The position numbers and the translations under genes were made by a program. The notes beneath the pieces are model-generated. The model did not search any database. It was not told the DNA's origin and saw nothing but the letters and a program-made list of their open reading frames with translations. DNA of 64,000 nucleotides, taken from Vitreoscilla filiformis. GTDB taxonomy: Bacteria; Pseudomonadota; Gammaproteobacteria; Burkholderiales; Burkholderiaceae_C. The number at the start of each line of letters is the position of its first letter. Position 1 is the stretch's first letter. The stretch covers positions 1,364,001 to 1,428,000 of the forward strand of contig NZ_CP022423.1 in NCBI RefSeq assembly GCF_002222655.1, given 5' to 3'. Positions 1 through 64,000 of this stretch are shown here, in pieces.

Positions 1-77
1 AACGAGCCGCCGCCTGACTGGGGCGCTGGCACTTTTTTCGTGACACTGTCCGCCTTGTCCGCTTGGAGCATTCCGCC

Positions 78-1118
78 ATGACTGCCTTTCGTCCGTCTTC
101 TTTCGCCACCCGCCCTGGGCGCTGGCTGCGTGCCACCTTGGCCAGCGTGACGCTGGCGGGGGCCTTGGTGGGCTGCGGGGGCAGTGTGTCCACGGCCGAG
201 CCCTTTCAAGCCGGGCGCTTGATCGTGTTCGGCGACGAGTTGAGTTTGATGGTGGACAGCGACGGCAAGGGCAATGCCCGCCACTACGGCATCAATGCGC
301 TGGACAGCACCGACAGCAGCGGCAGCACCGTGGCATGTGGCACTGCCAACCACCGGATTTGGGTGCAGTACCTGGCGTCGCTGTATGGTTTGACGTTTGC
401 GGAGTGCAACCCGAACGGCATTGACGATTCGGCCATCCTGGCCCTTTCTCGGGCCAGTTACGGGGCCACGGCAGCCGATCTCAAAGCCCAGGTGTTGGGG
501 TTTGAGGAGGACTTGCAAGGCGGCTTCAACGAGACCGATCTGGTCAGCGTTTTGGTGGGGCTGCACGATGTCTTGCAGGTTTACCACGACACCACCTATG
601 CCACCATGGCCGATAAAGAGGCCGAAATCTATGCACGCGGCAAAGTGGTGGCGCAGATGATCAAGCGCATGGCCGGCAACGGCACGCGGGTGCTGGTCAG
701 CTTGGTGATGGATGTGGGCCTGACGCCGTATGCCCAAGCCCTGGGCACGACGGAGGCGGGCCATCTGACGGCGCTGTCTGATCAGTTCAACCTGGGTTTG
801 CGGCAGAACATGAGCAACGATGGCACCCACATCGGGCTGGTGGAGTTGAATTCTGTGGTGCGGACTTACCACAACAATGCAACGCTGAATCACACCGAAC
901 TGGCGTGTGATGAAGACCACCGCAACACCGACAGCTACGCGGGCGGCACGCGCACCACCACGGGCAACCTGCTCAACTGCACCACGGCCACCCTGGTGAG
1001 CGGCGACACCGACCCGGCCACCACCTACCTGTGGGCCGATGCGTTGCATCCGAACGCCTACTTGATTCAGCGCTATCTGGGCCAGTTGGCGCAGACCCGC
1101 GCCAGCGACAACTTCTGA
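78..1118 (+). CDS. Secreted GDSL/SGNH-hydrolase-like lipoprotein
   Basis: The 346-residue product starts with a basic N-terminus and a hydrophobic stretch ending in the lipobox-like LVGC (Cys about residue 33), so it is probably an outer-membrane or periplasmic lipoprotein. The first mature block, LIVFGDELS, resembles block I of GDSL/SGNH esterases, with Glu where the catalytic Ser is normally found. A late WADALHPN segment looks like the DxxH block V. I chose the ATG at 78 over the in-frame TTG at 63 because GGAG lies nine bases upstream. The family fold is fairly likely; activity is doubtful because the GDSL serine is replaced. The substrate is unknown. The gene converges on the SemiSWEET remnant with its stop directly adjacent. 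Confidence 0.7.
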   Translation: MTAFRPSSFATRPGRWLRATLASVTLAGALVGCGGSVSTAEPFQAGRLIVFGDELSLMVDSDGKGNARHYGINALDSTDSSGSTVACGTANHRIWVQYLASLYGLTFAECNPNGIDDSAILALSRASYGATAADLKAQVLGFEEDLQGGFNETDLVSVLVGLHDVLQVYHDTTYATMADKEAEIYARGKVVAQMIKRMAGNGTRVLVSLVMDVGLTPYAQALGTTEAGHLTALSDQFNLGLRQNMSNDGTHIGLVELNSVVRTYHNNATLNHTELACDEDHRNTDSYAGGTRTTTGNLLNCTTATLVSGDTDPATTYLWADALHPNAYLIQRYLGQLAQTRASDNF

Positions 1119-1411
1119 TCACAGCAGGCGAGGATGACGGCGGCGGCGCCAGTCCTCGTACAGCTTGGTGCCGAGGATAGAGCCCGCCAGCGGCAGGGTG
1201 ATGGCGTTGGCGATCACCAAGGCCCACAGTCCCGTTGGCTCCAGCCGTAGAGCAGCCATAGCAGCACCCCGAGGGTCAGGGCGCCGTAGGTGCTGGCCGA
1301 AATGCCGTCTACCTGGCGTGTGCGCAGGGTCAGCCAAGCTTGTGGCACGAAAGCCAAGGTGGTGAGGGCGGCGGCTGGGTAGCCGAGCCAGTGCAGTAAT
1401 TCATTGGACAT
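1119..1411 (-). pseudogene. SemiSWEET-type sugar transporter, frameshifted
   Basis: Two overlapping minus-strand frames together make one small three-helix SemiSWEET protein. The first frame gives the start (MSNELLHW), the FVPQAW loop with its PQ motif and the second helix up to LLWLLYGW. The second frame continues with GLWALVIANAITLPLAG and the last helix. The frames join near 1230-1240 at a GGG run, and one extra base there would restore an uninterrupted protein of about 90 residues. SemiSWEETs dimerise to pass sugars across the inner membrane. It lies about 20 bp behind dacB on the same strand. The break may be real decay or a one-base sequence error. Confidence 0.7.
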
Positions 1412-1431
1412 ACAGCTTGCTTTCCAAAATC

Positions 1432-2943
1432 TTAATTTTTTGGAGCTTGGATTGTCCAATCAATCAGCGCGTCAAACACACGGCGCGCTGCGAAAGCTTG
1501 AGGGTGTGAGGCCATCGCCACCAGCACATGGTGGTGGCCTTGCGTGTCCAGCACATAACCGGCCACGCCGCTGGCGTCGCGCAGGGTGCCGGTTTTGAGG
1601 TGCGCCTGGCCCGGGCGAGCGCGTGACTGGCGCAGCGTGCCATCCACCCCCGCGATCGGCAGCGAGGCCATCAACTCCGGCATCACGGGGCTGTGAAAAG
1701 CGTCGTGCAGCAGGCGGGCCAGCCACAACGGCGTGCAGCGGGCTTGGCGGGACAGGCCAGAACCGTTGTCCAACGTCCACGGCCCATCTTGCTCGGGCGG
1801 GCCCAGGCGGGTGCGCACCCAATCGGTCACCACGGTTCGAGCTTGCGCGAGGGTCACGCCACGCGCCCCGGGCTGGGCCTGCGCTGCCAGCGTGAGGAAC
1901 ACTTGTTCGGCCATGACGTTGTTGCTGCTTTTGTTCATGTCCTGCACCACCTGGCTCAGTGGCGGGGAGACATGTTCGACCAGAGGCTGATAACGGCTGA
2001 CATCGAAAGCGGCCTCGGCGTCCCGCACCTGCCCGCTCAACGTGCCGCCAACCTCGCGCCACATGGCTTCGACCAAGCGCGCCGCGTAACGCCCGGGGTC
2101 GGCATACGCCACCGACAGCGCCACCTCCTCGGTGCAGCCCCGGGGCAGCGCGCCCGCCACGCCCAGACGCTCGGCCCGGCTGGGTTCGTGTTGAATTTGC
2201 AGCGCAGGGCGCAGGTTGTCGCATGGCGAGGCAGCCTCGCTCAAAGGCACGGCGCTCGGCACCTCCAAGCCCGCCAAGGTGGGTTCGACCACCACACTCG
2301 CCCGACCCAGCGCCGTGTCGGGGCGCAGGCGCAAGGTGAGGGCGTTGTAGTTCAGCAGCAGGCCATCCGGCTGCACGTTGTAGGGGCGACCGGGTGCTTG
2401 GTCAAAATCCGCCGCCTGAATGGACACTGGCGCAAACACCTGCCGATCCAGCAGGATGTGGCCGCGAATCTCCCGCACCCCGCGCTGGCGCACCTGACGC
2501 AGCAAGCGCCACAGCCGTTCATGCACCAACACCGGGTCGCCACTGCCGCGCAGGAGCAAATCGCCCTCCAACACCCCATCGCGCAACGTCCCCCGCCACA
2601 GAACGGCGGTGCGCCACGTGAAAGCGGGCCCCAGGCGATCGAGGGCGGCATAACTCGTCACCAGCTTACTCAGGGATGCAGGGGTGAACGCTTGGCGCGC
2701 TTGCCAGCTCAAGGCGGCCATGGGCAAGCCGGGGGAGCGGGTGGTCGTCAGCGGCAGCACGACCCAGCCCAGCGCCTGCGGTGGCAACCCCGATTGCTTG
2801 AGGGCGGCGCGGATCGGTTCCGGTGCTTCCAGCGTGGCCGTGGATGCCCACGACGCCCCCGCCCACGCCAAGCCCGCTGCCAGTACCTGCCGGCGCGGCA
2901 GGCCGTGGCCGAAGGTGGCACGGCTAAACTCACCCTGATGCAT
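1432..2943 (-). CDS. dacB: D-alanyl-D-alanine carboxypeptidase/endopeptidase (PBP4, peptidase S13)
   Basis: The 503-residue protein trims or cuts D-Ala cross-links in periplasmic peptidoglycan. All three penicillin-binding motifs are visible: SLSK near residue 80 with the nucleophilic Ser, SSN in the DMNKSSNN segment, and HLKTGT near the C-terminus. A large insert between the first two motifs is typical of the PBP4/S13 family. The N-terminus carries a twin-arginine-like export signal (PRRQVLAAGLAW). The ATG at 2943 is preceded by GGGAG at a good distance. The start overlaps the divergent tsaB start, so the two genes have no intergenic space. Length and motifs make the family assignment firm. 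Confidence 0.93.
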   Translation of the reverse strand: MHQGEFSRATFGHGLPRRQVLAAGLAWAGASWASTATLEAPEPIRAALKQSGLPPQALGWVVLPLTTTRSPGLPMAALSWQARQAFTPASLSKLVTSYAALDRLGPAFTWRTAVLWRGTLRDGVLEGDLLLRGSGDPVLVHERLWRLLRQVRQRGVREIRGHILLDRQVFAPVSIQAADFDQAPGRPYNVQPDGLLLNYNALTLRLRPDTALGRASVVVEPTLAGLEVPSAVPLSEAASPCDNLRPALQIQHEPSRAERLGVAGALPRGCTEEVALSVAYADPGRYAARLVEAMWREVGGTLSGQVRDAEAAFDVSRYQPLVEHVSPPLSQVVQDMNKSSNNVMAEQVFLTLAAQAQPGARGVTLAQARTVVTDWVRTRLGPPEQDGPWTLDNGSGLSRQARCTPLWLARLLHDAFHSPVMPELMASLPIAGVDGTLRQSRARPGQAHLKTGTLRDASGVAGYVLDTQGHHHVLVAMASHPQAFAARRVFDALIDWTIQAPKN

Positions 2944-3672
2944 GCTGCTGCTCCCTTTTCGCCTGTGCGCCTGCTGGCGCTGGACACGGCCACGGACACC
3001 CTGGCCATGGCCGTTGTTCATGCTGACCGGATTCTGACCCACGAGTCTGCCGGCGGCGCCCAGGCTTCCACAACCTTGATGCCGGCCTTGTTGGACTTGC
3101 TCGCCCAAGCCGGGTTGACCTTGTCGTCGATCCACGCCGTGGCGATGGGGCGAGGGCCTGGCGCGTTCACGGGTTTGCGCACGGCGGTGTCCGTGGCCCA
3201 AGGGCTGGCGTTCGGGTTGGCCTGCCCGGTGGTGCCGGTGGACAGCCTGCTGATCGTCGCTGAGGATGCTTTCGAACAAGCGGGGCGCCCGGTGGCCCAC
3301 GCTTGGCCGGTTTGGGTGGCCGTCGATGCACGCATGAACGAGGTGTACGCCGCCGAATACGCGCACGATCCGGTGGCTGGCTGGCAGGTGCGCACCCCGC
3401 CGGGGCTGTATGACCTGCCGACGCTGTCGGCCCGCTGGTTGGCCCAACCGCCCCAGGCCATCGCTGGCAACGCTTTGAGCGTGTTTGCCGGGCAACTACC
3501 TGTCGCCACGGCGGCGCAGTGGCCCCAGGTGCAGGCGCGAGCGGCGGCCCTCGGGCGCTTGGCCCAACAAGCATGGCTGGCGGGCGCCCACGTTCCCGCT
3601 GATGACGCCCTGCCGTTGTACCTGCGGGACAAGGTGGCTCTCACCATCGCCGAACGCGAGGGCCGGGCGTGA
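2938..3672 (+). CDS. tsaB: tRNA threonylcarbamoyladenosine biosynthesis protein TsaB
   Basis: TsaB is the non-catalytic partner of TsaD in the complex that makes t6A at position 37 of ANN-decoding tRNAs. The 244-residue sequence has the ASKHA-fold start LLALDTATDTLAMAV and the family block GRGPGAFTGLRTAVSVAQGLA near residues 70-90. The ATG at 2938 has no clear ribosome binding site, and a GTG at 2968 is a possible alternative. It begins back-to-back with dacB, its first codon lying just beside the dacB start codon. It is followed by rimI with a GTGA stop/start overlap, the usual tsaB-rimI pairing. Confidence 0.93.
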   Translation: MHAAAPFSPVRLLALDTATDTLAMAVVHADRILTHESAGGAQASTTLMPALLDLLAQAGLTLSSIHAVAMGRGPGAFTGLRTAVSVAQGLAFGLACPVVPVDSLLIVAEDAFEQAGRPVAHAWPVWVAVDARMNEVYAAEYAHDPVAGWQVRTPPGLYDLPTLSARWLAQPPQAIAGNALSVFAGQLPVATAAQWPQVQARAAALGRLAQQAWLAGAHVPADDALPLYLRDKVALTIAEREGRA

Positions 3673-4163
3673 CCCCCGTGTTGCGCGCCATGCAGCCCGA
3701 GGACGTGCCCGCCGTGGCCGCCATGGAGCAGGCCACCCATCCGCATCCGTGGCGACCGGCGCATCTGCGTGACGCCCTGGCCGCTGGTTACGCCGCGTGG
3801 GTGCTGGAAAACGGGGCGGGCGAGGCATCCGCCGAGTGCCTGGGCTACTTGGTGGCGATGCCGGGTGTGCAAGAGTGGCACTTGCTGTCGATTGCGGTGG
3901 CGCAGGCGGCGCAAGGGCGCGGGCTGGCGCAGCGTCTGCTAGCCCGTTTGGCGCAGCAGGCCCAACACACCGCCGCCGAATGGGTGTGGCTGGAAGTGCG
4001 CGAGGGCAACGCCCGCGCCCGGCGTTTGTACGAACGCTGGGGGTTTGAATCCGTGGGCCTGCGCAAACACTATTACCCTGGTGACTCAGCGGGTCAGCGT
4101 GAACATGCGGTGGTGATGCGCTGGCGGGTGCCTGCTGCGGAGGTCGCGCATGCGCTGGACTGA
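3669..4163 (+). CDS. rimI: Ribosomal protein S18-alanine N-acetyltransferase
   Basis: A 164-residue GNAT-fold acetyltransferase. The acetyl-CoA binding loop is seen in AVAQAAQGRGLAQRLL (Q/R-x-x-G-x-G/A type), followed by the WLEVREGNARARRLYERWGFE signature found in RimI proteins. RimI acetylates the N-terminal alanine of ribosomal protein S18. The GTG start overlaps the tsaB stop (GTGA), and the 3' end overlaps the following uracil-DNA glycosylase gene by 14 bp, so the three genes are probably translated from one message. Confidence 0.9.
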   Translation: MTPVLRAMQPEDVPAVAAMEQATHPHPWRPAHLRDALAAGYAAWVLENGAGEASAECLGYLVAMPGVQEWHLLSIAVAQAAQGRGLAQRLLARLAQQAQHTAAEWVWLEVREGNARARRLYERWGFESVGLRKHYYPGDSAGQREHAVVMRWRVPAAEVAHALD

Positions 4164-4971
4164 ACGGCAACACACCTTGCTCGCGGGCCTTGGGCTGAAA
4201 CTTTGGCAAGCCCCGGCGGGGCACAGCGAGCCTACCGCGCACCCCGCACCGCCACCGCCGTTGCCACCGGTGGCACGCCCCCACCGCTCGCCGTCCGCGA
4301 TGGCCCCGAGCGTGCCCGTGCCCGCACCCGCGCCAGAGGTCGAAAACACCGTGCTTGTTCCGGCTCCCACAGTGCCGGGCGTGGCGTCTCTGGATTGGGC
4401 GGGTTTGCGCCAAGCCGTTGCTTCGTGCGAAGCGTGCAGTCTGTGCCGCAGCCGCACCCAAACGGTGTTTGGCGTGGGGGCTGAGCGAGCCGACGTGATG
4501 ATCGTCGGTGAAGCACCCGGCGAACAAGAAGACCTGCGCGGCGAACCGTTCGTCGGCCCGGCTGGGCAGTTGCTGGACAACATGTTGCGTGCCATCGGCC
4601 ACAGCCGCGCCCCAGGTGAGGGCAGCCCGTTGCGCCCGGTGTTCATTGCCAACACCCTCAAATGCCGCCCGCCGCGCAACCGCAACCCGGATGCACAAGA
4701 ACTGGCGCGTTGCCTGCCGTTTTTGTACCGGCAGATTGAGCTGGTGCAGCCGCGTTTGTTGTTGGCCAGCGGCAAGTTTGCCATCCAAGCCCTGCTCGAC
4801 ACACAAGAGGCCGTTGGCCGACTGCGTGGCCGGGTGCATCAGTTCCGAGGCATTCCGGTGGTGGTGACATACCACCCGGCTTACCTGCTGCGCCAACTCG
4901 CCGAAAAATCCAAGGCGTGGGACGATTTGTGCTTGGCGATGCACACCCTGTCGCGCTTGCCGCCGCGTTGA
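4150..4971 (+). CDS. Uracil-DNA glycosylase, family 4-like (Fe-S type)
   Basis: The 273-residue protein has a Pro/Ala-rich N-terminal linker of about 85 residues, then a family 4/5 UDG domain. Seen are the cysteine pair in SCEACSLC, the catalytic block GEAPGEQEDLRGEPFVGPAGQLLD (quoted only to show GEAPG and GPAGQLLD), NTLKCRPPRNRNP with a further Cys, and the C-terminal HPAYLLR block. These enzymes hold a 4Fe-4S cluster and remove uracil from DNA. The gene is in the tsaB-rimI operon, a common betaproteobacterial order. Substrate range cannot be read from sequence. Confidence 0.88.
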   Translation: MRWTERQHTLLAGLGLKLWQAPAGHSEPTAHPAPPPPLPPVARPHRSPSAMAPSVPVPAPAPEVENTVLVPAPTVPGVASLDWAGLRQAVASCEACSLCRSRTQTVFGVGAERADVMIVGEAPGEQEDLRGEPFVGPAGQLLDNMLRAIGHSRAPGEGSPLRPVFIANTLKCRPPRNRNPDAQELARCLPFLYRQIELVQPRLLLASGKFAIQALLDTQEAVGRLRGRVHQFRGIPVVVTYHPAYLLRQLAEKSKAWDDLCLAMHTLSRLPPR

Positions 4972-5113
4972 TGGGCGGCGGCGGGGGGCCTCACCGGTGG
5001 CTACCCTCCGCACACCCCGGTGGATGACGGAAGCCTTCGATTTCATATCATCCAGTCAGGACGGGGTGTAACGCAAGTCATCCAATAATAATCAGGTCAT
5101 TTTAATTGTCACG

Positions 5114-5707
5114 ATGCGCACAAACTACATTCTTGTGGATTATGAAAATACGCAGCCTGAGTCGCTTGCGGTGTTGGAGCAGGATTTTTTCAGGGTAAAA
5201 ATATTTGTAGGCTCAAACCAGACAAAAATACCGTTTGACTTTGTTGAGTCTGCTCAAAGATTGGGGGATCGGGCTGAGTATATAAAGATTTCAGGGAATG
5301 GTTCTAATGCGCTGGATTTTCACATTGCTTACTATATTGGAATTCTTTCGGCGGAAGATCCGACGGCATATTTTCATATAATATCAAAGGATACGGGATT
5401 TGATCCGTTGATACAGCACCTTAAAGCTAAGAAAATTTTTATTTCTCGATCATCCGATGTGACAATCATACCGGCTGTAAAAGTTGCAAACAGTAAATCG
5501 GCTGAAGAAAAAATAGAAGTTATAATCGCAAATCTCGTGCAGCGCGGGGCGTCAAAGCCTGGGACGGTAAAGACGTTAAGTAGTTCAATAAGCTCATTAT
5601 TTCAGAAGCAATTGGTGGACGAGGAGGTGGAAGCTTTGTTGAAGATTTTGGTGGAAAGAGGGCTGATCACAATTCAAGATACAAAAGTCAGTTATCATAT
5701 TTCATGA
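5114..5707 (+). CDS. NYN/PIN-like domain protein
   Basis: The 197-residue protein begins with YILVDYENTQP, the first acidic motif of NYN (Nedd4-BP1/YacP-like nuclease) domains, followed by GNGSNALDFHIAYYIG and IISKDTGFDPLI, which carry the further acidic residues of this PIN-related fold. A C-terminal region of about 60 residues is predicted helical and may be a winged helix. Such proteins are usually RNA nucleases, but the target is unknown here. The gene is strikingly AT-rich against its GC-rich neighbours and has no good ribosome binding site, which suggests horizontal transfer. Confidence 0.72.
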   Translation: MRTNYILVDYENTQPESLAVLEQDFFRVKIFVGSNQTKIPFDFVESAQRLGDRAEYIKISGNGSNALDFHIAYYIGILSAEDPTAYFHIISKDTGFDPLIQHLKAKKIFISRSSDVTIIPAVKVANSKSAEEKIEVIIANLVQRGASKPGTVKTLSSSISSLFQKQLVDEEVEALLKILVERGLITIQDTKVSYHIS

Positions 5708-5746
5708 GATTCTGCTGACTGGTCTTGGAATTGGCTGGTGAAATGA

Positions 5747-6739
5747 ATGTTAAGCATTTTCAGTGAGCTGCGCTTAGCACTCGTACTTTCCGTACTCCTG
5801 TCTGTAAATACAGCAGTGCATGGAGCAGAGCAGCCGATCCAGATGGAGACGCCAAGCGGCACGATTAGCGGCACGCTGACTTTGCCGTCCCAGCGCACCA
5901 AAGTGCCAGTGGTACTTATGATTGCCGGGTCTGGTCCAACTGACCGAGATGGCAACACGCCGCTGGTGACAGGGAAAAATAACAGCTTGAAGTTGTTTGC
6001 GGAGGCTCTGCGCGATAGCGGTGTCGCATCAGTTCGTTACGATAAACGGGGCATCGCTGCCAGTGCGGGCGCTGCACGTACCGAATCCGAGGTGCGCTTC
6101 GAGGATTTTGTTCAAGATGCCGCTTCTTGGGTCTTAAAACTTTCGCAGGATTCGCGTTTCACTGGCGTGGTGGTACTGGGACACAGCGAGGGTTCGCTCA
6201 TAGGTATTCTTGCATCCCTTCGCAGCCCGGCCAAGGTGTTTGTGTCAGTGGCAGGTCCGGCAGATCGGGCTTCGGAGGTCTTGCGCCATCAACTTCAGGG
6301 GCGTTTGCCCCCCGAGCTGGCGGCGGACAATGAAGCGCTTCTGCAAGCGCTTGAAGCTGGTCAGACCGTCAGTGAAGTTCCCCTGTCGCTCATGTCCTTG
6401 TATCGCCCAAGCGTGCAGCCGTATCTAATCTCCTGGTTTCGGTACTCGCCATCGGAAGAGATCGCCAAGTTGAGAATGCCGTGCCTGCTGCTTCAGGGGG
6501 GAACAGATATTCAGGTGACAGTCGTTGACGCAGAGAGGCTCCACGCTGCAAACAGGAAATGCCGATTAGAGGTGCTACCGTCAATGAACCACGTCATGAA
6601 GACAGTCGCAGCGGACGCTCAGAAGCAGATCGCTTCGTATGGTGACCCAACTCTTCCACTCGACACTGGCTTGATGCGCGCACTGAAGCTGTTTTTCTCG
6701 TCCGATGGCGTGCAATCGGCACTCCGCACGCCGCGCTAA
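5747..6739 (+). CDS. Secreted alpha/beta hydrolase
   Basis: The 330-residue protein has a signal peptide (hydrophobic to about residue 26, ending VHGA) and an alpha/beta-hydrolase domain. The oxyanion region is LMIAGSGPTDRDGN, the nucleophile elbow is GHSEGS near residue 147, the acidic residue is in LLQGGTDIQV, and the catalytic His is in MNHVMK. This pattern resembles secreted peptidase-like or esterase members of the superfamily; the substrate is unknown. GC content is between that of the AT-rich NYN gene before it and the genomic background, consistent with both genes being part of one acquired segment. Confidence 0.8.
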   Translation: MLSIFSELRLALVLSVLLSVNTAVHGAEQPIQMETPSGTISGTLTLPSQRTKVPVVLMIAGSGPTDRDGNTPLVTGKNNSLKLFAEALRDSGVASVRYDKRGIAASAGAARTESEVRFEDFVQDAASWVLKLSQDSRFTGVVVLGHSEGSLIGILASLRSPAKVFVSVAGPADRASEVLRHQLQGRLPPELAADNEALLQALEAGQTVSEVPLSLMSLYRPSVQPYLISWFRYSPSEEIAKLRMPCLLLQGGTDIQVTVVDAERLHAANRKCRLEVLPSMNHVMKTVAADAQKQIASYGDPTLPLDTGLMRALKLFFSSDGVQSALRTPR

Positions 6740-6756
6740 CGGTGCCCCCTCGCGCA

Positions 6757-7749
6757 TCACTTGTACTCAATCAAGCGCACAGGCCCCCGTCGCCAGCGGC
6801 GCCAATGGAAGGTCAGCACACCCTGCACCTCGGGAAATCGACCCATGATGAGAAAGAAAGCCTGCTGCCACGGGATTGGGTGCGCCGGCCACATCGCACG
6901 AACCCGCCGTGCCACCCGGATGACTTGGAGCGGATAGAGGCAGAGCAGCAACCCAGCCAGCCCCTCAGCGCCGACGATCATCAAACCCAGCCACAGCAGC
7001 GGCAGCAGCGCCCCCCAAACCAAAGCCCGGCGCGTCTCAGCCACAAAATGCCGCTCGGGCGGCGCCCCATGCAGCCAAGCCCCTTCAGCGAACGCATGGC
7101 CGGAACGCCGGTTGCGTTGCCACCATTGGCCCAGGCGGTGCATGGCGGCATCGTGCAGTGTCATCTCGACATTGAGGCGCCAGATGTGGTGCCCCGCCGC
7201 ACGCAAGCGCACACACAACTCCGGCTCCTCACCGGCAATCAAATCCGGGCGGTAACCTCCCACGGCCACCAAGGCGGACACGCGCATCAACGCATCACCA
7301 CCGCAGGCGCGGGCCGGGCCGATGGGGGTGTCCCACTCCAAATCACACAACTGGTTGTAAACCGACGCCTGCGGAAAACGCTCCCGCCGGCGCCCGCACA
7401 CCACCGCAACCTCCGGGTGCTCCGCTAAAAACGCGCAGGCGTGATGCAGCCAATCGGGTTGAATTTCGCAGTCCCCATCCACAAACTGCACATACGTCAA
7501 CGTCGGCGCAATCTGCCGCAGCCGGGCCAGGCCCTCGTTGCGTGCGCGGGCAGCGGTGAAGGGTTGCGACATGTCCAGGTTGACCACGTCAGCCCCCAGG
7601 GCTTGCGCCTGGGCCACCGAATCGTCACTGGAGCCTGAATCGACGTAGACGCACCACGCCACCCGGTCGCGCAGGGATTGCAAACAGCGCACCAAGCGCT
7701 GGCCCTCGTTGCGGCCAATGACGACCGCGCCCAAAGTGTTGGTGTTCAT
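6757..7749 (-). CDS. Glycosyltransferase family 2 (exopolysaccharide synthesis)
   Basis: The 330-residue protein has a GT-A domain: VVIGRNEGQRL at the N-terminus, YVDSGSSDDS, and the metal-binding FVDGDCEIQPDW as the DxD-like motif, with GEEPELCVRLR as the acceptor-side acidic block. Two hydrophobic segments near residues 245-285 suggest membrane attachment. It would transfer a sugar from a nucleotide donor to a lipid-linked intermediate during exopolysaccharide assembly. Its start codon overlaps the stop of the upstream Wzy-like gene (ATGA), so both are translated from one message. Confidence 0.85.
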   Translation of the reverse strand: MNTNTLGAVVIGRNEGQRLVRCLQSLRDRVAWCVYVDSGSSDDSVAQAQALGADVVNLDMSQPFTAARARNEGLARLRQIAPTLTYVQFVDGDCEIQPDWLHHACAFLAEHPEVAVVCGRRRERFPQASVYNQLCDLEWDTPIGPARACGGDALMRVSALVAVGGYRPDLIAGEEPELCVRLRAAGHHIWRLNVEMTLHDAAMHRLGQWWQRNRRSGHAFAEGAWLHGAPPERHFVAETRRALVWGALLPLLWLGLMIVGAEGLAGLLLCLYPLQVIRVARRVRAMWPAHPIPWQQAFFLIMGRFPEVQGVLTFHWRRWRRGPVRLIEYK

Positions 7750-9344
7750 GAAGCGTAGCGGGGGAAAGGAGGCGGGCGGTAAATCACCACATCGCGGTCT
7801 GGTTCATATTCCGGTTCAGAATAGATTTTCTCGATGTTCACCGCCAAGGCCAGCAAAGCATAATAAATATAAGGAATGATGGAAATGCTGCTGGTCGAGA
7901 AAATCATCACCATGATGGTGAACAGGGTGGCAATCATGCTGTTGGCCAAATACCATCCATCCATGCCCGGGTCGAGCCGTTGACGCAAGCGCCACATTTT
8001 GACCAAGGCGATGATAAACATGCCAATGAAAGGCACCAACCCCGTCATGCCAAAGTTGAGCGCAATCCCGATATAGGAATTGACAATGTCCACAATCCCT
8101 TGGCCTTGTTTTAAGTATTCTAGGTAAGAAATGGCATTGGGCAAGCCGAAAAGCAAGTTGTCCTTGATCAGCTCAAGCGCGCCTTCAAAAATGGCCTGGC
8201 GATATTCCTTGTCGTCTTCCGGTGAGGCAGCAGCAGCAGCGGCAACCGCTTCGGGGTTGCCGATGATCGGCAGTTTGTTGATCAACTCCTGAAACGCCGG
8301 CACCACCGCCGCCAGCACGCTGAACACGGCCACACTGCCCGTCAGCGCCAGCATGATGTGGCGGACTTGGCCGGACAGCGCCGTGAACAGCAGCATCATC
8401 AAACCCGCACTCAGCCATGTGGCGCGGGACAAGGCCGTGCCCACCCCCGCCAGCAGCACCACCATGCCCAACCAGCCCACCCAGCGCTGGCGCGTGAAGC
8501 GGTAGAGCCACAGCCACAACCCGGTGGCGGTGGCCATGGCAAAACCGAAGGCCAGCGAGTGGCCGGTGGAGGTCTGGGCGCGCAACATGCCGTCGCGCAT
8601 CAGGTAAATACTCAGGCCCCACGCCTCGCCCCACCAGTCTTGGATCGCTCCGTAGATGGGCCAGCCGCGTGTCATTTCCGGGATGCTCACCAAGCACAGC
8701 ACCATGGAAAACAAGCAGAACCCCGCCAATGTGCGCCGAATTTGTGCATGGGTTGAAAATGCGAAACGCACACCCCAATAAGGCAAGTAAATGTCCACCC
8801 ACCATTCTGCGACTTGGCGCAACCACGCAGTGAAAGACGGGCCATACATGAAAGCCAAAATCGCACACATGCCCCAAAAATAAATGTGCATGGCCACGTC
8901 CATGGCATCTATGGGGGTTTTATGCGTGGGATGGTGCAAAGCCTCTTGCTGCTGTTGGCGGCGGGCTTCCAGTAAGGCTGGCAACAACAGCAGCCACGTG
9001 AGCATGCGGGAATGATCCACGTTCATCAGGTACACCCCCGTGGGGGGGACGACCGGGATGTTCGGCGTCATCATCAGCAGCAAAAACCACAGCGTCACCC
9101 GCCACGCCGGACGGCTTTCATGGGGGGGCAGACGCTCGGTGGCTTTTCGAATCAAGACCACGAGCGCCACAATGTAAACCCAAAAGCCTGGGGCCAAGAA
9201 AGCGGCGAGGGTGCCCATGGCCACCAGCTTGGCCATTTCTGCAAAATCCCGGGCTGGGATCAGGTCATAAAGATGTTTTCGCAGGGGCCAGAAAATCAAC
9301 CCAATCGCCAGCATGACAACGATCAATGGTTTAATGGGAGGCAT
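7746..9344 (-). CDS. O-antigen/exopolysaccharide polymerase-like membrane protein
   Basis: A 532-residue polytopic inner-membrane protein with roughly ten or more hydrophobic helices and a larger hydrophilic loop in its second half (EEDDKEYRQAIFEGALEL region), as in Wzy/O-antigen ligase-like proteins. RATWLSAGL and the loop after it resemble the Wzy_C region. The role in polymerising exopolysaccharide repeat units is inferred from topology and from its neighbours, a glycosyltransferase and an EpsL-like protein. Its start lies only eight bases from the divergent epsL-like start. Confidence 0.75.
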   Translation of the reverse strand: MPPIKPLIVVMLAIGLIFWPLRKHLYDLIPARDFAEMAKLVAMGTLAAFLAPGFWVYIVALVVLIRKATERLPPHESRPAWRVTLWFLLLMMTPNIPVVPPTGVYLMNVDHSRMLTWLLLLPALLEARRQQQQEALHHPTHKTPIDAMDVAMHIYFWGMCAILAFMYGPSFTAWLRQVAEWWVDIYLPYWGVRFAFSTHAQIRRTLAGFCLFSMVLCLVSIPEMTRGWPIYGAIQDWWGEAWGLSIYLMRDGMLRAQTSTGHSLAFGFAMATATGLWLWLYRFTRQRWVGWLGMVVLLAGVGTALSRATWLSAGLMMLLFTALSGQVRHIMLALTGSVAVFSVLAAVVPAFQELINKLPIIGNPEAVAAAAAASPEDDKEYRQAIFEGALELIKDNLLFGLPNAISYLEYLKQGQGIVDIVNSYIGIALNFGMTGLVPFIGMFIIALVKMWRLRQRLDPGMDGWYLANSMIATLFTIMVMIFSTSSISIIPYIYYALLALAVNIEKIYSEPEYEPDRDVVIYRPPPFPRYAS

Positions 9345-9352
9345 GACGTGCG

Positions 9353-10633
9353 ATGCAGCAAAGGTTCATGACGGGGTTTGAGCGCCAGCCCAAGAGACTG
9401 GCCGCACAAGTCGTGGCACGGTGGATGACGGGTTGGATTGTCGGGGCTGCGTGGTGCGTCGCGCCTGCGGCTTGGGCGGCTTGGGATGCGACGGCGTCCG
9501 AAAGCATCAGCCATGTGGACAACCTGCTGCGCAGCGAATCCGGCCAAGAGCGCGCCGACACCTTCCAAACCACCACCCTGGGCCTGGGCGCCGACTTGAC
9601 ATGGAGCCGCCAGCGCCTCCGGCTGGACACCCAAGCCGCGTTCAACCGCTACCAGCAATTCAGCGACCGGGACAGCACCAACACCAACACCAGCTTGGCC
9701 TGGAGTTGGCAAACCGTGGGGGCGCTCAGTGGTTCCGTGTCGGCGTTCCGCAACCGCTCGCAGTACCAGTACACCGGCCTGCTGGACACCGAGCAGGCCG
9801 CCTACTCGACCCAACAAGGCACCTCGGCCTCGCTGCGCCTGGGGGCTGGCGGGCCCTGGTCGGCTTCGGTGAGTTCTTCGCACTCGCGTTCGTCCTATTC
9901 CTTAGCGGCGCTGAACGCCCAGGCGGGGCAGCAAAACGCCACCTCGCTGAGTGTCGGTTATCGCACGGGGCCGCATGGCCAAGTGCAGTGGGTGAATTCG
10001 CGCTCAGTGACCGAGTCTCAGGGGCAGGTCAATGGCGTCACGCCGCGTTCGACGCAGACCAGCTCGCAACTCACGTTCGACTATATCCACAGCCCTAAAA
10101 CCAACTGGCATCTGAATTGGGGGCGCAGCGTGGGGGTGAGCAGCATGGGGCAACGCACGCCCAGCAACGTCGGGGGCGTGAACCTGTCGTGGCAACCGAC
10201 GGCCAAACTGTCGGTCGGCATGGGCTGGCAGCGCGACACCCGCAGCAGCCAAAGCACCATCCAAACCTTGGCGCCCGGGGATACCGCCGAAGATCCCTTG
10301 CAGGTCATCACCACCGGCCTGCTCAACGAAGGGGTGACCACCTCAACCCGCCTCAACCTCGGTTGGGCGGTGAGCGTCCGCAGCAACCTGGGCCTGTCTT
10401 ACAACGATGTGCGCACCAGCTCGGCCAGTTTGGTGGTCAATGGGGCGTTGTTGGATGTGAGCGCCAGCCGATCGCGGCAGATGGCGTTGAGCTGGAGCCA
10501 CACCCTGTCGCGGGCCTGGTCGATGAGTTGTTCGTTGACGCGGGAGCGTTTGTCCGTGTCCGAAGCCAGCACCTTGGGCCACGCCTACACCGCTCGCACC
10601 ACCGCGTGTTCGCTGAGTTTGCGCCTGCAATGA
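9353..10633 (+). CDS. EpsL-like outer-membrane beta-barrel protein
   Basis: The 426-residue product has a long signal region ending AAWA near residue 42, and then regularly alternating polar/aromatic strands through to the end, closing on ACSLSLRLQ, typical of an outer-membrane barrel. Composition (Ser, Thr, Gln, Asn rich) and genomic place match the EpsL family found in betaproteobacterial exopolysaccharide operons, where it is thought to act in polymer export. GGGAGG lies about 11 bases before the ATG at 9353. The family call rests on general likeness and context, so it is moderate. Confidence 0.68.
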   Translation: MQQRFMTGFERQPKRLAAQVVARWMTGWIVGAAWCVAPAAWAAWDATASESISHVDNLLRSESGQERADTFQTTTLGLGADLTWSRQRLRLDTQAAFNRYQQFSDRDSTNTNTSLAWSWQTVGALSGSVSAFRNRSQYQYTGLLDTEQAAYSTQQGTSASLRLGAGGPWSASVSSSHSRSSYSLAALNAQAGQQNATSLSVGYRTGPHGQVQWVNSRSVTESQGQVNGVTPRSTQTSSQLTFDYIHSPKTNWHLNWGRSVGVSSMGQRTPSNVGGVNLSWQPTAKLSVGMGWQRDTRSSQSTIQTLAPGDTAEDPLQVITTGLLNEGVTTSTRLNLGWAVSVRSNLGLSYNDVRTSSASLVVNGALLDVSASRSRQMALSWSHTLSRAWSMSCSLTRERLSVSEASTLGHAYTARTTACSLSLRLQ

Positions 10634-10710
10634 GCTGACACGTCACCGTCACGCGCCAGTGCAGGCGGGACGCCACAATGCCGCTTTTGTTGTTGTCAAG
10701 AGCGCATGGC

Positions 10711-12069
10711 ATGAAGATCACGGTCATCGGTACGGGTTACGTGGGGTTGGTCACGGGGGCGTGTCTGGCCGAGATGGGCAACCACGTGGTTTGCTTGGAT
10801 GTCGATGCACGCAAGATCGACATCCTCAACAGCGGCGGCATTCCAATCCACGAGCCGGGTTTGTTGGAGATTGTGCGCAGCAACGCCGCTGCGGGCCGAC
10901 TGGAGTTCACCACCGACGTGGCCCGCTCAGTGGCCCACGGCACCTTGCAATTCATTGCGGTGGGCACCCCGCCCGACGAGGATGGTTCAGCCGATCTGCA
11001 ATACGTGTTGGCGGCAGCGCGCAGCATTGGCCGCCTCATGACCGACTACAAAGTCATCATCGACAAGAGCACCGTCCCCGTGGGCACGGCCGACAAGGTG
11101 CGTGCCGCCGTGGCCGACGAACTGGCCCAACGTGGCCACAGTGGCATGGCGTTTTCGGTGGTGTCCAACCCTGAGTTTTTGAAGGAGGGCGCGGCGGTGG
11201 CGGACTTCACCCGTCCGGATCGCGTCGTGGTGGGGGTGGATGAGGGGGATGACCGTGCGGCCATGCTCATGCGCTCGCTTTACGCCCCCTTTATCCGCAA
11301 CCGCGACCGGCTGCTGGTGATGGACATCAAGAGCGCCGAGTTCACCAAGTACGCTGCCAACGCCATGCTGGCCACGCGCATCAGTTTCATGAACGAGCTG
11401 TCGCGCTTGGCCGAGGTGATGGGGGCGGACATCGAGGCCGTGCGCATCGGCATCGGTTCCGATCCGCGCATCGGCACGCATTTCCTCTACGCTGGCGCGG
11501 GCTACGGCGGGAGCTGCTTCCCCAAAGACGTGAAAGCCCTGGCCCGCACCGCCGCCGAAAACGGCCTGCCCAGCCAAATGATGGCCGCTGTCGAAGCCGT
11601 GAACGACGCGCAAAAGCAGGTGCTGGCGCGCAAAGTGGCGTCGGTTTACGGCGAGGATTGGCGTGGCAAAACCTTCGCCGTGTGGGGCCTGGCCTTCAAA
11701 CCCAACACCGATGACATGCGCGAAGCCCCCAGCCGCGTGCTGCTGGCCGAGCTGGTGCGCCGAGGCGCCCAAGTGCGTGCTTACGACCCCGTCGCCGCCG
11801 AGGAGGCTGCGCGTGTGCTGGCGTTGGATTTGGGTTGTGCGCCCGAGCAGGCGGGCATCACGCTGGTGAACTCCGCCACCGAAGCCCTGAGCGGCGCCGA
11901 TGCGCTCATCATCGTCACCGAATGGAAAGAGTTCCGCACGCCGGACTTCGAAGCGCTGGCCAGTGCCCTGCGCGATCGGCGCATTTTTGATGGCCGCAAC
12001 CTCTACGAACCCGCCTTGATGCGTGACAGCGGGTTGCACTACCTGTCGATCGGGCGCCCGGCATGTTGA
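10711..12069 (+). CDS. ugd: UDP-glucose 6-dehydrogenase
   Basis: The 452-residue enzyme oxidises UDP-glucose to UDP-glucuronate, a precursor for acidic exopolysaccharide. The NAD-binding start [20 protein letters not shown], the [12 protein letters not shown] segment, [16 protein letters not shown] and the active-site [10 protein letters not shown] with its nucleophilic Cys are all present, as is the C-terminal [17 protein letters not shown] used the ATG at 10711 because it begins the Rossmann strand; the upstream ATG at 10678 adds residues with no homology. It follows the EpsL-like gene and overlaps the NUDIX gene by 7 bp. Confidence 0.95.
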
Positions 12070-12959
12070 CGCGCTGGCCCGCCCTGACAGCGGCCCGCCA
12101 CGTCAGCGCCCCGCGCCAAACCGTGTGGGTGTGCCAAAGCGGGCCAATGCAGCGTGCCGGCTCGGTGGCCGTTGCCGATGGGGCGGCCTTGGCGGCGTGG
12201 CCGGGGTTGTGCGAACCCCACGCGGACGGCTGGTGCCTGCACCTCCCAGCGGACGTGGCCGCCGCCAGCGCCGCCTTGGCTTCGCTGAACCGGGCGTTGC
12301 ACGCGGGGGGACGCATCCGGGCGTGGCGCGAGGAGCCTTATCCGCTGCTGGCCGAATCTGGCACGCTGCTGGCGGTGATCGAGCGGGCCTCGGCGCGCTT
12401 TTGGGGGGCATTGACGTTCGGCGCCCATTGCAACGGTTACGTCGTCGGGGCGGACGGGCGCCCCAGCCACCTCTGGGTGGCGCGCCGCTCGGACACCAAA
12501 CCCACCGACCCCGGCAAACTCGACAACCTCATCGGCTGCGGTGTGCCCCACGGCCAAACGCCGCGCCAAGCGTTGATCCGCGAAGCCTGGGAAGAAGCCG
12601 GTTTGCAGTCCGCGCAGCTCACCGGCTTGCAAGCGGGGCGGGTGCTGAACATCGCCTGCGACATCCGCGAAGGTTGGCAGCACGAATGGCTCTACGCCTA
12701 CGACTTGGCCTTGCCCTCCGGCCTCCTCCCCGTGAACCAAGATGGTGAGGTGGCCGAACACCGCCTCTGGCCCATCGACCAGGCCTTGGCCTTCGCCGCC
12801 GAAGGCCGCATGACGATGGATGCCAGCTTGGCCACGTTGGACTTCGCCCTGCGCCATGCGCTGCTGCCCGCCGACGAAGCCGCCGAACTCGCGCCCCGCT
12901 TGGCGGCGCTGTGCGTGACGCCCGAAGCGGCGCGGCGCTTCGATCCGCCGATCGTTTAA
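12063..12959 (+). CDS. NUDIX hydrolase with DUF4743-type N-terminal domain
   Basis: The 298-residue protein has an N-terminal region of about 115 residues followed by a NUDIX domain. The NUDIX box is seen as [21 protein letters not shown], with the REAWEEAG core complete but Gln in place of the first Glu. The layout resembles eukaryotic-like Tnr3/DUF4743 proteins, thought to hydrolyse oxidised thiamine diphosphate or related nucleotide-diphosphate compounds. The start overlaps the ugd stop. The substrate is inferred only from family likeness. Confidence 0.82.
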
Positions 12960-13074
12960 AACTGCTTCAAGTTTTTTGAATGGAGGCACCCCGTCAGGCT
13001 GAACCCTGCCTGACGTAGCGCCCGGCACACTGACGCCATCGAATCACTTCCCTGGATACCGAACGGGGTTTCCG

Positions 13075-13626
13075 ATGGCTGACACATTCAAAACCAGCGA
13101 ACGCTACACCAGCGTCGCGATCACTTTGCACTGGCTGCTGGCGCTGCTCATGGTCGGGACGTTCGTTCTGGGCGTCTACATGCACGAGTTGCCGATGTCC
13201 CTGGCCAAGCTCAAGCTGTTCAACTGGCACAAATGGGCGGGGGTGGTGATTTTGGGCCTGTCCGTGCTGCGCTTGCTGTGGCGCGTCACCCATCGCCCGC
13301 CAGCCGATCTGCCCGCCCCGCCGCTGCAACAACTGGCGGCCCACGCGGTGCATGGGGCGTTGTATGCGCTGTTCTTCGCCGTGCCCTTGGTGGGCTGGGC
13401 TTACAGCTCGGCGGCGGGTTATCCCATCGTGCTGTTTGGCGTGCTGCCCTTGCCGGATTTTGTGGCGGTGGACAAAGCCCTGTCCGACAACCTCAAGCCG
13501 CTGCACGGGTGGCTGGCTTGGTCGATGGCCGTGCTGGTGGCCCTGCACGTTGCGGCGGCGCTCAAACACCACGTCATCGATGGCGATGGCCTGCTGAACC
13601 GCATGCGCCCCGGCCGCGTCGCCTGA
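13075..13626 (+). CDS. Cytochrome b561 family protein
   Basis: A 183-residue four-helix membrane protein. Candidate haem ligands are the histidines in ITLHWLL, NWHKWAG, KPLHGWLAW and ALHVAAALKHH, placed at helix ends as in bacterial di-haem b561 proteins of the CybB type. It would pass electrons from quinol in the inner membrane. It sits directly ahead of two YceI genes, a frequent combination in proteobacteria. Confidence 0.9.
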   Translation: MADTFKTSERYTSVAITLHWLLALLMVGTFVLGVYMHELPMSLAKLKLFNWHKWAGVVILGLSVLRLLWRVTHRPPADLPAPPLQQLAAHAVHGALYALFFAVPLVGWAYSSAAGYPIVLFGVLPLPDFVAVDKALSDNLKPLHGWLAWSMAVLVALHVAAALKHHVIDGDGLLNRMRPGRVA

Positions 13627-13670
13627 GGTTGTCCGCCTTTTTCCTTCTTTTCGTTTGCAAGGACATCGTC

Positions 13671-14237
13671 ATGATGCGTCGTTCCCTGATCCTGGCCGCG
13701 CTGGCCGTGTTGAGCAGCGCACCGGCCCTGGCCCAGCAAAAAGTGCTGCCTACGCCCCAAAGCCAGCTCGGTTTCACCTTCCGCCAGATGGGCGTGCCGG
13801 TGCAAGGCCAGTTCAAAACTTGGGATGCCCAGCTCAGTTTTGACCCGAAAAAGCCCGAAGCCACCACCGTCAAATTCAACGTGAACATGGGCAGCGTCAG
13901 CTTTGGCGCGGCAGAGACCGAGGCCGAAGCCGCCAAGGCACCCTGGTTCAACGTGCCCAAGTTCCCGCAGGCGCAGTTCCAGTCGACGGCGGTGAAGGCT
14001 GCCGGGCCGGGCAAGCTGGCGGTGAGCGGCAAGCTCAACATCAAAGGCAGCGTGCGGGATGTGACCGTCCCCGTGAGCCTGAGCCAAGCCGGTGGGGTGA
14101 CCACCGCCACCGGCACCTTCGCCATCAAGCGCCTGGATTTCAAGATCGGGGACGGCGAATGGGCCGACACCTCGATCGTCGCCGACGACGTGCAGGTGAA
14201 CTTCAAGTTCGCCGTGCAAGGCGTCGCCCCGTTGTGA
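13671..14237 (+). CDS. YceI family periplasmic protein (first copy)
   Basis: The 188-residue product has a signal peptide ending ALAQ and a YceI lipocalin-like barrel, as in polyisoprenoid-binding proteins. Seen are SQLGFTFRQMGVPVQGQF, a FNVPKFPQAQFQS segment and the GKLNIKGSVRDVTVPV strand pair characteristic of YceI. AAGGA lies about eight bases before the ATG. The ligand is probably an isoprenoid or amphiphile, by family. It diverges from the second copy, so this is not a recent duplication. Confidence 0.9.
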   Translation: MMRRSLILAALAVLSSAPALAQQKVLPTPQSQLGFTFRQMGVPVQGQFKTWDAQLSFDPKKPEATTVKFNVNMGSVSFGAAETEAEAAKAPWFNVPKFPQAQFQSTAVKAAGPGKLAVSGKLNIKGSVRDVTVPVSLSQAGGVTTATGTFAIKRLDFKIGDGEWADTSIVADDVQVNFKFAVQGVAPL

Positions 14238-14279
14238 TTTGTTGATTCGCTTTCGCTTCAGCCCCTAGGAGATGCATCC

Positions 14280-14846
14280 ATGAAGACCGCTTTCATCGCC
14301 GCTGCCGTGCTGGCCGCTTCGACCGTGTCCGCCCAAGCCGCGACCTACGCCATCGACCCGACGCACACCTTCGTCACCTTCGAAATCAGCCACTTTGGCA
14401 CCTCGACCAACCGCGCTCGCTTCGACAAGAAACAAGGCACGGTAGAGTTTGACCGCGCCGCCAAGACCGGCAAGGTCGATCTGACCATCGACATGACCTC
14501 GGTCAGCTCGGGCACTGCACCGTTCGACAAGCACCTCAAGAGCGCCGACATCTTCAACGTCGAAGCCCACCCGACTGCCAAGTTCGTAGCCGACAAGTTC
14601 GTCTTCAACGGCGACAAGGTGGCCGAAGTGCAAGGCACCCTGACCCTGGCCGGCAAAACCAACCCCATCACCCTGAAGGCCACGAACTTCAACTGCTATG
14701 ACAGCCCGATGCTCAAGCGCGAAGTCTGCGGCGGGGACTTCGAAGCCACGCTGGTGCGCAGCCAGTACGGCATCGACTACGGCCTGAAGTGGGGTTTCCC
14801 GGACGCGGTGCGCCTGGTGATCCAAGTCGAGGCCGTCAAGCAGTGA
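14280..14846 (+). CDS. YceI family periplasmic protein (second copy)
   Basis: A second 188-residue YceI protein, with signal peptide ending AQAA and the family blocks YAIDPTHTFVTFEISHFG, FDKHLKSADIFNVEAHPTAKF and GTLTLAGKTNPITLKA. It is closer to the canonical E. coli YceI than the copy upstream. TAGGAGA lies about seven bases before the ATG. It follows cytochrome b561 and the first YceI, probably in one operon. Two cysteines (NCYD and EVCGG) could form a disulphide. Confidence 0.93.
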   Translation: MKTAFIAAAVLAASTVSAQAATYAIDPTHTFVTFEISHFGTSTNRARFDKKQGTVEFDRAAKTGKVDLTIDMTSVSSGTAPFDKHLKSADIFNVEAHPTAKFVADKFVFNGDKVAEVQGTLTLAGKTNPITLKATNFNCYDSPMLKREVCGGDFEATLVRSQYGIDYGLKWGFPDAVRLVIQVEAVKQ

Positions 14847-14853
14847 GATCGGC

Positions 14854-17595
14854 TCAGGCGCTGGCCGGGTGGAACACCGCCTGCCACAGCGCCTGAATCG
14901 CCGCCCGTTCAGCGATGAATTGTTCGGGCGGGAAGTGCGTCGGCTGCTCGTCCAAGCGGGCGCGGTGTTGGGCGCGGCGCAGTTCGCGGTAAGCGTCCGC
15001 TGCCGCGTGGCCAACGCCCGCAGGCAGCAAGCCGCACGCTTCGGCACGCTGCAACAGGGCGATGTTGCCGGCGTTGTCCTGCAACGCGGTGTTCGGGCAG
15101 GCGTGCGCCAGCACCAAGAATTGCACCGCGAACTCGGCGTCCATCATGCCGCCGTGGCTGTATTTCACATCGAAGCGTTCCCCGCGCACGGCTTTGGCAG
15201 CGGCGACTTTGTCACGCATGGCCCGCACTTCCTCGCGCAAGGCGGCCAGGTCACGCGGGGCGCACAGCACGGCGCGGCGCGTGGCTTCGAAGCGCTCACC
15301 CAGCGCCGCATCCCCCGCGCAGAAACGGGCGCGGGTGATGGCTTGGTGTTCCCACGTCCAGGCGGTGTTGCTGCCTCGGCCACGCTGGTAGTTGTCGAAC
15401 GAGGTGATGCTCGTCACCAACAGACCGGAGTTGCCGTTGGGGCGCAGGGCGGTGTCGATGTCGAACAGCTCGCCCGCAGCGGTGCGCAGCGTCAACCAGC
15501 CGATGAGTTTGCGCACGAAGGCGGCGTACACCTCGGCGGCGCGGTAGGCGTCGGTTTCGTCGGCGTCGTCGTAGAGGAAGACCACATCCAGGTCACTGCC
15601 GTAGCCCAGTTCCAGCCCACCGAGTTTGCCGTACGCGATGACGGCAAAACGCGGGCTCGGGCGGTGGCGCTGGCGCAGGTGATCCCACGCCCAGCGCAGC
15701 GCGCAATCCAAGAGCGCGTCGGCCAGCGCGGACAAATCGTCCGCCACCTGTTCCACCGTGATGCGTCCTTCCACGTCGCGCACCAGCGTGCGGAACACCT
15801 CGGCGTGGTGGGCGCGGCGCAGCGCGTCCAGCAACAACCCTTCGTCCATCTCGCCGGCACGCACCCAGGCGGCGTGGCGTTCTTCCAGATTCGCCACAAA
15901 ATCCGCCCGGTCGAACCGATCGGCGATTTGGCGCTCGTCGGCCAGCTCATCGATCACGCCGGGGTGGCGCATCAGGTACTGCATCGGCCAGCGGGCCAGA
16001 CCCAGCAGGCGCAGCAGACGCCGATGCACTTCGGCCCGTTCCACCAGCAACGCCAGGTAACTTTCGCGGCGCAGCAGCGGCTCCAGCCAATCCACAAAAC
16101 GCAGCGCGGCGGCGGGGGTGCAATGGCCCTCCGCCACGGTGACGGCGGCCCGCACCATCAATTTGCCCAGGCGCAGTTTGCTTTCTTCGCGCAGCGCCTG
16201 CACTTTGGGGCTGGCAGCAAACGGGCGCACCCGTTCCACCAGATCGGCGGGGAGTTTGTCCAGCAACGTTTCGCTGTCGATGGGCAGCGGCGCGCCGCAG
16301 CGTTTGCAGCCACCTGGGCCGGCGGTGCCTGAGGCGTTGCTGGGCGGACGGTTGTCGTGCAACAGCGCGTCGAACTCGGTGGCGACCAGCTCGCGCACGG
16401 CGCAGAGTTTGTCCAGCAGCTCGCAGGTTTCGGCGCTGCACAGCATGTCCAGGCTGGCGGCGATCCAGCCCAAATCGCCATCGCCGGTCGGCAGCAGATG
16501 GGTTTGCTGGTCGTCCAAGAACTGGATGCGGTGCTCAACTTGGCGCAAAAACACATAACCGTCGGCCAGCGCCTGGGCGGTTTCCGGTTTCATCAGGCCC
16601 CGGGCGGCGAGTTTGTCCAGCGCCCGCAAGGTTGAACGGGTGCGGATTTCGGGGAAATGCCCGCCCCGCGCCACTTGCAGCAACTGCACGATGAATTCGA
16701 TTTCGCGGATGCCCCCGCGTGAGAGCTTGACATCGTTGGCCCGTTCCGGGCGCCCAGCGGCGCGGCGCTGGGCTTCTTCGCGGATCTTGCGGTGCAGGTT
16801 GCGCAGGCCCTCGAACACGCCGTAATCGAGGTAACGCCGGTACACGAAGGGCGTCACCAAGGCGCGCAGTTGCAAGGTGCGCCCACTGTCCACCCCGGCA
16901 CGCGGCGCCACCACGCGGCTCTTGAGCCAGGCGAAGCGCTCCCACTCGCGCCCTTGCACCAGGAAGTATTCCTCCAGCATCGCCAAACTCACCACGGGCG
17001 GGCCCGAGTTGCCATTCGGACGCAGTGCCAGATCGACGCGGAACACAAACCCGTCTTCCGTTACATCACCGATCAGGGCATAGAGCCGTTTGGCCACCAG
17101 GGCGAAGTATTCGTGCGCCGTCACCGGGCGCGGGCCGTGGGTGTGGCCGTCTTCCTCGTAGACGTAAATCAGGTCAATGTCCGAGGACACGTTCAGCTCA
17201 CGCGCCCCGAGTTTGCCCATGCCCACGATCCAAAAATCGATCGGCTGGCCGGTTTCCGTCATGGGCGGGCCGTGGCGGTCGTCGGCTTCGATGCGGGCTT
17301 GCGCCAGCGCCACTTCCAGCGTGGCTTCGGCCAGATGCGTCATGGCCAGGGTGATGACGTTCAGGGGCACGCGCTGCTCAATGTCCAGCACGGCCAAGCG
17401 CTCGATCACCAATTGCCGCGCCACCCGCAGCGCCGACACCAACGGGCGCCCTCGGTTTTGGAGCGTTTGCACCAAGGTGGTGATGGTGGCCACATCGGGC
17501 ACACCGGCGGGCAGCAAGGCCAGCTCGGCGTCGTAGCGGCGGCGCACACGTTGAACAAAGCGGCTGTGGCTGGCAAGGGCGGGCGAGAGGGTCAT
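14854..17595 (-). CDS. glnE: Bifunctional glutamine synthetase adenylyltransferase/deadenylylase
   Basis: The 913-residue protein controls glutamine synthetase by adding and removing AMP, in response to PII and glutamine. Two nucleotidyltransferase domains are seen. The N-terminal deadenylylase half carries GMGKLGARELNVSSDIDLIYVY and the C-terminal adenylylase half carries AYGKLGGLELGYGSDLDVVFLYDD, each with G(S)DxD metal ligands. RPNGNSG and the VKLSRGGIREIEF / KYSHGGMMDAEF blocks also occur in both halves. I placed the start at MTLSPALAS since the longer frame adds unrelated sequence. E. coli GlnE is slightly longer. Confidence 0.95.
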   Translation of the reverse strand: MTLSPALASHSRFVQRVRRRYDAELALLPAGVPDVATITTLVQTLQNRGRPLVSALRVARQLVIERLAVLDIEQRVPLNVITLAMTHLAEATLEVALAQARIEADDRHGPPMTETGQPIDFWIVGMGKLGARELNVSSDIDLIYVYEEDGHTHGPRPVTAHEYFALVAKRLYALIGDVTEDGFVFRVDLALRPNGNSGPPVVSLAMLEEYFLVQGREWERFAWLKSRVVAPRAGVDSGRTLQLRALVTPFVYRRYLDYGVFEGLRNLHRKIREEAQRRAAGRPERANDVKLSRGGIREIEFIVQLLQVARGGHFPEIRTRSTLRALDKLAARGLMKPETAQALADGYVFLRQVEHRIQFLDDQQTHLLPTGDGDLGWIAASLDMLCSAETCELLDKLCAVRELVATEFDALLHDNRPPSNASGTAGPGGCKRCGAPLPIDSETLLDKLPADLVERVRPFAASPKVQALREESKLRLGKLMVRAAVTVAEGHCTPAAALRFVDWLEPLLRRESYLALLVERAEVHRRLLRLLGLARWPMQYLMRHPGVIDELADERQIADRFDRADFVANLEERHAAWVRAGEMDEGLLLDALRRAHHAEVFRTLVRDVEGRITVEQVADDLSALADALLDCALRWAWDHLRQRHRPSPRFAVIAYGKLGGLELGYGSDLDVVFLYDDADETDAYRAAEVYAAFVRKLIGWLTLRTAAGELFDIDTALRPNGNSGLLVTSITSFDNYQRGRGSNTAWTWEHQAITRARFCAGDAALGERFEATRRAVLCAPRDLAALREEVRAMRDKVAAAKAVRGERFDVKYSHGGMMDAEFAVQFLVLAHACPNTALQDNAGNIALLQRAEACGLLPAGVGHAAADAYRELRRAQHRARLDEQPTHFPPEQFIAERAAIQALWQAVFHPASA

Positions 17596-17756
17596 CACGG
17601 CAGTGGGCGGGCGAAAGCAGCCAGATGGTTGAGTGAGTTCAAGGGATTCTGCCGCAGGCCCCACGGGGACAGGGCCACCTGGGTCAACAAGGGTGTGAGG
17701 GGGGCGGGGGTATTGGCGCCACGATGGGTGCCACGTTTGTCCTCTATGCTGACGAC

Positions 17757-18560
17757 ATGAAGATCGCTGCATTGCAAATGGTTTCCACCTTGGAGGTGGA
17801 TCGCAATCTCGCCGCTGCGGCGGCCCTGGTGGCCGACGCTGCGGCGTCCGGTGCCCGCTTGGTGGCGTTGCCGGAATACTTCTGTTTCATGGGCCAGCGC
17901 GATGAGGACAAACTCGCCATCGCTGAAGCCGACGGCGCCGGCCCCATCCAAGACGCCTTGGCCACCTGGGCACAACGCCATGGCGTGTGGCTCATCGGGG
18001 GCACGGTGCCCATCCGCGCTGAAACGCCCCGGCGCGTGTACAACGCCTGCTGCGTCTGGGGCCCCACGGGCGAACGGGTGGCGCGCTACGACAAGATCCA
18101 CCTCTTCGCCTTCGACAATGGCCGCGAACGCTACGACGAAGCCTGCGTGCTACAAGCCGGCCAAACGCCGGTGGTGTTCGAGGCCGAAGGGCACCGCGTG
18201 GGGCTGTCGGTGTGTTACGACCTGCGCTTTCCCGAGCTGTACCGCACCCTGGCCACCCCGGCCTGTGATGTGCTGGTGAATGTCGCGGCGTTCACCTACA
18301 CCACCGGGCAAGCGCACTGGGATGTGCTGCTGCGGGCCCGGGCGATTGAGAACCAGTGTTACGTTTTGGCCAGTGCCCAAGGGGGGCGCCACGACAATGG
18401 GCGCCGCACCTGGGGCCACAGTCAGGTGATTGACCCGTGGGGTCAGGTGCAAGCGTGTGTGGAGGAAGGCGTCGGTGTGGCGCAGGCGGAGGTGGACGAA
18501 ACACGGCTGCGGGCTGTGCGTCAACAACTGCCGGCGCTGGCGCATCGGCGACTGGGATGA
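17757..18560 (+). CDS. Carbon-nitrogen hydrolase (nitrilase superfamily, Nit-like amidase)
   Basis: The 267-residue protein has the complete Glu-Lys-Cys triad: Glu in ALPEYFCFMG, Lys in RYDKIHLFAFD and Cys in SVCYDLRFPELYR. These blocks fit the Nit1/Nit2 branch, whose members remove amides from deaminated glutathione or omega-amides, so a repair amidase role is plausible. The ATG at 17757 begins the conserved MKIAALQM strand. It diverges from glnE with about 160 bp between, and its stop overlaps an ATG (ATGA) just before the next gene. Confidence 0.88.
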   Translation: MKIAALQMVSTLEVDRNLAAAAALVADAAASGARLVALPEYFCFMGQRDEDKLAIAEADGAGPIQDALATWAQRHGVWLIGGTVPIRAETPRRVYNACCVWGPTGERVARYDKIHLFAFDNGRERYDEACVLQAGQTPVVFEAEGHRVGLSVCYDLRFPELYRTLATPACDVLVNVAAFTYTTGQAHWDVLLRARAIENQCYVLASAQGGRHDNGRRTWGHSQVIDPWGQVQACVEEGVGVAQAEVDETRLRAVRQQLPALAHRRLG

Positions 18561-18574
18561 AAGGAAACTCGGAC

Positions 18575-19696
18575 ATGGCATCTTCAATTTCGATCCGACG
18601 GCGCTTGGTGGTCAGCCAGACGCCCATCGCGGTGTTTTTTGCACTGCTGGCGCTGCTGATGGCTGGCGCCTATTACTTGGGCAACTGGCAACTGGCGCCC
18701 AAAGTGCAGCAAAGCGCCCAGGCGGCCAATCGGCTGCTGGAGGCGGTACAGCACATCCAGAACACGTCGTTGCAGGAAAAGGCGTTTTTTGCGCACCTGG
18801 ACAACCCCGAGCAAAGCAGCCGCAACGCCCGCGCTTGGCTGACGGGGGCCGACAAGGTGCGTGGCACCCTGCAACGCATCGCCGTGGCCAAGGACGAGCA
18901 GCAAGTGCTGGCGCCGGAGGAAATGGCCGAGTTGGTGATCACCATGTCGGCAGCCGATGCGTATGTCGAGGCGGTGCAGGCGGTGATCGCTAAGACGGGC
19001 GTGCAACCCGCAGCCGCCGTGGCCGAAAGCGGGCCGCCACCTGGCGCGTTGCCCCCCGGTGCGCTGCCACCTGGTGCATTGCCGCCTGGTGCATTGCCGC
19101 CTGGCATGGCACCACCGCCAGACATGGCCCCGCCCGCCGGATTGCCATCGGGGCCGCCGCCCGAAGCGATGGGCCCACCGATCCCGCCTGAAGCGGCGTC
19201 GGCGCCGGTTGCCGCAGGGGCTGCGTTGCCCGAAGCGGCGGCTTCTGCGCCTGCTCAGCCGGTGCTGCCTCCGAACCTCGCAGAGTTGAACGACATGCTG
19301 CGCGGCGCCAAAGTGCAACTGGCCGAGCTGACGGTGGCGCTGTCCAACATGAGCAAGACCAAGGTGCAGCAAGCGCAGGTGATGGCCGAGGGCACCTGGC
19401 CTTTGCTGGAAATTGGGTTGGCCACGGGGTTGGGGCTGGCGCTGATTGGGTTGGGGTTGTCGCTGTGGGTGATGCTGGGGTTGCCGCGCCGGGTGGCGCG
19501 TGAAATCGCCCCGCTGACCCAGTTGGCGCAAGACATCAGCCGAGGCCACACCGAAATGCCGTTGCCGCCGGCCAACGTCCAAGAGCTGGAAGCGTTGAGC
19601 GAAGCTTTGGAGCAAGTGCGCAAAATCCAGCGTGCCGTGATGCTGCGCCAGCGTGCCGGGTTCTTCGGCACCGAGCAAGACAACGACAACCCTTGA
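18575..19696 (+). CDS. Receptor-like membrane protein with HAMP-like region and no output domain
   Basis: The 373-residue protein looks like the front half of a chemoreceptor. It has a first transmembrane helix (TPIAVFFALLALLMAGAYY), a helical periplasmic region, a long Pro/Ala/Gly-rich insert, more helix (LNDMLRGAKVQLAELTVALS), a second transmembrane helix (IGLATGLGLALIGLGLSLWV) and a HAMP-like stretch. It then stops about 50 residues later, with no methyl-accepting, kinase or cyclase domain. AAGGA sits about eight bases before the ATG at 18575, supporting this start over the ATG at 18557. The function is unknown. Confidence 0.7.
   Translation: MASSISIRRRLVVSQTPIAVFFALLALLMAGAYYLGNWQLAPKVQQSAQAANRLLEAVQHIQNTSLQEKAFFAHLDNPEQSSRNARAWLTGADKVRGTLQRIAVAKDEQQVLAPEEMAELVITMSAADAYVEAVQAVIAKTGVQPAAAVAESGPPPGALPPGALPPGALPPGALPPGMAPPPDMAPPAGLPSGPPPEAMGPPIPPEAASAPVAAGAALPEAAASAPAQPVLPPNLAELNDMLRGAKVQLAELTVALSNMSKTKVQQAQVMAEGTWPLLEIGLATGLGLALIGLGLSLWVMLGLPRRVAREIAPLTQLAQDISRGHTEMPLPPANVQELEALSEALEQVRKIQRAVMLRQRAGFFGTEQDNDNP
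19043..19102 (+). repeat. 15-bp coding tandem repeat (GALPP x4)
   Basis: Four consecutive 15-bp units encode GALPP in the periplasmic loop of the receptor-like protein. The last two units are nearly identical at DNA level, so the number is likely to vary by slippage in whole codon steps. The repeat lies inside a longer Pro-rich segment that splits the helical sensor domain. Confidence 0.85.
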
Positions 19697-19726
19697 GCCC
19701 ATCGGCTCACCGGTGGCCCGCTGGGA

Positions 19727-20971
19727 TCAGCGGGCCACTTTGAGAAACAGCTCGCGATCCGGCGAAAAATTCGCGTGCAGCGGCAGCAAAGCGCCGCCGA
19801 TCGCCCGGGCATCCGAGCCGATCACGCCTGGCAGCACGGCGGGGCGCACCACGCCCTCCCAGCAATAACAGGCCAGGGCGTTGTCCAACGCCTGATGCAG
19901 CGCGCCCAGCGTGGCCCGGTCGAACGAGCCGTCGAGGATCACCCCATCCAGATCCAACAAACACGCCGCGCTGTTCACCGCCAAGGCGATGGCCGAAGCC
20001 GCCTCACCCAACCAAACATCGGTGTGCGCGGCCCACGGTGCTTGCAGTGCGCGGGCGTCCAGCGCTGCGCCCACGTCCAACCCGGCGGCGGCGTAACGCG
20101 CTTCCAGGGTCATCAACGAAGCCACACTCAGCAGTTGGGGCGGGGCGTTGTGGCCGCCCGCAGCGGCCAATCCCAGTGGCAGAGAACCGATGGCCCCTGC
20201 GTTGCCGTTCAAACCCGCACGCAAGTGGCTGTCGATCACCAACCCGCCGCCGATGAAGGTGTCCACGAACACGTACAGAAAACTCTTGAGGCTGCGCCCC
20301 CGCCCGGCCACCAGCTCGGCGACGCAGGCCGCCGCCGTGTCCTTGAGCAACTCGACCGGCAGGCCGGTGACACGCTCCGCCTCGGCGCGCAGGTCGCAGT
20401 GCTCCCAGCGTTCGGCCAGGGCCGGTGGAAAGTGCAGCAGGTTTTGCCAGCCGCCCATGGACAGTGGCATCGCCAGCCCCATGCCTTGCACCCGCGTCCA
20501 ACCGTCTTCCCCCAGCCCTCGGCGCAGCGCCTGTACGCGCCGCTCGATCTCACCCAGCACCCGCTCCGGCTCGGGAAAATCGTAAGCACAACAAGAGCGC
20601 TGGCGCACTTGGCCGGCGAAGTCCACCAGCAGCACATCCAAGCTGCGCCGCCCGACCTTCACGCCGATGGCATACGCCCCATCCGGGTTCAGCCCCAGCG
20701 GCACCGATGGTTGCCCCACCTTGCCGCGCTGCGGCGTCCCTTTGCGCAGCAGCCCGTCATCGATCAGGCGCTTGGTGATCATCGACACGGTTTGCGCCGT
20801 CAAATGCGTCAACCGGGCGATTTCGGCGCCCGGCAACGCGCCATGCAGGCGGATGGCCTGCAACACCACACGCTCGTTGTACTGGCGCAAACCGCCCTGG
20901 CTGGAGCCACGCGGTTGCAGATGGGGCGCTTCCGCCGAAGGGGCGAAGGCCGTGGGGGCATCAAGGGACAA
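19727..20971 (-). CDS. ROK family transcriptional regulator of the sugar locus
   Basis: The roughly 414-residue protein has an N-terminal winged helix (ERVVLQAIRLHGALPGAEIARLTHL and the recognition helix after it) and a C-terminal ROK sugar-kinase-like domain with IGVKVGRRSLDVLLVDF and DTFIGGGLVID. The usual ROK zinc CxCGxxGC cluster is not evident, which fits a repressor rather than a kinase. A TTG at 20971 with GGAG seven bases upstream is the best start; the ATG at 21013 would overlap the mutarotase gene by 53 bp. In rhizobia a ROK regulator accompanies frcBCA, and this one probably binds the palindrome near 24370. Confidence 0.85.
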   Translation of the reverse strand: MSLDAPTAFAPSAEAPHLQPRGSSQGGLRQYNERVVLQAIRLHGALPGAEIARLTHLTAQTVSMITKRLIDDGLLRKGTPQRGKVGQPSVPLGLNPDGAYAIGVKVGRRSLDVLLVDFAGQVRQRSCCAYDFPEPERVLGEIERRVQALRRGLGEDGWTRVQGMGLAMPLSMGGWQNLLHFPPALAERWEHCDLRAEAERVTGLPVELLKDTAAACVAELVAGRGRSLKSFLYVFVDTFIGGGLVIDSHLRAGLNGNAGAIGSLPLGLAAAGGHNAPPQLLSVASLMTLEARYAAAGLDVGAALDARALQAPWAAHTDVWLGEAASAIALAVNSAACLLDLDGVILDGSFDRATLGALHQALDNALACYCWEGVVRPAVLPGVIGSDARAIGGALLPLHANFSPDRELFLKVAR

Positions 20972-21431
20972 GGGCTTCTCCGAGCACGCCCTTCTTGAAC
21001 AGGAAGTTGCCATACGGCTGCAACTCCCCTGTCAGCACGATGGCTTGGGCGCGACGGACGCGATCGTAAAACGCGAACCTCTCGGTGGCCTGGCATTGCA
21101 CCGCTTGCGCGTGCCCTTCACGCGCCAGCATGTCGATGACGCTGCGTTGCTGCGCGCTTTGGTAACCCTCGGGCGTGCCGCACACCTGCATGTAGGCCAC
21201 GGGTTGTGTCACCGCTGCATCCAGTGGCATCAGGCTGAGAACCGCTTGCGCCACACGCTCGACATTGGCACCCGGCAGATGCACCAACGGTTTGCTGCCG
21301 CCGCCCGGTTCCTGCGCCAAGGTTTTGGCGGTGAAGTTGGCATCGGCGATGATGATTTCGTCGCCGTGGCCCATCTCGGCCAAAATTTTCAGCAGCTCGG
21401 GGGTGAGCAGCGGGTCGATGCCTTTGAGCAT
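20961..21431 (-). CDS. FucU/RbsD-type sugar mutarotase
   Basis: The 156-residue protein matches L-fucose mutarotase FucU closely at both ends: MLKGIDPLLTPELLKILAEMGHGDEI at the start and RFAFYDRVRRAQAIVLTGE...YGNFLFKKGV at the end. The His in MGHGDEI is the catalytic His of RbsD/FucU proteins. They interconvert pyranose/anomeric forms of a sugar. Here the gene lies between the ABC ATPase and the ROK regulator of a fructose-type uptake operon, so the sugar may be fructose, ribose or fucose. Confidence 0.88.
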   Translation of the reverse strand: MLKGIDPLLTPELLKILAEMGHGDEIIIADANFTAKTLAQEPGGGSKPLVHLPGANVERVAQAVLSLMPLDAAVTQPVAYMQVCGTPEGYQSAQQRSVIDMLAREGHAQAVQCQATERFAFYDRVRRAQAIVLTGELQPYGNFLFKKGVLGEALVP

Positions 21432-21444
21432 GGCAACCTCCCAA

Positions 21445-22236
21445 TCAGTGCGCCAGACACTCGGCGGGAATGTCTTCGGGGCGCATGGCGCCCGTCATGA
21501 CGGCCACGGTGTCGCTCATGCCGATTTTTTTCGGATTGAGGACGGCGGCACGCTTGCCCAGCCGCGCCACATGGATGCGATCCGCGATCTCAAAAACGTG
21601 CGGCATGTTGTGGCTGATGAGGATCACCGCCAAACCCCGGTCGCGCACGCGGCGGATCAGCTCCAGCACCATGTTGCCTTCCTTGACGCCCAGCGCCGCC
21701 GTCGGTTCGTCGAGGATGACGACGTGTTCGGCAAATGCTGCCGCCCGCGCCACCGCCACGCATTGGCGCTGGCCGCCCGACAGCGTTTCCACCGCCTGCG
21801 TCATGCTGCGGATGCCGACTTTCAGGTCGTTCATGCGCTCGATGCTGACTTCCAGCATCTTTTTCTTGTCCAGCTTGCGGAACACCGAACCCATGATCCC
21901 CTCACAGCGCAGCTCGCGGCCGAGGAACAGGTTTTCGGCGATTGTCATCGCCGGGGCGACGGCCAAATCTTGGTAAACCGTCTCGATGCCGTGGCGCCGG
22001 GCATCGATGGGGCGCTTGAATTGCACCGGGCGACCGTCGATGCGAATCTCGCCCCCATCCGGCACGATGGCGCCCGACAACGCTTTGATGAGCGACGATT
22101 TGCCCGCGCCGTTGTCCCCAATCACCGCCAGGATTTCGCCGGCGCGCAGCTCAAAGTCCACCCCATCCAGCGCCGTGACTTGGCCGTAGCGCTTCACCAG
22201 GCCCTGGGCCTGCATCACGATGTGCGTCGTGGCCAT
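21445..22236 (-). CDS. frcA: Sugar ABC transporter ATP-binding protein (FrcA-like)
   Basis: A 263-residue single ABC domain, unlike the tandem-domain ATPases of most CUT2 sugar importers, which is the hallmark of FrcA. Walker A is GDNGAGKSS, the signature is LSGGQRQ and Walker B is HVVILDEPTAALG, followed by the switch His in LISHN. It powers uptake through the permease encoded just upstream, whose stop lies one base before this ATG. The substrate, fructose, is inferred from the FrcABC-like set and the divergent fructokinase. Confidence 0.85.
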   Translation of the reverse strand: MATTHIVMQAQGLVKRYGQVTALDGVDFELRAGEILAVIGDNGAGKSSLIKALSGAIVPDGGEIRIDGRPVQFKRPIDARRHGIETVYQDLAVAPAMTIAENLFLGRELRCEGIMGSVFRKLDKKKMLEVSIERMNDLKVGIRSMTQAVETLSGGQRQCVAVARAAAFAEHVVILDEPTAALGVKEGNMVLELIRRVRDRGLAVILISHNMPHVFEIADRIHVARLGKRAAVLNPKKIGMSDTVAVMTGAMRPEDIPAECLAH

Positions 22237-22237
22237 G

Positions 22238-23206
22238 TCAGCGGCCTCCCTTGCGCGAAAGTTGATCCACCGTCACCGCCAGAATCACCAAGATCCCCGT
22301 GATCAGCACTTGGTATACCGAGGACACGCCCATCAGCGTCAATCCATTGCGCAGCACCCCGACCACGATGGCCCCCGCCAGCGACCCCAGCACCATGCCG
22401 CGACCGCCGAACAAACTCGTGCCACCCAGCACCACAGCGGTGATGGCGTCCAGGTTTTCGGTTTGGCCGGCGTTCGGGTCACCCACGCTGGTGCGGGCCA
22501 CGCTCAACAGCGAGGCGATGCCGTAAAACACCCCGGCCAGCACGTACACGCCCAGCAGCACGCGCTCCGTCGGGATGCCCACCAAGCGCGTGGCTTCCGG
22601 GTTGTTGCCCACGGCGTAGACGTGGCGGCCCGAAGCGGTGTCGCGCAGCCAGTACCACACGCCCAGGTAGAGCAGCACCATCAGCACCGTGCCGTGGGCG
22701 ATGGGCGTGCCGCCGATCTCGAAGGTATTGCCCAGCCAGGTCATGGCATCGGGCACGCCGGAGACGGTTTGTGATTCCGAATACAACTGGGTGACGGCGA
22801 AGGCCACGTTCATCGTGCCCAAGGTGACGATGAACGGCGGCAGTTTGATGCGCGTCACCAGCAGGCCGTTGATGAGGCCGAACAGCGTGGTCACGGCCAC
22901 CCCGGCGAGGATGGCCAGCGGCGTTGGCAGGCCCAGCTCGGTGGCGAATTTGGTCATGACGATGCTGCCCAGCGCCATCAACATGCCGCAGGACAGGTCG
23001 ATGCCCGCCGTCAAAATGATCAGCGTCTGGCCGATGGCGATGACGCCGACCACCATCACCTGTTGCAAGATCAGGGCGAAGTTGGCGCCGGTGAGGAAGT
23101 TGTCGGTCGTCAGGCCGAAGACGACGCAGGCCACGGCCAGGGCGATGAACGGCCCGAGTTGGCTCAGCGGCGGCAGCTTGTGTGCAGAAGTGTTCACGCG
23201 AAACAT
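22238..23206 (-). CDS. frcC: Sugar ABC transporter permease (FrcC-like)
   Basis: A 322-residue inner-membrane permease of the CUT2/RbsC type with about nine or ten helices. The family segments GIDLSCGMLMALGSI and AVVLGGTSLFGGRGMVLGSLAGA are visible. It forms the channel for the sugar delivered by the binding protein encoded upstream. A strong hairpin lies between the binding-protein gene and this gene. Confidence 0.9.
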   Translation of the reverse strand: MFRVNTSAHKLPPLSQLGPFIALAVACVVFGLTTDNFLTGANFALILQQVMVVGVIAIGQTLIILTAGIDLSCGMLMALGSIVMTKFATELGLPTPLAILAGVAVTTLFGLINGLLVTRIKLPPFIVTLGTMNVAFAVTQLYSESQTVSGVPDAMTWLGNTFEIGGTPIAHGTVLMVLLYLGVWYWLRDTASGRHVYAVGNNPEATRLVGIPTERVLLGVYVLAGVFYGIASLLSVARTSVGDPNAGQTENLDAITAVVLGGTSLFGGRGMVLGSLAGAIVVGVLRNGLTLMGVSSVYQVLITGILVILAVTVDQLSRKGGR

Positions 23207-23227
23207 CCTTGAGGATGGGTCAAGGAC

Positions 23228-23260
23228 GGAGGGCGCGGCAGCGTGGGCGCCACGCCCTCC
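23228..23260 (-). promoter_or_regulatory. Intercistronic stem-loop between binding-protein and permease genes
   Basis: GGAGGGCG at 23228-23235 pairs exactly with CGCCCTCC at 23253-23260. The hairpin lies just after the binding-protein stop. In many ABC operons such a structure protects the upstream mRNA and lowers read-through, so the binding protein is made in excess of the membrane parts. No U-tract follows on the minus strand, so full termination is unlikely. Confidence 0.6.
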
Positions 23261-23290
23261 CGAAAAGAAAACGCTCAGAGGGCGACGGGT

Positions 23291-24283
23291 TTACTTCTTG
23301 CCCCAGCACAGGTCGGTGCCGACCTTAACGCTTTGGCTGTCCACGCCCGGCACGGCCTTGGCGGCGATCAGGGCCACGCCGGTATCGACGTAGCCGCTGG
23401 CCTTCTTGCCGGTTTTGGCGTACTCGACGCCAGCGGCCACGCCCATCGCGGCCATCTTCAGCGGGTATTGCTGGCTGGTGGCGGCGATCACGCCCTTGCC
23501 GACGTTGGCCACGCCCTCACAGCCGCCGTCCACCGACACCACGATCACCTGATCGGCCTTGCCCGCCTTCTTCAGCGCGTTGTAGGCGCCAGCGGCTGCC
23601 GGCTCATTGATGGTGTAAACGACGTTGATGGCCGGGTCTTTTTGCAGGCAGTTTTCCATCGCCGTTTGGCCCTTGGCTTGGTTGCCATCGGTGTCGGCGG
23701 CGCAGACGGTTTCCGGGGTGGCGGACAGTTCGTTGCTCTTGGCATCGTTCGCCTTGAGCCCGAAACCGTTCATGAAACCGTTGTGGCGCTGGGCGCCCAC
23801 CGGGTGGCCGGGGAACAGATCCAACATGGCGATCTTGGCCGGCTTGCCGCCCAGCGCCGCCTTGGCGTATTGGCCAATCAGGATGCCGGCCTTGTAGTTG
23901 TCCGTGGCGAACAGCGCGTCGGCGCCGTCAAACGGGCTGTCCAGGGCGATGATTTGCACGCCCTTGGCCTGGGCCTTCTTCACTGCCGGCAGGATGGCAT
24001 CGCCGCTGGAGGTGATGAGGATGGTTTTGGCCCCCGCCGTCACCATGTTTTCGATGGCGGTGATTTGGGCTGCCGTGTCCCCGTCCTTCTTGCCCGAGGC
24101 GCTCATCAGCTTGGCGCCGAGTTTCTTGGCTTCGGCTTGCGCGCCTTCCTTCATCTTGACGAAGAAGGGGTTGGTTTCGGTCTTGGTGATCAGGCCGATG
24201 ATGGGCTGATCGGCGGCAACCGCCGCAGCAGACATCGACAACAACGCAGCGGCAGCAGCGGCGGACAGGGCGGTCTTGAACAT
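23291..24283 (-). CDS. frcB: Periplasmic sugar-binding protein (FrcB-like)
   Basis: The 330-residue protein has a cleavable signal peptide (hydrophobic Ala-rich to AAAVAA near residue 23) and a type I periplasmic binding fold: PIIGLITKTETNPFFVKMKEGAQ, ILITSSGDAILPAVKKA, IIALDSPFDGADA and VVSVDGGCEGV. Similarity is to FrcB/ribose-galactose type binding proteins of the CUT2 family. It captures the sugar in the periplasm. First gene of the operon, reading away from the operator at 24359-24381. The two cysteines in CAADTDG and ENCLQ may form a disulphide. Confidence 0.9.
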   Translation of the reverse strand: MFKTALSAAAAAALLSMSAAAVAADQPIIGLITKTETNPFFVKMKEGAQAEAKKLGAKLMSASGKKDGDTAAQITAIENMVTAGAKTILITSSGDAILPAVKKAQAKGVQIIALDSPFDGADALFATDNYKAGILIGQYAKAALGGKPAKIAMLDLFPGHPVGAQRHNGFMNGFGLKANDAKSNELSATPETVCAADTDGNQAKGQTAMENCLQKDPAINVVYTINEPAAAGAYNALKKAGKADQVIVVSVDGGCEGVANVGKGVIAATSQQYPLKMAAMGVAAGVEYAKTGKKASGYVDTGVALIAAKAVPGVDSQSVKVGTDLCWGKK

Positions 24284-24352
24284 GGTGTCTCCAGGTTTCC
24301 AGGTCGTTGTGTGGGAAAGATCGACGGGACGGAACGGATTGTGCGCTCCGTC

Positions 24353-24381
24353 GATTTAATAAATCAAGTTGATTGATTTAT
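24353..24381. promoter_or_regulatory. Palindromic operator between the ABC operon and fructokinase
   Basis: ATAAATCAA at 24359-24367 and TTGATTTAT at 24373-24381 form a perfect nine-base inverted repeat with a five-base spacer. A second palindrome, GATTTA-A-TAAATC at 24353-24365, overlaps it. The AT-rich block stands out in GC-rich DNA and lies between divergent sugar genes, where a ROK repressor should bind. Toward frcB, TCGACGG (24321-24327) and CCGTCGA (24348-24354) could form a leader hairpin. Confidence 0.72.
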
Positions 24382-24456
24382 GGAAAACCCGCATCACAAA
24401 CGGAAGGCGAGCGGGCATCCTGCGCGCCATTGCGTGACGTTCTGGAGCTAAAAATC

Positions 24457-25383
24457 ATGTTTGTCGTCTGTGGAGAAGCCCTGTTTGACGTGTTCGCCAC
24501 CGGCACCACGCCCACCGGCCTGGGGTTGGATGCGCGCATCGGTGGTTCACCGTTCAATGTGGCCGTGGGCCTGAAACGCTTGGAGCAGCGCGTGGCCTTT
24601 ATGGGGGGCGTGTCACGCGGGTTTTTGGGCGAGCGGCTACTGCAAGCCTTCCGCGACGAGGGGGTGGAAGAAACCTGCGTCCACCGGCTGGATGCGCCGA
24701 CGACTTTGAGTTTGGTCGGGGTCGATGGGCACGGCGTGCCGTCCTACAGCTTTTACGGCGCTGGGTGTGCGGATCGGCTGCTGCCCCTGACTGCGCTGGA
24801 CACCCTGCCAGCCGACACCCAGGCCATCCATTTCGGTTCTTACGCCATGGTGGTGGCACCCACCGCCGACGCCCAACGTGCTTTGGTGGCACGGGAGCAC
24901 ACCCACCGCGTCATCGCGTACGACCCGAACGTGCGCCTGAACGTCGAACCGAACCTCCAGGTTTGGCGCGACACGCTGGATTGGATGAGCCACCGCACCC
25001 ACCTGCTCAAAGTGAGCGACGAAGATCTGGGCTTGCTGTACCCCGGCACCCCGCACGCCGAATTGGCAGCGCGCTGGCGGTCAGCGGGTGTGGCGATGGT
25101 GGTGATCACCCGAGGCGGTGACGGGGCCACCGGCTACGCTGCCGAGGGGGAAGTGCCGGTGGCGCCGGTTCAGGTCGAGGTGATCGACACCGTCGGCGCT
25201 GGGGACACCTTTCAAGCCGCCATGCTCACCGCGCTGGCCGAACGCGGTGTGTTGAGTGTGGCGGCGCTGCCGCACATCAGCGCCGAAGTGTGGCGGACGG
25301 TGCTGAGTTTTGCCGCACAGGCGGCGGCCATCACATGCAGCCGCCGGGGGGCGGATTTGCCGCGTCGGCACGAATTGGCTTGA
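24457..25383 (+). CDS. Fructokinase / PfkB-family sugar kinase
   Basis: The 308-residue protein is a ribokinase-fold kinase: GGSPFNVAVGLKRL is the sugar-binding glycine block, and DTVGAGDTFQAA near the C-terminus is the PfkB signature with the catalytic Asp and anion hole. It would phosphorylate the imported sugar, most likely fructose given FrcABC-like neighbours. The ATG at 24457 starts the first strand (MFVVCGEALFDVF), with GGAG about ten bases upstream. It is divergent from frcB across the operator. Confidence 0.88.
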   Translation: MFVVCGEALFDVFATGTTPTGLGLDARIGGSPFNVAVGLKRLEQRVAFMGGVSRGFLGERLLQAFRDEGVEETCVHRLDAPTTLSLVGVDGHGVPSYSFYGAGCADRLLPLTALDTLPADTQAIHFGSYAMVVAPTADAQRALVAREHTHRVIAYDPNVRLNVEPNLQVWRDTLDWMSHRTHLLKVSDEDLGLLYPGTPHAELAARWRSAGVAMVVITRGGDGATGYAAEGEVPVAPVQVEVIDTVGAGDTFQAAMLTALAERGVLSVAALPHISAEVWRTVLSFAAQAAAITCSRRGADLPRRHELA

Positions 25384-25399
25384 GACTCACCCAGCACAG

Positions 25400-25806
25400 T
25401 CCTTTGTGCGGCCATCTGCGGCACAGCTTGTTCGATGTCCAGCGCATCGCACGGATCGACGATGGTCAGGCCGAGCAGCGCGCAGCACATCTTCACGTTC
25501 AGGTTTTCTTCGGTGATCACCTGATGGATGAAGTCGTAGGCGCAGCGCGTGCCGAACACCGCGTAGGTGGTGGCAAACGGCACCAGCCTGACCTTGGCCA
25601 TGCCCCCGGCGGCGGCCATGAGCAGTTACTCGGCCATGTCCATCTGGTAGAAGCGGTGGGGGTAAGCCTGTGTGAAGAGGTGCAGGTCAGCACTCAGGCC
25701 GACGATCTCGGACCGCCCGGCTGCCAGCGCCACCAAAGCCTTGCCGAAGGGGGACGGTTACGCGTTGCCCTTCCGAGGTGATGGAAGCGATCTTGCGGGG
25801 TGCTGG
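25400..25806 (-). pseudogene. Decayed transketolase (C-terminal part) remnant
   Basis: Reading the minus strand from about 25806, the fragments KIASITSEGQRVT, SPFGKALVALAAGRSEIVGLSADL, LHLFTQAYPHRFYQMDMAE, LLMAAAGGMAK, LVPFATTYAVFG and IVDPCDALDIEQAVPQMAA all belong in order to the pyrimidine-binding/C-terminal half of transketolase. The piece is broken by a frameshift near 25760 and an in-frame TAA at 25626-25628 (a likely CAA-to-TAA change). Missing stretches occur after SADL and before IVDPCD. The remnant runs tail-to-tail into the fructokinase end, suggesting the sugar locus once included a transketolase gene. Confidence 0.8.
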
Positions 25807-25810
25807 CAGG

Positions 25811-26035
25811 ATATAACGCCGTAGGGTGGTGGCTATTGCTGAGGTGACGACAGGCTCGCCACAGACTTTCTAGACCCCTTCCCGGGGTGCTCCGCCATGC
25901 TTCTACAGTTTCCCAGCGTCAGCGCCCGAAGTGCTGTTTGCGTTAAGCCATGCGGCGGACATTACACATATTTTCTCTCTGACCCTTCTGCAAGCGACTG
26001 AATACAAGGCACACCGGAAAAGTTTTTGGTCAAAA
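25811..26035. other. Non-coding stretch at the left edge of the retron island
   Basis: No convincing gene was found between the transketolase remnant and the cold-shock-domain gene. Short frames on both strands overlap each other and lack ribosome binding sites. Base composition falls from GC-rich to AT-richer across this stretch, which marks the approximate left limit of the island. I saw no clear inverted or direct repeats bounding it. Confidence 0.5.
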
Positions 26036-26254
26036 TTACCCGATTCTCTCGATATCGAACGCTCGTGGCCCTTTTTGTTCCTCACGCAATATAAAACTTA
26101 CCTGCGCCCCATCGAGCAAAATCTCTTCACCACTTGCGTCTGAACGGTAGAAAAAAACATCTTTTCCTTTAGATCGGCGGATGAAGCCGAAACCCTTCAG
26201 CGGATAGTAGCAACGAATGCTGCCAGAAACCCTGGAATCAGGCTCATTAGCCAT
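26036..26254 (-). CDS. Cold-shock-domain protein, retron accessory candidate
   Basis: The 72-residue protein is a single OB-fold cold-shock domain with both nucleic-acid binding patches: RNP1 as LKGFGFIRR and RNP2 as DVFFYRSD. It would bind single-stranded RNA or DNA. Its ATG overlaps the stop of the retron reverse transcriptase by eight bases, so the two are co-translated. That coupling suggests it works with the msDNA or the RT rather than in general cold shock. The sequence is shorter and more diverged than housekeeping CspA proteins. Confidence 0.8.
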   Translation of the reverse strand: MANEPDSRVSGSIRCYYPLKGFGFIRRSKGKDVFFYRSDASGEEILLDGAQVSFILREEQKGPRAFDIERIG

Positions 26255-27407
26255 AAATTGCCTCTTCCTTCTTCATTTTCGGGACGTGACTGCTAAGTCG
26301 AGCGTGAAGTTCCTTCGCTAGCTTTGGGTCAGTTCGGCTAACAATGTTCACTCTGTACCTGGCTTGATAAAAACGCTGAATATAAACCGCAGTCTCTCGG
26401 CTACGTAGCGGAGTTTTACAAACTGCCGCGACAATTTTCTGTGTTCGCTTTATTTCAATCGGCGAGTACAGTGGAGCGCACAAACGCAAAGCTACTCTGA
26501 AACGATTCGCTTCGCGATGCTTCAACTGAGACAGCATTGCCACACGACCAGAGGTTCGGTCATGTAGCTTGTGGAATTCGGGCGAAGTTCTTTCGACTTT
26601 TGATTCGCGGATGCAGCGACGAACTTCAGTGCGAATGCTAGCGCGCTCATCTCGCTTTACCCTCGGTTCACCGAGATTTAGCCAGAGTCCAGTCACCTCC
26701 ATCAATTCCGCAGAGTTGTTCTTTGAAGTGACCTTCGTTTTTCGCCGTTTCGGTTTGAAGCCCTTGCATTTCAGCATTTCCGCTACTTGCACAACCAAAG
26801 ATTCAATCCGTTTTTTCGCCAAGGGGTGCGGCGAAGAAATTGAAATATCATCGGTCAGGCGGCTGTAAATCAGCCCCTCATGGCGAAGATTGGATACAAG
26901 CCGATGTTCGATGTCGTGCAATGCAAGATTTGCAATGTAAGAACTTGTGCATGCGCCCTGAGGTACATGCCCGTCTTTAGTGCAAAGATCAGCCAACAAA
27001 CTAGCCACTTCTTGCGGGAAACGGAATAGGTTCTTGAAGATGTTCAGAACTGCTTCCCTTTTAATGGAGGGGAAGAAGTTCTCAACATCCATTGCAACAA
27101 TTACATGCGCCCTTGAGTGGCTCCGCGCATTCTGCACATAGTTGCGTTCCTTGATACTGCCGAATAGATAGCTCGGATACTGCACCCGCTCGAAAATATG
27201 TCGGTTGATTCGACGCTGGATGATCTTCAGTTCCTCAGTCGGCCCTGAGACAGTCCGGAAGCTGCCATCGCGCTTTGGGATGTCAAAGTCGCGGTAGTGG
27301 CCAGACACAGCGCCCGCGAGTGTGCGCAACTGTTGCGCGGAGAGCGAAAGCGAGCGTGCCAGTGCATCGACGGATGCAATCGGCGTTCCGTTAAAGATTG
27401 GTCGCAT
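26247..27407 (-). CDS. Retron reverse transcriptase
   Basis: The 386-residue protein has RT motifs in order: NARSH near residue 92 (the retron NAxxH signature), DVENFFPSI, PQGACTSSYIANL, the catalytic RLTDDISIS near residue 185, and VTG in EVTGLWLN near residue 235 (the retron region Y signature). The usual YADD box reads LTDD here; the two catalytic aspartates remain. It would copy the msd part of the upstream RNA into a branched RNA-DNA molecule. I prefer the ATG at 27407, which clears the 64-residue gene; the ATG at 27452 is possible. Low GC content relative to the genome suggests transfer. Confidence 0.9.
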   Translation of the reverse strand: MRPIFNGTPIASVDALARSLSLSAQQLRTLAGAVSGHYRDFDIPKRDGSFRTVSGPTEELKIIQRRINRHIFERVQYPSYLFGSIKERNYVQNARSHSRAHVIVAMDVENFFPSIKREAVLNIFKNLFRFPQEVASLLADLCTKDGHVPQGACTSSYIANLALHDIEHRLVSNLRHEGLIYSRLTDDISISSPHPLAKKRIESLVVQVAEMLKCKGFKPKRRKTKVTSKNNSAELMEVTGLWLNLGEPRVKRDERASIRTEVRRCIRESKVERTSPEFHKLHDRTSGRVAMLSQLKHREANRFRVALRLCAPLYSPIEIKRTQKIVAAVCKTPLRSRETAVYIQRFYQARYRVNIVSRTDPKLAKELHARLSSHVPKMKKEEAIYG

Positions 27408-27427
27408 GGAAAGAAACAGACACCTAC

Positions 27428-27622
27428 TTAACTGAACAGACCGATGATCCATTCAAGCAAAGATTTAGCGGAATCATATGCCCGGTAAAGGGTGTTGAAA
27501 TCCGCGAGATAGCGAAGAGCACCGCGTGCAATTCCACCCCATTCAAGCTGAGTGAAACCGCTCTTTTTAGCGATGTTGCCATCGCAATTACACGAACTTG
27601 ACTTATTGGGCTTGCGCTCCAT
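27428..27622 (-). CDS. Small 64-residue protein in the retron operon
   Basis: The ORF begins with ATG at 27622, preceded by AGGAG at an ideal distance within a conserved-looking TTTTAGGAGATTACT leader, and ends 20 bp before the RT start. The product has a basic, Ser-rich start with CNC, then an amphipathic helix-rich segment ending in the hydrophobic LLEWIIGLFS. I do not recognise a family. It lies between the ncRNA and the RT, the place where some retrons carry an effector or accessory gene. A toxin or membrane-active role is possible but unproven. Confidence 0.6.
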   Translation of the reverse strand: MERKPNKSSSCNCDGNIAKKSGFTQLEWGGIARGALRYLADFNTLYRAYDSAKSLLEWIIGLFS

Positions 27623-27688
27623 AGTAATCTCCTAAAAGGTTTGGGTTTGGCCACACAAACTATTCGTGTGGTTCGCTCAACTTCGGAG

Positions 27689-27900
27689 ATCGGTAGGAAA
27701 TAACAACTCTTCGTGCTCAGGTGTCTGCACATTCGCTCAACAACGGTGTACACCGGTTGCGGTCTTCTCGCCCCCTGGAGAGAGGGCATCGCCGCAGTCG
27801 GGGCATCCGGGTCTAGCCTCGCACGCACGACCGAGCCTCTTGCGAGGCCAAGTAATGACAGGTAAGGCGCCTTTTTCAAGGCATAGACTTTCCTACCCAA
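27689..27900 (-). ncRNA. Retron msr-msd non-coding RNA
   Basis: On the minus strand GGTAGGAAA (27897 to 27889) and TTTCCTACC (27700 to 27692) are perfectly complementary and lie about 190 nt apart, as the a1 and a2 ends of retron RNAs do. After a1 follow two tight msr-type hairpins: GCCTT-GAAA-AAGGC (27882 to 27869) and GCCTC-GCAA-GAGGC (27848 to 27835). The remainder folds as a long msd arm closed by TCGTGC (27830 to 27825) with GCACGA (27716 to 27711). The branching guanosine is probably the G right after a1 (27888). Position, size and order relative to the RT fit a retron. Confidence 0.82.
27775..27811. repeat. 37-bp segment of the msd shared with ppk2
   Basis: These 37 bases inside the msd arm are identical, base for base, to 41018-41054 in the interrupted ppk2 gene, in the same plus-strand orientation. 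Identity stops at both ends (C versus G on the left, T versus G on the right). The plus-strand sequence corresponds to the DNA strand that the RT would make from the msd RNA. Confidence 0.95.
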
Positions 27901-27976
27901 GTTCGCAAATTTTCAAAGAACAGCAGATCGGACTTTCGCCCGAAGACGCCAAAAGACGTAGGCCGATATTAGCACG

Positions 27977-28572
27977 ATGTGGCTGATGCTGCATCTGCGC
28001 GGGTTTGCGCAGGCCTGCCCGGAAATCACGCTCAATCTTTCAGCTGCACACGCGCCCAGCGACTTTGCGCTGGGCCAAGCCGACATCGACATCTGTTACG
28101 GCGTGCCGCACTGGCCCGACTTGGTGAAGGAGCCTTTATTCGAGGAGCACATCGTGCCGCTGGCCAGCCCCGCGTTCATCTGCGAGCATGGTCTCAAAAA
28201 ACCTGAGCAGTTGTTGGAGCTGCCGCTCATCCAGAGCAATGTGAGCGTGGTGCAGTGGTCGGACTGGTTTGCCGCCTACACCTCACAGCGGGCGCCCGAC
28301 CACTTTGCTGTGCGATTCGATCGGGCGCAGATGTCGCTGGATGCGGCCACACAAGGGCTGGGCGTGGCCTTGGAAAGCGCCACCATTGCCGGAGGCCACA
28401 TCGCCTCGCGCCAGCTCAAACCGGTGTTTGGGCTGGACAAAGCCATCAAGGTGAAGGCCCATTTCGCGGTTTACCCCCTCGCCATGCCAAGCGGCCTGCG
28501 GTGGAAGCTTTTTTGGCTTGGTTGCATGGCGAGGCCGCTCAGCGCGCCGCGCCCACCACCCGGATCGCGTAG
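27977..28572 (+). pseudogene. LysR-type regulator, 5'-truncated and frameshifted
   Basis: Only the effector-binding half of a LysR regulator is left: MWLMLHLRGFAQACPEITLNLS, ADIDICYGVPHWPDLVKEPLFEEHIVPLASPAF and LDAATQGLGVALES. The helix-turn-helix and linker that should come first are missing, and the break coincides with the right edge of the retron island. Near 28495 the frame shifts by one base; the proper C-terminus AVEAFLAWLHGEAAQRAA continues in another frame to 28572. The 3' end overlaps the end of the convergent TRAP gene. It is likely non-functional. Confidence 0.85.
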
Positions 28573-29519
28573 GCGTTGATCGGCCCGAACATCCACTTGC
28601 CGGCCACGCCGACGGTGGCTTTCTGGAACAAAGTTTTGTCCACCGTGCTGACCTGCATGCCTCGCGCTTTGAGGTCTTGCAGGTGTTGCGCTTCGGTTTC
28701 CTGGAAGCGGCGGCGCTGGAAGGCGGTGGCTTCGGTGGCCGCTTCCTGGACGGCCCGGCGATCCGCTTCGGGCAGGCGCTCCCAGGCGGTGCGCCGGATG
28801 ATCAGCGGGCTCATCTGGAACTGGTGGCCGGTCAAACTCAGGTACTTCTGCACTTCGTAGAACTTGCTGGCGTGGATGTTGGCGATGGGGTTTTCCTGCC
28901 CATCCACCTTGCCTTGTTTCAGGGCGGCGTACAGGTCGGCGAAGCGCATTTGTCGCGGTTCGGCGCCGAGGGCTTGCATCACGTCGGTGAGCACGCCATC
29001 GGGGGGCACGCGCATGCGCAAATCGCCCAGATCACTGGGTTTGATGATGGGGTGTTTGTTGTTGGTCATGTGCCGGATGCCGTTGTCCCAGTAGCCCAGC
29101 ACGACAAACCCTTGTGCAGCACTTTTCTCGGCCAGCTCTTTACCCAGCGGGCCGTCCAGCAGTTTGAAAGCCCGGGCCGAACTGCTGAACAGAAACGGCA
29201 GGCCATACGCTGCATACTCCGGCACCAGCGCCGCGATGGGCCCCTGGGAGTTGACCGACATGTCCAACGTGCCGGCCCGCAAGGCGGCCAGCATGGCCAC
29301 ATCGTCCCCCAACTGGGCGGAGTGCGCCACTTGCACCTCGATGCGCCCTTGGGTTTTGACCTTGACCGCCTCGGCAAATTTGACGGCAGCCTCATGGCGC
29401 GGGTTGCTCGGTGCGGCGCCGTGGCCCAGTGTGAGTTTGAGGGGTTGGGCCAGGGCGGAGTGGCAGGCTTGCAGTCCCAGCCACAGCCCGAGCGCCAACT
29501 TGAGCAGTGCGGTGCGCAT
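28539..29519 (-). CDS. TRAP transporter substrate-binding protein (DctP family)
   Basis: The 326-residue protein has a signal peptide ending ALAQ and the DctP fold: LKLTLGHGAAPSNPRHEAAVKFAE, GYWDNGIRHMTNN, PSDLGDLRMRV and the FADLYAALKQGKVDGQENP signature with the Arg/Glu ligand region. It would capture an organic acid in the periplasm. No membrane subunits (DctQ/DctM) are nearby, so its partners are elsewhere. The ATG at 29519 is used since it begins the signal peptide. Confidence 0.9.
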   Translation of the reverse strand: MRTALLKLALGLWLGLQACHSALAQPLKLTLGHGAAPSNPRHEAAVKFAEAVKVKTQGRIEVQVAHSAQLGDDVAMLAALRAGTLDMSVNSQGPIAALVPEYAAYGLPFLFSSSARAFKLLDGPLGKELAEKSAAQGFVVLGYWDNGIRHMTNNKHPIIKPSDLGDLRMRVPPDGVLTDVMQALGAEPRQMRFADLYAALKQGKVDGQENPIANIHASKFYEVQKYLSLTGHQFQMSPLIIRRTAWERLPEADRRAVQEAATEATAFQRRRFQETEAQHLQDLKARGMQVSTVDKTLFQKATVGVAGKWMFGPINAYAIRVVGAAR

Positions 29520-29618
29520 GGGCGGTCTCCAGCAAGATCGGGTCGGGCCAGAGTACGCCATCCGACGTCGGGTGTCAGCCCAGCCAACCCCTGACGTCCG
29601 GTGCGCGTCGCGCTGCGT

Positions 29619-31535
29619 TCAGGTGCCGATCACCCCCCCATCTGTTTTGGTAATGACCACCGTGGCGGAACGTGGTCGGCCTTGGCCGTCCGGCCAGCGT
29701 GACACCTTCAAAGGTTGCGCTGGGTCGCTGCGCTCGCTGGTGGGTTCGCCGGGATGTTGGATGTTGATGAACATGGCGCGCAAATCCGGCGTGGTGCAGA
29801 TGCCCGTGACTTCGCACCCATTCGGGCCGACCAAAAAGCGCCGCACTTCGCCCGTCTCTGGGTTGCAGGCCAGCATTTGGTTGTTGGGCAGATGGGCATA
29901 GTCCCCTTTGCCCAGCGTGAACGTCGAAACGTCGGTCTGGATCCACAGCACCCCGCGAGGATCGACCCACAAACCATCCGGGCTGCCAAATACATCCCCT
30001 TGGATGTTGCCTTGGGCTTCGTTGCGTGACAGTTGCCGGTCGCCGGCCAACATGAGGTGATCCCAGCGGAAGCGCTGGGCGGCCAAATCCCCTTGCTCGC
30101 GCCAGCGGATGATCTGGCCCATGGTGTTGTTCGCACGCGGGTTGGCCGCATCGACGCCGGGCTGACCCGGTTGGCCGCGCAAACTGTTGTTGGTCAGGGT
30201 GCAGTACACCGTTTGGGTGAGCGGATCGACGGCCGTCCATTCCGGGCGATCCATTTTGGTGGCGCCCAGCAGATCGCTGGCTTGGCGGGTTTTGATCAGC
30301 ACCGTGCCTTGGCTGTCGAACCCGTTGGCGGCGGTGAGTGGCCCTTGGCCATGCACCAAGGGCAACCAATCGCCGGAGCCATCGGGGTTGAAACGGGCCA
30401 CGTACAGCGTGCCGTGATCCAGAAGGTCGCGGTTGGCGGCGGCCCCGCCGGGGCGTACCGCGTCGCGGCTGACGAATTTGTAGAGGTATTCGAAACGGGC
30501 GTCTTCACCCATGTAGACCACCACGCGGCCATCGGCGGTTTGGGCCACTGTCGCGCCTTCGTGGGCGGCGCGGCCCAGGGCGGTGCGCTTGATGGGGGTG
30601 TGGGTTGGGTCGAGCGGGTCGATTTCCACCACCCAGCCAAAACGGTTGAACTCGTTGGGGTGCTGGCGGGCGTCGAACCGGGGTTCGAACTCGTGCCAGC
30701 GGTAGAAACTGCCGCCTTTTTTCAGGCCCCAGCGCTGTTGGTGGGCATCGGGCTGCGCGGGGCCTTCGAAGTAGTTGACGAAGTTTTCTTCGCAAGTGAG
30801 GTACGTGCCCCAGGGCGTTTGGCCATGGGCGCAGTTGTTGAACGTCCCCAGGACATGGCGCCCACTCGGATCGGCTGCCGTTTGCAGCAAGGGATGGCCA
30901 GCGGCGGGGCCGCTCAGGGTCATTGGTGTGCTGGCCGTGATGCGCCGTGCGAAGCGAGAGGGACGCACCACCTCCCAGCCTTGTGCGCCCGCCCGCACCT
31001 CGATCACCGAGACGCCATGGGCCGCCATCGATTTATGCACTTTCTCGGCGGACCATGTTTGCATGCCGTCGCTGTGCAGCAAGCCGTCATCGACATACTC
31101 GTGATTGAGGGCCAGCAGCCCGCGTTGGGCGCCGTCCAGCGGGAAGTAGGCCATGCCATCGTGGTGCATGCCGGCTTGCTGGGCTTGTTCGGCGGCGGTG
31201 TTGCTGGCGTCGGCGTGGAAGCTGGGCTGGCCAGTGGTCAAGCCGGTGGCGTCGCCCCAGCGGTACAGCACCTGGGCGCGGTAGCCCGCCGGGACGGTGA
31301 CGCTGTCTTGTGCCTGCATGGTCACGCTGGCAAAACCGAGCTGGCGCGGTGCAGAGCCCAACACCGGGGATTGCGCACAGCCACTCAGCCCCAGCGAAGC
31401 CAGCCACGTTCCGCCCAGCGTGGCCAAACCGCCCTGCACAAAACGCCGCCGCGCCAAACCACTGACCCCGTGGATGCTGGGATTGGTGCTGCGGTTGGAG
31501 TCTTCGAGGGGAGGGCGTTGCAAGGGGGTTGGCAT
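29619..31535 (-). CDS. phoX: PhoX-family alkaline phosphatase
   Basis: The 638-residue protein has a twin-arginine signal (ARRRFVQGGLATLGG) and a lipobox-like SGCAQ downstream, then a DUF839/PhoX beta-propeller: GLLALNHEYVDD, FNNCAHGQTPWGTYLTCEENF, YMGEDARFEYLYKFVS and NQMLACNPETGEVRRFLVGPNGCEVTG (fragments given as markers). PhoX enzymes are Ca/Fe-dependent phosphomonoesterases exported folded through Tat. It releases phosphate from organic esters. I did not find a clear PHO box in the 190 bp upstream. Confidence 0.92.
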   Translation of the reverse strand: MPTPLQRPPLEDSNRSTNPSIHGVSGLARRRFVQGGLATLGGTWLASLGLSGCAQSPVLGSAPRQLGFASVTMQAQDSVTVPAGYRAQVLYRWGDATGLTTGQPSFHADASNTAAEQAQQAGMHHDGMAYFPLDGAQRGLLALNHEYVDDGLLHSDGMQTWSAEKVHKSMAAHGVSVIEVRAGAQGWEVVRPSRFARRITASTPMTLSGPAAGHPLLQTAADPSGRHVLGTFNNCAHGQTPWGTYLTCEENFVNYFEGPAQPDAHQQRWGLKKGGSFYRWHEFEPRFDARQHPNEFNRFGWVVEIDPLDPTHTPIKRTALGRAAHEGATVAQTADGRVVVYMGEDARFEYLYKFVSRDAVRPGGAAANRDLLDHGTLYVARFNPDGSGDWLPLVHGQGPLTAANGFDSQGTVLIKTRQASDLLGATKMDRPEWTAVDPLTQTVYCTLTNNSLRGQPGQPGVDAANPRANNTMGQIIRWREQGDLAAQRFRWDHLMLAGDRQLSRNEAQGNIQGDVFGSPDGLWVDPRGVLWIQTDVSTFTLGKGDYAHLPNNQMLACNPETGEVRRFLVGPNGCEVTGICTTPDLRAMFINIQHPGEPTSERSDPAQPLKVSRWPDGQGRPRSATVVITKTDGGVIGT

Positions 31536-31729
31536 GGGAGGCTCCTGTGTGTTGCTGCTATTTGGAATGAATCGAACCGTTCATCATCTCTTTGGCTTGT
31601 GACACGCCAATAAAAACCCCGTGGCTCCCCCTTGAAGTGAACTTGCTGGGGCGTGTGCATCGCCGCACATGACCCTTGCCAACTTGCATACCGGGAACGC
31701 CCGTCGGGCCGCGATACTGCCGCCCCACC

Positions 31730-32782
31730 ATGCAAGCCATCCTCGCCGTTACGTTGCCGTTTTTCACTTTGGTGCTGTTGGGGTGGTTCGCTGCACGGCG
31801 AGGGTGGTTGCCGGAGTCGGCGGTGCCGGGGTTGAACAGTTTTGTGCTGTTTTTCGCGCTGCCGGCCCTGCTGCTGCGCTTTGGCATGAGCACGCCGGTG
31901 ATGGAATTGCTCAATCCTGTTGTGCTGGGGGTGTATCTGCTGGCGGGGGCTGCGATCGTGGCCCTCACGGTCGCCCTGACATGGCGTGAGCCTCAATGTG
32001 CGCTGAAAGATGCGTCGTTTGGTGCGCTGGTGGCAGCATTTCCCAACTCGGGTTTCATGGGCGTGCCGCTGTTGGTGACGCTGCTGGGGCCTGCGGCGGC
32101 GGGGCCTGTCATCTGCACGGTGTTGGCGGACATGATCATCACCACGTCGGTGTGTGTGGGTTTGGCCGAATCACGCGGGCCGGTGCAGCCGGGGCAGCTT
32201 GCCCGAGATCATGGCCCCCGGGCGGCGGCTTTGAAGGCGTTGCGGGGGGCGCTGTCCAATCCGTTGCCGTGGTCGATTGCGGTGGGGGTGGGGATGGGTT
32301 GGCAGGGCTGGGTGTTGCCGGGGCCTTTGTGGCGTGTGGTGCAGTTGCTGGCGGACGCTGCGACGCCGGTGGCGTTGTTCACCATTGGGGCGGTGTTGTG
32401 GCGTTCTGGGTCGGCGGCGCGGGCCAGTGGGCGTCGTGCGGCGCTGGGCAGTTATGTGCCGGTGGCGTTGATCAAGCTGATCGTGCATCCCTTGGCGGTG
32501 GGTGGTTTGGGATGGTGGGCGCAGCGCCAGGGCCTGCCGCTCAGCCCGTTGCAGTGGATGGCGCTGACTTTGGTGGCGGCGCTGCCGAGTGCCAGCAATG
32601 TTTCGCTGCTGGCCGAACGCTACGGGGCTGACAACGGGCGCATCGCCCGCATCATTTTGGCCAGCACAGTGCTGGCGTTTGGCAGTTTTTCTGCGCTGGC
32701 GTGGTGGTTGGGTGTGCAGCCCACGGCGCCAGATGGCGCCCCTCTCCCCAACCCCTCTCCTACAAGGGGCGAGGGGCGTTGA
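31730..32782 (+). CDS. AEC family transporter
   Basis: A 350-residue membrane protein with about ten helices in two inverted halves, the AEC (auxin efflux carrier) fold. The first half has LFFALPALLLRFG and AAFPNSGFMGVPLLV, the second VAALPSASNVSLLAERYGAD, the paired signature loops. Substrates in bacteria are usually dicarboxylates such as malate or malonate. Its last dozen residues (PLPNPSPTRGEGR) are coded by a REP-like repeat that appears to have replaced the natural C-terminus. Confidence 0.88.
   Translation: MQAILAVTLPFFTLVLLGWFAARRGWLPESAVPGLNSFVLFFALPALLLRFGMSTPVMELLNPVVLGVYLLAGAAIVALTVALTWREPQCALKDASFGALVAAFPNSGFMGVPLLVTLLGPAAAGPVICTVLADMIITTSVCVGLAESRGPVQPGQLARDHGPRAAALKALRGALSNPLPWSIAVGVGMGWQGWVLPGPLWRVVQLLADAATPVALFTIGAVLWRSGSAARASGRRAALGSYVPVALIKLIVHPLAVGGLGWWAQRQGLPLSPLQWMALTLVAALPSASNVSLLAERYGADNGRIARIILASTVLAFGSFSALAWWLGVQPTAPDGAPLPNPSPTRGEGR
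32742..32781 (+). repeat. REP-like GC-rich repeat at the AEC gene end
   Basis: The sequence has the CCCTCTCCCCA...CCTCTCC....AAGGGGCGAGGGG pattern of a common short palindromic repeat. It is the same family, in the opposite orientation, as the one at 54268-54302 in tlyA. It codes the last residues of the AEC protein and includes its stop region. Confidence 0.75.
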
Positions 32783-32835
32783 AGGCGGGCTGTCTTCCCG
32801 CTGTGCCCAGCGTTTCCAGCCCCCACCGCCATCGC

Positions 32836-33492
32836 TCAATCGGTGCCGGGCGGCTGGGTGTCCATCCACGCACGGGCCGAGCGCAGATGCTCAGGCACCG
32901 GGGTTTTGTAACGCTGGTTGCGCCCCAGGGCTTCGTGGGTTTCGATCTTCACGAACAGCTCCGCCAATTTGCCTTGCAACCGCACCGAAGCCAGGTGGTA
33001 ATCCGTGTTGAGAATTTGCTTGGCCTGTTCGCTGTGGCCCATCTGGGCGGCGTACAGCACCTGGGCCGCCAGGTAGTGGAAGCGCGAGTGCGCCGAGGTC
33101 AAAGCATTGAGCAAGGGGTCGGTGCCATGCAAGCGCCGTCCTGGGCCTTGCAGCCATTGGCCTAAATCGCACAAATCGTCGCGGGCGACCTGCCGGGCCG
33201 ACAAACGCTCCTTGGTCGGCTTGTCGATCAAGGCCGTCAGCCGGCCGCGCCACGCCTGGTGAACACGGATGGCAGCGACAAAATCCAACCCCCCAGCGGC
33301 TTCCTTGGCGTTGGCCTCGTCCTCCTCGTTTTCGGCATGGAGTTGGGCCAGATCCTGCATCAAGCGACTGTCCTGCATCAGCATGGTCGTCGGGCCGTTG
33401 GTGTCCATGCGACTGGTGGTGGCGAAGTCGGAGGAGAGCGCGGAGCGCGAAGGGCGTCCGACTTTGGTGCGCAGCCAGTCCCAGAGTTTCAT
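32836..33492 (-). CDS. Stand-alone CZB (chemoreceptor zinc-binding) protein, copy 1
   Basis: The 218-residue soluble protein carries a CZB domain with its three-His/one-Cys set: VHQAW near residue 87, DDLCDLGQWL and AHSRFH. CZB domains are usually at the end of chemoreceptors or diguanylate cyclases, where zinc bound by Cys reports zinc level or oxidant such as hypochlorite. Here it stands alone with an N-terminal region of about 70 residues without known domain. A C-terminal QGKLAELF segment is shared with the copy at 36325. Confidence 0.82.
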   Translation of the reverse strand: MKLWDWLRTKVGRPSRSALSSDFATTSRMDTNGPTTMLMQDSRLMQDLAQLHAENEEDEANAKEAAGGLDFVAAIRVHQAWRGRLTALIDKPTKERLSARQVARDDLCDLGQWLQGPGRRLHGTDPLLNALTSAHSRFHYLAAQVLYAAQMGHSEQAKQILNTDYHLASVRLQGKLAELFVKIETHEALGRNQRYKTPVPEHLRSARAWMDTQPPGTD

Positions 33493-33760
33493 GCGCGTGT
33501 CCTGATGATGCAAAAGGTAAAGAAGGGCGAAGGGGCCAGTCGCCTTCCCGGGCGACGATACACCAAGCACTTCGCGTTCTTAGCAAGTCGATGGCCAGCA
33601 CGGCCAGGCGGGTTTCCAGGTGAAATTTGACAAAAAACTAGGGGGGTGTGAACCCGACAGAAACTTGTGTTGAAACAGCCTCACGTCAGCCCGGCCTCCC
33701 CACAATCGTCCGTTTGCCCGGCCGACAGGACAACAGCAATTCAACCAGGGGACAGCCGCC

Positions 33761-35578
33761 GTGCCTTCCGCATTCAATTTCAACAGTTCACCCTTTGATT
33801 GCCTCACCAGCGACGAGCGCCAACTCGTGCGCGACAACATCGACATCGCCTATTTCCGCGAAGGGGACGTGATTCTGGAGCCTGGCGTGGCTCCGACGCA
33901 TCTTTTTGTGGTCATCAAGGGCGTGGTGCGTCAGATGGACGGCGACGAATTGGTCGTCACCTACGGGCCCGAGGACAGTTTCGATGGCCGGGCACTGGTG
34001 TCGGGCAAAGTGTCGGGGCGATTTGTCGCTGCCGAGGAAGTGCTGGCCTACGAACTCAAGCGCGAGGCCGTCAACGAGCTGATTTCCAGCAATGCCACGT
34101 TCGGGGCGTTGCTGTTTGCGGATTTGTCGAACAAGCTCAGCGCCCTGTCCCAGCGTGGAAGCCAGCATGAGATGCAATCCATCACGCTGGCGCGGGTGCA
34201 GCAAGCCACCGTGCGGCCCGTGCGCGAGGTGGACGCGACGTTGGACATCGTCAGCGTTGCCCGCCTGTTCCAGACGCAGCGCATCAACCACGTCCTGGTG
34301 CGCGATGCGGCCAGCGATCCGCCTCGCTTGGGGCTGTTTTCCACCACGGGTTTGCAAGCGGCCATCCTGCATGGCACCCCACTGGATCGGCTCACCGTGG
34401 GCGAGCTGGCCACCTACCAATTGGTGAGCGTGCGGCCCGAAGACTATCTGTTTGACGCGCTGGCCACCATGATTCGCCATCGCGTGCGCCGGGTGGTGGT
34501 GGTGCAGGAGCAGCGCATTTCCGGCACGCTGGATCAGCTCGATTTGCTGGGGTTCTTGTCCAATCACTCGTACCTGATCACGCGCCAAATCCAGGATGCG
34601 GAGGATTTGTCCACCCTCAAAGAAGCCGCGCAACAGATCACGGATCTCATTGCGCTGCTGCACAGGGGCGGCACCCAGGTCCGCATGATCGCCCGGTTGG
34701 TACAGGAACTGAACGCCCAACTGTTCGAGCGCACCTGGCAGTTGGTGGCGCCTCACGCCTTGGTGGCCAACTCGTGCCTGTTCGTCATGGGCAGCGAGGG
34801 GCGGGGAGAGCAGTTGCTCAAAACCGACCAAGACAACGGGCTGGTGTGGCGCGATGGCTACGAGCCTCCCGCCAACCTGGCCGAAATTTGCCAGCGCTTT
34901 TCGGATGCGCTCACCGATTTTGGTTACCCTGAATGCCCCGGGCGCATCATGATCAGCAACCCCGAGTGGCGCCAGAGCGCGGGGGATTTTGGCCAAACCG
35001 TGCGGCGCTGGCTGCTCATGCCATCGGCGGAGAGCTTGATGGCCCTGGCCATTTTCATTGACGCCCATGCCGTGTGCGGGGACGCCAATTTGCTCGAAGG
35101 GGTGCGCGACGAGGTCTTCAATCTGCTGATGGACAACGACGCGCTGATGGCCCGCTTTGCCGGCTCGATCAATGCGTTCGACATGGCGTCGGGCTGGTGG
35201 AACCGGCTGCTGTCCCTGGGCGATGACAACCTGCTGGACTTGAAGAAAGCCGGCACCTTCCCACTGGTGCATGGCGTGCGCAGTTTGGCGCTGGCGCATC
35301 GCATCAACGCCACCAGCACCGTGGCGCGCATCGAAGCCCTGGCCGTGGCCGAGCGCCTGCCCGCCGACCTGGCCGGCGAGCTGCTGGACAGCCTGCACTT
35401 TTTCATGGGCCTCAAGCTCAAAGTCGGCCTGGCTGCTTTGGCGCGGGGCGAAAAACCTGGCGGCATCGCCATGGACCAACTCAGCAGCCTCGACCGCGAC
35501 TTGCTCAAAGACGCGCTGGGGGTGGTCAAGCGCTTCAAAAACATGCTGTACCAGCGTTTCCGTCTGGACATGCTTTGA
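33761..35578 (+). CDS. cNMP-binding/CBS/DUF294 nucleotidyltransferase-like protein
   Basis: The 605-residue protein has a cyclic-nucleotide-binding domain (residues 10-130: YFREGDVILEPGVAPTHLFVVIKG), a pair of CBS domains (about 150-280), and a DUF294 nucleotidyltransferase-like domain with MGSEGRGEQLLKTDQDNGLV near residue 345, followed by its helical partner. The GSxxR and DxD motifs match the GlnD-like fold. Such proteins probably transfer a nucleotide to a partner under adenosine-ligand control; the target is unknown. GTG start at 33761. The following exonuclease is a regular companion of this family. Confidence 0.87.
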   Translation: MPSAFNFNSSPFDCLTSDERQLVRDNIDIAYFREGDVILEPGVAPTHLFVVIKGVVRQMDGDELVVTYGPEDSFDGRALVSGKVSGRFVAAEEVLAYELKREAVNELISSNATFGALLFADLSNKLSALSQRGSQHEMQSITLARVQQATVRPVREVDATLDIVSVARLFQTQRINHVLVRDAASDPPRLGLFSTTGLQAAILHGTPLDRLTVGELATYQLVSVRPEDYLFDALATMIRHRVRRVVVVQEQRISGTLDQLDLLGFLSNHSYLITRQIQDAEDLSTLKEAAQQITDLIALLHRGGTQVRMIARLVQELNAQLFERTWQLVAPHALVANSCLFVMGSEGRGEQLLKTDQDNGLVWRDGYEPPANLAEICQRFSDALTDFGYPECPGRIMISNPEWRQSAGDFGQTVRRWLLMPSAESLMALAIFIDAHAVCGDANLLEGVRDEVFNLLMDNDALMARFAGSINAFDMASGWWNRLLSLGDDNLLDLKKAGTFPLVHGVRSLALAHRINATSTVARIEALAVAERLPADLAGELLDSLHFFMGLKLKVGLAALARGEKPGGIAMDQLSSLDRDLLKDALGVVKRFKNMLYQRFRLDML

Positions 35579-35610
35579 ACCGTTTTGCTTCCTGATCCCC
35601 AGGCCTCGCC

Positions 35611-36306
35611 ATGACCCAGCCCCGTTCCTCACTCTTGTTGGCCCCTCCACCGCTGTGGCAGCGCCCCTGGCTCTCGCTCAAGCGGGAGTGGATGCTCTAC
35701 CACTTGGGGGATCAGCGCTTTCGCTTCATGTACGACCCGCCCCCGGACGACGAATGGGTGTCCGTGGACTGCGAAACCACGGGCCTGAACCCGCGCACCG
35801 ACCAGATCATTTCCATCGGTGCTGTGCGCATCAAAGGCCATCGGGTGATGACCAGCGAGCGCTTGAGCCTGTTGGTCAAGCCGGACAAAGCGATCTCCGC
35901 CGAGGCCGTCAAGATCCACGGGCTGCGCGAACGCGATGTCGCCAACGGGCTGGAACCCGACGAAGCCATGCGCCAGTTGCTGCATTTCATTGGCTCGCGT
36001 CCGCTGGTGGGGTATTACTTGGAGTTCGACGTCGCGCTGATCAACCGGGCCATTTTTCCGATGCTGGGGGTGTTCCTGCCGCAGCCGAAGGTGGAGATTT
36101 CCGCGCTCTACTACGGATGGAAGCAGCGCAACCTGCGCGTCTACGAACACGGTGCCAGTATTGATCTACGTCTAGCGACGCTGATGTCGGACCTCCAGTT
36201 GCCCACGCGCCATGCTCACGACGCGGTTAACGATGCCATCATGGCGGCCTTGGCCTTCGTCAAGCTGCGGCGCCTGTTGGAGACTCCGTCGGACAAGGCC
36301 GTGTGA
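35611..36306 (+). CDS. DnaQ-like 3'-5' exonuclease (DEDDh)
   Basis: The 231-residue protein has a DEDDh exonuclease domain: SVDCETTGLNPRTDQIISIGAV (ExoI, with Asp and Glu), GYYLEFDVALINRA (ExoII Asp) and RHAHDAVNDAIMAALAF (ExoIII with the His-Asp pair). A N-terminal extension of about 45 residues precedes it. It is 32 bp behind the DUF294 gene, a pairing kept across many proteobacteria, so it is likely the partner in the same unknown nucleotide pathway rather than a replication proofreader. Confidence 0.88.
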   Translation: MTQPRSSLLLAPPPLWQRPWLSLKREWMLYHLGDQRFRFMYDPPPDDEWVSVDCETTGLNPRTDQIISIGAVRIKGHRVMTSERLSLLVKPDKAISAEAVKIHGLRERDVANGLEPDEAMRQLLHFIGSRPLVGYYLEFDVALINRAIFPMLGVFLPQPKVEISALYYGWKQRNLRVYEHGASIDLRLATLMSDLQLPTRHAHDAVNDAIMAALAFVKLRRLLETPSDKAV

Positions 36307-36324
36307 GTCACAGAAAGAGCGGCA

Positions 36325-36870
36325 ATGGGCATGATCAAATGGTTGCGGGCCAAAGCGGCCCGGGCGCGTCGGCACGGCGACAGCGCGGCCAAGGCAGTGG
36401 AAACGACGGCCAGCGAACTCGGAGCTGGTTCCACGTTGAATCCCCACGATCATGAGGACGATCTGCCCGATGGGGAGGCCCAGGCCGGTGGGCTGGACTT
36501 TGTGGCCGCGATTCGCGCCCACCAAGCTTGGAAGGGGCGCCTGCTGGGTTACGTCCAAGGCCAGAGCACCGAAACCTTCGATGCCGCTGAGGTGGCGCGT
36601 GATGATGTGTGCGTATTGGGCCACTGGTTGCATGGCCCGGGCTGCCAAGTGTTGGAAGATCCCGCGCTGCTGCCGGAGCTGAAGGCCGCGCACGCGCAGT
36701 TCCACCAGTTGGCTGGGCAGATCGTGCAGGCCATGCAGGCGGGGGACGTCGCCACCGCCCAGCACCTCATGGCGACCGATTACCACCGCGTGTCGGTGCG
36801 GATGCAAGGCAAGTTGGCCGAGCTGTTTCTCATCGCGGCGCCCCCCGAATCCACCTCTGCCACCGCTTGA
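36325..36870 (+). CDS. Stand-alone CZB protein, copy 2
   Basis: A 181-residue soluble CZB protein. The zinc ligands are in RAHQAW, DDVCVLGHWLHGPG and HAQFHQL. It shares GGLDFVAAIR and RxQGKLAELF with copy 1 (32836-33492), so the two are closer paralogs than copy 3. It starts 18 bp after the exonuclease, so it is probably part of the DUF294-exonuclease operon. Confidence 0.82.
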   Translation: MGMIKWLRAKAARARRHGDSAAKAVETTASELGAGSTLNPHDHEDDLPDGEAQAGGLDFVAAIRAHQAWKGRLLGYVQGQSTETFDAAEVARDDVCVLGHWLHGPGCQVLEDPALLPELKAAHAQFHQLAGQIVQAMQAGDVATAQHLMATDYHRVSVRMQGKLAELFLIAAPPESTSATA

Positions 36871-36880
36871 TCTGGTTCCC

Positions 36881-37399
36881 TTAGGTGCGTTCCGCTTGGC
36901 GAGCGCGGCGTTTGCGGGCAGCGCGTGACAGCAGTGGCACCACCACCCGAGGTGAACGCAGCCGCTGGCGGCGAGCCAAGGCGATCAGGCGCTCGGTTTC
37001 TTCGGCGGCGCTCAGGAACGGAGCGTAGGCTTTGTCCGCGCCCATGATGTGCTGAATCAGCCATTCCTTGAGCAGTGAGACCACCTCGCCGCCTTGGGAG
37101 CGTCCAGCCTCGTGGTCGGTGAGCATGTGCATCACGCGGCGGGTGAACTGGTCATGCAGGGCCTTGTGGGCCTGGGCATGGGGATAACGGTAGCGTTCGA
37201 ACAGCACTTCTTCGGCAACGAAGTGGTTCACCGTGTAGTCCATCAGCCCTTCCAGCACCTGGCCTATCAGGGCCCGGTCGGGTTCGTGCGTGGCCAGTTC
37301 GGTGTGCAGGGCGTTCAGGGTGTCCACCAGCCAGTGGTGCTGGGCGTCAATGGCCGGTAGACCCAGCGAGAGGTCACGGCTCCAGGGCATGAAGATCAT
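36881..37399 (-). CDS. Bacteriohemerythrin
   Basis: The 172-residue protein has the di-iron hemerythrin ligands: IDAQHHWLVDTLN, NHFVAEEVLFERY, HAQAHKALHD and QHIMGADKAY. It binds oxygen reversibly and may act in oxygen supply or sensing. A basic tail of about 35 residues (RRQRLRSPRVVVPLLSRAAR) follows the domain and is not part of the fold. It faces the CZB copy 2 gene tail-to-tail. Confidence 0.92.
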   Translation of the reverse strand: MIFMPWSRDLSLGLPAIDAQHHWLVDTLNALHTELATHEPDRALIGQVLEGLMDYTVNHFVAEEVLFERYRYPHAQAHKALHDQFTRRVMHMLTDHEAGRSQGGEVVSLLKEWLIQHIMGADKAYAPFLSAAEETERLIALARRQRLRSPRVVVPLLSRAARKRRARQAERT

Positions 37400-37520
37400 G
37401 GCGAAATCCTCGTGAGGGGGGTTTTGCTTCAGTGACCGGACTTGTACGTGGCGATCGCGGCCCCGGATTTGACGCGGGTCAGCCTGGGAGTGTCACCCCC
37501 CAAAACGGCACCCGATGGCT

Positions 37521-38126
37521 TTAGAACGCGGTGTAGCGCCCCGGCTTGTGGTTGACCGCCAGTGCAAAGTTCATCGCCCCCGCAGCGAGCAGGGACAGCG
37601 CCAACTGCCGCCAGCTTAACCACGGGGACGCAGCCAGCAAAATGCTGGCATCGATCAGCAGTTGCACCACGCCGGCCCGCCAGCCAAAGCGCTCTTGGCA
37701 CCAGAGCACCAGCACGTTCAACCCCCCGACGCTGGCCCGATGGCGGAACAAGATGATGAAACCCGTCCCCACCAACAAGCCACCTGCCACGCTGGAGAAC
37801 ACCGGCTCGATGGCTTGCAGGTGCAGCCCCAGCCGCAGGTTTTCGGTCAGCAGCGTCAGCAGCCCGACGGCGGCCATGGTTTTGAGCGTGAAATGTCGCC
37901 CCATGCGCTGCCACGCCAGCACGTAAAACGGCAGGTTGATGAGGAAGAACATCGGCCCGAACGGTTCACCAGTGGCGTAGTGCGCCAGCAGCGCCAAGCC
38001 GACGGTGCCGCCCGTCATCAACCCCAGGCTCTTGAACAGCGCCAAGCCCAGGCTGATGAACAGCGTGCCGGTGATCAGCGCTTGCACGTCCTCGAACGTG
38101 CTGTGGCGTTGCACGTCAGCGGACAC
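37521..38126 (-). CDS. YitT/5TM family membrane protein
   Basis: The 201-residue protein has five to six hydrophobic helices and the N-terminal [27 protein letters not shown] segment with the TGGTxG motif characteristic of the YitT family (COG1284). The YitT function is unknown. The start overlaps the end of purT by 11 bp, so it is expressed with it. Confidence 0.8.
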
Positions 38127-39318
38127 GGGGCTTCACCAGGCTGGCGGCCAGCTTGGCTTGGCTGCGGGCGACTTCGACATCGGCGTCATGCACCAGCGCC
38201 ACGCCCATGCGGCGCTTGACGAAACTTTCCGGCTTGCCAAACAAGCGCACCTCGGAGTTGGGCACCGCCAAAGCGGCTTCCACCCCGTCGAACACCACGC
38301 CGGTGGCATCGACCCCGCCATAAATCACCGCACTGGCCCCTGGGCTCTTGAGGGCTGTACTCACCGGCAGGCCCAAGATGGCGCGGGCGTGCAGCTCGAA
38401 CTCGTTTTGCCATTGGGTGATCATCGTCACCATGCCGGTGTCGTGCGGGCGCGGGCTGACTTCGCTGAACCACACCCGATCGCCCTTGACGAACAGTTCC
38501 ACGCCGAACAGACCTTGGCCGCCCAGGTCGTCCGTCACCGCCTTGGCGATGCGTTGGGCTTCGGCTTGCGCCGCAGGGCTCATCGGGTGCGGCTGCCAGC
38601 TTTCGACATAGTCGCCGCTCACCTGCACGTGGCCAATGGGGGCGCAGAAGTGGGTTTGCACGCTGCCGTGGGTGTCCAGAGCGCGCACGGTCAGCAGGGT
38701 GATTTCGTAATCGAAATCGATGAACCCTTCCACGATGACGCGGCCATGGCTGACGCGGCCACCGGCCATGGCGTAGTCCCAGGCTTTTTGCACATCGGCG
38801 GGCCCGTCGATTTTGCTTTGGCCCTTGCCCGAACTGCTCATCACTGGTTTGACGATGCAGGGATACCCGATGCCCCCGTCGATGGCGGCTTGCAGCTCGG
38901 CCAGCGTGTCGCAAAACTGGTAGGGGCTGGTGGGCAGGCCCAGCGTTTCGGCAGCCAAGCGGCGGATGCCTTCACGATCCATGGTCAGCCGGGCGGCGCG
39001 GGCCGTCGGGATGACGCGCACGCGGCCTTCGGCTTCCAGCGCTTGCAGCTCGGGGGTGGCGATGGCCTCGATTTCCGGCACCACCAGATCGGGCCGTTCG
39101 GCTTCGATGAGCGCCCGCAAGGCGGTCGGGTCGCTCATGGTGATGGTGCGGGCGTGGTGGGCGACTTGCTGGCCCGGGGCGTTGTCGTAGCGATCCACCG
39201 CGATGGTTTCAACACCCAGGCGTTGCAGGGCGATCAGCACTTCTTTGCCCAATTCGCCTGAGCCCAGGAGCATCACGCGGGTGGCTGAAGGCGACAGGGG
39301 AGTTCCAAGTGTCGTCAT
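38116..39318 (-). CDS. purT: Formate-dependent phosphoribosylglycinamide formyltransferase
   Basis: The 400-residue ATP-grasp enzyme joins formate to GAR, giving FGAR in purine synthesis without folate. Visible are the N-terminal [23 protein letters not shown], the [10 protein letters not shown] segment, the ATP-grasp block [19 protein letters not shown] and metal-ligand regions [23 protein letters not shown] (listed in parts). Length equals E. coli PurT closely. Confidence 0.95.
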
Positions 39319-39523
39319 GATGAGAAATTCCGCAAATCAGAGGGCGTGAATTGTCCCCTTGTGGACGTCGGGCCTGCATCGAGATGCCCCTGGGGGTTTG
39401 TGTGTCAAACCGATGTCAGGATCTGCGCGGGGACTGGACAAGCCTTGAGGCACATCAAGGATGGCCTTGCAAGGCGTTTTGATGATGATCGCACTCGTTT
39501 TCCCGGATTGCAGGAAGCTGTTT

Positions 39524-40015
39524 ATGTTCCAGTTGCTCAAGATTTTTTTCGGTGTTGATGAAGCCACCGATACCCGCCCGCCGTCAGATGTGGACATGCG
39601 CGAGGCCATGCTGGGCTTGGACATCGACATGGCAAAGTCTGCCCACGAGAACTGGAAGCTGCGGCTGGAGGCGTATTTGGCCGGACGCTCGCAGGAAGCG
39701 TTCTCCCCAGAAACGATTTGTTTTGACGATCGGTGCGACTTGGGCCGCTGGATCCACGGCCCCGGCAAAACCAAGCTGGGGCGCTTCCCCGGTTTCACCG
39801 CCTTGACCAGCCACCACAAGATGTTCCACTACGCCGCCTCCAACGTGGTGGCGTTGTACCAAGCGGGGCGGATGGAAGAAGCCCAGCGCATGCTGGAGCA
39901 CCAGTTGGCCGAGTTCTCCAAAAACGTCACCCAGGATTTGGACAGTCTCCAACAGGTGGCGTCGTACGCCATCCAGCGGCGGCAGGCGCAGGCCCAGCAA
40001 GCGCACTATTTCTGA
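39524..40015 (+). CDS. Stand-alone CZB protein, copy 3
   Basis: The 163-residue product is a CZB domain with little else: KSAHENW, DDRCDLGRWIHGPG and HHKMFHYAAS carry the four presumed zinc ligands. A helical tail follows (EEAQRMLEHQLAEFSKNV). AGGA lies nine bases before the ATG at 39524. It is less like copies 1 and 2 than they are to each other. It is divergent from purT with about 200 bp between. Confidence 0.82.
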   Translation: MFQLLKIFFGVDEATDTRPPSDVDMREAMLGLDIDMAKSAHENWKLRLEAYLAGRSQEAFSPETICFDDRCDLGRWIHGPGKTKLGRFPGFTALTSHHKMFHYAASNVVALYQAGRMEEAQRMLEHQLAEFSKNVTQDLDSLQQVASYAIQRRQAQAQQAHYF

Positions 40016-40109
40016 GCCAGCCCTCGCTGCCTTGATACGGCTCAAGACTGGTGGGCGGCGGTGGATCATCATGAGACCATGTCCATTGTGCTGATCCACT
40101 GTGCCCGCC

Positions 40110-41373
40110 ATGTCGCAAGAATCTTCCCCTGAGCTGTCCTCCAAGTCCTCGTCCCGGGCGTCGTCGTCGCGCTCTTCCAGTCCTCGGGCCGATGCGCCCG
40201 TGCGCAAGAAGGCCCGCAGCAAAGCGCCGCCAGCACCGCCGGTCGCCGCCAGTGTGACCCCCGAAGAAAGCAGCGTGACCGCCGCCATCGAAGGTGCGCG
40301 TGCGGTGCAAGTCGAAGTGGCCCGCGAGCTGCTGGCCAGCCAGCAGCCCGACCGGCTGACCCAGTTCAAAACGCTGCTGGCGGGCGCCTCGCCCGACGAT
40401 GTGCGTGCGCTGCGCCGGGCGTTGCAACAAGTGGAACCCTCGCGCCCCGTGGGGACGGTGGATCCAGACATGGAGCTGTCCAGCCGCTGGCGTGATGGGG
40501 CGTACCCCTACAAGAACCGCCTGTCGCGCAAGAACTACGAGCAGCAGAAGTACCGCCTGCAAGTTGAGCTGCTCAAGCTGCAAGCGTGGGTGAAAGAGAC
40601 CGGAGCGCGTGTCGTGATCCTGTTTGAAGGCCGGGACGCGGCTGGCAAGGGCGGCACGATCAAGCGTTTCATGGAACACATGAACCCACGCGGCGCACGG
40701 GTGGTGGCCTTGGAAAAGCCCAGCGAAGTCGAACGCGGCCAGTGGTATTTCCAGCGCTACATCTCGCATCTGCCGACGCGTGGGGAGATCGTGCTGTTCG
40801 ACCGCAGTTGGTACAACCGTTCGGGCGTCGAGCGCGTCATGGGCTTTTGCTCGCAGACCGAGTACGACGAGTTTTTGCGCCACGCGCCTGAGTTTGAGCG
40901 CCAATTGGTGCGCTCGGGCATCCACCTGTTCAAATTTTGGTTCTCGGTCAGCCGGGACGAGCAGCGCCGGCGCTTCAAAGAGCGCCAACTGCACCCGCTC
41001 AAACAGTGGAAACTCAGCTGGAGAGAGGGCATCGCCGCAGTCGGGGCATCCGGGGCGCCAACTGCACCCGCTCAAACAGTGGAAACTCAGCCCCATCGAC
41101 ATGGCCAGCCTCGACAAGTGGGATGACTACACCCGCGCCAAAGAAGCCATGTTCCTCCATACCGACACGTCCGATGCGCCCTGGACGATCATCAAGTCGG
41201 ACTGTAAGAAGCGTGCGCGCCTCAATGCCATGCGCTACGTGCTGCACCGCATGCCTTATGCCAAGAAGGGGCAGTCCACCATTGGGCCGGTGGATCCGCT
41301 GATCGTGGGGCGGCCATCGTTGGTGTCGAGCATGGTGGACGACCCCTTGGTGTCGGTGTCAGATGCGGGATAA
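40110..41373 (+). pseudogene. ppk2: Polyphosphate kinase 2, interrupted by a 73-bp insertion
   Basis: The gene codes a PPK2 that uses polyphosphate to phosphorylate nucleoside diphosphates, or the reverse. A Ser/Ala-rich tail precedes the domain; Walker A is EGRDAAGKGG and Walker B/lid is LFDRSWYNRSGVERVMGF. After RFKERQLHPLKQWKLS the frame runs into unrelated sequence and stops at 41126. The true C-terminus (PIDMASLDKWDDYTRAKEAM to the stop at 41371-41373) continues in another frame. Removing exactly 73 bases would restore an intact enzyme. The truncated form lacks roughly 95 residues, likely abolishing activity. Confidence 0.92.
40982..41090 (+). repeat. 36-bp direct repeats flanking a 37-bp insert in ppk2
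   Basis: Positions 40982-41017 and 41055-41090 are identical over 36 bases and both code the normal ppk2 sequence RQLHPLKQWKLS. Between them lie 37 foreign bases (41018-41054), which are the same as 27775-27811 in the retron msd. The repeat period is 73 bases, not a multiple of three, hence the frameshift. Confidence 0.97.
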
Positions 41374-41458
41374 CCCTGACGCATTTCTTGTCTTGTAACA
41401 AAGACTTTCAATTTGGGCGGACAATCGGACGCGTTGAGTCCAACCCTGAAAGACGGCC

Positions 41459-42523
41459 ATGTCAACGAACGTCCGCCTGATTGCCACCGCACTGACCAGC
41501 TTGGCCATGGCCACGGCCAGTGCTGGAACGTCCCTCACCGCTGCTGAGGTGATCAACCAGTTCAACTTGGTGACGCTGGGTGACGCCACGATCGATTCGC
41601 ATGTGGACGGGCGCAGTTACATCGGGGGCAACCTCACGGGCAACGGCGCCGTGTTCGCCATGCACCCGAACGACATGCCCAGCTCCAGCTTCGCCGGCCT
41701 GACGGTGGACGGCTCAGCCAGCGGCCTGAGTGTGACAGCGGGCGGTGCCACCATCCTGGGCAACCTCAGCAACAGCAACATCAACAGCGGCGCCAGTGTG
41801 ATCACGGGCAACGCCAGCAACACCAACTTCAATGGGTCGGGTGGCTCGTATGTGTATGGCACCAAGTCGGGGGTCAACACCAACAGCGGCACGATGAACG
41901 CCACGGCGGCGGCGACCCAAGTCAGCACCGCCCAATCGACCGACTTTGCCAGCGTGCTGGAAAGCACCAGCGATGGGCTGCAAGCGCTGTCCTCCACCGG
42001 CAGTTACTGGACGGTGTCGGGCAACCGCGTCACCTTCACCGCCGTGGCCAACGCCAACGGCCTGGCCGTGTTCGACCTCACCGCCGTGGACGACACGCTG
42101 CTGCGCTACGGTGAATTCCAATTCAACCTCGGCAACGCCAGTACCGTGGTGTTCAACTCCGACGTGACCTCGGCCACGATCAACGCCAACTTCCTCAACG
42201 GCAGTGCAGCGGCGATCGGCTCCAAGACGATCTGGAACTTCTACAACGCCAGCAACCTGACGTTCAACACCCAGTTCGGCGGTTCGGTGCTGGCCACCGA
42301 TGCCACCATGACGAACTACAACAACATCGAGGGCGGGGTGTTCGTCGATCGCATCACCCAGCGCGGTGAGATCCACTTGCAGCCGTTCAAGGGGGATCTG
42401 AACATGGCGCTGGCATCGGCGTCGGTGTCCTCGGTGCCGGAACCCAGCGCTTGGGCGTTGATGGCCGCCGGCGTGTTGGTGCTGATCAACGTGGGGATGC
42501 GTCGCGGCAGCCGCCGGGACTGA
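41459..42523 (+). CDS. Choice-of-anchor A, PEP-CTERM exported protein
   Basis: The 354-residue protein has a signal peptide (to about residue 22), a Ser/Thr/Asn/Gly-rich beta region with SYIGGNLTGNGAVFAMHPND at its start, as in choice-of-anchor A proteins, and a C-terminal sorting signal VPEPSAWALMAAGVLVLINVG followed by RRGSRR. The PEP-CTERM tail is cut by exosortase in bacteria that make exopolysaccharide, which fits the EPS locus at 7-12 kb. The protein is thus likely a surface or matrix protein. Confidence 0.9.
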   Translation: MSTNVRLIATALTSLAMATASAGTSLTAAEVINQFNLVTLGDATIDSHVDGRSYIGGNLTGNGAVFAMHPNDMPSSSFAGLTVDGSASGLSVTAGGATILGNLSNSNINSGASVITGNASNTNFNGSGGSYVYGTKSGVNTNSGTMNATAAATQVSTAQSTDFASVLESTSDGLQALSSTGSYWTVSGNRVTFTAVANANGLAVFDLTAVDDTLLRYGEFQFNLGNASTVVFNSDVTSATINANFLNGSAAAIGSKTIWNFYNASNLTFNTQFGGSVLATDATMTNYNNIEGGVFVDRITQRGEIHLQPFKGDLNMALASASVSSVPEPSAWALMAAGVLVLINVGMRRGSRRD

Positions 42524-42680
42524 CATCTTTCCAGTCTAGGGTTTTCCCTGAACCCCACCCCCGGGGCGGGCATGCGGCGGCAGCCTGCGGCCCAGGGGGG
42601 GTCTCCTAAAATTAAGCGGTATGTGCCAAGCCCCCCCATGTCTGGGGTGAGGAGAGCGCAGCGCTTCAGGAGACCCAGCC

Positions 42681-45677
42681 ATGCCGGACATCATCGAGCC
42701 CGTCCCGGGCCATTCGCCCGATGCCCCCGTTTGCGGCACCTCCTCAGACGCCGCATCCGAGGCAGCGTCTGAGGCGGCGCTGTCCATGCCGGGCGCGTTG
42801 CTGAGGCGCCAGTTCATGGTGGCCATCGGTGCTTCGGCGGGCGGCTTGGAGGCGCTGTCGGTGCTGATTTCGCACCTGCCTGCCGATTTGGGCGTGCCGT
42901 ACGTCATCCTTCAGCACCTGTCTCCCACCTACCGCAGCATGCTGGCCCAGTTGCTGGGGCGCGAGACCACGATGCAGGTGCAGGAGATCGAAGATGGCAT
43001 GGTGCCCGAGCCGAATTGCATCTACACCACGCCGCCCAATCGCAACCTTGATTTTCGCGACGATCGTTTCCACTTGGTGGAACCGGCGTTAGAAGTGTTG
43101 CCCAAACCGTCGGTGAACGCCTTCCTCTACGCGGTGGCCGAGGCGCGTGGGGAGGATGTGATTGGCGTGATCCTTTCCGGCACCGGGTCGGACGGGGCTT
43201 CGGGCCTGCGGGCCGTCAAAGCCAGTGGCGGGCTGACGTTTGCGCAAGAGCCCAGCACCGCCAAATACACCGGCATGCCCCAGGCCGCCATCGACACCGA
43301 GTGCGTCGATTGGGTGCTGCCGCCCGCAGAGATTGCCCGGGAAATTGCCCGGCTGGTGCGCACGCACGGCCAAATCCAGCCGCCCAATTCTGCTGAAACC
43401 AGCCCGGCCACGCTCAAAACGCTGCTGGCCAAGGTGCAGCGTTATACCAAGGTCGATTTTTCGGGTTACAAAGAATCGACCGTTTGGCGCCGCATCCTGC
43501 GGCGCATGGCCGCCAACCGCGTGGCCAATTTAGACGACTACATCGCACTCACCCGCAAGAATCCCGACGAGCTGGGGCAGTTGTGCAAAGACATCCTGAT
43601 TTCCGTGACTTCCTTCTTCCGCGACACCGAATCCTTCGTTGCGCTCAAGCAGGCGCTTGCCGATCGCCTGTCAGCCAAACAACCGGGTGATGAAATCCGC
43701 ATTTGGGTGCCCGGCTGCGCCACGGGTGAAGAGGTGTACTCCATCGCCATCTTGCTGTTTGAATTACTGGGCGCTGCGCGACACGATTACAAAATCCAGA
43801 TTTTCGCCACCGACATCGACATGGCCGCGATGGGTTTGGCACGGCGTGGGCATTACTCGGAGGCCAGCCTGTCCGGGGTGGAACCGGCGCTGGTGGCGCG
43901 CTATTTCAAACCCAACGGCGATACCTACGAAATCAGCAAAGAGCTGCGCGAAACCGTGGTGTTTGCGCGGCAGAACGTGGTGCAGGATCCGCCCTTTTTG
44001 CGGCTCGATTTGGTCTCCTGCCGCAACCTGCTGATTTACTTCCAAAACTCGCTGCAAGAACGGGTGTTGGATATTTTCCATTACGCGCTCGCCCCAGCGG
44101 GGTTGCTGTTTCTGGGCAAATCCGAAACCGTTTACCAGCGCGAAAACCTGTTTGACACGGTGCAGCGCGATCAGCGCATCTTCCGTCGGCGGGACACACC
44201 GGTGGCCAAATCCACCGTGGTGTCGCTGATGATGGACGCCGTGCCGGTTCACCGCAGTGGCGCGCTGGCACCCCGACCGCGCACGCTGGAGGAGCGTTTC
44301 TTCGCCGCAGCGGCGGGGGTGTACGTGCCGCCCAGTGTCATGGTCAATGCGCAGATGGAGCTGCGCCATGTGTTTGGGGATGTGGGGGAATTTTTGCGCT
44401 TGGCACCGGGGCGGGTGGATTTCAACCTGCTGTCGCTCATCCGCAAAGAATGGCGCACCGAGTTGCAGACCCTGATTCACCAGGCGCAGCACAAACGGGC
44501 ATCGGTGATGGGGCGCACCCACGTCACCGAAAGCGATGGCGCCCCTTTTCGCATGGCGGTTCACCCGATCCCCGGCAGTGAAGCCGAACCGATGCTGCTG
44601 ATCGGCTTCGAACCCGTGGCGCCCGGCGAGCCCACCCGCGCCAGCAGCTCGGACGATCTGCATCCCGGGCTGGTGACCAAGGACTTGGAAGACGAGCTGA
44701 TCGCCACACGCGAACACTTGCAAACGGTGATCGAGGAACTGGAGACCTCCAACGAAGAGACCCAAGCGCTCAACGAAGAAATGCAAGCTTCTAACGAAGA
44801 ATTGCAGGCGGCTAATGAGGAGCTTCAAGCGGCCAACGAGGAGCTGCAATCGACCAACGAGGAGCTGACCACGGTCAACGAGGAGTTGCAGATCAAGAGC
44901 GCCGAATTGGCGGAAGCCAACGCCGACCTGGAGAGCATTCAAAGCAGTGTGGATTACGCCATCGTGGTGGTGGGCGAACAGCAGCGCCTCCTGCGCTACA
45001 ACGACACGGCCACGCGGTTGTTCAACCTCTCGCCCTCGCGGGTCGGGGACAGCTTGCGCGATGTGCTGGCCGGGCATCGCCTGAACGCGGTGCTGGAGGC
45101 GGTGGATGAGGTGATCGCCAGCCGCCGGGCGGTCGAGCGCGAGCTGACCGAGGGCCAGCGCCACTACCTGCTGCACGCCTCGCCCCGCTTGACGAACCAA
45201 GGTGAAATGCGCGGCTGCGTGCTGAGTCTGCTGGACGAAACGCCCCTGTTCGAGATTCAGCGTGAGCTGCGCGACAAGGAAAAGCGCCTCATGGCGATCA
45301 TGACCTTCTCGACCACCTTGATTTCGGTGAAAGATGCCTCCGGGCGCTACGAGATGCTCAATCCGCGCTTTGCGGCCTTTTTGCACCAGCTCACCGGCCT
45401 GAGCGCAGCCGACGCGCTCGGGAAGACGGATCAGCAGATCTTTCCAGCCGAAATTGCCCGCATCTTCCGTGAGCGGGATTTGGAGGTGCTGCGCACCAGC
45501 GCGGCCACCGAGCTGCACGAGGCGCTACCGCTGCCGGATGGTCGCGCCACACAGTTCATCGCGCTGCGCTTCCCCATGCTGTCCGACGACGGGGTGGTGG
45601 TGGCGGTGTGTACCAAATGGGTCGATGTGAGCAGCCTGCAAAGGGAGCACCGTGACGGCGAGCACCTGCCCGGCTGA
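42681..45677 (+). CDS. CheB-CheR fusion with coiled coil and PAS domains
   Basis: The 998-residue protein joins a CheB methylesterase domain (GASAGGLEALSVL with the nucleophilic Ser, QHLSP, SGTGSDGASG), a CheR methyltransferase domain (DILISVTSFFRD, WVPGCATGEEVYS, FATDIDMAAM, VSCRNLLIYF), a long heptad coiled coil of repeating NEELQxx units near residues 690-745, and at least two PAS domains after it. No receiver domain is present ahead of CheB. These hybrids act in signal systems outside classic chemotaxis. The repetitive SDAASEAASEAA tail at the N-terminus is low complexity. Confidence 0.9.
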   Translation: MPDIIEPVPGHSPDAPVCGTSSDAASEAASEAALSMPGALLRRQFMVAIGASAGGLEALSVLISHLPADLGVPYVILQHLSPTYRSMLAQLLGRETTMQVQEIEDGMVPEPNCIYTTPPNRNLDFRDDRFHLVEPALEVLPKPSVNAFLYAVAEARGEDVIGVILSGTGSDGASGLRAVKASGGLTFAQEPSTAKYTGMPQAAIDTECVDWVLPPAEIAREIARLVRTHGQIQPPNSAETSPATLKTLLAKVQRYTKVDFSGYKESTVWRRILRRMAANRVANLDDYIALTRKNPDELGQLCKDILISVTSFFRDTESFVALKQALADRLSAKQPGDEIRIWVPGCATGEEVYSIAILLFELLGAARHDYKIQIFATDIDMAAMGLARRGHYSEASLSGVEPALVARYFKPNGDTYEISKELRETVVFARQNVVQDPPFLRLDLVSCRNLLIYFQNSLQERVLDIFHYALAPAGLLFLGKSETVYQRENLFDTVQRDQRIFRRRDTPVAKSTVVSLMMDAVPVHRSGALAPRPRTLEERFFAAAAGVYVPPSVMVNAQMELRHVFGDVGEFLRLAPGRVDFNLLSLIRKEWRTELQTLIHQAQHKRASVMGRTHVTESDGAPFRMAVHPIPGSEAEPMLLIGFEPVAPGEPTRASSSDDLHPGLVTKDLEDELIATREHLQTVIEELETSNEETQALNEEMQASNEELQAANEELQAANEELQSTNEELTTVNEELQIKSAELAEANADLESIQSSVDYAIVVVGEQQRLLRYNDTATRLFNLSPSRVGDSLRDVLAGHRLNAVLEAVDEVIASRRAVERELTEGQRHYLLHASPRLTNQGEMRGCVLSLLDETPLFEIQRELRDKEKRLMAIMTFSTTLISVKDASGRYEMLNPRFAAFLHQLTGLSAADALGKTDQQIFPAEIARIFRERDLEVLRTSAATELHEALPLPDGRATQFIALRFPMLSDDGVVVAVCTKWVDVSSLQREHRDGEHLPG

Positions 45678-47586
45678 ACCGGCTGAAGCGAACGCCGCTG
45701 CTGGCCCCCGTCATCCGTGGGTGAGGGCGCTGTTGGCGGTGTCGTTTGATGCTTTGTTGATCGTGCGCCGGGGGGATCGGCGCATCTTGGGGGCGAGCCC
45801 GTCGGCGCAGCGGCTTTACGGGCGCACCGAACCTGTGCTGTGCGAGTTGCGCTACGACGATCTCGTCACCGACCGCACGGCGGTGGATGAGATTTTCGAG
45901 CGCCACCGCGAGCATGTGCCCCTGCGGTTTCACCGGCGTGCCGATGGCAGCCGCTTCCCCGTGGCGTTGGCGATTCATTGGCTGCCCGATCCAGGCGGTG
46001 AATTGGCCTGCATGTGCGTGCGTGACCTCACCCAGTCCGAGGCCGAGGAGCGTCGGCTGCGGGCAGCGGAGGCGAGTTACCAAGCGGTGTTCCAGGGCGC
46101 ACCGTTTCCGATTTTGTTGCTGGATCGGCACGGGGCTGTCAATGCCGCCAACGATGCCGCTTTGGCGCTGTACCGCCACACCAGCGCCACCTTGTTGGGC
46201 CAGCCCGTGGCCCGACTGCTGCAAGACGGTCGCCAAGCGCGGCACTATTTCCGCCAAGCGCACTGGCAGGCCAGTGGCGAACGCCACGTTCGGGCCGATG
46301 GCGTGGCTTTTTTGGCGGAGGTGTTCGTGTCGGTGGTGCGGCTGTCCGACCAGGTTCACGCGGTGGTGGTGGTGCATGACGTGACCGAGCAGCACGCGCT
46401 GTTGGCCCAGCTCCAGGCCAGCGAAGCGCGCTGGCGCTTTGCACTCGAAGGCCATGGCGACGCGCTGTGGGAGTGGGATTTGGCCGCCAACCGGTTCCAC
46501 ATTTCGAGCGAACTCAGCGAGCAACTCGGGCGCACGCCCCGACCGCAGGAGCAAGCCCCCAGTTATTGGAACGAGCTGGTCAATCCGGCGGATCGGGCGT
46601 TGCTGGATCGGGCCATCGTGACGCACATCAAGGGGCAGTCGGAGCGCATCGACGTGGAGGTGCGCATCCAGACCCGCGAGCGTGGGGAGCGTTGGGTGTG
46701 GCTGCGTGGTCGGGTCATGGAGCGCGGCCCGACGGGGCGGGCCCTGCGTCTGCTGGGCAGTTTGCGGGATGTCCACGATCCGAAAGCCCAAGCGCAAGAG
46801 CTGGCGCACTGGCGCGAGCAGATGCAACACAGTGCGCGTGTGGCCAGCATGGGTGAGATGGCTGCTGCGCTGGCGCATGAGCTGAACCAGCCCCTGGCGG
46901 CGATTCGCACGTTCAGCGCCACGGCACTGCACCGGCTGGACAAACCGCGTCTGCGCGACCCGCAAGCGCTGCGGGAAACCGTTCAGCTCATCGCCGACGA
47001 ATCGCTGCGGGCGGGGCGCATCATCCAGCACATCCGCGAGTTTTTGCGCAAGGCGCCGGCGCACGCGGAGGCGGTGTGCCTCAACACCGTGGTGGCCAGC
47101 GTGCAGCGGTTGGCCGAGTGGCAGGCCCAGCGTTTGGGCGCGCAGATTCGCTTGACGCTGACGCCAGGGCTGCCCGCAGTGCTGGCCAACCGGGTGCAAA
47201 TGGAGCAATTGCTGCTGAACTTGGTGAGCAACGGGCTGGAAGCCATGCGCGAAACCCCGGGCGAGCGCTGGCTGGACATCGACAGCACCCAGGGTAAGCC
47301 CGGATACGTGGCCCTGTCGGTGCGTGACCATGGGCAAGGTTTACCGTCAGGCGATGCCGGGAAAATCTTCACGCCCTTCTTCACCACCAAGGTCGATGGC
47401 CTGGGGATGGGATTGGCCATCTGCCACTCCATCGTCGAGGCGCACCGAGGCCAGATTTGGGCCAACGCGGCCCCGGGTGGTGGGACGGTGTTTCATGTGA
47501 CCTTGCCTTGCCTGCTGGAACCCGCCGATGCCGCCGATGCCCCCCACGACCCGCCTGCGCCCGCCCTTCATCTGCGTGGTGGATGA
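45652..47586 (+). CDS. PAS-domain histidine kinase (FixL-like)
   Basis: The 644-residue protein has three PAS domains (about residues 20-130, 135-250 and 255-380) and a kinase core: MGEMAAALAHELNQPLAAI with the phospho-His, LLLNLVSNGLEAM (N box), and RDHGQGLPSGD, FTPFFTTK, GLGMGLAICHSIVE (G boxes). No transmembrane segments are seen, so it is cytosolic. GTG start, 26 bp inside the CheB-CheR gene. The HELNQPL form is that of the FixL/DctB subgroup. It presumably phosphorylates the next gene product. Confidence 0.9.
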   Translation: MTASTCPAEPAEANAAAGPRHPWVRALLAVSFDALLIVRRGDRRILGASPSAQRLYGRTEPVLCELRYDDLVTDRTAVDEIFERHREHVPLRFHRRADGSRFPVALAIHWLPDPGGELACMCVRDLTQSEAEERRLRAAEASYQAVFQGAPFPILLLDRHGAVNAANDAALALYRHTSATLLGQPVARLLQDGRQARHYFRQAHWQASGERHVRADGVAFLAEVFVSVVRLSDQVHAVVVVHDVTEQHALLAQLQASEARWRFALEGHGDALWEWDLAANRFHISSELSEQLGRTPRPQEQAPSYWNELVNPADRALLDRAIVTHIKGQSERIDVEVRIQTRERGERWVWLRGRVMERGPTGRALRLLGSLRDVHDPKAQAQELAHWREQMQHSARVASMGEMAAALAHELNQPLAAIRTFSATALHRLDKPRLRDPQALRETVQLIADESLRAGRIIQHIREFLRKAPAHAEAVCLNTVVASVQRLAEWQAQRLGAQIRLTLTPGLPAVLANRVQMEQLLLNLVSNGLEAMRETPGERWLDIDSTQGKPGYVALSVRDHGQGLPSGDAGKIFTPFFTTKVDGLGMGLAICHSIVEAHRGQIWANAAPGGGTVFHVTLPCLLEPADAADAPHDPPAPALHLRGG

Positions 47587-48175
47587 CGACGCGATGGTGC
47601 GCACCTCGCTGCGCATGCTGCTGGAGGTGTTGGACATGCGCGTGAGCACCTACGCCGATGCCGCGAGTTTCCTGGCCGACCCGATGGCACTCCACTGCGA
47701 TGTGCTGTTACTCGACGTGCGCATGCCCGGCATGAGCGGCCTGCAATTGCAAGATGTGCTGAACGAGCGCCATGAGGAGGTGCCCATCCTGTTCCTCTCG
47801 GGCCATGGGGACATTCCGATGGCGGTGCGGGCCATGCGCTCTGGGGCGCTGGACTTCCTGCAAAAACCGTTCGATGAACAACGGCTCATCGATTGGATCG
47901 TGGCGGCGGTGGCGCGTCGCCGGGCGAATCGGGCGCAGGCGCAGGAACACGCCGACGTGCGTCGGCGCCTCGGCAGCCTTACGCCACGTGAGCGCGATGT
48001 GCTGGATGCTGTGATGCTGGGCAAGGCCAACAAAGTGATCGCTTTCGATTTGGGCATCAGCCTCAAGACGGTCGAGCAGCACCGGGGCCGGATGATGTCC
48101 AAGATGCAGGCCCGCCGCGTCGCTGATTTGTTCCGTTTTTTGCAGCACCAAGAAGGCGTGTCGGTGCTGGCTTGA
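47528..48175 (+). CDS. FixJ/LuxR-type response regulator
   Basis: The 215-residue protein has a receiver domain (VVDDDA acidic pocket, phospho-Asp in LLLDVRMPGMSG, Lys in FLQKPFDE) and a LuxR-type helix-turn-helix (LTPRERDVLDAVMLGKANKVIAFDLGISLKTVEQHRG as the recognisable span, in parts). It is the natural partner of the upstream PAS kinase, whose gene it overlaps by 59 bp. A start at the second ATG (47537) is equally possible. Target genes are unknown. Confidence 0.9.
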   Translation: MPPMPPTTRLRPPFICVVDDDAMVRTSLRMLLEVLDMRVSTYADAASFLADPMALHCDVLLLDVRMPGMSGLQLQDVLNERHEEVPILFLSGHGDIPMAVRAMRSGALDFLQKPFDEQRLIDWIVAAVARRRANRAQAQEHADVRRRLGSLTPRERDVLDAVMLGKANKVIAFDLGISLKTVEQHRGRMMSKMQARRVADLFRFLQHQEGVSVLA

Positions 48176-48426
48176 GCGGCGTGGGGCAGGGCGTTGCCTC
48201 GGTAACCTCGGATGGCGTTGGGGGCGGGCTCTGTTCAGAATCCGCGCCAGCCACTGCTCCGCTGCGACGCGCCCACGCCATGAATGCCTTCGACATCTTC
48301 ACCCTGCCCCTGCCCCATTGGGCTCGACTCTCCCCCATCGCCCAGCGCCTGCTGCACACCACGGCCCAGGCGTGGGGGCACGCGGGTGCCCGTGGCTTGG
48401 CCACGCCGGCTGAGGGGCTGCCGCCA
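48176..48426. other. Non-coding stretch before the ahcY promoter
   Basis: No supported gene lies in these 250 bases. A short frame from 48281 to 48441 (53 codons) lacks a ribosome binding site and runs through the ahcY promoter. Confidence 0.5.
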
Positions 48427-48455
48427 TCGACGCCCAGGTGACGCTTTCCTATAAT
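48427..48455 (+). promoter_or_regulatory. Sigma-70 type promoter of ahcY
   Basis: A perfect TATAAT at 48450-48455 lies 17 bases downstream of TCGACG (48427-48432), a four-of-six match to the -35 consensus. Transcription would start near 48462, a few bases before the riboswitch, which fits exactly. Confidence 0.75.
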
Positions 48456-48466
48456 CGCGCCCTCTT

Positions 48467-48548
48467 TCCGAGGAGCGCTGCGAGAGGACACGGTGGCCGG
48501 GCCGCCACCTCCCAGGCTCGGAGAGCCTTGTATCCAACCGCGCTCACC
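48467..48548 (+). promoter_or_regulatory. S-adenosylhomocysteine (SAH) riboswitch
   Basis: The leader holds the SAH-riboswitch core: CCGAGGAGCGCTGCGA at its 5' end, CCAGGCTCGG in the middle and ACCGCGCTCACC at the 3' end. CCGAG pairs with CTCGG (P1/P2 region) and GAGCGC pairs with GCGCTC to make the pseudoknot. The class controls ahcY and related genes, turning them on when SAH accumulates. Here it lies about 130 bases ahead of ahcY, the expected gene. The hypervariable arm is GGTGGCC..GGCCGCC-like. Confidence 0.92.
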
Positions 48549-48675
48549 CTGCCTCTCTCCCAGCGGCACGGTACGTCCCAGGCGCGGCGCGGCAACCTTC
48601 TGGGGTTCTGCGTGACGCCCTGTCACGGGTGCCGAGGGGGTGGCGGCGGGTTCTCTGGCCGAAGCGGAGCAACGA

Positions 48676-50112
<1,437 letters not shown>

Positions 50113-50118
50113 TCCCTG

Positions 50119-50139
50119 AGGTGCCCGACGGGCGCCTTT
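50119..50139 (+). terminator. Rho-independent terminator after ahcY
   Basis: AGGTGCCC pairs with GGGCGCCT (one G-U pair) around a short GAC loop, followed by TTTGTGT. It starts seven bases after the ahcY stop. Confidence 0.65.
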
Positions 50140-50270
50140 GTGTGGGCCGACCCGCTGCCGCTGGTGGTGAGTCGGCCATTGTTGTTTGCACGGTTGTCGT
50201 TCGTTTTAGAAAGCGTCTTTGCCAATTCGCCTTTTCGAGGGCGTAGATTGAGAAACAAACCAACAAAAAT

Positions 50271-53200
50271 ATGTCCGCTGACGATTCTTCCCTCATCGAC
50301 GATCCGAGCCTGGCCACGCTGGGCCAGTTGTTCAACCCCAACACCTGGGAAAACGGTGAGGATTACGCCGACAGAAACCGAGTCACCTCGCTGACGCTCA
50401 AGCCCGATCCAAACGCTCAATCCGGGTGGGTGATGGATGCCGTGGTGCGCGGGCGGGTGGCGTACAACGTCTGGCTCGATCTGGGGTGCGATGAGTCGGG
50501 TCAGTGGTACTTCAGCGGGGGTTGCAACTGTCCTGTGGGCCAGCGCGACGAGCGTTGCAAGCACCTGGCCGCCGTGCTGAACGTCTTGGCGGAAAAGCAC
50601 CCCGAAGTGGTGCCGTTCTTCCCCCCGAAAAAACACAGCAAACCGTTGGTGCCAGCTTGGGCCGCCATTCTTCAACCGACGGCTGAGCCACCGCCGCCGC
50701 CTCCGCCGCCACCTCCCCCGATGCCCGTGCGAGCGCCCGTGCGGGCACCCGTGGCACCGCCACCGCCACCGCCTGCACCGTCGCCGCTGGATTTGCGGGC
50801 GCTGCAATGGCTGGGGGAGCTGGCGCGCAGCATCGAGTCGCGCAGCCAGCAGCGCGGCGCCAGCGGGATGGCCGACGACGAGGTGATCCTGTTCGAGCTG
50901 GGCGAACAGCCGCCCCAAAAAGATCAGGGCTTGCGACTGACGCTGATGCCCGTCAAAGCCAAGCGGCTCAAGTCCGGAGAATTGGGTAAGTTGCAGAGCA
51001 ACCCGCACAGTTTGCGCCGCAGCTTGGGGGCGGTCGAAGATGCCGAGCTGCATCTGCTGCTCGACAGCCTCGAAGGCATGATCCACTGCACCGACACCCC
51101 CTGGAACCAGCCGCCCTGGGGCACACTCACCAGCCACCTGGCGCTGCCGACCCTGCAACGCGCCCTCGCCAGTGGCCGGGTGGTGAGTCGCTTGCCGGAT
51201 GGTCAGGCCAGCGAACCGTGGCAATGGGGCGAAGCGCGCCTGTTGAGCTGGCGCTGGGACGCGCAAGAACTGCCCGCCCGCGAAATGACCCGCGAAATGG
51301 GGCTAGATGAACCGGGTTGGCGCATCGTGCCCGTCGTGCTCGGGCCGGATGGGCAAGCGGATGCGGACAGCCGGGCGTTCATCGCCAGCGTGAGTTTTTA
51401 CCGCGATGAGGCACGACGCTGCGTCGGCCCGCTGTTGCTGGACGGGCGCGATTGGCAACAAGCCTGGCAGTGGTGCCGGGCGCCGTTGTTGCGCGAAGGG
51501 TGGCTGCGTCAACGCCGCGATGATTTGCGCGAGTGCCTGCCCAGCTTGCCCGCCACCGTGGCCGAACCCGTGGTGCGGCGCATTCACGGCCAAGCGCCCG
51601 TGCCGGTGCTCACCCTGAGCTGGGTGCCTGAGGGACGCAGCCAAGTGAAAGGGATGTACTACCCGCTGCAACTGTCCCTGGCGTTTGATTACGCGGGGGT
51701 GCGCGGTTATTGGGCCACCCAAGAGCCCGAGCAACAATTTGTGCGCACTTCGGCGGGGCTGGTTGAGTTGGAGCGCCAGCCCGAGGCCGAAGCCGGCGCG
51801 AGTCAGCACTTGCGAGCGTTTGCGACCCTGCGCCGGGTGGTAGAAAACGATGACCAGCACCCCAACAGCGAATGGTGGCTCGGTGGCCCCAAGCGGCCCA
51901 ATCCGGTGACCTTGCTGTCGAGTTGGCTGTCCCAGGACTTTGCGCCGTTGCGCGAGTTGGGGTTCAAGGTGGAGTTCGACCGCGAGTGGGATGGGCACGG
52001 TCAGCGGGTCGATGACCTGGACGCCGCCCTCAGCGACGGTGAACGCCAAGGCTGGTTGGATCTGGCGATTGGCTTCGTGATTGGTGAGCAGCGGGTCAAC
52101 CTGCTGCCGCTGCTGCCGCAGATTTTGGCCAGCCTGAAAGTGGGCGAAGACGGTCGGGTGGACATCGACACCCTGCCCGAACGCCTCTGGCTTTACACCG
52201 AGGATGGCCAGTGGTGGAACCTGCCGAGTGCGCCCCTCAAACCCTGGCTGGACACGCTGATCGAACTGCTGGGCGACCGCCCGCGTGAATTTGACGCCGA
52301 CAAACTGCGCCTCTCGCCCATGGACGCACTGCGCATGGGCGCCGATGCGGCCAATTTCGGCCAGAACGGCCACGCGGCCCTGCGGGACATCCTGGCCACG
52401 CGCCAGCCCGAAGCCCCGCTGCCGCTTGCCATCGGGGCTGCACGCCACACCGCGCCCGTACCAGCACCAAGGGTTTGCGTGGCTGCGGGCCTTGGCCGCC
52501 AACCACCTGGGCGGCGTGCTGGCCGACGACATGGGCTTGGGCAAAACGCTGCAAACCATCACCCATTTGCTGAACGAGGTGCGCAGCGGTGCCGCGCAAG
52601 ACCGCCCCAGCCTCGTGGTGGCGCCCACCAGCTTGATGGGCAACTGGCGCCGCGAGTGCCAACGGTTTGCGCCCGAACTGCGCGTGCTGGTGCTGCACGG
52701 CAGTGCCCGACACGAGTTGCATGACCGCATCGCCGCGCACGACGTGGTGCTCACCACCTACCCGCTGATGCAGCGAGACATCGAAATCCTGGCGAAAACC
52801 ACCTGGCACGCCCTGGTGCTCGATGAAGCGCAAATGCTCAAAAACGCCCACACCCTGACGGCGCAAGCTGCCCGGCGCCTGCAAGCCAGCCACCGTCTGG
52901 CGTTGACGGGCACGCCGATGGAAAACCACCTCGGCGAGCTGTGGAGCCTGTTCGATGTGGTGCTGCCCGGTTATTTGGGGCGGGAGTCGCGTTTCACGTC
53001 GCTGTTTCGCAACCCGATCGAACGCCAGGGCGATGGGCGACGCTTGGCCTTGCTGCGTCGTCGCCTCGCCCCGTTCATGCTGCGGCGCGACAAGAGCATG
53101 GTGGCCACCGAGTTGCCGCCCAAAATCGAACAACTGGTGCGCGTCCAGCTCGACGAGGGCCAGGCCAATTTGTACGAAACCATCCGCGCTTCGGCTGAAA

Positions 53201-53997
53201 GCACGGTGCGCGAAGCCTTGGCCGAAAAAGGCTTGGCACGCTCGCACATCACGGTGCTGGATGCCCTGCTCAAACTGCGCCAAGCGTGCTGCGATCCGCG
53301 TTTGGTGAAGTTGCAGCAAGCGCGCTTGATCCAAGAATCGGCCAAGCTGGGCTGGTTGATGGAAAACCTGCCGCAAATGCTGGAAGAAGGCCGGCGCGTG
53401 CTGCTGTTCTCGCAGTTCACCTCGATGCTGGATTTGATCGGTCGTTCGCTGGACGACGCCGGCATCACCTGGACGACGCTCACCGGCCAAACCCGTGACC
53501 GCGAGGCCGCCATCGCCCGCTTCACCTCGGGCCAGGTGCCGGTGTTCCTCATCAGCTTGAAGGCCGGTGGCACGGGCCTGAACCTGCCGCAAGCCGACAC
53601 CGTCATCCACTACGACCCGTGGTGGAACCCCGCCGCCGAAGCCCAAGCCACCGACCGCGCCCACCGCATGGGCCAGACGCAAACCGTGTTCGTCTACAAG
53701 CTGGTGGCCGAGGGCACGGTGGAAGAGCGCATCGTGGCCATGCAGTCGCACAAAGCCGAGTTGGCGCGTGGGGTGCAAGCCGCTGGTCGGTTGGACGAGG
53801 AGCGGCGCACCAGCCTGTCCGAGAACGACTTGGACTGGCTGTTGCAACCGCTGGGCGCTGCCGCTGCGGCTGACGACGAAGCCTTGGTGCGCGAGGCCCA
53901 GGCGCACGCCATTGCGCCGCGCCCGTCGTCCAGCCACCTGCTGGAGATTGGCGAAGCCGAATCGCTGACCGAAGCCCTCGCCGAAGAAGGAGTGTGA
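50271..53997 (+). pseudogene. SWIM-domain SNF2 helicase, one frameshift
   Basis: Two frames make one SNF2-type ATPase. The first has a SWIM zinc motif (CNCPVGQRDERCKH near residue 84), a polyproline linker and a long SNF2-associated region. The second, from about 52440, has DDMGLGKT (motif I), LVLDEAQMLKN (II), LTGTPMEN (III), FSQFTSMLD (IV), GGTGLNLPQAD (V) and ATDRAHRMGQ (VI). The join is at GGGG 52434-52437, where losing one G would give AIGLHATPRPYQHQGF and a continuous protein of about 1240 residues. These proteins remodel DNA or RNA polymerase complexes. The break could be a sequence error in the G run. Confidence 0.85.
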
Positions 53998-53998
53998 G

Positions 53999-54829
53999 AT
54001 GCGGATCGATCAATGGCTGGTGAGCCGGGGTCTGGTGCCGTCGCGTTCGGCGGCGCAACGGCTGATCGAGCGCGGTGCCGTGCGCTGGCTGGGGCCGCGT
54101 GGTTGGATGACCCCGCGCAAAGCCGGGGACGAGGTGCCCGAAGGCTGCGAGATCCAAATCACCGATGACGCCGAGCTGCGTTGGGTGTCACGCGGGGGGC
54201 TCAAGCTGGAAGGTGCGTTGCAGGCGGTGGCCCACGAGGGGAGAGGGGCTTTGGCGGCGTTGAGGCTCCCTCTCCCCTTGCGGGAGAGGGCTGGGGAGAG
54301 GGGGCAGCCTCCCATCGCACTCGACGTCGGCCAAAGCACCGGCGGCTTCACCGAAGTGTTGCTGCACGCCGGCTGCGCCCGCGTGGTGGGCGTGGACGTG
54401 GGTCACGGCCAGTTGCACCCCAAGCTGGCCGCCGACCCCCGCGTGGTCGCCCTCGAAGGTCTGAACGCCCGCGAACTGAACGCTGCCGCCTTGGGCACCC
54501 ACTGGCCGACGGGCGGTTTCGATGTCATCACGGGCGATCTGTCCTTCATCTCGCTCACCCTGGTGCTGCCGGCGCTGGCGCCGTTGCTGGCACCGCACGG
54601 ACGGCTGCTGATGCTCGTTAAACCCCAATTCGAGCTGCAACCGGCGGACATCGGCAAAGGCGGCTTGGTGAAAGACGCCAGCGCCTACAGCCGAGTCGAA
54701 ACCCGGGTGCGCGAGGCCTGCGCCGCCTGCGGGTTGTCCGTGCTCGACTGGTTGGCCAGCCCCATCACCGGTGGCGACGGCAACCGTGAATTCTTCGTGC
54801 TGGCGGGCCAGGCCGCGCCGGCTGCCTGA
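53999..54829 (+). CDS. tlyA: TlyA-family rRNA 2'-O-methyltransferase with repeat insertion
   Basis: The 276-residue protein has an N-terminal S4 RNA-binding domain (MRIDQWLVSRGLVPSRSAAQRLIERGAV) and a Rossmann methyltransferase domain with ALDVGQSTGGFTEVLLHAG (SAM motif), DVITGDLSFISLTLVLPAL and LVKPQFEL, as in TlyA/hemolysin A. TlyA methylates 16S and 23S rRNA cytidines. Between the S4 domain and the SAM motif about 24 residues (GRGALAALRLPLPLRERAGERG) are coded by a REP-like repeat that keeps the frame. AAGGAG precedes the ATG, two bases after the helicase stop. Confidence 0.9.
   Translation: MRIDQWLVSRGLVPSRSAAQRLIERGAVRWLGPRGWMTPRKAGDEVPEGCEIQITDDAELRWVSRGGLKLEGALQAVAHEGRGALAALRLPLPLRERAGERGQPPIALDVGQSTGGFTEVLLHAGCARVVGVDVGHGQLHPKLAADPRVVALEGLNARELNAAALGTHWPTGGFDVITGDLSFISLTLVLPALAPLLAPHGRLLMLVKPQFELQPADIGKGGLVKDASAYSRVETRVREACAACGLSVLDWLASPITGGDGNREFFVLAGQAAPAA
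54268..54302 (+). repeat. REP-like palindrome inside tlyA
   Basis: CCCTCTCCC (54268-54276) and GGGAGAGGG (54282-54290) form a nine-base hairpin with a CTTGC loop, followed by GCTGGGGAGAGGG, the hallmark of a common short repeat. The same family appears in the opposite orientation at 32742-32781. Confidence 0.85.
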
Positions 54830-54861
54830 TTCCTTGACGATTGCGAAAGAGGCTTTCCAAC

Positions 54862-55698
54862 ATGCGTAACCTTCCCCTGAGCCTGGAATTTTTCCCGCCC
54901 AAGACGCCTGAAGGTGTCACCAAGCTCGCGGCTGTGCGCCAAGCGTTGTACGTCTTGAAGCCGCAGTTTTGCTCCGTCACCTACGGCGCGGGCGGTTCGA
55001 CCCAGGATGGCACGCTCAGCACCGTGCAAGCCATCCTCGACGAAGGTCACAGCGGCGCACCGCACTTCAGTTGCATTGGCGCCAGCGCCGATCTGATCCG
55101 CGACAAACTGGCCCAGTTCAAAGCCATGGGGGTGGAGCGCATCGTGGCGTTGCGGGGCGATTTGCCCAGCGGGTACGGCAGTTTTGGTGAATTCCGCTAC
55201 GCCTCGGACTTGGTGCGTTTCATCCGCGAAGAAACCGGCGATCACTTTCACCTGGAGGTCGCAGCTTACCCGGAGATGCATCCGCAAGCCCGCTGCCCGC
55301 AGAGCGATTTGCAGGCCTACGCTACCAAGGTGAAAGCCGGAGCGAACTCGGCGATCACGCAGTTTTTCTTCAACGCCGATGCCTATTTCCGCTTCGTGGA
55401 CGATGCGCGCCGGCTCGGGGCCGAGGTGCCGGTGATTCCCGGCATCATGCCCATCACCAATTCGAGCGGCATTTTGCGGTTCGCCGATGGGTGCGGGGCC
55501 GAAGTGCCGCGCTGGGTGCGCCTGCGCCTGCAAAGTTTTGGCGATGACACCGCCAGCATTCGCGCCTTCGGCCTGGATGTGGTGACGATGCTGTGCGAAC
55601 GCCTGATCGCTGGCGGCGCCCCCGCGTTGCATTTCTACACCATGAACCAAAGCGCCACGACGCTGGAAATCAGCCGGCGCCTGGGCCTGCTGGCCTGA
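54862..55698 (+). CDS. metF: 5,10-methylenetetrahydrofolate reductase
   Basis: The 278-residue flavoprotein makes 5-methyl-THF for methionine synthesis. Family blocks are SLEFFPPKTPEGV at the start, SVTYGAGGST, HFSCIGASADLIRDKL, ALRGDLPSG, EVAAYPEMHP, AGANSAITQFFFN and PGIMPI. The ATG at 54862 starts the conserved domain; the upstream TTG adds only seven residues. It lies 32 bp after tlyA. Together with riboswitch-controlled ahcY it belongs to the SAM cycle. Confidence 0.96.
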   Translation: MRNLPLSLEFFPPKTPEGVTKLAAVRQALYVLKPQFCSVTYGAGGSTQDGTLSTVQAILDEGHSGAPHFSCIGASADLIRDKLAQFKAMGVERIVALRGDLPSGYGSFGEFRYASDLVRFIREETGDHFHLEVAAYPEMHPQARCPQSDLQAYATKVKAGANSAITQFFFNADAYFRFVDDARRLGAEVPVIPGIMPITNSSGILRFADGCGAEVPRWVRLRLQSFGDDTASIRAFGLDVVTMLCERLIAGGAPALHFYTMNQSATTLEISRRLGLLA

Positions 55699-55922
55699 CG
55701 GGGCAGCGGCGCGCACTGTGGCGTGCGCGCATCACTGGCGTGCAGCTTGTTTGATGAGAGTCAAGCGGCAGCCGAGCGGAAATTTCAGGTGGGCGGCGGG
55801 TTTGCGCCAGCACAAATGAGGGACGCGGGCGGCGCGTTGCAATCCGACACATGACGGACACGCGCCGGACGCCGTGCCCGTCTTTCAAACAACCACTTGA
55901 ACCCGCTTTCCTGGAGTTCCTC

Positions 55923-56570
55923 ATGCGCAAGACCCTGCTGGCTCTGGCCGCCGTCGCTTCCCTCGCCCCGCAATTCGCTGCCGCGCAAGACACTGGCAAC
56001 TGGATCGTCCGTGCCCGCGCTGTGAACCTGCAATCGTCCAACACCAACAGTGCGGATCTGAGCGCCACCCTGTCGGCGGTGACGGGCGGTGCTTCGAATT
56101 CGGCGTCGGTCAACAACAAGTGGCTGCCGGAAGTGGACTTCACCTACTTCTTCACGCCGAACATTGCTGCCGAGCTGATCCTGACCGTGCCGCAAAAGCA
56201 CACCCTGACCGCTGACGGCTTCGGCGATCTGGGCACGTTCAAGCACCTGCCCCCGACCCTGACCGTGCAGTACCACTTCACCGGTCTGGGCTTCGCTCGT
56301 CCGTACGTGGGTGCGGGTGTCAACTACACCAACATCTCCGACACCGAGTGGAACGCCACCGGCAAGGCCCTGGGCCTGAACCTGAAGCGTGACAGCTTCG
56401 GCCTGGCACTCCAAGTGGGCGTGGACATCCCCCTGGGCGGCGGCTGGCTGCTGAACCTGGATGCCAAGAAGGTGCAAATCGGCACCGATGTGTACTCCAA
56501 CAACACCAAAATCGGCAGCTTCGAAGTCAATCCTTGGCTGTTGAGCGCTGGCGTGGGCTTGCGTTTCTGA
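55923..56570 (+). CDS. ompW: OmpW family outer-membrane protein
   Basis: The 215-residue protein has a signal peptide ending AAAQ and an eight-strand barrel: GNWIVRARAVNLQ at the first strand, NKWLPEVDFTYFFTPNIAAELILT, the TFKHLPPTLTVQYHF block typical of OmpW, and a terminal LLSAGVGLRF ending in Phe. It may pass small hydrophobic molecules. GGAG lies seven bases before the ATG. Terminator hairpins follow at 56579 and 56659. Confidence 0.92.
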   Translation: MRKTLLALAAVASLAPQFAAAQDTGNWIVRARAVNLQSSNTNSADLSATLSAVTGGASNSASVNNKWLPEVDFTYFFTPNIAAELILTVPQKHTLTADGFGDLGTFKHLPPTLTVQYHFTGLGFARPYVGAGVNYTNISDTEWNATGKALGLNLKRDSFGLALQVGVDIPLGGGWLLNLDAKKVQIGTDVYSNNTKIGSFEVNPWLLSAGVGLRF

Positions 56571-56578
56571 TGAACAGA

Positions 56579-56607
56579 GCGGTGCTCAGGGAGTGCCTGA
56601 GCGCCGC
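56579..56607 (+). terminator. Hairpin after ompW
   Basis: GCGGTGCTCAGG pairs with CCTGAGCGCCGC (one G-U) around GAGTG. It has no U-tract, so it may protect mRNA or work with the next hairpin. Confidence 0.45.
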
Positions 56608-56658
56608 CCGTGCCGACTCGGACTGGGGTTCGGCCACACACCGCCCGGTGTGTTTGAC

Positions 56659-56687
56659 AAGGTGGCTCACGCAGCCACCTTTTTCTT
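56659..56687 (+). terminator. Strong rho-independent terminator for ompW
   Basis: AAGGTGGCT and AGCCACCTT form a perfect nine-base stem around CACGC, followed by TTTTCTTT. It overlaps the last codons of the convergent DUF2917 gene, so it can serve both strands partly. Confidence 0.85.
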
Positions 56688-56969
56688 TGCCCATTCGCCG
56701 GCCCAAAACCCACGCGCCTGAGGCTGCGGGGCACGCACCGGTTCCCAGCTCAGTTGCACGCTGTGGCCGTGGTGCCAAGGCTCGGCGGTGACGGTGTCGC
56801 CAGCGCGCAGCCGCAGCCACTCGCCTGCCGCGAGCACGTGATCGTCCGGATCGCCGTCGCGGGTCAGCCACACTTGGCCGGAGGTGATGCGCAGCGTTCC
56901 CGTCACGGTGACATGCCAACGCTTCACACCCTGAAGTGCCAACGGCTTCGATTCATGCGCCAACATCAT
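56667..56969 (-). CDS. DUF2917 family protein
   Basis: The 100-residue protein matches the DUF2917 pattern: GTLRITSGQVWLTRDGDPDDHVLAAGEWLRL (core span), a small cupin-like beta fold of unknown function, common in Burkholderiales. Two adjacent ATG codons follow AGGAG. It is divergent from a LysR regulator with about 100 bp between, so the regulator may control it. The last codons lie within the ompW terminator. Confidence 0.82.
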   Translation of the reverse strand: MMLAHESKPLALQGVKRWHVTVTGTLRITSGQVWLTRDGDPDDHVLAAGEWLRLRAGDTVTAEPWHHGHSVQLSWEPVRAPQPQARGFWAGEWAKKKVAA

Positions 56970-57066
56970 GCATCTCCTGAAAATGGCCTGCTCAATGGGT
57001 TCATTTTTCAGAAAAGATCGGCGGCGCGCCAATGACTTCTCAGGTGTCGATTCATTACCATAGGGC

Positions 57067-58059
57067 ATGAATCGTCCGTTGCATCGTCCCATTGCACTGG
57101 GTTGGCTGCGCAGTTTCGAAGCGGTGGCCCGGCATCTGAATTTCAGCGCCGCTGCCGAAGAACTGCACCTGACACAGCCAGCCATCAGCCGCCAAATCAA
57201 AGGCTTGGAAGAAGACGTGGGCGCCGCGTTGTTCGCCCGTGGCACGCGCCACGTCGCGTTGACCGCCGCCGGCCAGCAGTTGCTGCGTGCGGTGGCACCC
57301 TCGTTGCAGCGACTGGATGCCACCGTGCGCCAGATTCGCATGGCCCAAGGTCGCAACCAAATTCAGCTCACCACGTTTGCGTCCTTTGGCTCGCTGTGGT
57401 TGATGCCGCGTCTGCCGGATTTTGAGCGCCTGCACCCGGAGCTGGACATCCGCATCACCGCCACCGATGCCCTGGTGCCCGAGGGCGATCCTGAGTTGGA
57501 TGTGGCCTTGCGCCACTGCCTGCCCGAGCGCGCGCCACCGGGCGCCCTGCGTTTGTTCGGCGAGGTGTTGGCGCCGGTGATCGGACGCGGCTTGGCACAG
57601 GCCGTGGCCGCTGGCCAAGCACCGCCCCTGCGTGTGCCAGCGGACTTGAGCGCCCACACCTTGATCGAGATGGACGACAGCCACGCCCACAGCGTCGATT
57701 TGAGTTGGCCGAGCTGGTTGGCAGAAAAAGGCCTCGAACACTTGGCGCCGCGCCGTTGGTTGAGCATGAACTTCACACATCAACAAGTTCAATTGGCGTT
57801 GGCTGGGCAAGGGGTGGCCCTGGCGCGGTTGCCCATGATCCACGAGGTGCTGGCCCGTGGCGAGTTGGTCGAACCGTTCGGCCCGGCGGGGCGACATTGG
57901 GCGCGCACGGCGTACTGGCTGGTGCCTCTGGCGGGCATGGGCGCACGGCCCCGGCCCGAGGTACGCTGGTTTTGTGATTGGGTGGTGGCGCAGGCCGAAC
58001 GCACCCGCTGCGCCATCCGCGATGAACCCGAAGCTGATACGCTGGCCCACTGTGATTGA
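57067..58059 (+). CDS. LysR-type transcriptional regulator (GcvA-like)
   Basis: The 330-residue protein has the LysR winged helix (SFEAVARHLNFSAAAEELHLTQPAISRQIKGLE) and a complete substrate-binding domain (LTTFASFGSLWLMPRLPDF, LDVALRHC). The start RPIALGWLRSFEAVARH resembles the GcvA subgroup. It is divergent from the DUF2917 gene, whose promoter region it likely binds. The effector is unknown. Confidence 0.92.
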   Translation: MNRPLHRPIALGWLRSFEAVARHLNFSAAAEELHLTQPAISRQIKGLEEDVGAALFARGTRHVALTAAGQQLLRAVAPSLQRLDATVRQIRMAQGRNQIQLTTFASFGSLWLMPRLPDFERLHPELDIRITATDALVPEGDPELDVALRHCLPERAPPGALRLFGEVLAPVIGRGLAQAVAAGQAPPLRVPADLSAHTLIEMDDSHAHSVDLSWPSWLAEKGLEHLAPRRWLSMNFTHQQVQLALAGQGVALARLPMIHEVLARGELVEPFGPAGRHWARTAYWLVPLAGMGARPRPEVRWFCDWVVAQAERTRCAIRDEPEADTLAHCD

Positions 58060-58086
58060 CTCCCCGCGCCCGGGCGCCTTCTTGCC

Positions 58087-58776
58087 ATGCAGCTCTACAT
58101 CGGGAACAAAAATTATTCGTCGTGGTCGATGCGCCCCTGGGTGCTGATGCGCCACTTCGCGCTGCCTTTCACCGAAGTGATGGTGAGGTTCGACAGCTTT
58201 GAACCGGGGTCATGCTTCAAACAGACCTTGGCGACGTTGGGCGCTCCCACAGGCAAAGTGCCGCTGCTGGTCGATGACGCGGGGACGGTGGTTTGGGACA
58301 CCCTGGCCATTGCCGAAACCCTGGCCGAGCGTTTCCCGGCGCTGCCCTTGTGGCCACGCGATGCGGCGCAGCGTGCGCGGGCACGCAGCCTGTGCGCGGA
58401 GATGCACAGCGGTTTTGGTGCGCTGCGCAGCCATTGCCCGCAAAACATCGAGGCGCATTTGCCGGAGGTGGGGGCCCGCATTTTGGCCGAGCACGCCGCT
58501 GTTCAGGCCGATTTGGCGCGGCTGATCGAGATGTGGCAAAGCGCCCTGGCCCAAAGTGGCGGGCCGTTCTTGTTCGGGGCGTTCGGCATCGCGGATGCGT
58601 ATTTCGCGCCCGTGGTCGGACGCTTGCGCACCTACGCGCTGCCGGTGCCGGCACCTGTGGCCGCGTACATGCAGCGCGTTTGGGACAGCCCGGGCGTGGC
58701 CGCCTGGGTCGCCGAAGCACTGGCCGAGCACGAGTTCCTCGATTTTGAGGAACCCTATCGCACGGCGCCGGTGTGA
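58087..58776 (+). CDS. Glutathione S-transferase family protein
   Basis: The 229-residue protein has a thioredoxin-like N-domain with LYIGNKNYSSWSMRPWVLMR (active-site Ser in YSSWS), the GSH-binding GKVPLLVDD..VVWDTLAIAETLAE block and a helical C-domain with GAFGIADAYFAPVVGRL. It resembles the YfcF-like group. It follows the LysR gene closely. Natural substrate unknown. Confidence 0.9.
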   Translation: MQLYIGNKNYSSWSMRPWVLMRHFALPFTEVMVRFDSFEPGSCFKQTLATLGAPTGKVPLLVDDAGTVVWDTLAIAETLAERFPALPLWPRDAAQRARARSLCAEMHSGFGALRSHCPQNIEAHLPEVGARILAEHAAVQADLARLIEMWQSALAQSGGPFLFGAFGIADAYFAPVVGRLRTYALPVPAPVAAYMQRVWDSPGVAAWVAEALAEHEFLDFEEPYRTAPV

Positions 58777-58783
58777 GGGCGCC

Positions 58784-59380
58784 TCAGGACTCGCGTTCCC
58801 AGAACACGCCGTCTTCGGTGAGCAGGGCATCCAGGGGGATGTCGTGCGGCTCGGGGGTCAACCATGGCACATAGCCATGGCCGTAGCCCAGGCCAGCGGT
58901 GGCGGGGCGGGGTTGCAGGGCGGCCAAGGTGCGGTCGTAAAACCCGCCGCCATACCCCAGACGGGTGCCGCCGGGGCCGTAGCCCACGCAGGGCACCAAC
59001 AGCAGTTGAGGATGGAACGCCTCGGTGTCTTTCGGCTTGGGGATGCCGTAGGCGTCTTCCTCCATCGGGCAGCCGGGATACCAAACATGGAAAGTGAGCT
59101 GTTTGGTCTCCCGGTTGATCACCGGCAGGCCGATGCGCCGGCCTTGGCCGGCTTCGCTCCAGCGGTAAAGCGCGGGCAGGGCATCAAACTCCCCCTTGAT
59201 GGGCCAGTAAGCGCCGATGGTCTGCTCGGGGCGGCTGATGAGCCACACCATCAACACCTCTTGCAGGTGCGCGGCGCGCTGGTGACGATCCAACAACCCC
59301 ATGCGTTCGGCTTGAAGCTGCTTGCGCAGCGTGGCTTTGTCGCGGGCGGGTTCCAGGTTGAGCTTGAAGGGCAGGGTCAT
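58784..59380 (-). CDS. 5-formyltetrahydrofolate cyclo-ligase
   Basis: The 198-residue enzyme converts 5-formyl-THF to 5,10-methenyl-THF using ATP. The family marks are RDKATLRKQLQAER at the start, YWPIKGEFDALP, and GYGPGGTRLGYGGGFYDRTLA with the ATP-binding loop. The ATG at 59380 is selected since the longer frame adds unrelated Arg-rich sequence. It fits the folate/one-carbon context of metF. Confidence 0.92.
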   Translation of the reverse strand: MTLPFKLNLEPARDKATLRKQLQAERMGLLDRHQRAAHLQEVLMVWLISRPEQTIGAYWPIKGEFDALPALYRWSEAGQGRRIGLPVINRETKQLTFHVWYPGCPMEEDAYGIPKPKDTEAFHPQLLLVPCVGYGPGGTRLGYGGGFYDRTLAALQPRPATAGLGYGHGYVPWLTPEPHDIPLDALLTEDGVFWERES

Positions 59381-59450
59381 GGTGCGCGGGAGGGAGCGGC
59401 CAAAGGATCGCCCCATTGTGCGCGGCTCCTCTCGCGCTGCGCACAAGGCA

Positions 59451-61604
59451 TCACTGCACGTTCAGGCTCTTGATCCACACCGACCCACTCAACGGGCGCA
59501 GCCGCACCACACTCAGGCCCGCCGGCAGCGGCGCATTCACGGCAGTACTGACCACGGGCGGGCCGTTGCAGATGCCCCCACAACTGCCCGTCAAACTCCA
59601 CACCCCCGCACGCTGGCCGTTGATGAGCAGCTCCACTTGGGTGTCCGCTTCCGGGTAGGTGGTGAGGGTGAATTGGAAGCGCCCCGCTTGCGCCGCTCGC
59701 ACCGGAATCAGCGCCGAACTGGAAAACGCCGCGCCACGCGCCCCCGTCCCGGTGACGAACCGCAGCGCTTGCGCGTCGTAGCGCCACGAGTCACCGCCAT
59801 CGAGTTCGATGCCGGCGCGGCGCCCAGCAGGCAACCAGATGCTGGCAGGCACCAGCGTGCCCAGCGTCTCAGCGGTTTTGGGTTGCTGGCGGATCGCATC
59901 GATTGCTTGGAGTTTGACGGTGCGCGTGTCCGACACCGGGCTGGGGCGGGCGCTGTCCACAAACTCCCACGGGGGCGCGCCGTTGTAAACGTAGTAGGCC
60001 AGCAACTGGCCGCCATGGGCTTGGTAAATCTGATGCGCCGCTTGCATGCGGGCTTTCATGCGCGGATCGGCGTTGTAGGTGCTGACCAGTTGCGGGCTGC
60101 CAGCGGCCGTGCCAGAGGTGGCGTGTCCGCCCGGCCCCGGCCCGCCTTCGTAGGCCACAGACACCAGCCCGAAGCCACGGGCCCACACCGCATCGGTGGC
60201 GGTGTTGGTGGCAAATTCAGCGTTCGGCAGGCTGGCAAAGTAGGCTGCCATGGTTTTTTCTGAGGTGTCCGTCGGGGGCGTTTGGGCGTCGTAGTACGCC
60301 GCGCCGCCGGCGCCCCACCACAGTTCATGGATGCGCCGCGCCACCGGATTCAGCGGTGCCGTGCGGCGCTCTTGACCATAAAACCCTTCCGCCCACTTCA
60401 GACCCTCGCTCAGATACACGTTGGCATTGCCGACTTGGCTGGCCAAAATGGGCCGCACCGTGGTCATCATCGCGGCGTCGCCGAACACCGAGCGGAACGT
60501 TTGGCTGAGGGTGGCCGAGCGGTAGGCGATCCAGCGTCGCAGCGCCAGGTACTGATCTCCCGCCGTGGCGCCATCGTAGGCGATGGGGTGGGTCGGGTTG
60601 GCCTTGTGGGTGTTGGCCAACCCCAGCGCCCAGCCGAAGCCCAGGAATCCCGGCCCGGCATTCCACAGTTCGTTGCCGTATTCCACGTACACCTTCAGCC
60701 CCGGTTTGAGCGGCGGATAAACCGGCTTGGCTTGCGCTTGGGTGTAGGGATTCACCCCGTCCGAGCCGTAGCGCACCAACAGGGCGAGTTTGCGGATGTA
60801 ATCGTCGTCCGCCTTGACGGGCAGGTTCAGCCAGACATCGTTGCCCGTTTCGTTGGCCAGGGCGATCAGCAATTCCCATGGTTGGCCCTTGCTGCGCACA
60901 AACCCCTGCCAGCCCATGGGCGTGCGCTCGCTCCACTGCACGCTGGGGTTGTTGTTGGCGGACACGAAATCCATGCCCCGGATGAGGTGGAACTTCTTCA
61001 TCGCCTCGATGTATTCCTTGGTGAAATGCACCGAGCCGTGGGTCGGATAACCGGGGCGCCACAGGTGCAAATCGGTCAAGCCATCGGCGCCGGTGGAGGC
61101 CCGGGTGCGGCGGGTTTGGCTGAACGCCAACCAGGCGTTGCCCCGGGTGTTGGCGGGCAGCACCACATCGGCGGTGGTGGTGTTGCTGGCGGCGTCGTAA
61201 CGTTGGTTCTGGATGGAGGGCGGGGCGCTGCTGCCGCCGTCCGCGCTGGCCGACACGCTCACCTGCGCTTGGCCTTTGAAGCTGAGTTTGTAGGTGCCCG
61301 CCGCCACCCGCAGCGAGCTGAAGATCATGAGGAAATCGCGGGTGGGGGCGCCCAGGGCATCGGCGCCGACGTCTTCACCCCAATCGTGGCTGCGAAACTG
61401 GCTGTGGCGCACCAAGTCGGCCATGGCGTGGCTGCCATCAAAGTAGCTCAGTTGGTTGATGCCGATGCCCAGATAGGGCGTCGGGCTGTTCACATCGACG
61501 CTGGCCCCTCGGGCTGCACCACTCACCAGCACGGACAGGCCGCACACCCAAGCCGCCAGCGGCGGCACCCAACGGGAACAGAACACCATTCGAAAACTCC
61601 TCAA
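59451..61604 (-). CDS. Secreted carbohydrate-active-like protein (GH-A-like NE motif)
   Basis: The 717-residue protein has a signal peptide (to about residue 33) and a large N-terminal domain with VYVEYGNELWN near residue 295, similar to the Asn-Glu acid/base motif of clan GH-A hydrolases, followed by AYEGGPGPGG, which may hold the second acid. A C-terminal beta domain with CGGIC and YPEADTQVELLINGQ is likely carbohydrate-binding. The substrate is not clear; cellulose-related or other glycans are possible. A paralog lies on the other side of argG (63035-64000), same strand. Confidence 0.7.
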   Translation of the reverse strand: MRSFRMVFCSRWVPPLAAWVCGLSVLVSGAARGASVDVNSPTPYLGIGINQLSYFDGSHAMADLVRHSQFRSHDWGEDVGADALGAPTRDFLMIFSSLRVAAGTYKLSFKGQAQVSVSASADGGSSAPPSIQNQRYDAASNTTTADVVLPANTRGNAWLAFSQTRRTRASTGADGLTDLHLWRPGYPTHGSVHFTKEYIEAMKKFHLIRGMDFVSANNNPSVQWSERTPMGWQGFVRSKGQPWELLIALANETGNDVWLNLPVKADDDYIRKLALLVRYGSDGVNPYTQAQAKPVYPPLKPGLKVYVEYGNELWNAGPGFLGFGWALGLANTHKANPTHPIAYDGATAGDQYLALRRWIAYRSATLSQTFRSVFGDAAMMTTVRPILASQVGNANVYLSEGLKWAEGFYGQERRTAPLNPVARRIHELWWGAGGAAYYDAQTPPTDTSEKTMAAYFASLPNAEFATNTATDAVWARGFGLVSVAYEGGPGPGGHATSGTAAGSPQLVSTYNADPRMKARMQAAHQIYQAHGGQLLAYYVYNGAPPWEFVDSARPSPVSDTRTVKLQAIDAIRQQPKTAETLGTLVPASIWLPAGRRAGIELDGGDSWRYDAQALRFVTGTGARGAAFSSSALIPVRAAQAGRFQFTLTTYPEADTQVELLINGQRAGVWSLTGSCGGICNGPPVVSTAVNAPLPAGLSVVRLRPLSGSVWIKSLNVQ

Positions 61605-61639
61605 GCCGGGGTGATGACGGTGCTCTCCCTCGGGGCTGA

Positions 61640-63034
<1,395 letters not shown>

Positions 63035-64000
63035 TCAACGCACGATCAAGCGCCGAATCCAGATGTCGTTGTTCACCGGGCGCACACGCACCACGCTGAG
63101 CCCGGCGGGCAGGGCGGCCTTGATGACGGGGCTGGTGGCATAAGCATTGTCGGCACAAATCCCGCCGCAGGTGCCGGGGATGTTGAAGGTGCCAGCCAGC
63201 TCACCGTTGATCATCAGTTCCACTTGGGTGTCGGCTTCCGGGTACATGGCCAAGCTGAAACGGTAAGTGCCGGCTTGTTCGGCGCGGATCGGAATCAGCG
63301 CCATGCCGGAAAACGCCTTGCCACCCGTGCCCGTGGTGACAGGCAACCGGATGGCCTGGCCGTTGTAACGCCAGTTGGCCGCCCCGTCGAACTGCACGCC
63401 CACCGAACCGCCGTTCGGAAACCACACCGTGCCTGGCACCGCTGTGCCCAAAGTGGGCGCGGCCTTGGGGGCCATGCGAATGGTGTCGATGGTGCGCAGT
63501 TTTACCGTGGAGGTGTCGGACACCACGCCGGGGTTCAGGTCGTTGACAAAATCCCAAGGCGGGGAGCCGCTGTAAACGTAGTAATTCAACAGCTCGCCGC
63601 CGTTGGCGGTGTAAATCTGGTGGGCGGCTTTCATGCGGGCCCACATGCGCGAATCGGCGTTGTAGGTGGCAGCCAATTCAACGCTGCCCGTGGCCGAACC
63701 CGACGAGCTGCCCCCCGGCCCCGGCCCGCCTTCATAGGCCACGGATTTCAGCCCATACCCCCGCGACCAAGTGGCATCAATGGCGGTATTGCTGGCAAAT
63801 TCGGCACTGGGCAAACCGGCAAAATAGGCGCGCATGGTGGCGGCGCTGGTGTCGGTGGGGGCGGTGGTGGAATCGTAGTAAGCTGCGCCTCCCGCGCCCC
63901 ACCACAGTTGATTCACCTGGCGCGCAACGCTGTTGGCCGGGCTGGTGCGCACTTGACCATAAAAGCCTTCGGCCCATTTCAGCCCCTCACTCAAATACAC
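63035..64000 (-). CDS. Secreted carbohydrate-active-like protein, partial (paralog)
   Basis: This is the C-terminal 321 residues of a protein cut by the right window edge. It begins in YLSEGLKWAEGFYGQ and matches the 59451-61604 product along its length: LWWGAGGAAYYD, FAGLPSAEFASNTA, AYEGGPGPGG, YPEADTQVELMINGE, CGGIC and the end RPVNNDIWIRRLIVR. It is a tandem duplicate that has diverged. The N-terminal part and signal peptide lie beyond the window. Confidence 0.75.
   Translation of the reverse strand: MYLSEGLKWAEGFYGQVRTSPANSVARQVNQLWWGAGGAAYYDSTTAPTDTSAATMRAYFAGLPSAEFASNTAIDATWSRGYGLKSVAYEGGPGPGGSSSGSATGSVELAATYNADSRMWARMKAAHQIYTANGGELLNYYVYSGSPPWDFVNDLNPGVVSDTSTVKLRTIDTIRMAPKAAPTLGTAVPGTVWFPNGGSVGVQFDGAANWRYNGQAIRLPVTTGTGGKAFSGMALIPIRAEQAGTYRFSLAMYPEADTQVELMINGELAGTFNIPGTCGGICADNAYATSPVIKAALPAGLSVVRVRPVNNDIWIRRLIVR

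Follow-up and report, generated by a model that had tools for sequence, protein, structure and literature searches.

In CRISPR adaptation, Cas1-Cas2 links each end of a prespacer to one end of a repeat, on opposite strands, and fill-in then duplicates the repeat. Non-canonical integration of spacers by Cas1-Cas2 outside the array has been described by Nivala, Shipman and Church (2018), as cited in PMC11788318 and PMC9456107. In this study we describe an insertion in the polyphosphate kinase 2 gene (ppk2) of Vitreoscilla filiformis that resembles those events, as the citing papers sum them up, in lying in a non-array region of the genome, but its insert is retron sequence, the system would be of type I-C and the genome is not known as engineered. 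Nivala et al. reportedly pointed to putative natural events as well, in Yersinia pestis and Sulfolobus islandicus.

Retron RT-DNA has been used as a substrate of CRISPR adaptation in Retro-Cascorder (Bhattarai-Kline et al. 2022), where, according to a passage of PMC11394691, two retron ssDNAs hybridise into a duplex. Our case would share this substrate with it, whereas Retro-Cascorder uses engineered ncRNA barcodes that go into an array; the retron here is native and of type V, and the site lies outside any array. For type I-C itself, Cas4-Cas1-Cas2 of Bacillus halodurans is reported to process ssDNA that is offered along with a duplex, whether in cis or in trans (PMC6519985). Off-array integration and retron-fed spacers are each known, and we did not find their natural combination in the literature searched: among the titles and abstract openings covered, mostly of papers outside subscription journals, none describes natural retron-derived spacers or insertions, and the available passages of PMC12548924 include none on type V retrons.

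The retron studied here is itself the same as type V retrons in its reverse transcriptase (RT; RT_V is the best PADLOC match), its a1/a2-msr-msd RNA and a cold-shock domain (CSD) gene beside the RT. What is new is that part of its msd stands elsewhere in the chromosome. We propose that the insert in ppk2 probably came from the type I-C Cas1-Cas2(-Cas4) integrase acting off-array on retron-made DNA. The evidence base of this reading is one event in one genome.

Results

A spacer-like unit interrupts ppk2

The window, that is the whole stretch of 64,000 nucleotides that was analysed, contains the following features at ppk2:

40110..41126, + strand: ppk2 (polyphosphate kinase 2), frameshifted by a 73-bp addition (Pfam PPK2; intact relative P0001)
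40982..41017, + strand: left copy of the 36-bp ppk2 segment (target duplication; type I-C repeat length), exact match to 41055-41090
41018..41054, + strand: 37-bp spacer-like insert, matching the 3' part of the msd of the retron in 37/37 bases (27775-27811)
41055..41090, + strand: right copy of the 36-bp ppk2 segment, exact match to 40982-41017

An earlier note on this DNA had pointed out 37 bases common to ppk2 and the retron, bounded in ppk2 by perfect 36-bp copies of the normal gene sequence. Both observations were borne out: the insert and its counterpart in the retron are identical over all 37 bases, with 0 further matching bases beyond either end, and the direct copies on its two sides agree in 36 of 36 bases. 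A search of the whole genome, which the same note had suggested, found exactly two copies of the 37-mer, one in the retron and one in ppk2 and hence both in the window (3 or fewer mismatches allowed; 3,787,551 bases, or 3.79 Mb, in 3 contigs, with completeness given as 100). The C at 41018 also stands after the right copy of the 36-mer and so fits either side, and the 73-bp unit can therefore be parsed as 36+37 or 37+36 (duplication plus insert). The right-hand end of the insert is unambiguous (41054 = 27811). As a result of the 73-bp addition ppk2 is frameshifted and its ORF stops at 41126, with the original frame running on to 41373; the product has a Pfam PPK2 match (E 4.6e-78). The orientation of the insert, said earlier to equal that of the DNA made by the RT, carries no weight, since a double-stranded insert has both strands.

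A phage origin of the 37-mer was rejected, as the viral contigs held 0 exact matches to it. A transposon or IS insertion was rejected too: the insert measures 37 bp, is found in two genome copies only and is bounded by a 36-bp duplication.

Comparison with ppk2 in relatives, also suggested earlier, showed 20 other genomes to be without the insert. The empty-site junction aligns unbroken in 23 of 27 matching loci (30 loci given; 3 or fewer gap positions allowed), which represent these 20 distinct genomes, 11 of the same genus; the remaining four were the locus of the window itself, one locus with 4 gap positions and two that fail to span the junction. The more distant of the homologues, 69-84% identical, may be paralogues. 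The relative P0001 encodes an intact 396-aa PPK2 with 3 residue differences from the empty-site reading of the window. Given the unbroken site in the homologues and the intact P0001, the insertion looks recent rather than ancestral, and it would be recent also because there is no mismatch in the 37 or the 36 bases.

The probable source lies at predicted landmarks of a type V retron

The retron occupies the following positions in the window:

26036..26254, - strand: cold-shock domain protein, retron accessory gene (Pfam CSD E 1.6e-10)
26247..27452, - strand: type V retron reverse transcriptase, conserved start probably at 27407 (PADLOC RT_V E 2.9e-101)
27428..27622, - strand: 64-aa ORF standing between RT and ncRNA, without Pfam match (L021 and L081 have similar small ORFs in the same place)
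27692..27700, - strand: a2 arm of the a1/a2 stem (predicted structure)
27701..27810, - strand: retron msd, predicted msDNA template (msDNA would read from 27701 to 27810/27811 on the + strand; three-sequence alignment)
27775..27811, + strand: predicted last 37 nt of msDNA, putative source of the insert (from the apical loop in the msd hairpin up to the border of msr and msd)
27811..27888, - strand: retron msr, GTCTA...TAGAC closing stem (predicted structure)
27889..27897, - strand: a1 arm of the a1/a2 stem (fully paired, with two-sided changes in 3 of 9 pairs)

The RT belongs to clade V, with RT_IV as the next PADLOC match (E 3.2e-82). The CSD gene adjoins it, and type V retrons pair an RT with a cold-shock domain protein; an ncRNA with a1/a2, msr and msd is present as well. 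The 64-aa ORF may be a further component of the retron, and the first G of the msr is presumably the branching G. A first scan of contigs with the RT alone returned no relative; the alignment recovered 29 loci, and relatives of the RT are 74%, 68% and 46% identical. Directly upstream of the ncRNA stands a fragment of a LysR-type regulator (27977-28579), of which only the substrate-binding domain was found, and it may be that the retron arrived by interrupting this gene.

The pairs of the ncRNA were counted on three sequences, the window, Pelomonas sp. UHG3 (L081) and G007 (L021), the closest three of twelve, because the 12-sequence alignment is too divergent in the msd. The consensus has 56 pairs, 10 of them changed on both sides (9 by RNAalifold's own count) and 6 of these 10 in the two msd hairpin helices; pairing is kept in 94.0% of 168 cells. 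In shuffled alignments the mean number of pairs changed on both sides was 4.4, and 0 of 500 shuffles reached 10; likewise 0 of 500 reached the percentage paired or the covariation score, while 69 of 500 reached the number of further pair types, which is one of the five measures of covariation used. When the alignment was slid by 1-3 columns, only 0-3 pairs changed on both sides were found. Covariation among the three sequences hence supports the outer stem and the msd stems. The msr closing stem (GTCTA/TAGAC) is invariant in all three, so that the predicted msr/msd border, between 27811 and 27810, rests on complementarity and position and not on covariation.

Within the alignment of the ncRNA region the 37-mer takes up columns 110-146. 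One of its ends coincides with the final base of the msr closing stem and goes a single base beyond the msd. The other end lies in an apical loop, which spans 27775-27781 in the RNA consensus and 27773-27776 in the minimum-energy and centroid DNA folds. The insert thus corresponds to what is predicted to be the last stretch of msDNA, 37 nt that run from the apical loop to the border at its 3' end. The predicted msDNA hairpin is imperfect and weak, and its fold is no stabler than those of shuffled sequences (z 0.00; 94 of 200 shuffles fold at least as well), which means that the hairpin argument concerns position and not stability. According to PMC8989520, secondary structure does not determine where Eco1 msDNA ends, though for the retrons studied there most msDNA molecules end within 3 bases or fewer. 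The border predicted here therefore need not be the true end. In G007 and G425, which carry the two nearest retrons, no second copy of the msd region was found.

The unit has the geometry of the resident type I-C system

A type I-C locus was found at C1:2490311-2502595, with the gene order cas3-cas5c-cas8c-cas7c-cas4-cas1c-cas2, without stops and adjoining its array. For all seven genes a model scored over its NCBIfam cut-off (for Cas3, core and HD domain models), with 478.8 bits for Cas1c (cut-off 385), 59 bits for Cas2 (24.5) and 102.5 bits for Cas4 (65); genome-wide, Cas1 and Cas2 gave five matches each. All 54 repeats of the array are identical and each is 36 bp long. The 53 spacers measure 33 (11 spacers), 34 (14), 35 (14), 36 (8), 37 (4) and 38 bp (2). 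Spacers of 36 or 37 bp, 12 of the 53 here, make up 0 of 227 elsewhere among the 280 array spacers read: those of the 29-bp-repeat (type I-E-like) array have 32-33 bp (n=117), those of the 37-bp-repeat arrays 30-34 bp (n=60 and 19) and those of the 35-bp-repeat arrays beside an RT-Cas1 fusion 30-33 bp (n=31, none at 36 or 37 bp). The fusion has 679 aa with a YADD motif (L013:16956-18995) and its 35-bp-repeat arrays stand at C1:2206109-2211057. A retron RT and an RT-Cas1 thus occur in this genome together with a type I-C locus, 37-bp-repeat arrays and a 29-bp-repeat (type I-E-like) array.

Among the arrays read, in a survey that covers half of the genome so that a further array type is possible, the ppk2 unit (36+37 or 37+36) fits only the type I-C geometry. 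The duplication and insert in ppk2 therefore correspond to a single repeat-spacer unit of type I-C that stands outside an array. A duplication of 36 bp, which the earlier note had found too long for ordinary transposition, is explained because type I-C repeats have exactly this length, and the same joining and fill-in by which Cas1-Cas2 adds a repeat, if carried out off the array, would give exactly the duplication seen in ppk2. Considered as an integrase product, the locus combines a duplication as long as a resident CRISPR repeat (36 bp in both), an insert of 37 or 36 bp within the spacer range of the same system (33-38 bp), cas1 and cas2 genes without stops in the genome and an uninterrupted site in relatives (20 distinct genomes).

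The ppk2 36-mer and the type I-C repeat have CACCCGCT in common, and on the other strand they share GCGGGTG, shifted by one base from register. This likeness is not significant, since, of 6000 random genomic 36-mers, 9.8% score as high by global comparison, 28% by local comparison and 19% in register. There is no TTC PAM at the source in the retron, where the bases on the 5' side are CCC on one strand and AGA on the other; TTC is given as the type I-C PAM in PMC8406640 and may not be the PAM of this genome.

The 37-mer is absent from every array in the genome-wide search, and no array spacer from the retron was found. None of the 53 type I-C spacers matches its own genome over more than 24 nt outside its own array (1.804 Mb searched); 13 partial matches of 16-24 nt were seen at E 0.01 in the same 1.804 Mb. 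Uptake of chromosomal DNA by the type I-C system hence looks rare. In other arrays three spacers match the own genome: IE_10, from the 29-bp-repeat array, over 31 of 32 nt (L075:9947-9977), and, from the 37-bp-repeat arrays, III37_15 over 32 of 32 nt (L069:1380-1411) and III37_50 over 28 nt with one mismatch (L018:19166-19193). These might be cases of self-targeting or prophage targets.

A second candidate unit

We scanned 1.804 Mb (604 + 400 + 800 kb, 48% of the genome) for exact direct repeats of at least 20 bp with a period of 55-110 bp, widened to 45-110 for the final 0.8 Mb. Five were found outside arrays: the ppk2 unit, one further spacer-like unit and three others, namely a heptamer tandem (L065), three consecutive tRNA-Gly genes (L173) and a 22-bp repeat of period 96 (L180). 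The further unit is:

C1:10687-10773 (L061:10687-10773): second CRISPR-like off-array unit, 27-bp duplication and 33-bp insert

The 33-bp insert adds an in-frame stop to its gene, which has homologues without the insertion in 3 of 3 relatives compared; a 185-aa part of the broken gene gave no Pfam match. In E. coli, type I-E adaptation gives a 28-bp duplication and a 33-bp insert. The period here is 60, against 61-62 in the type I-E-like arrays, and the duplication is one base short of that expected. The likeness of the duplicated segment to the type I-E repeat is suggestive only, as 4.5% of 8000 random 27-mers do as well. For the 33-mer there is no other copy in the genome (3 or fewer mismatches allowed), no exact viral match to its inner 23 bases and no phage or plasmid site covering 80% of it. 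The second unit suggests that off-array integration happened in this genome more than once.

Discussion

Origin of the insert

Off-array integration by the type I-C integrase is very likely the best explanation of the unit in ppk2 and, if such integration took place, there is a good probability that msDNA was the source. In the process that we propose, the retron RT would make msDNA ending at the msr/msd border, and about 37 nt of it, running from the apical loop to its 3' end, would be captured as a prespacer. Its double-stranded form might be a cut hairpin, a DNA:RNA hybrid or a second-strand product. Cas1-Cas2 would then link the prespacer ends to opposite strands of ppk2 36 bp apart, and gap filling would copy the 36 bp on both sides, like the copying of the repeat in normal adaptation. 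The event would be recent, and ppk2 would have been broken by it.

It might also be that the type I-C integrase made the insertion and that the piece was a degradation fragment of the chromosomal retron gene and not msDNA. Cas1-Cas2 in general takes up chromosomal DNA fragments, other arrays of this genome hold own-genome spacers (IE_10, III37_15 and III37_50), and the predicted DNA hairpin of msDNA is weak, all of which would agree with such a fragment. However, it requires the coincidence that one place in 3.79 Mb was hit and that both ends came to lie at msd landmarks; a random self-derived 37-mer would fall inside the 230-bp ncRNA by chance in about 6 of 100,000 cases. The type I-C spacers show nothing beyond a partial match to the own genome (0/53, with 48% of the genome read), and the source has no PAM. 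Free DNA with a 3' end should moreover be a better integrase substrate than the chromosome. We therefore regard a chromosomal fragment as an unlikely source.

The earlier note had read the locus as msDNA captured during repair of a staggered break. Its retron-made source, with ends at the predicted border and in the predicted apical loop, agrees with our reading; repair does not seem to be the best mechanism. In a Cas-independent form, a 36-nt staggered break in ppk2 would have been filled in and closed with a patch of msDNA. Such fill-in would yield an exact duplication around a foreign patch, and msDNA is plausible as the patch, but two coincidences would be needed, namely that the stagger matched the type I-C repeat in length and that the patch fell within the spacer range of the same system, and a second unit of near type I-E geometry lies in the same genome. 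We consider repair of this kind to be quite improbable.

Still less probable, and indeed very doubtful, is capture and integration of the retron RNA itself by the RT-Cas1 fusion of another CRISPR system. Genes for the 679-aa RT-Cas1 with its YADD motif and for Cas2 are present, and the RT-Cas1 of Marinomonas mediterranea integrates RNA-derived spacers according to PMC11014452. Type III RT-Cas1 systems, which acquire spacers from RNA, would be like our case in that reverse transcription feeds adaptation. The geometry of the RT-Cas1 arrays in this genome is unlike the 36+37 of the ppk2 unit, however, with 35-bp repeats, spacers of 30-33 bp and 0 of 31 at 36 or 37 bp. That a dispersed repeat or an assembly chimera, the other alternatives of the earlier note, or mere chance made the locus is hardly credible, since the 37-mer has two copies genome-wide, which refutes a dispersed repeat, the assembly has 3 contigs with exact junctions and an exact duplication, 37 identical bases are far beyond chance and the site is unbroken in homologues of 20 genomes.

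Integration of retron-made DNA by the type I-C system remains the reading that we prefer. In its wider form, we are inclined to think that retrons and CRISPR adaptation come together in nature, with msDNA of a type V retron as a natural substrate of type I-C Cas1-Cas2(-Cas4), which can write spacer-like units from it into the chromosome. Retron-fed CRISPR recording is known only as an engineered tool in the passages of PMC11394691 that treat it. If our reading is true, msDNA enters the adaptation pathway without engineering, as shown by one 73-bp scar. Two defence systems would have a common DNA intermediate, at a possible cost of gene disruption, and the sensor molecule of an abortive-infection system could turn into a heritable mark or a mutation. 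Whether retron msDNA is sampled by CRISPR arrays in the course of an infection, with the retrons active, thereby becomes a testable question.

Other features of the window

Elsewhere in the window an SAH riboswitch was found at 48464-48552 on the + strand (60.3 bits). Diverged direct repeats at 60127-60344 and 63711-63928, 3584 bp apart and 74-76% identical, are possibly duplicated genes.
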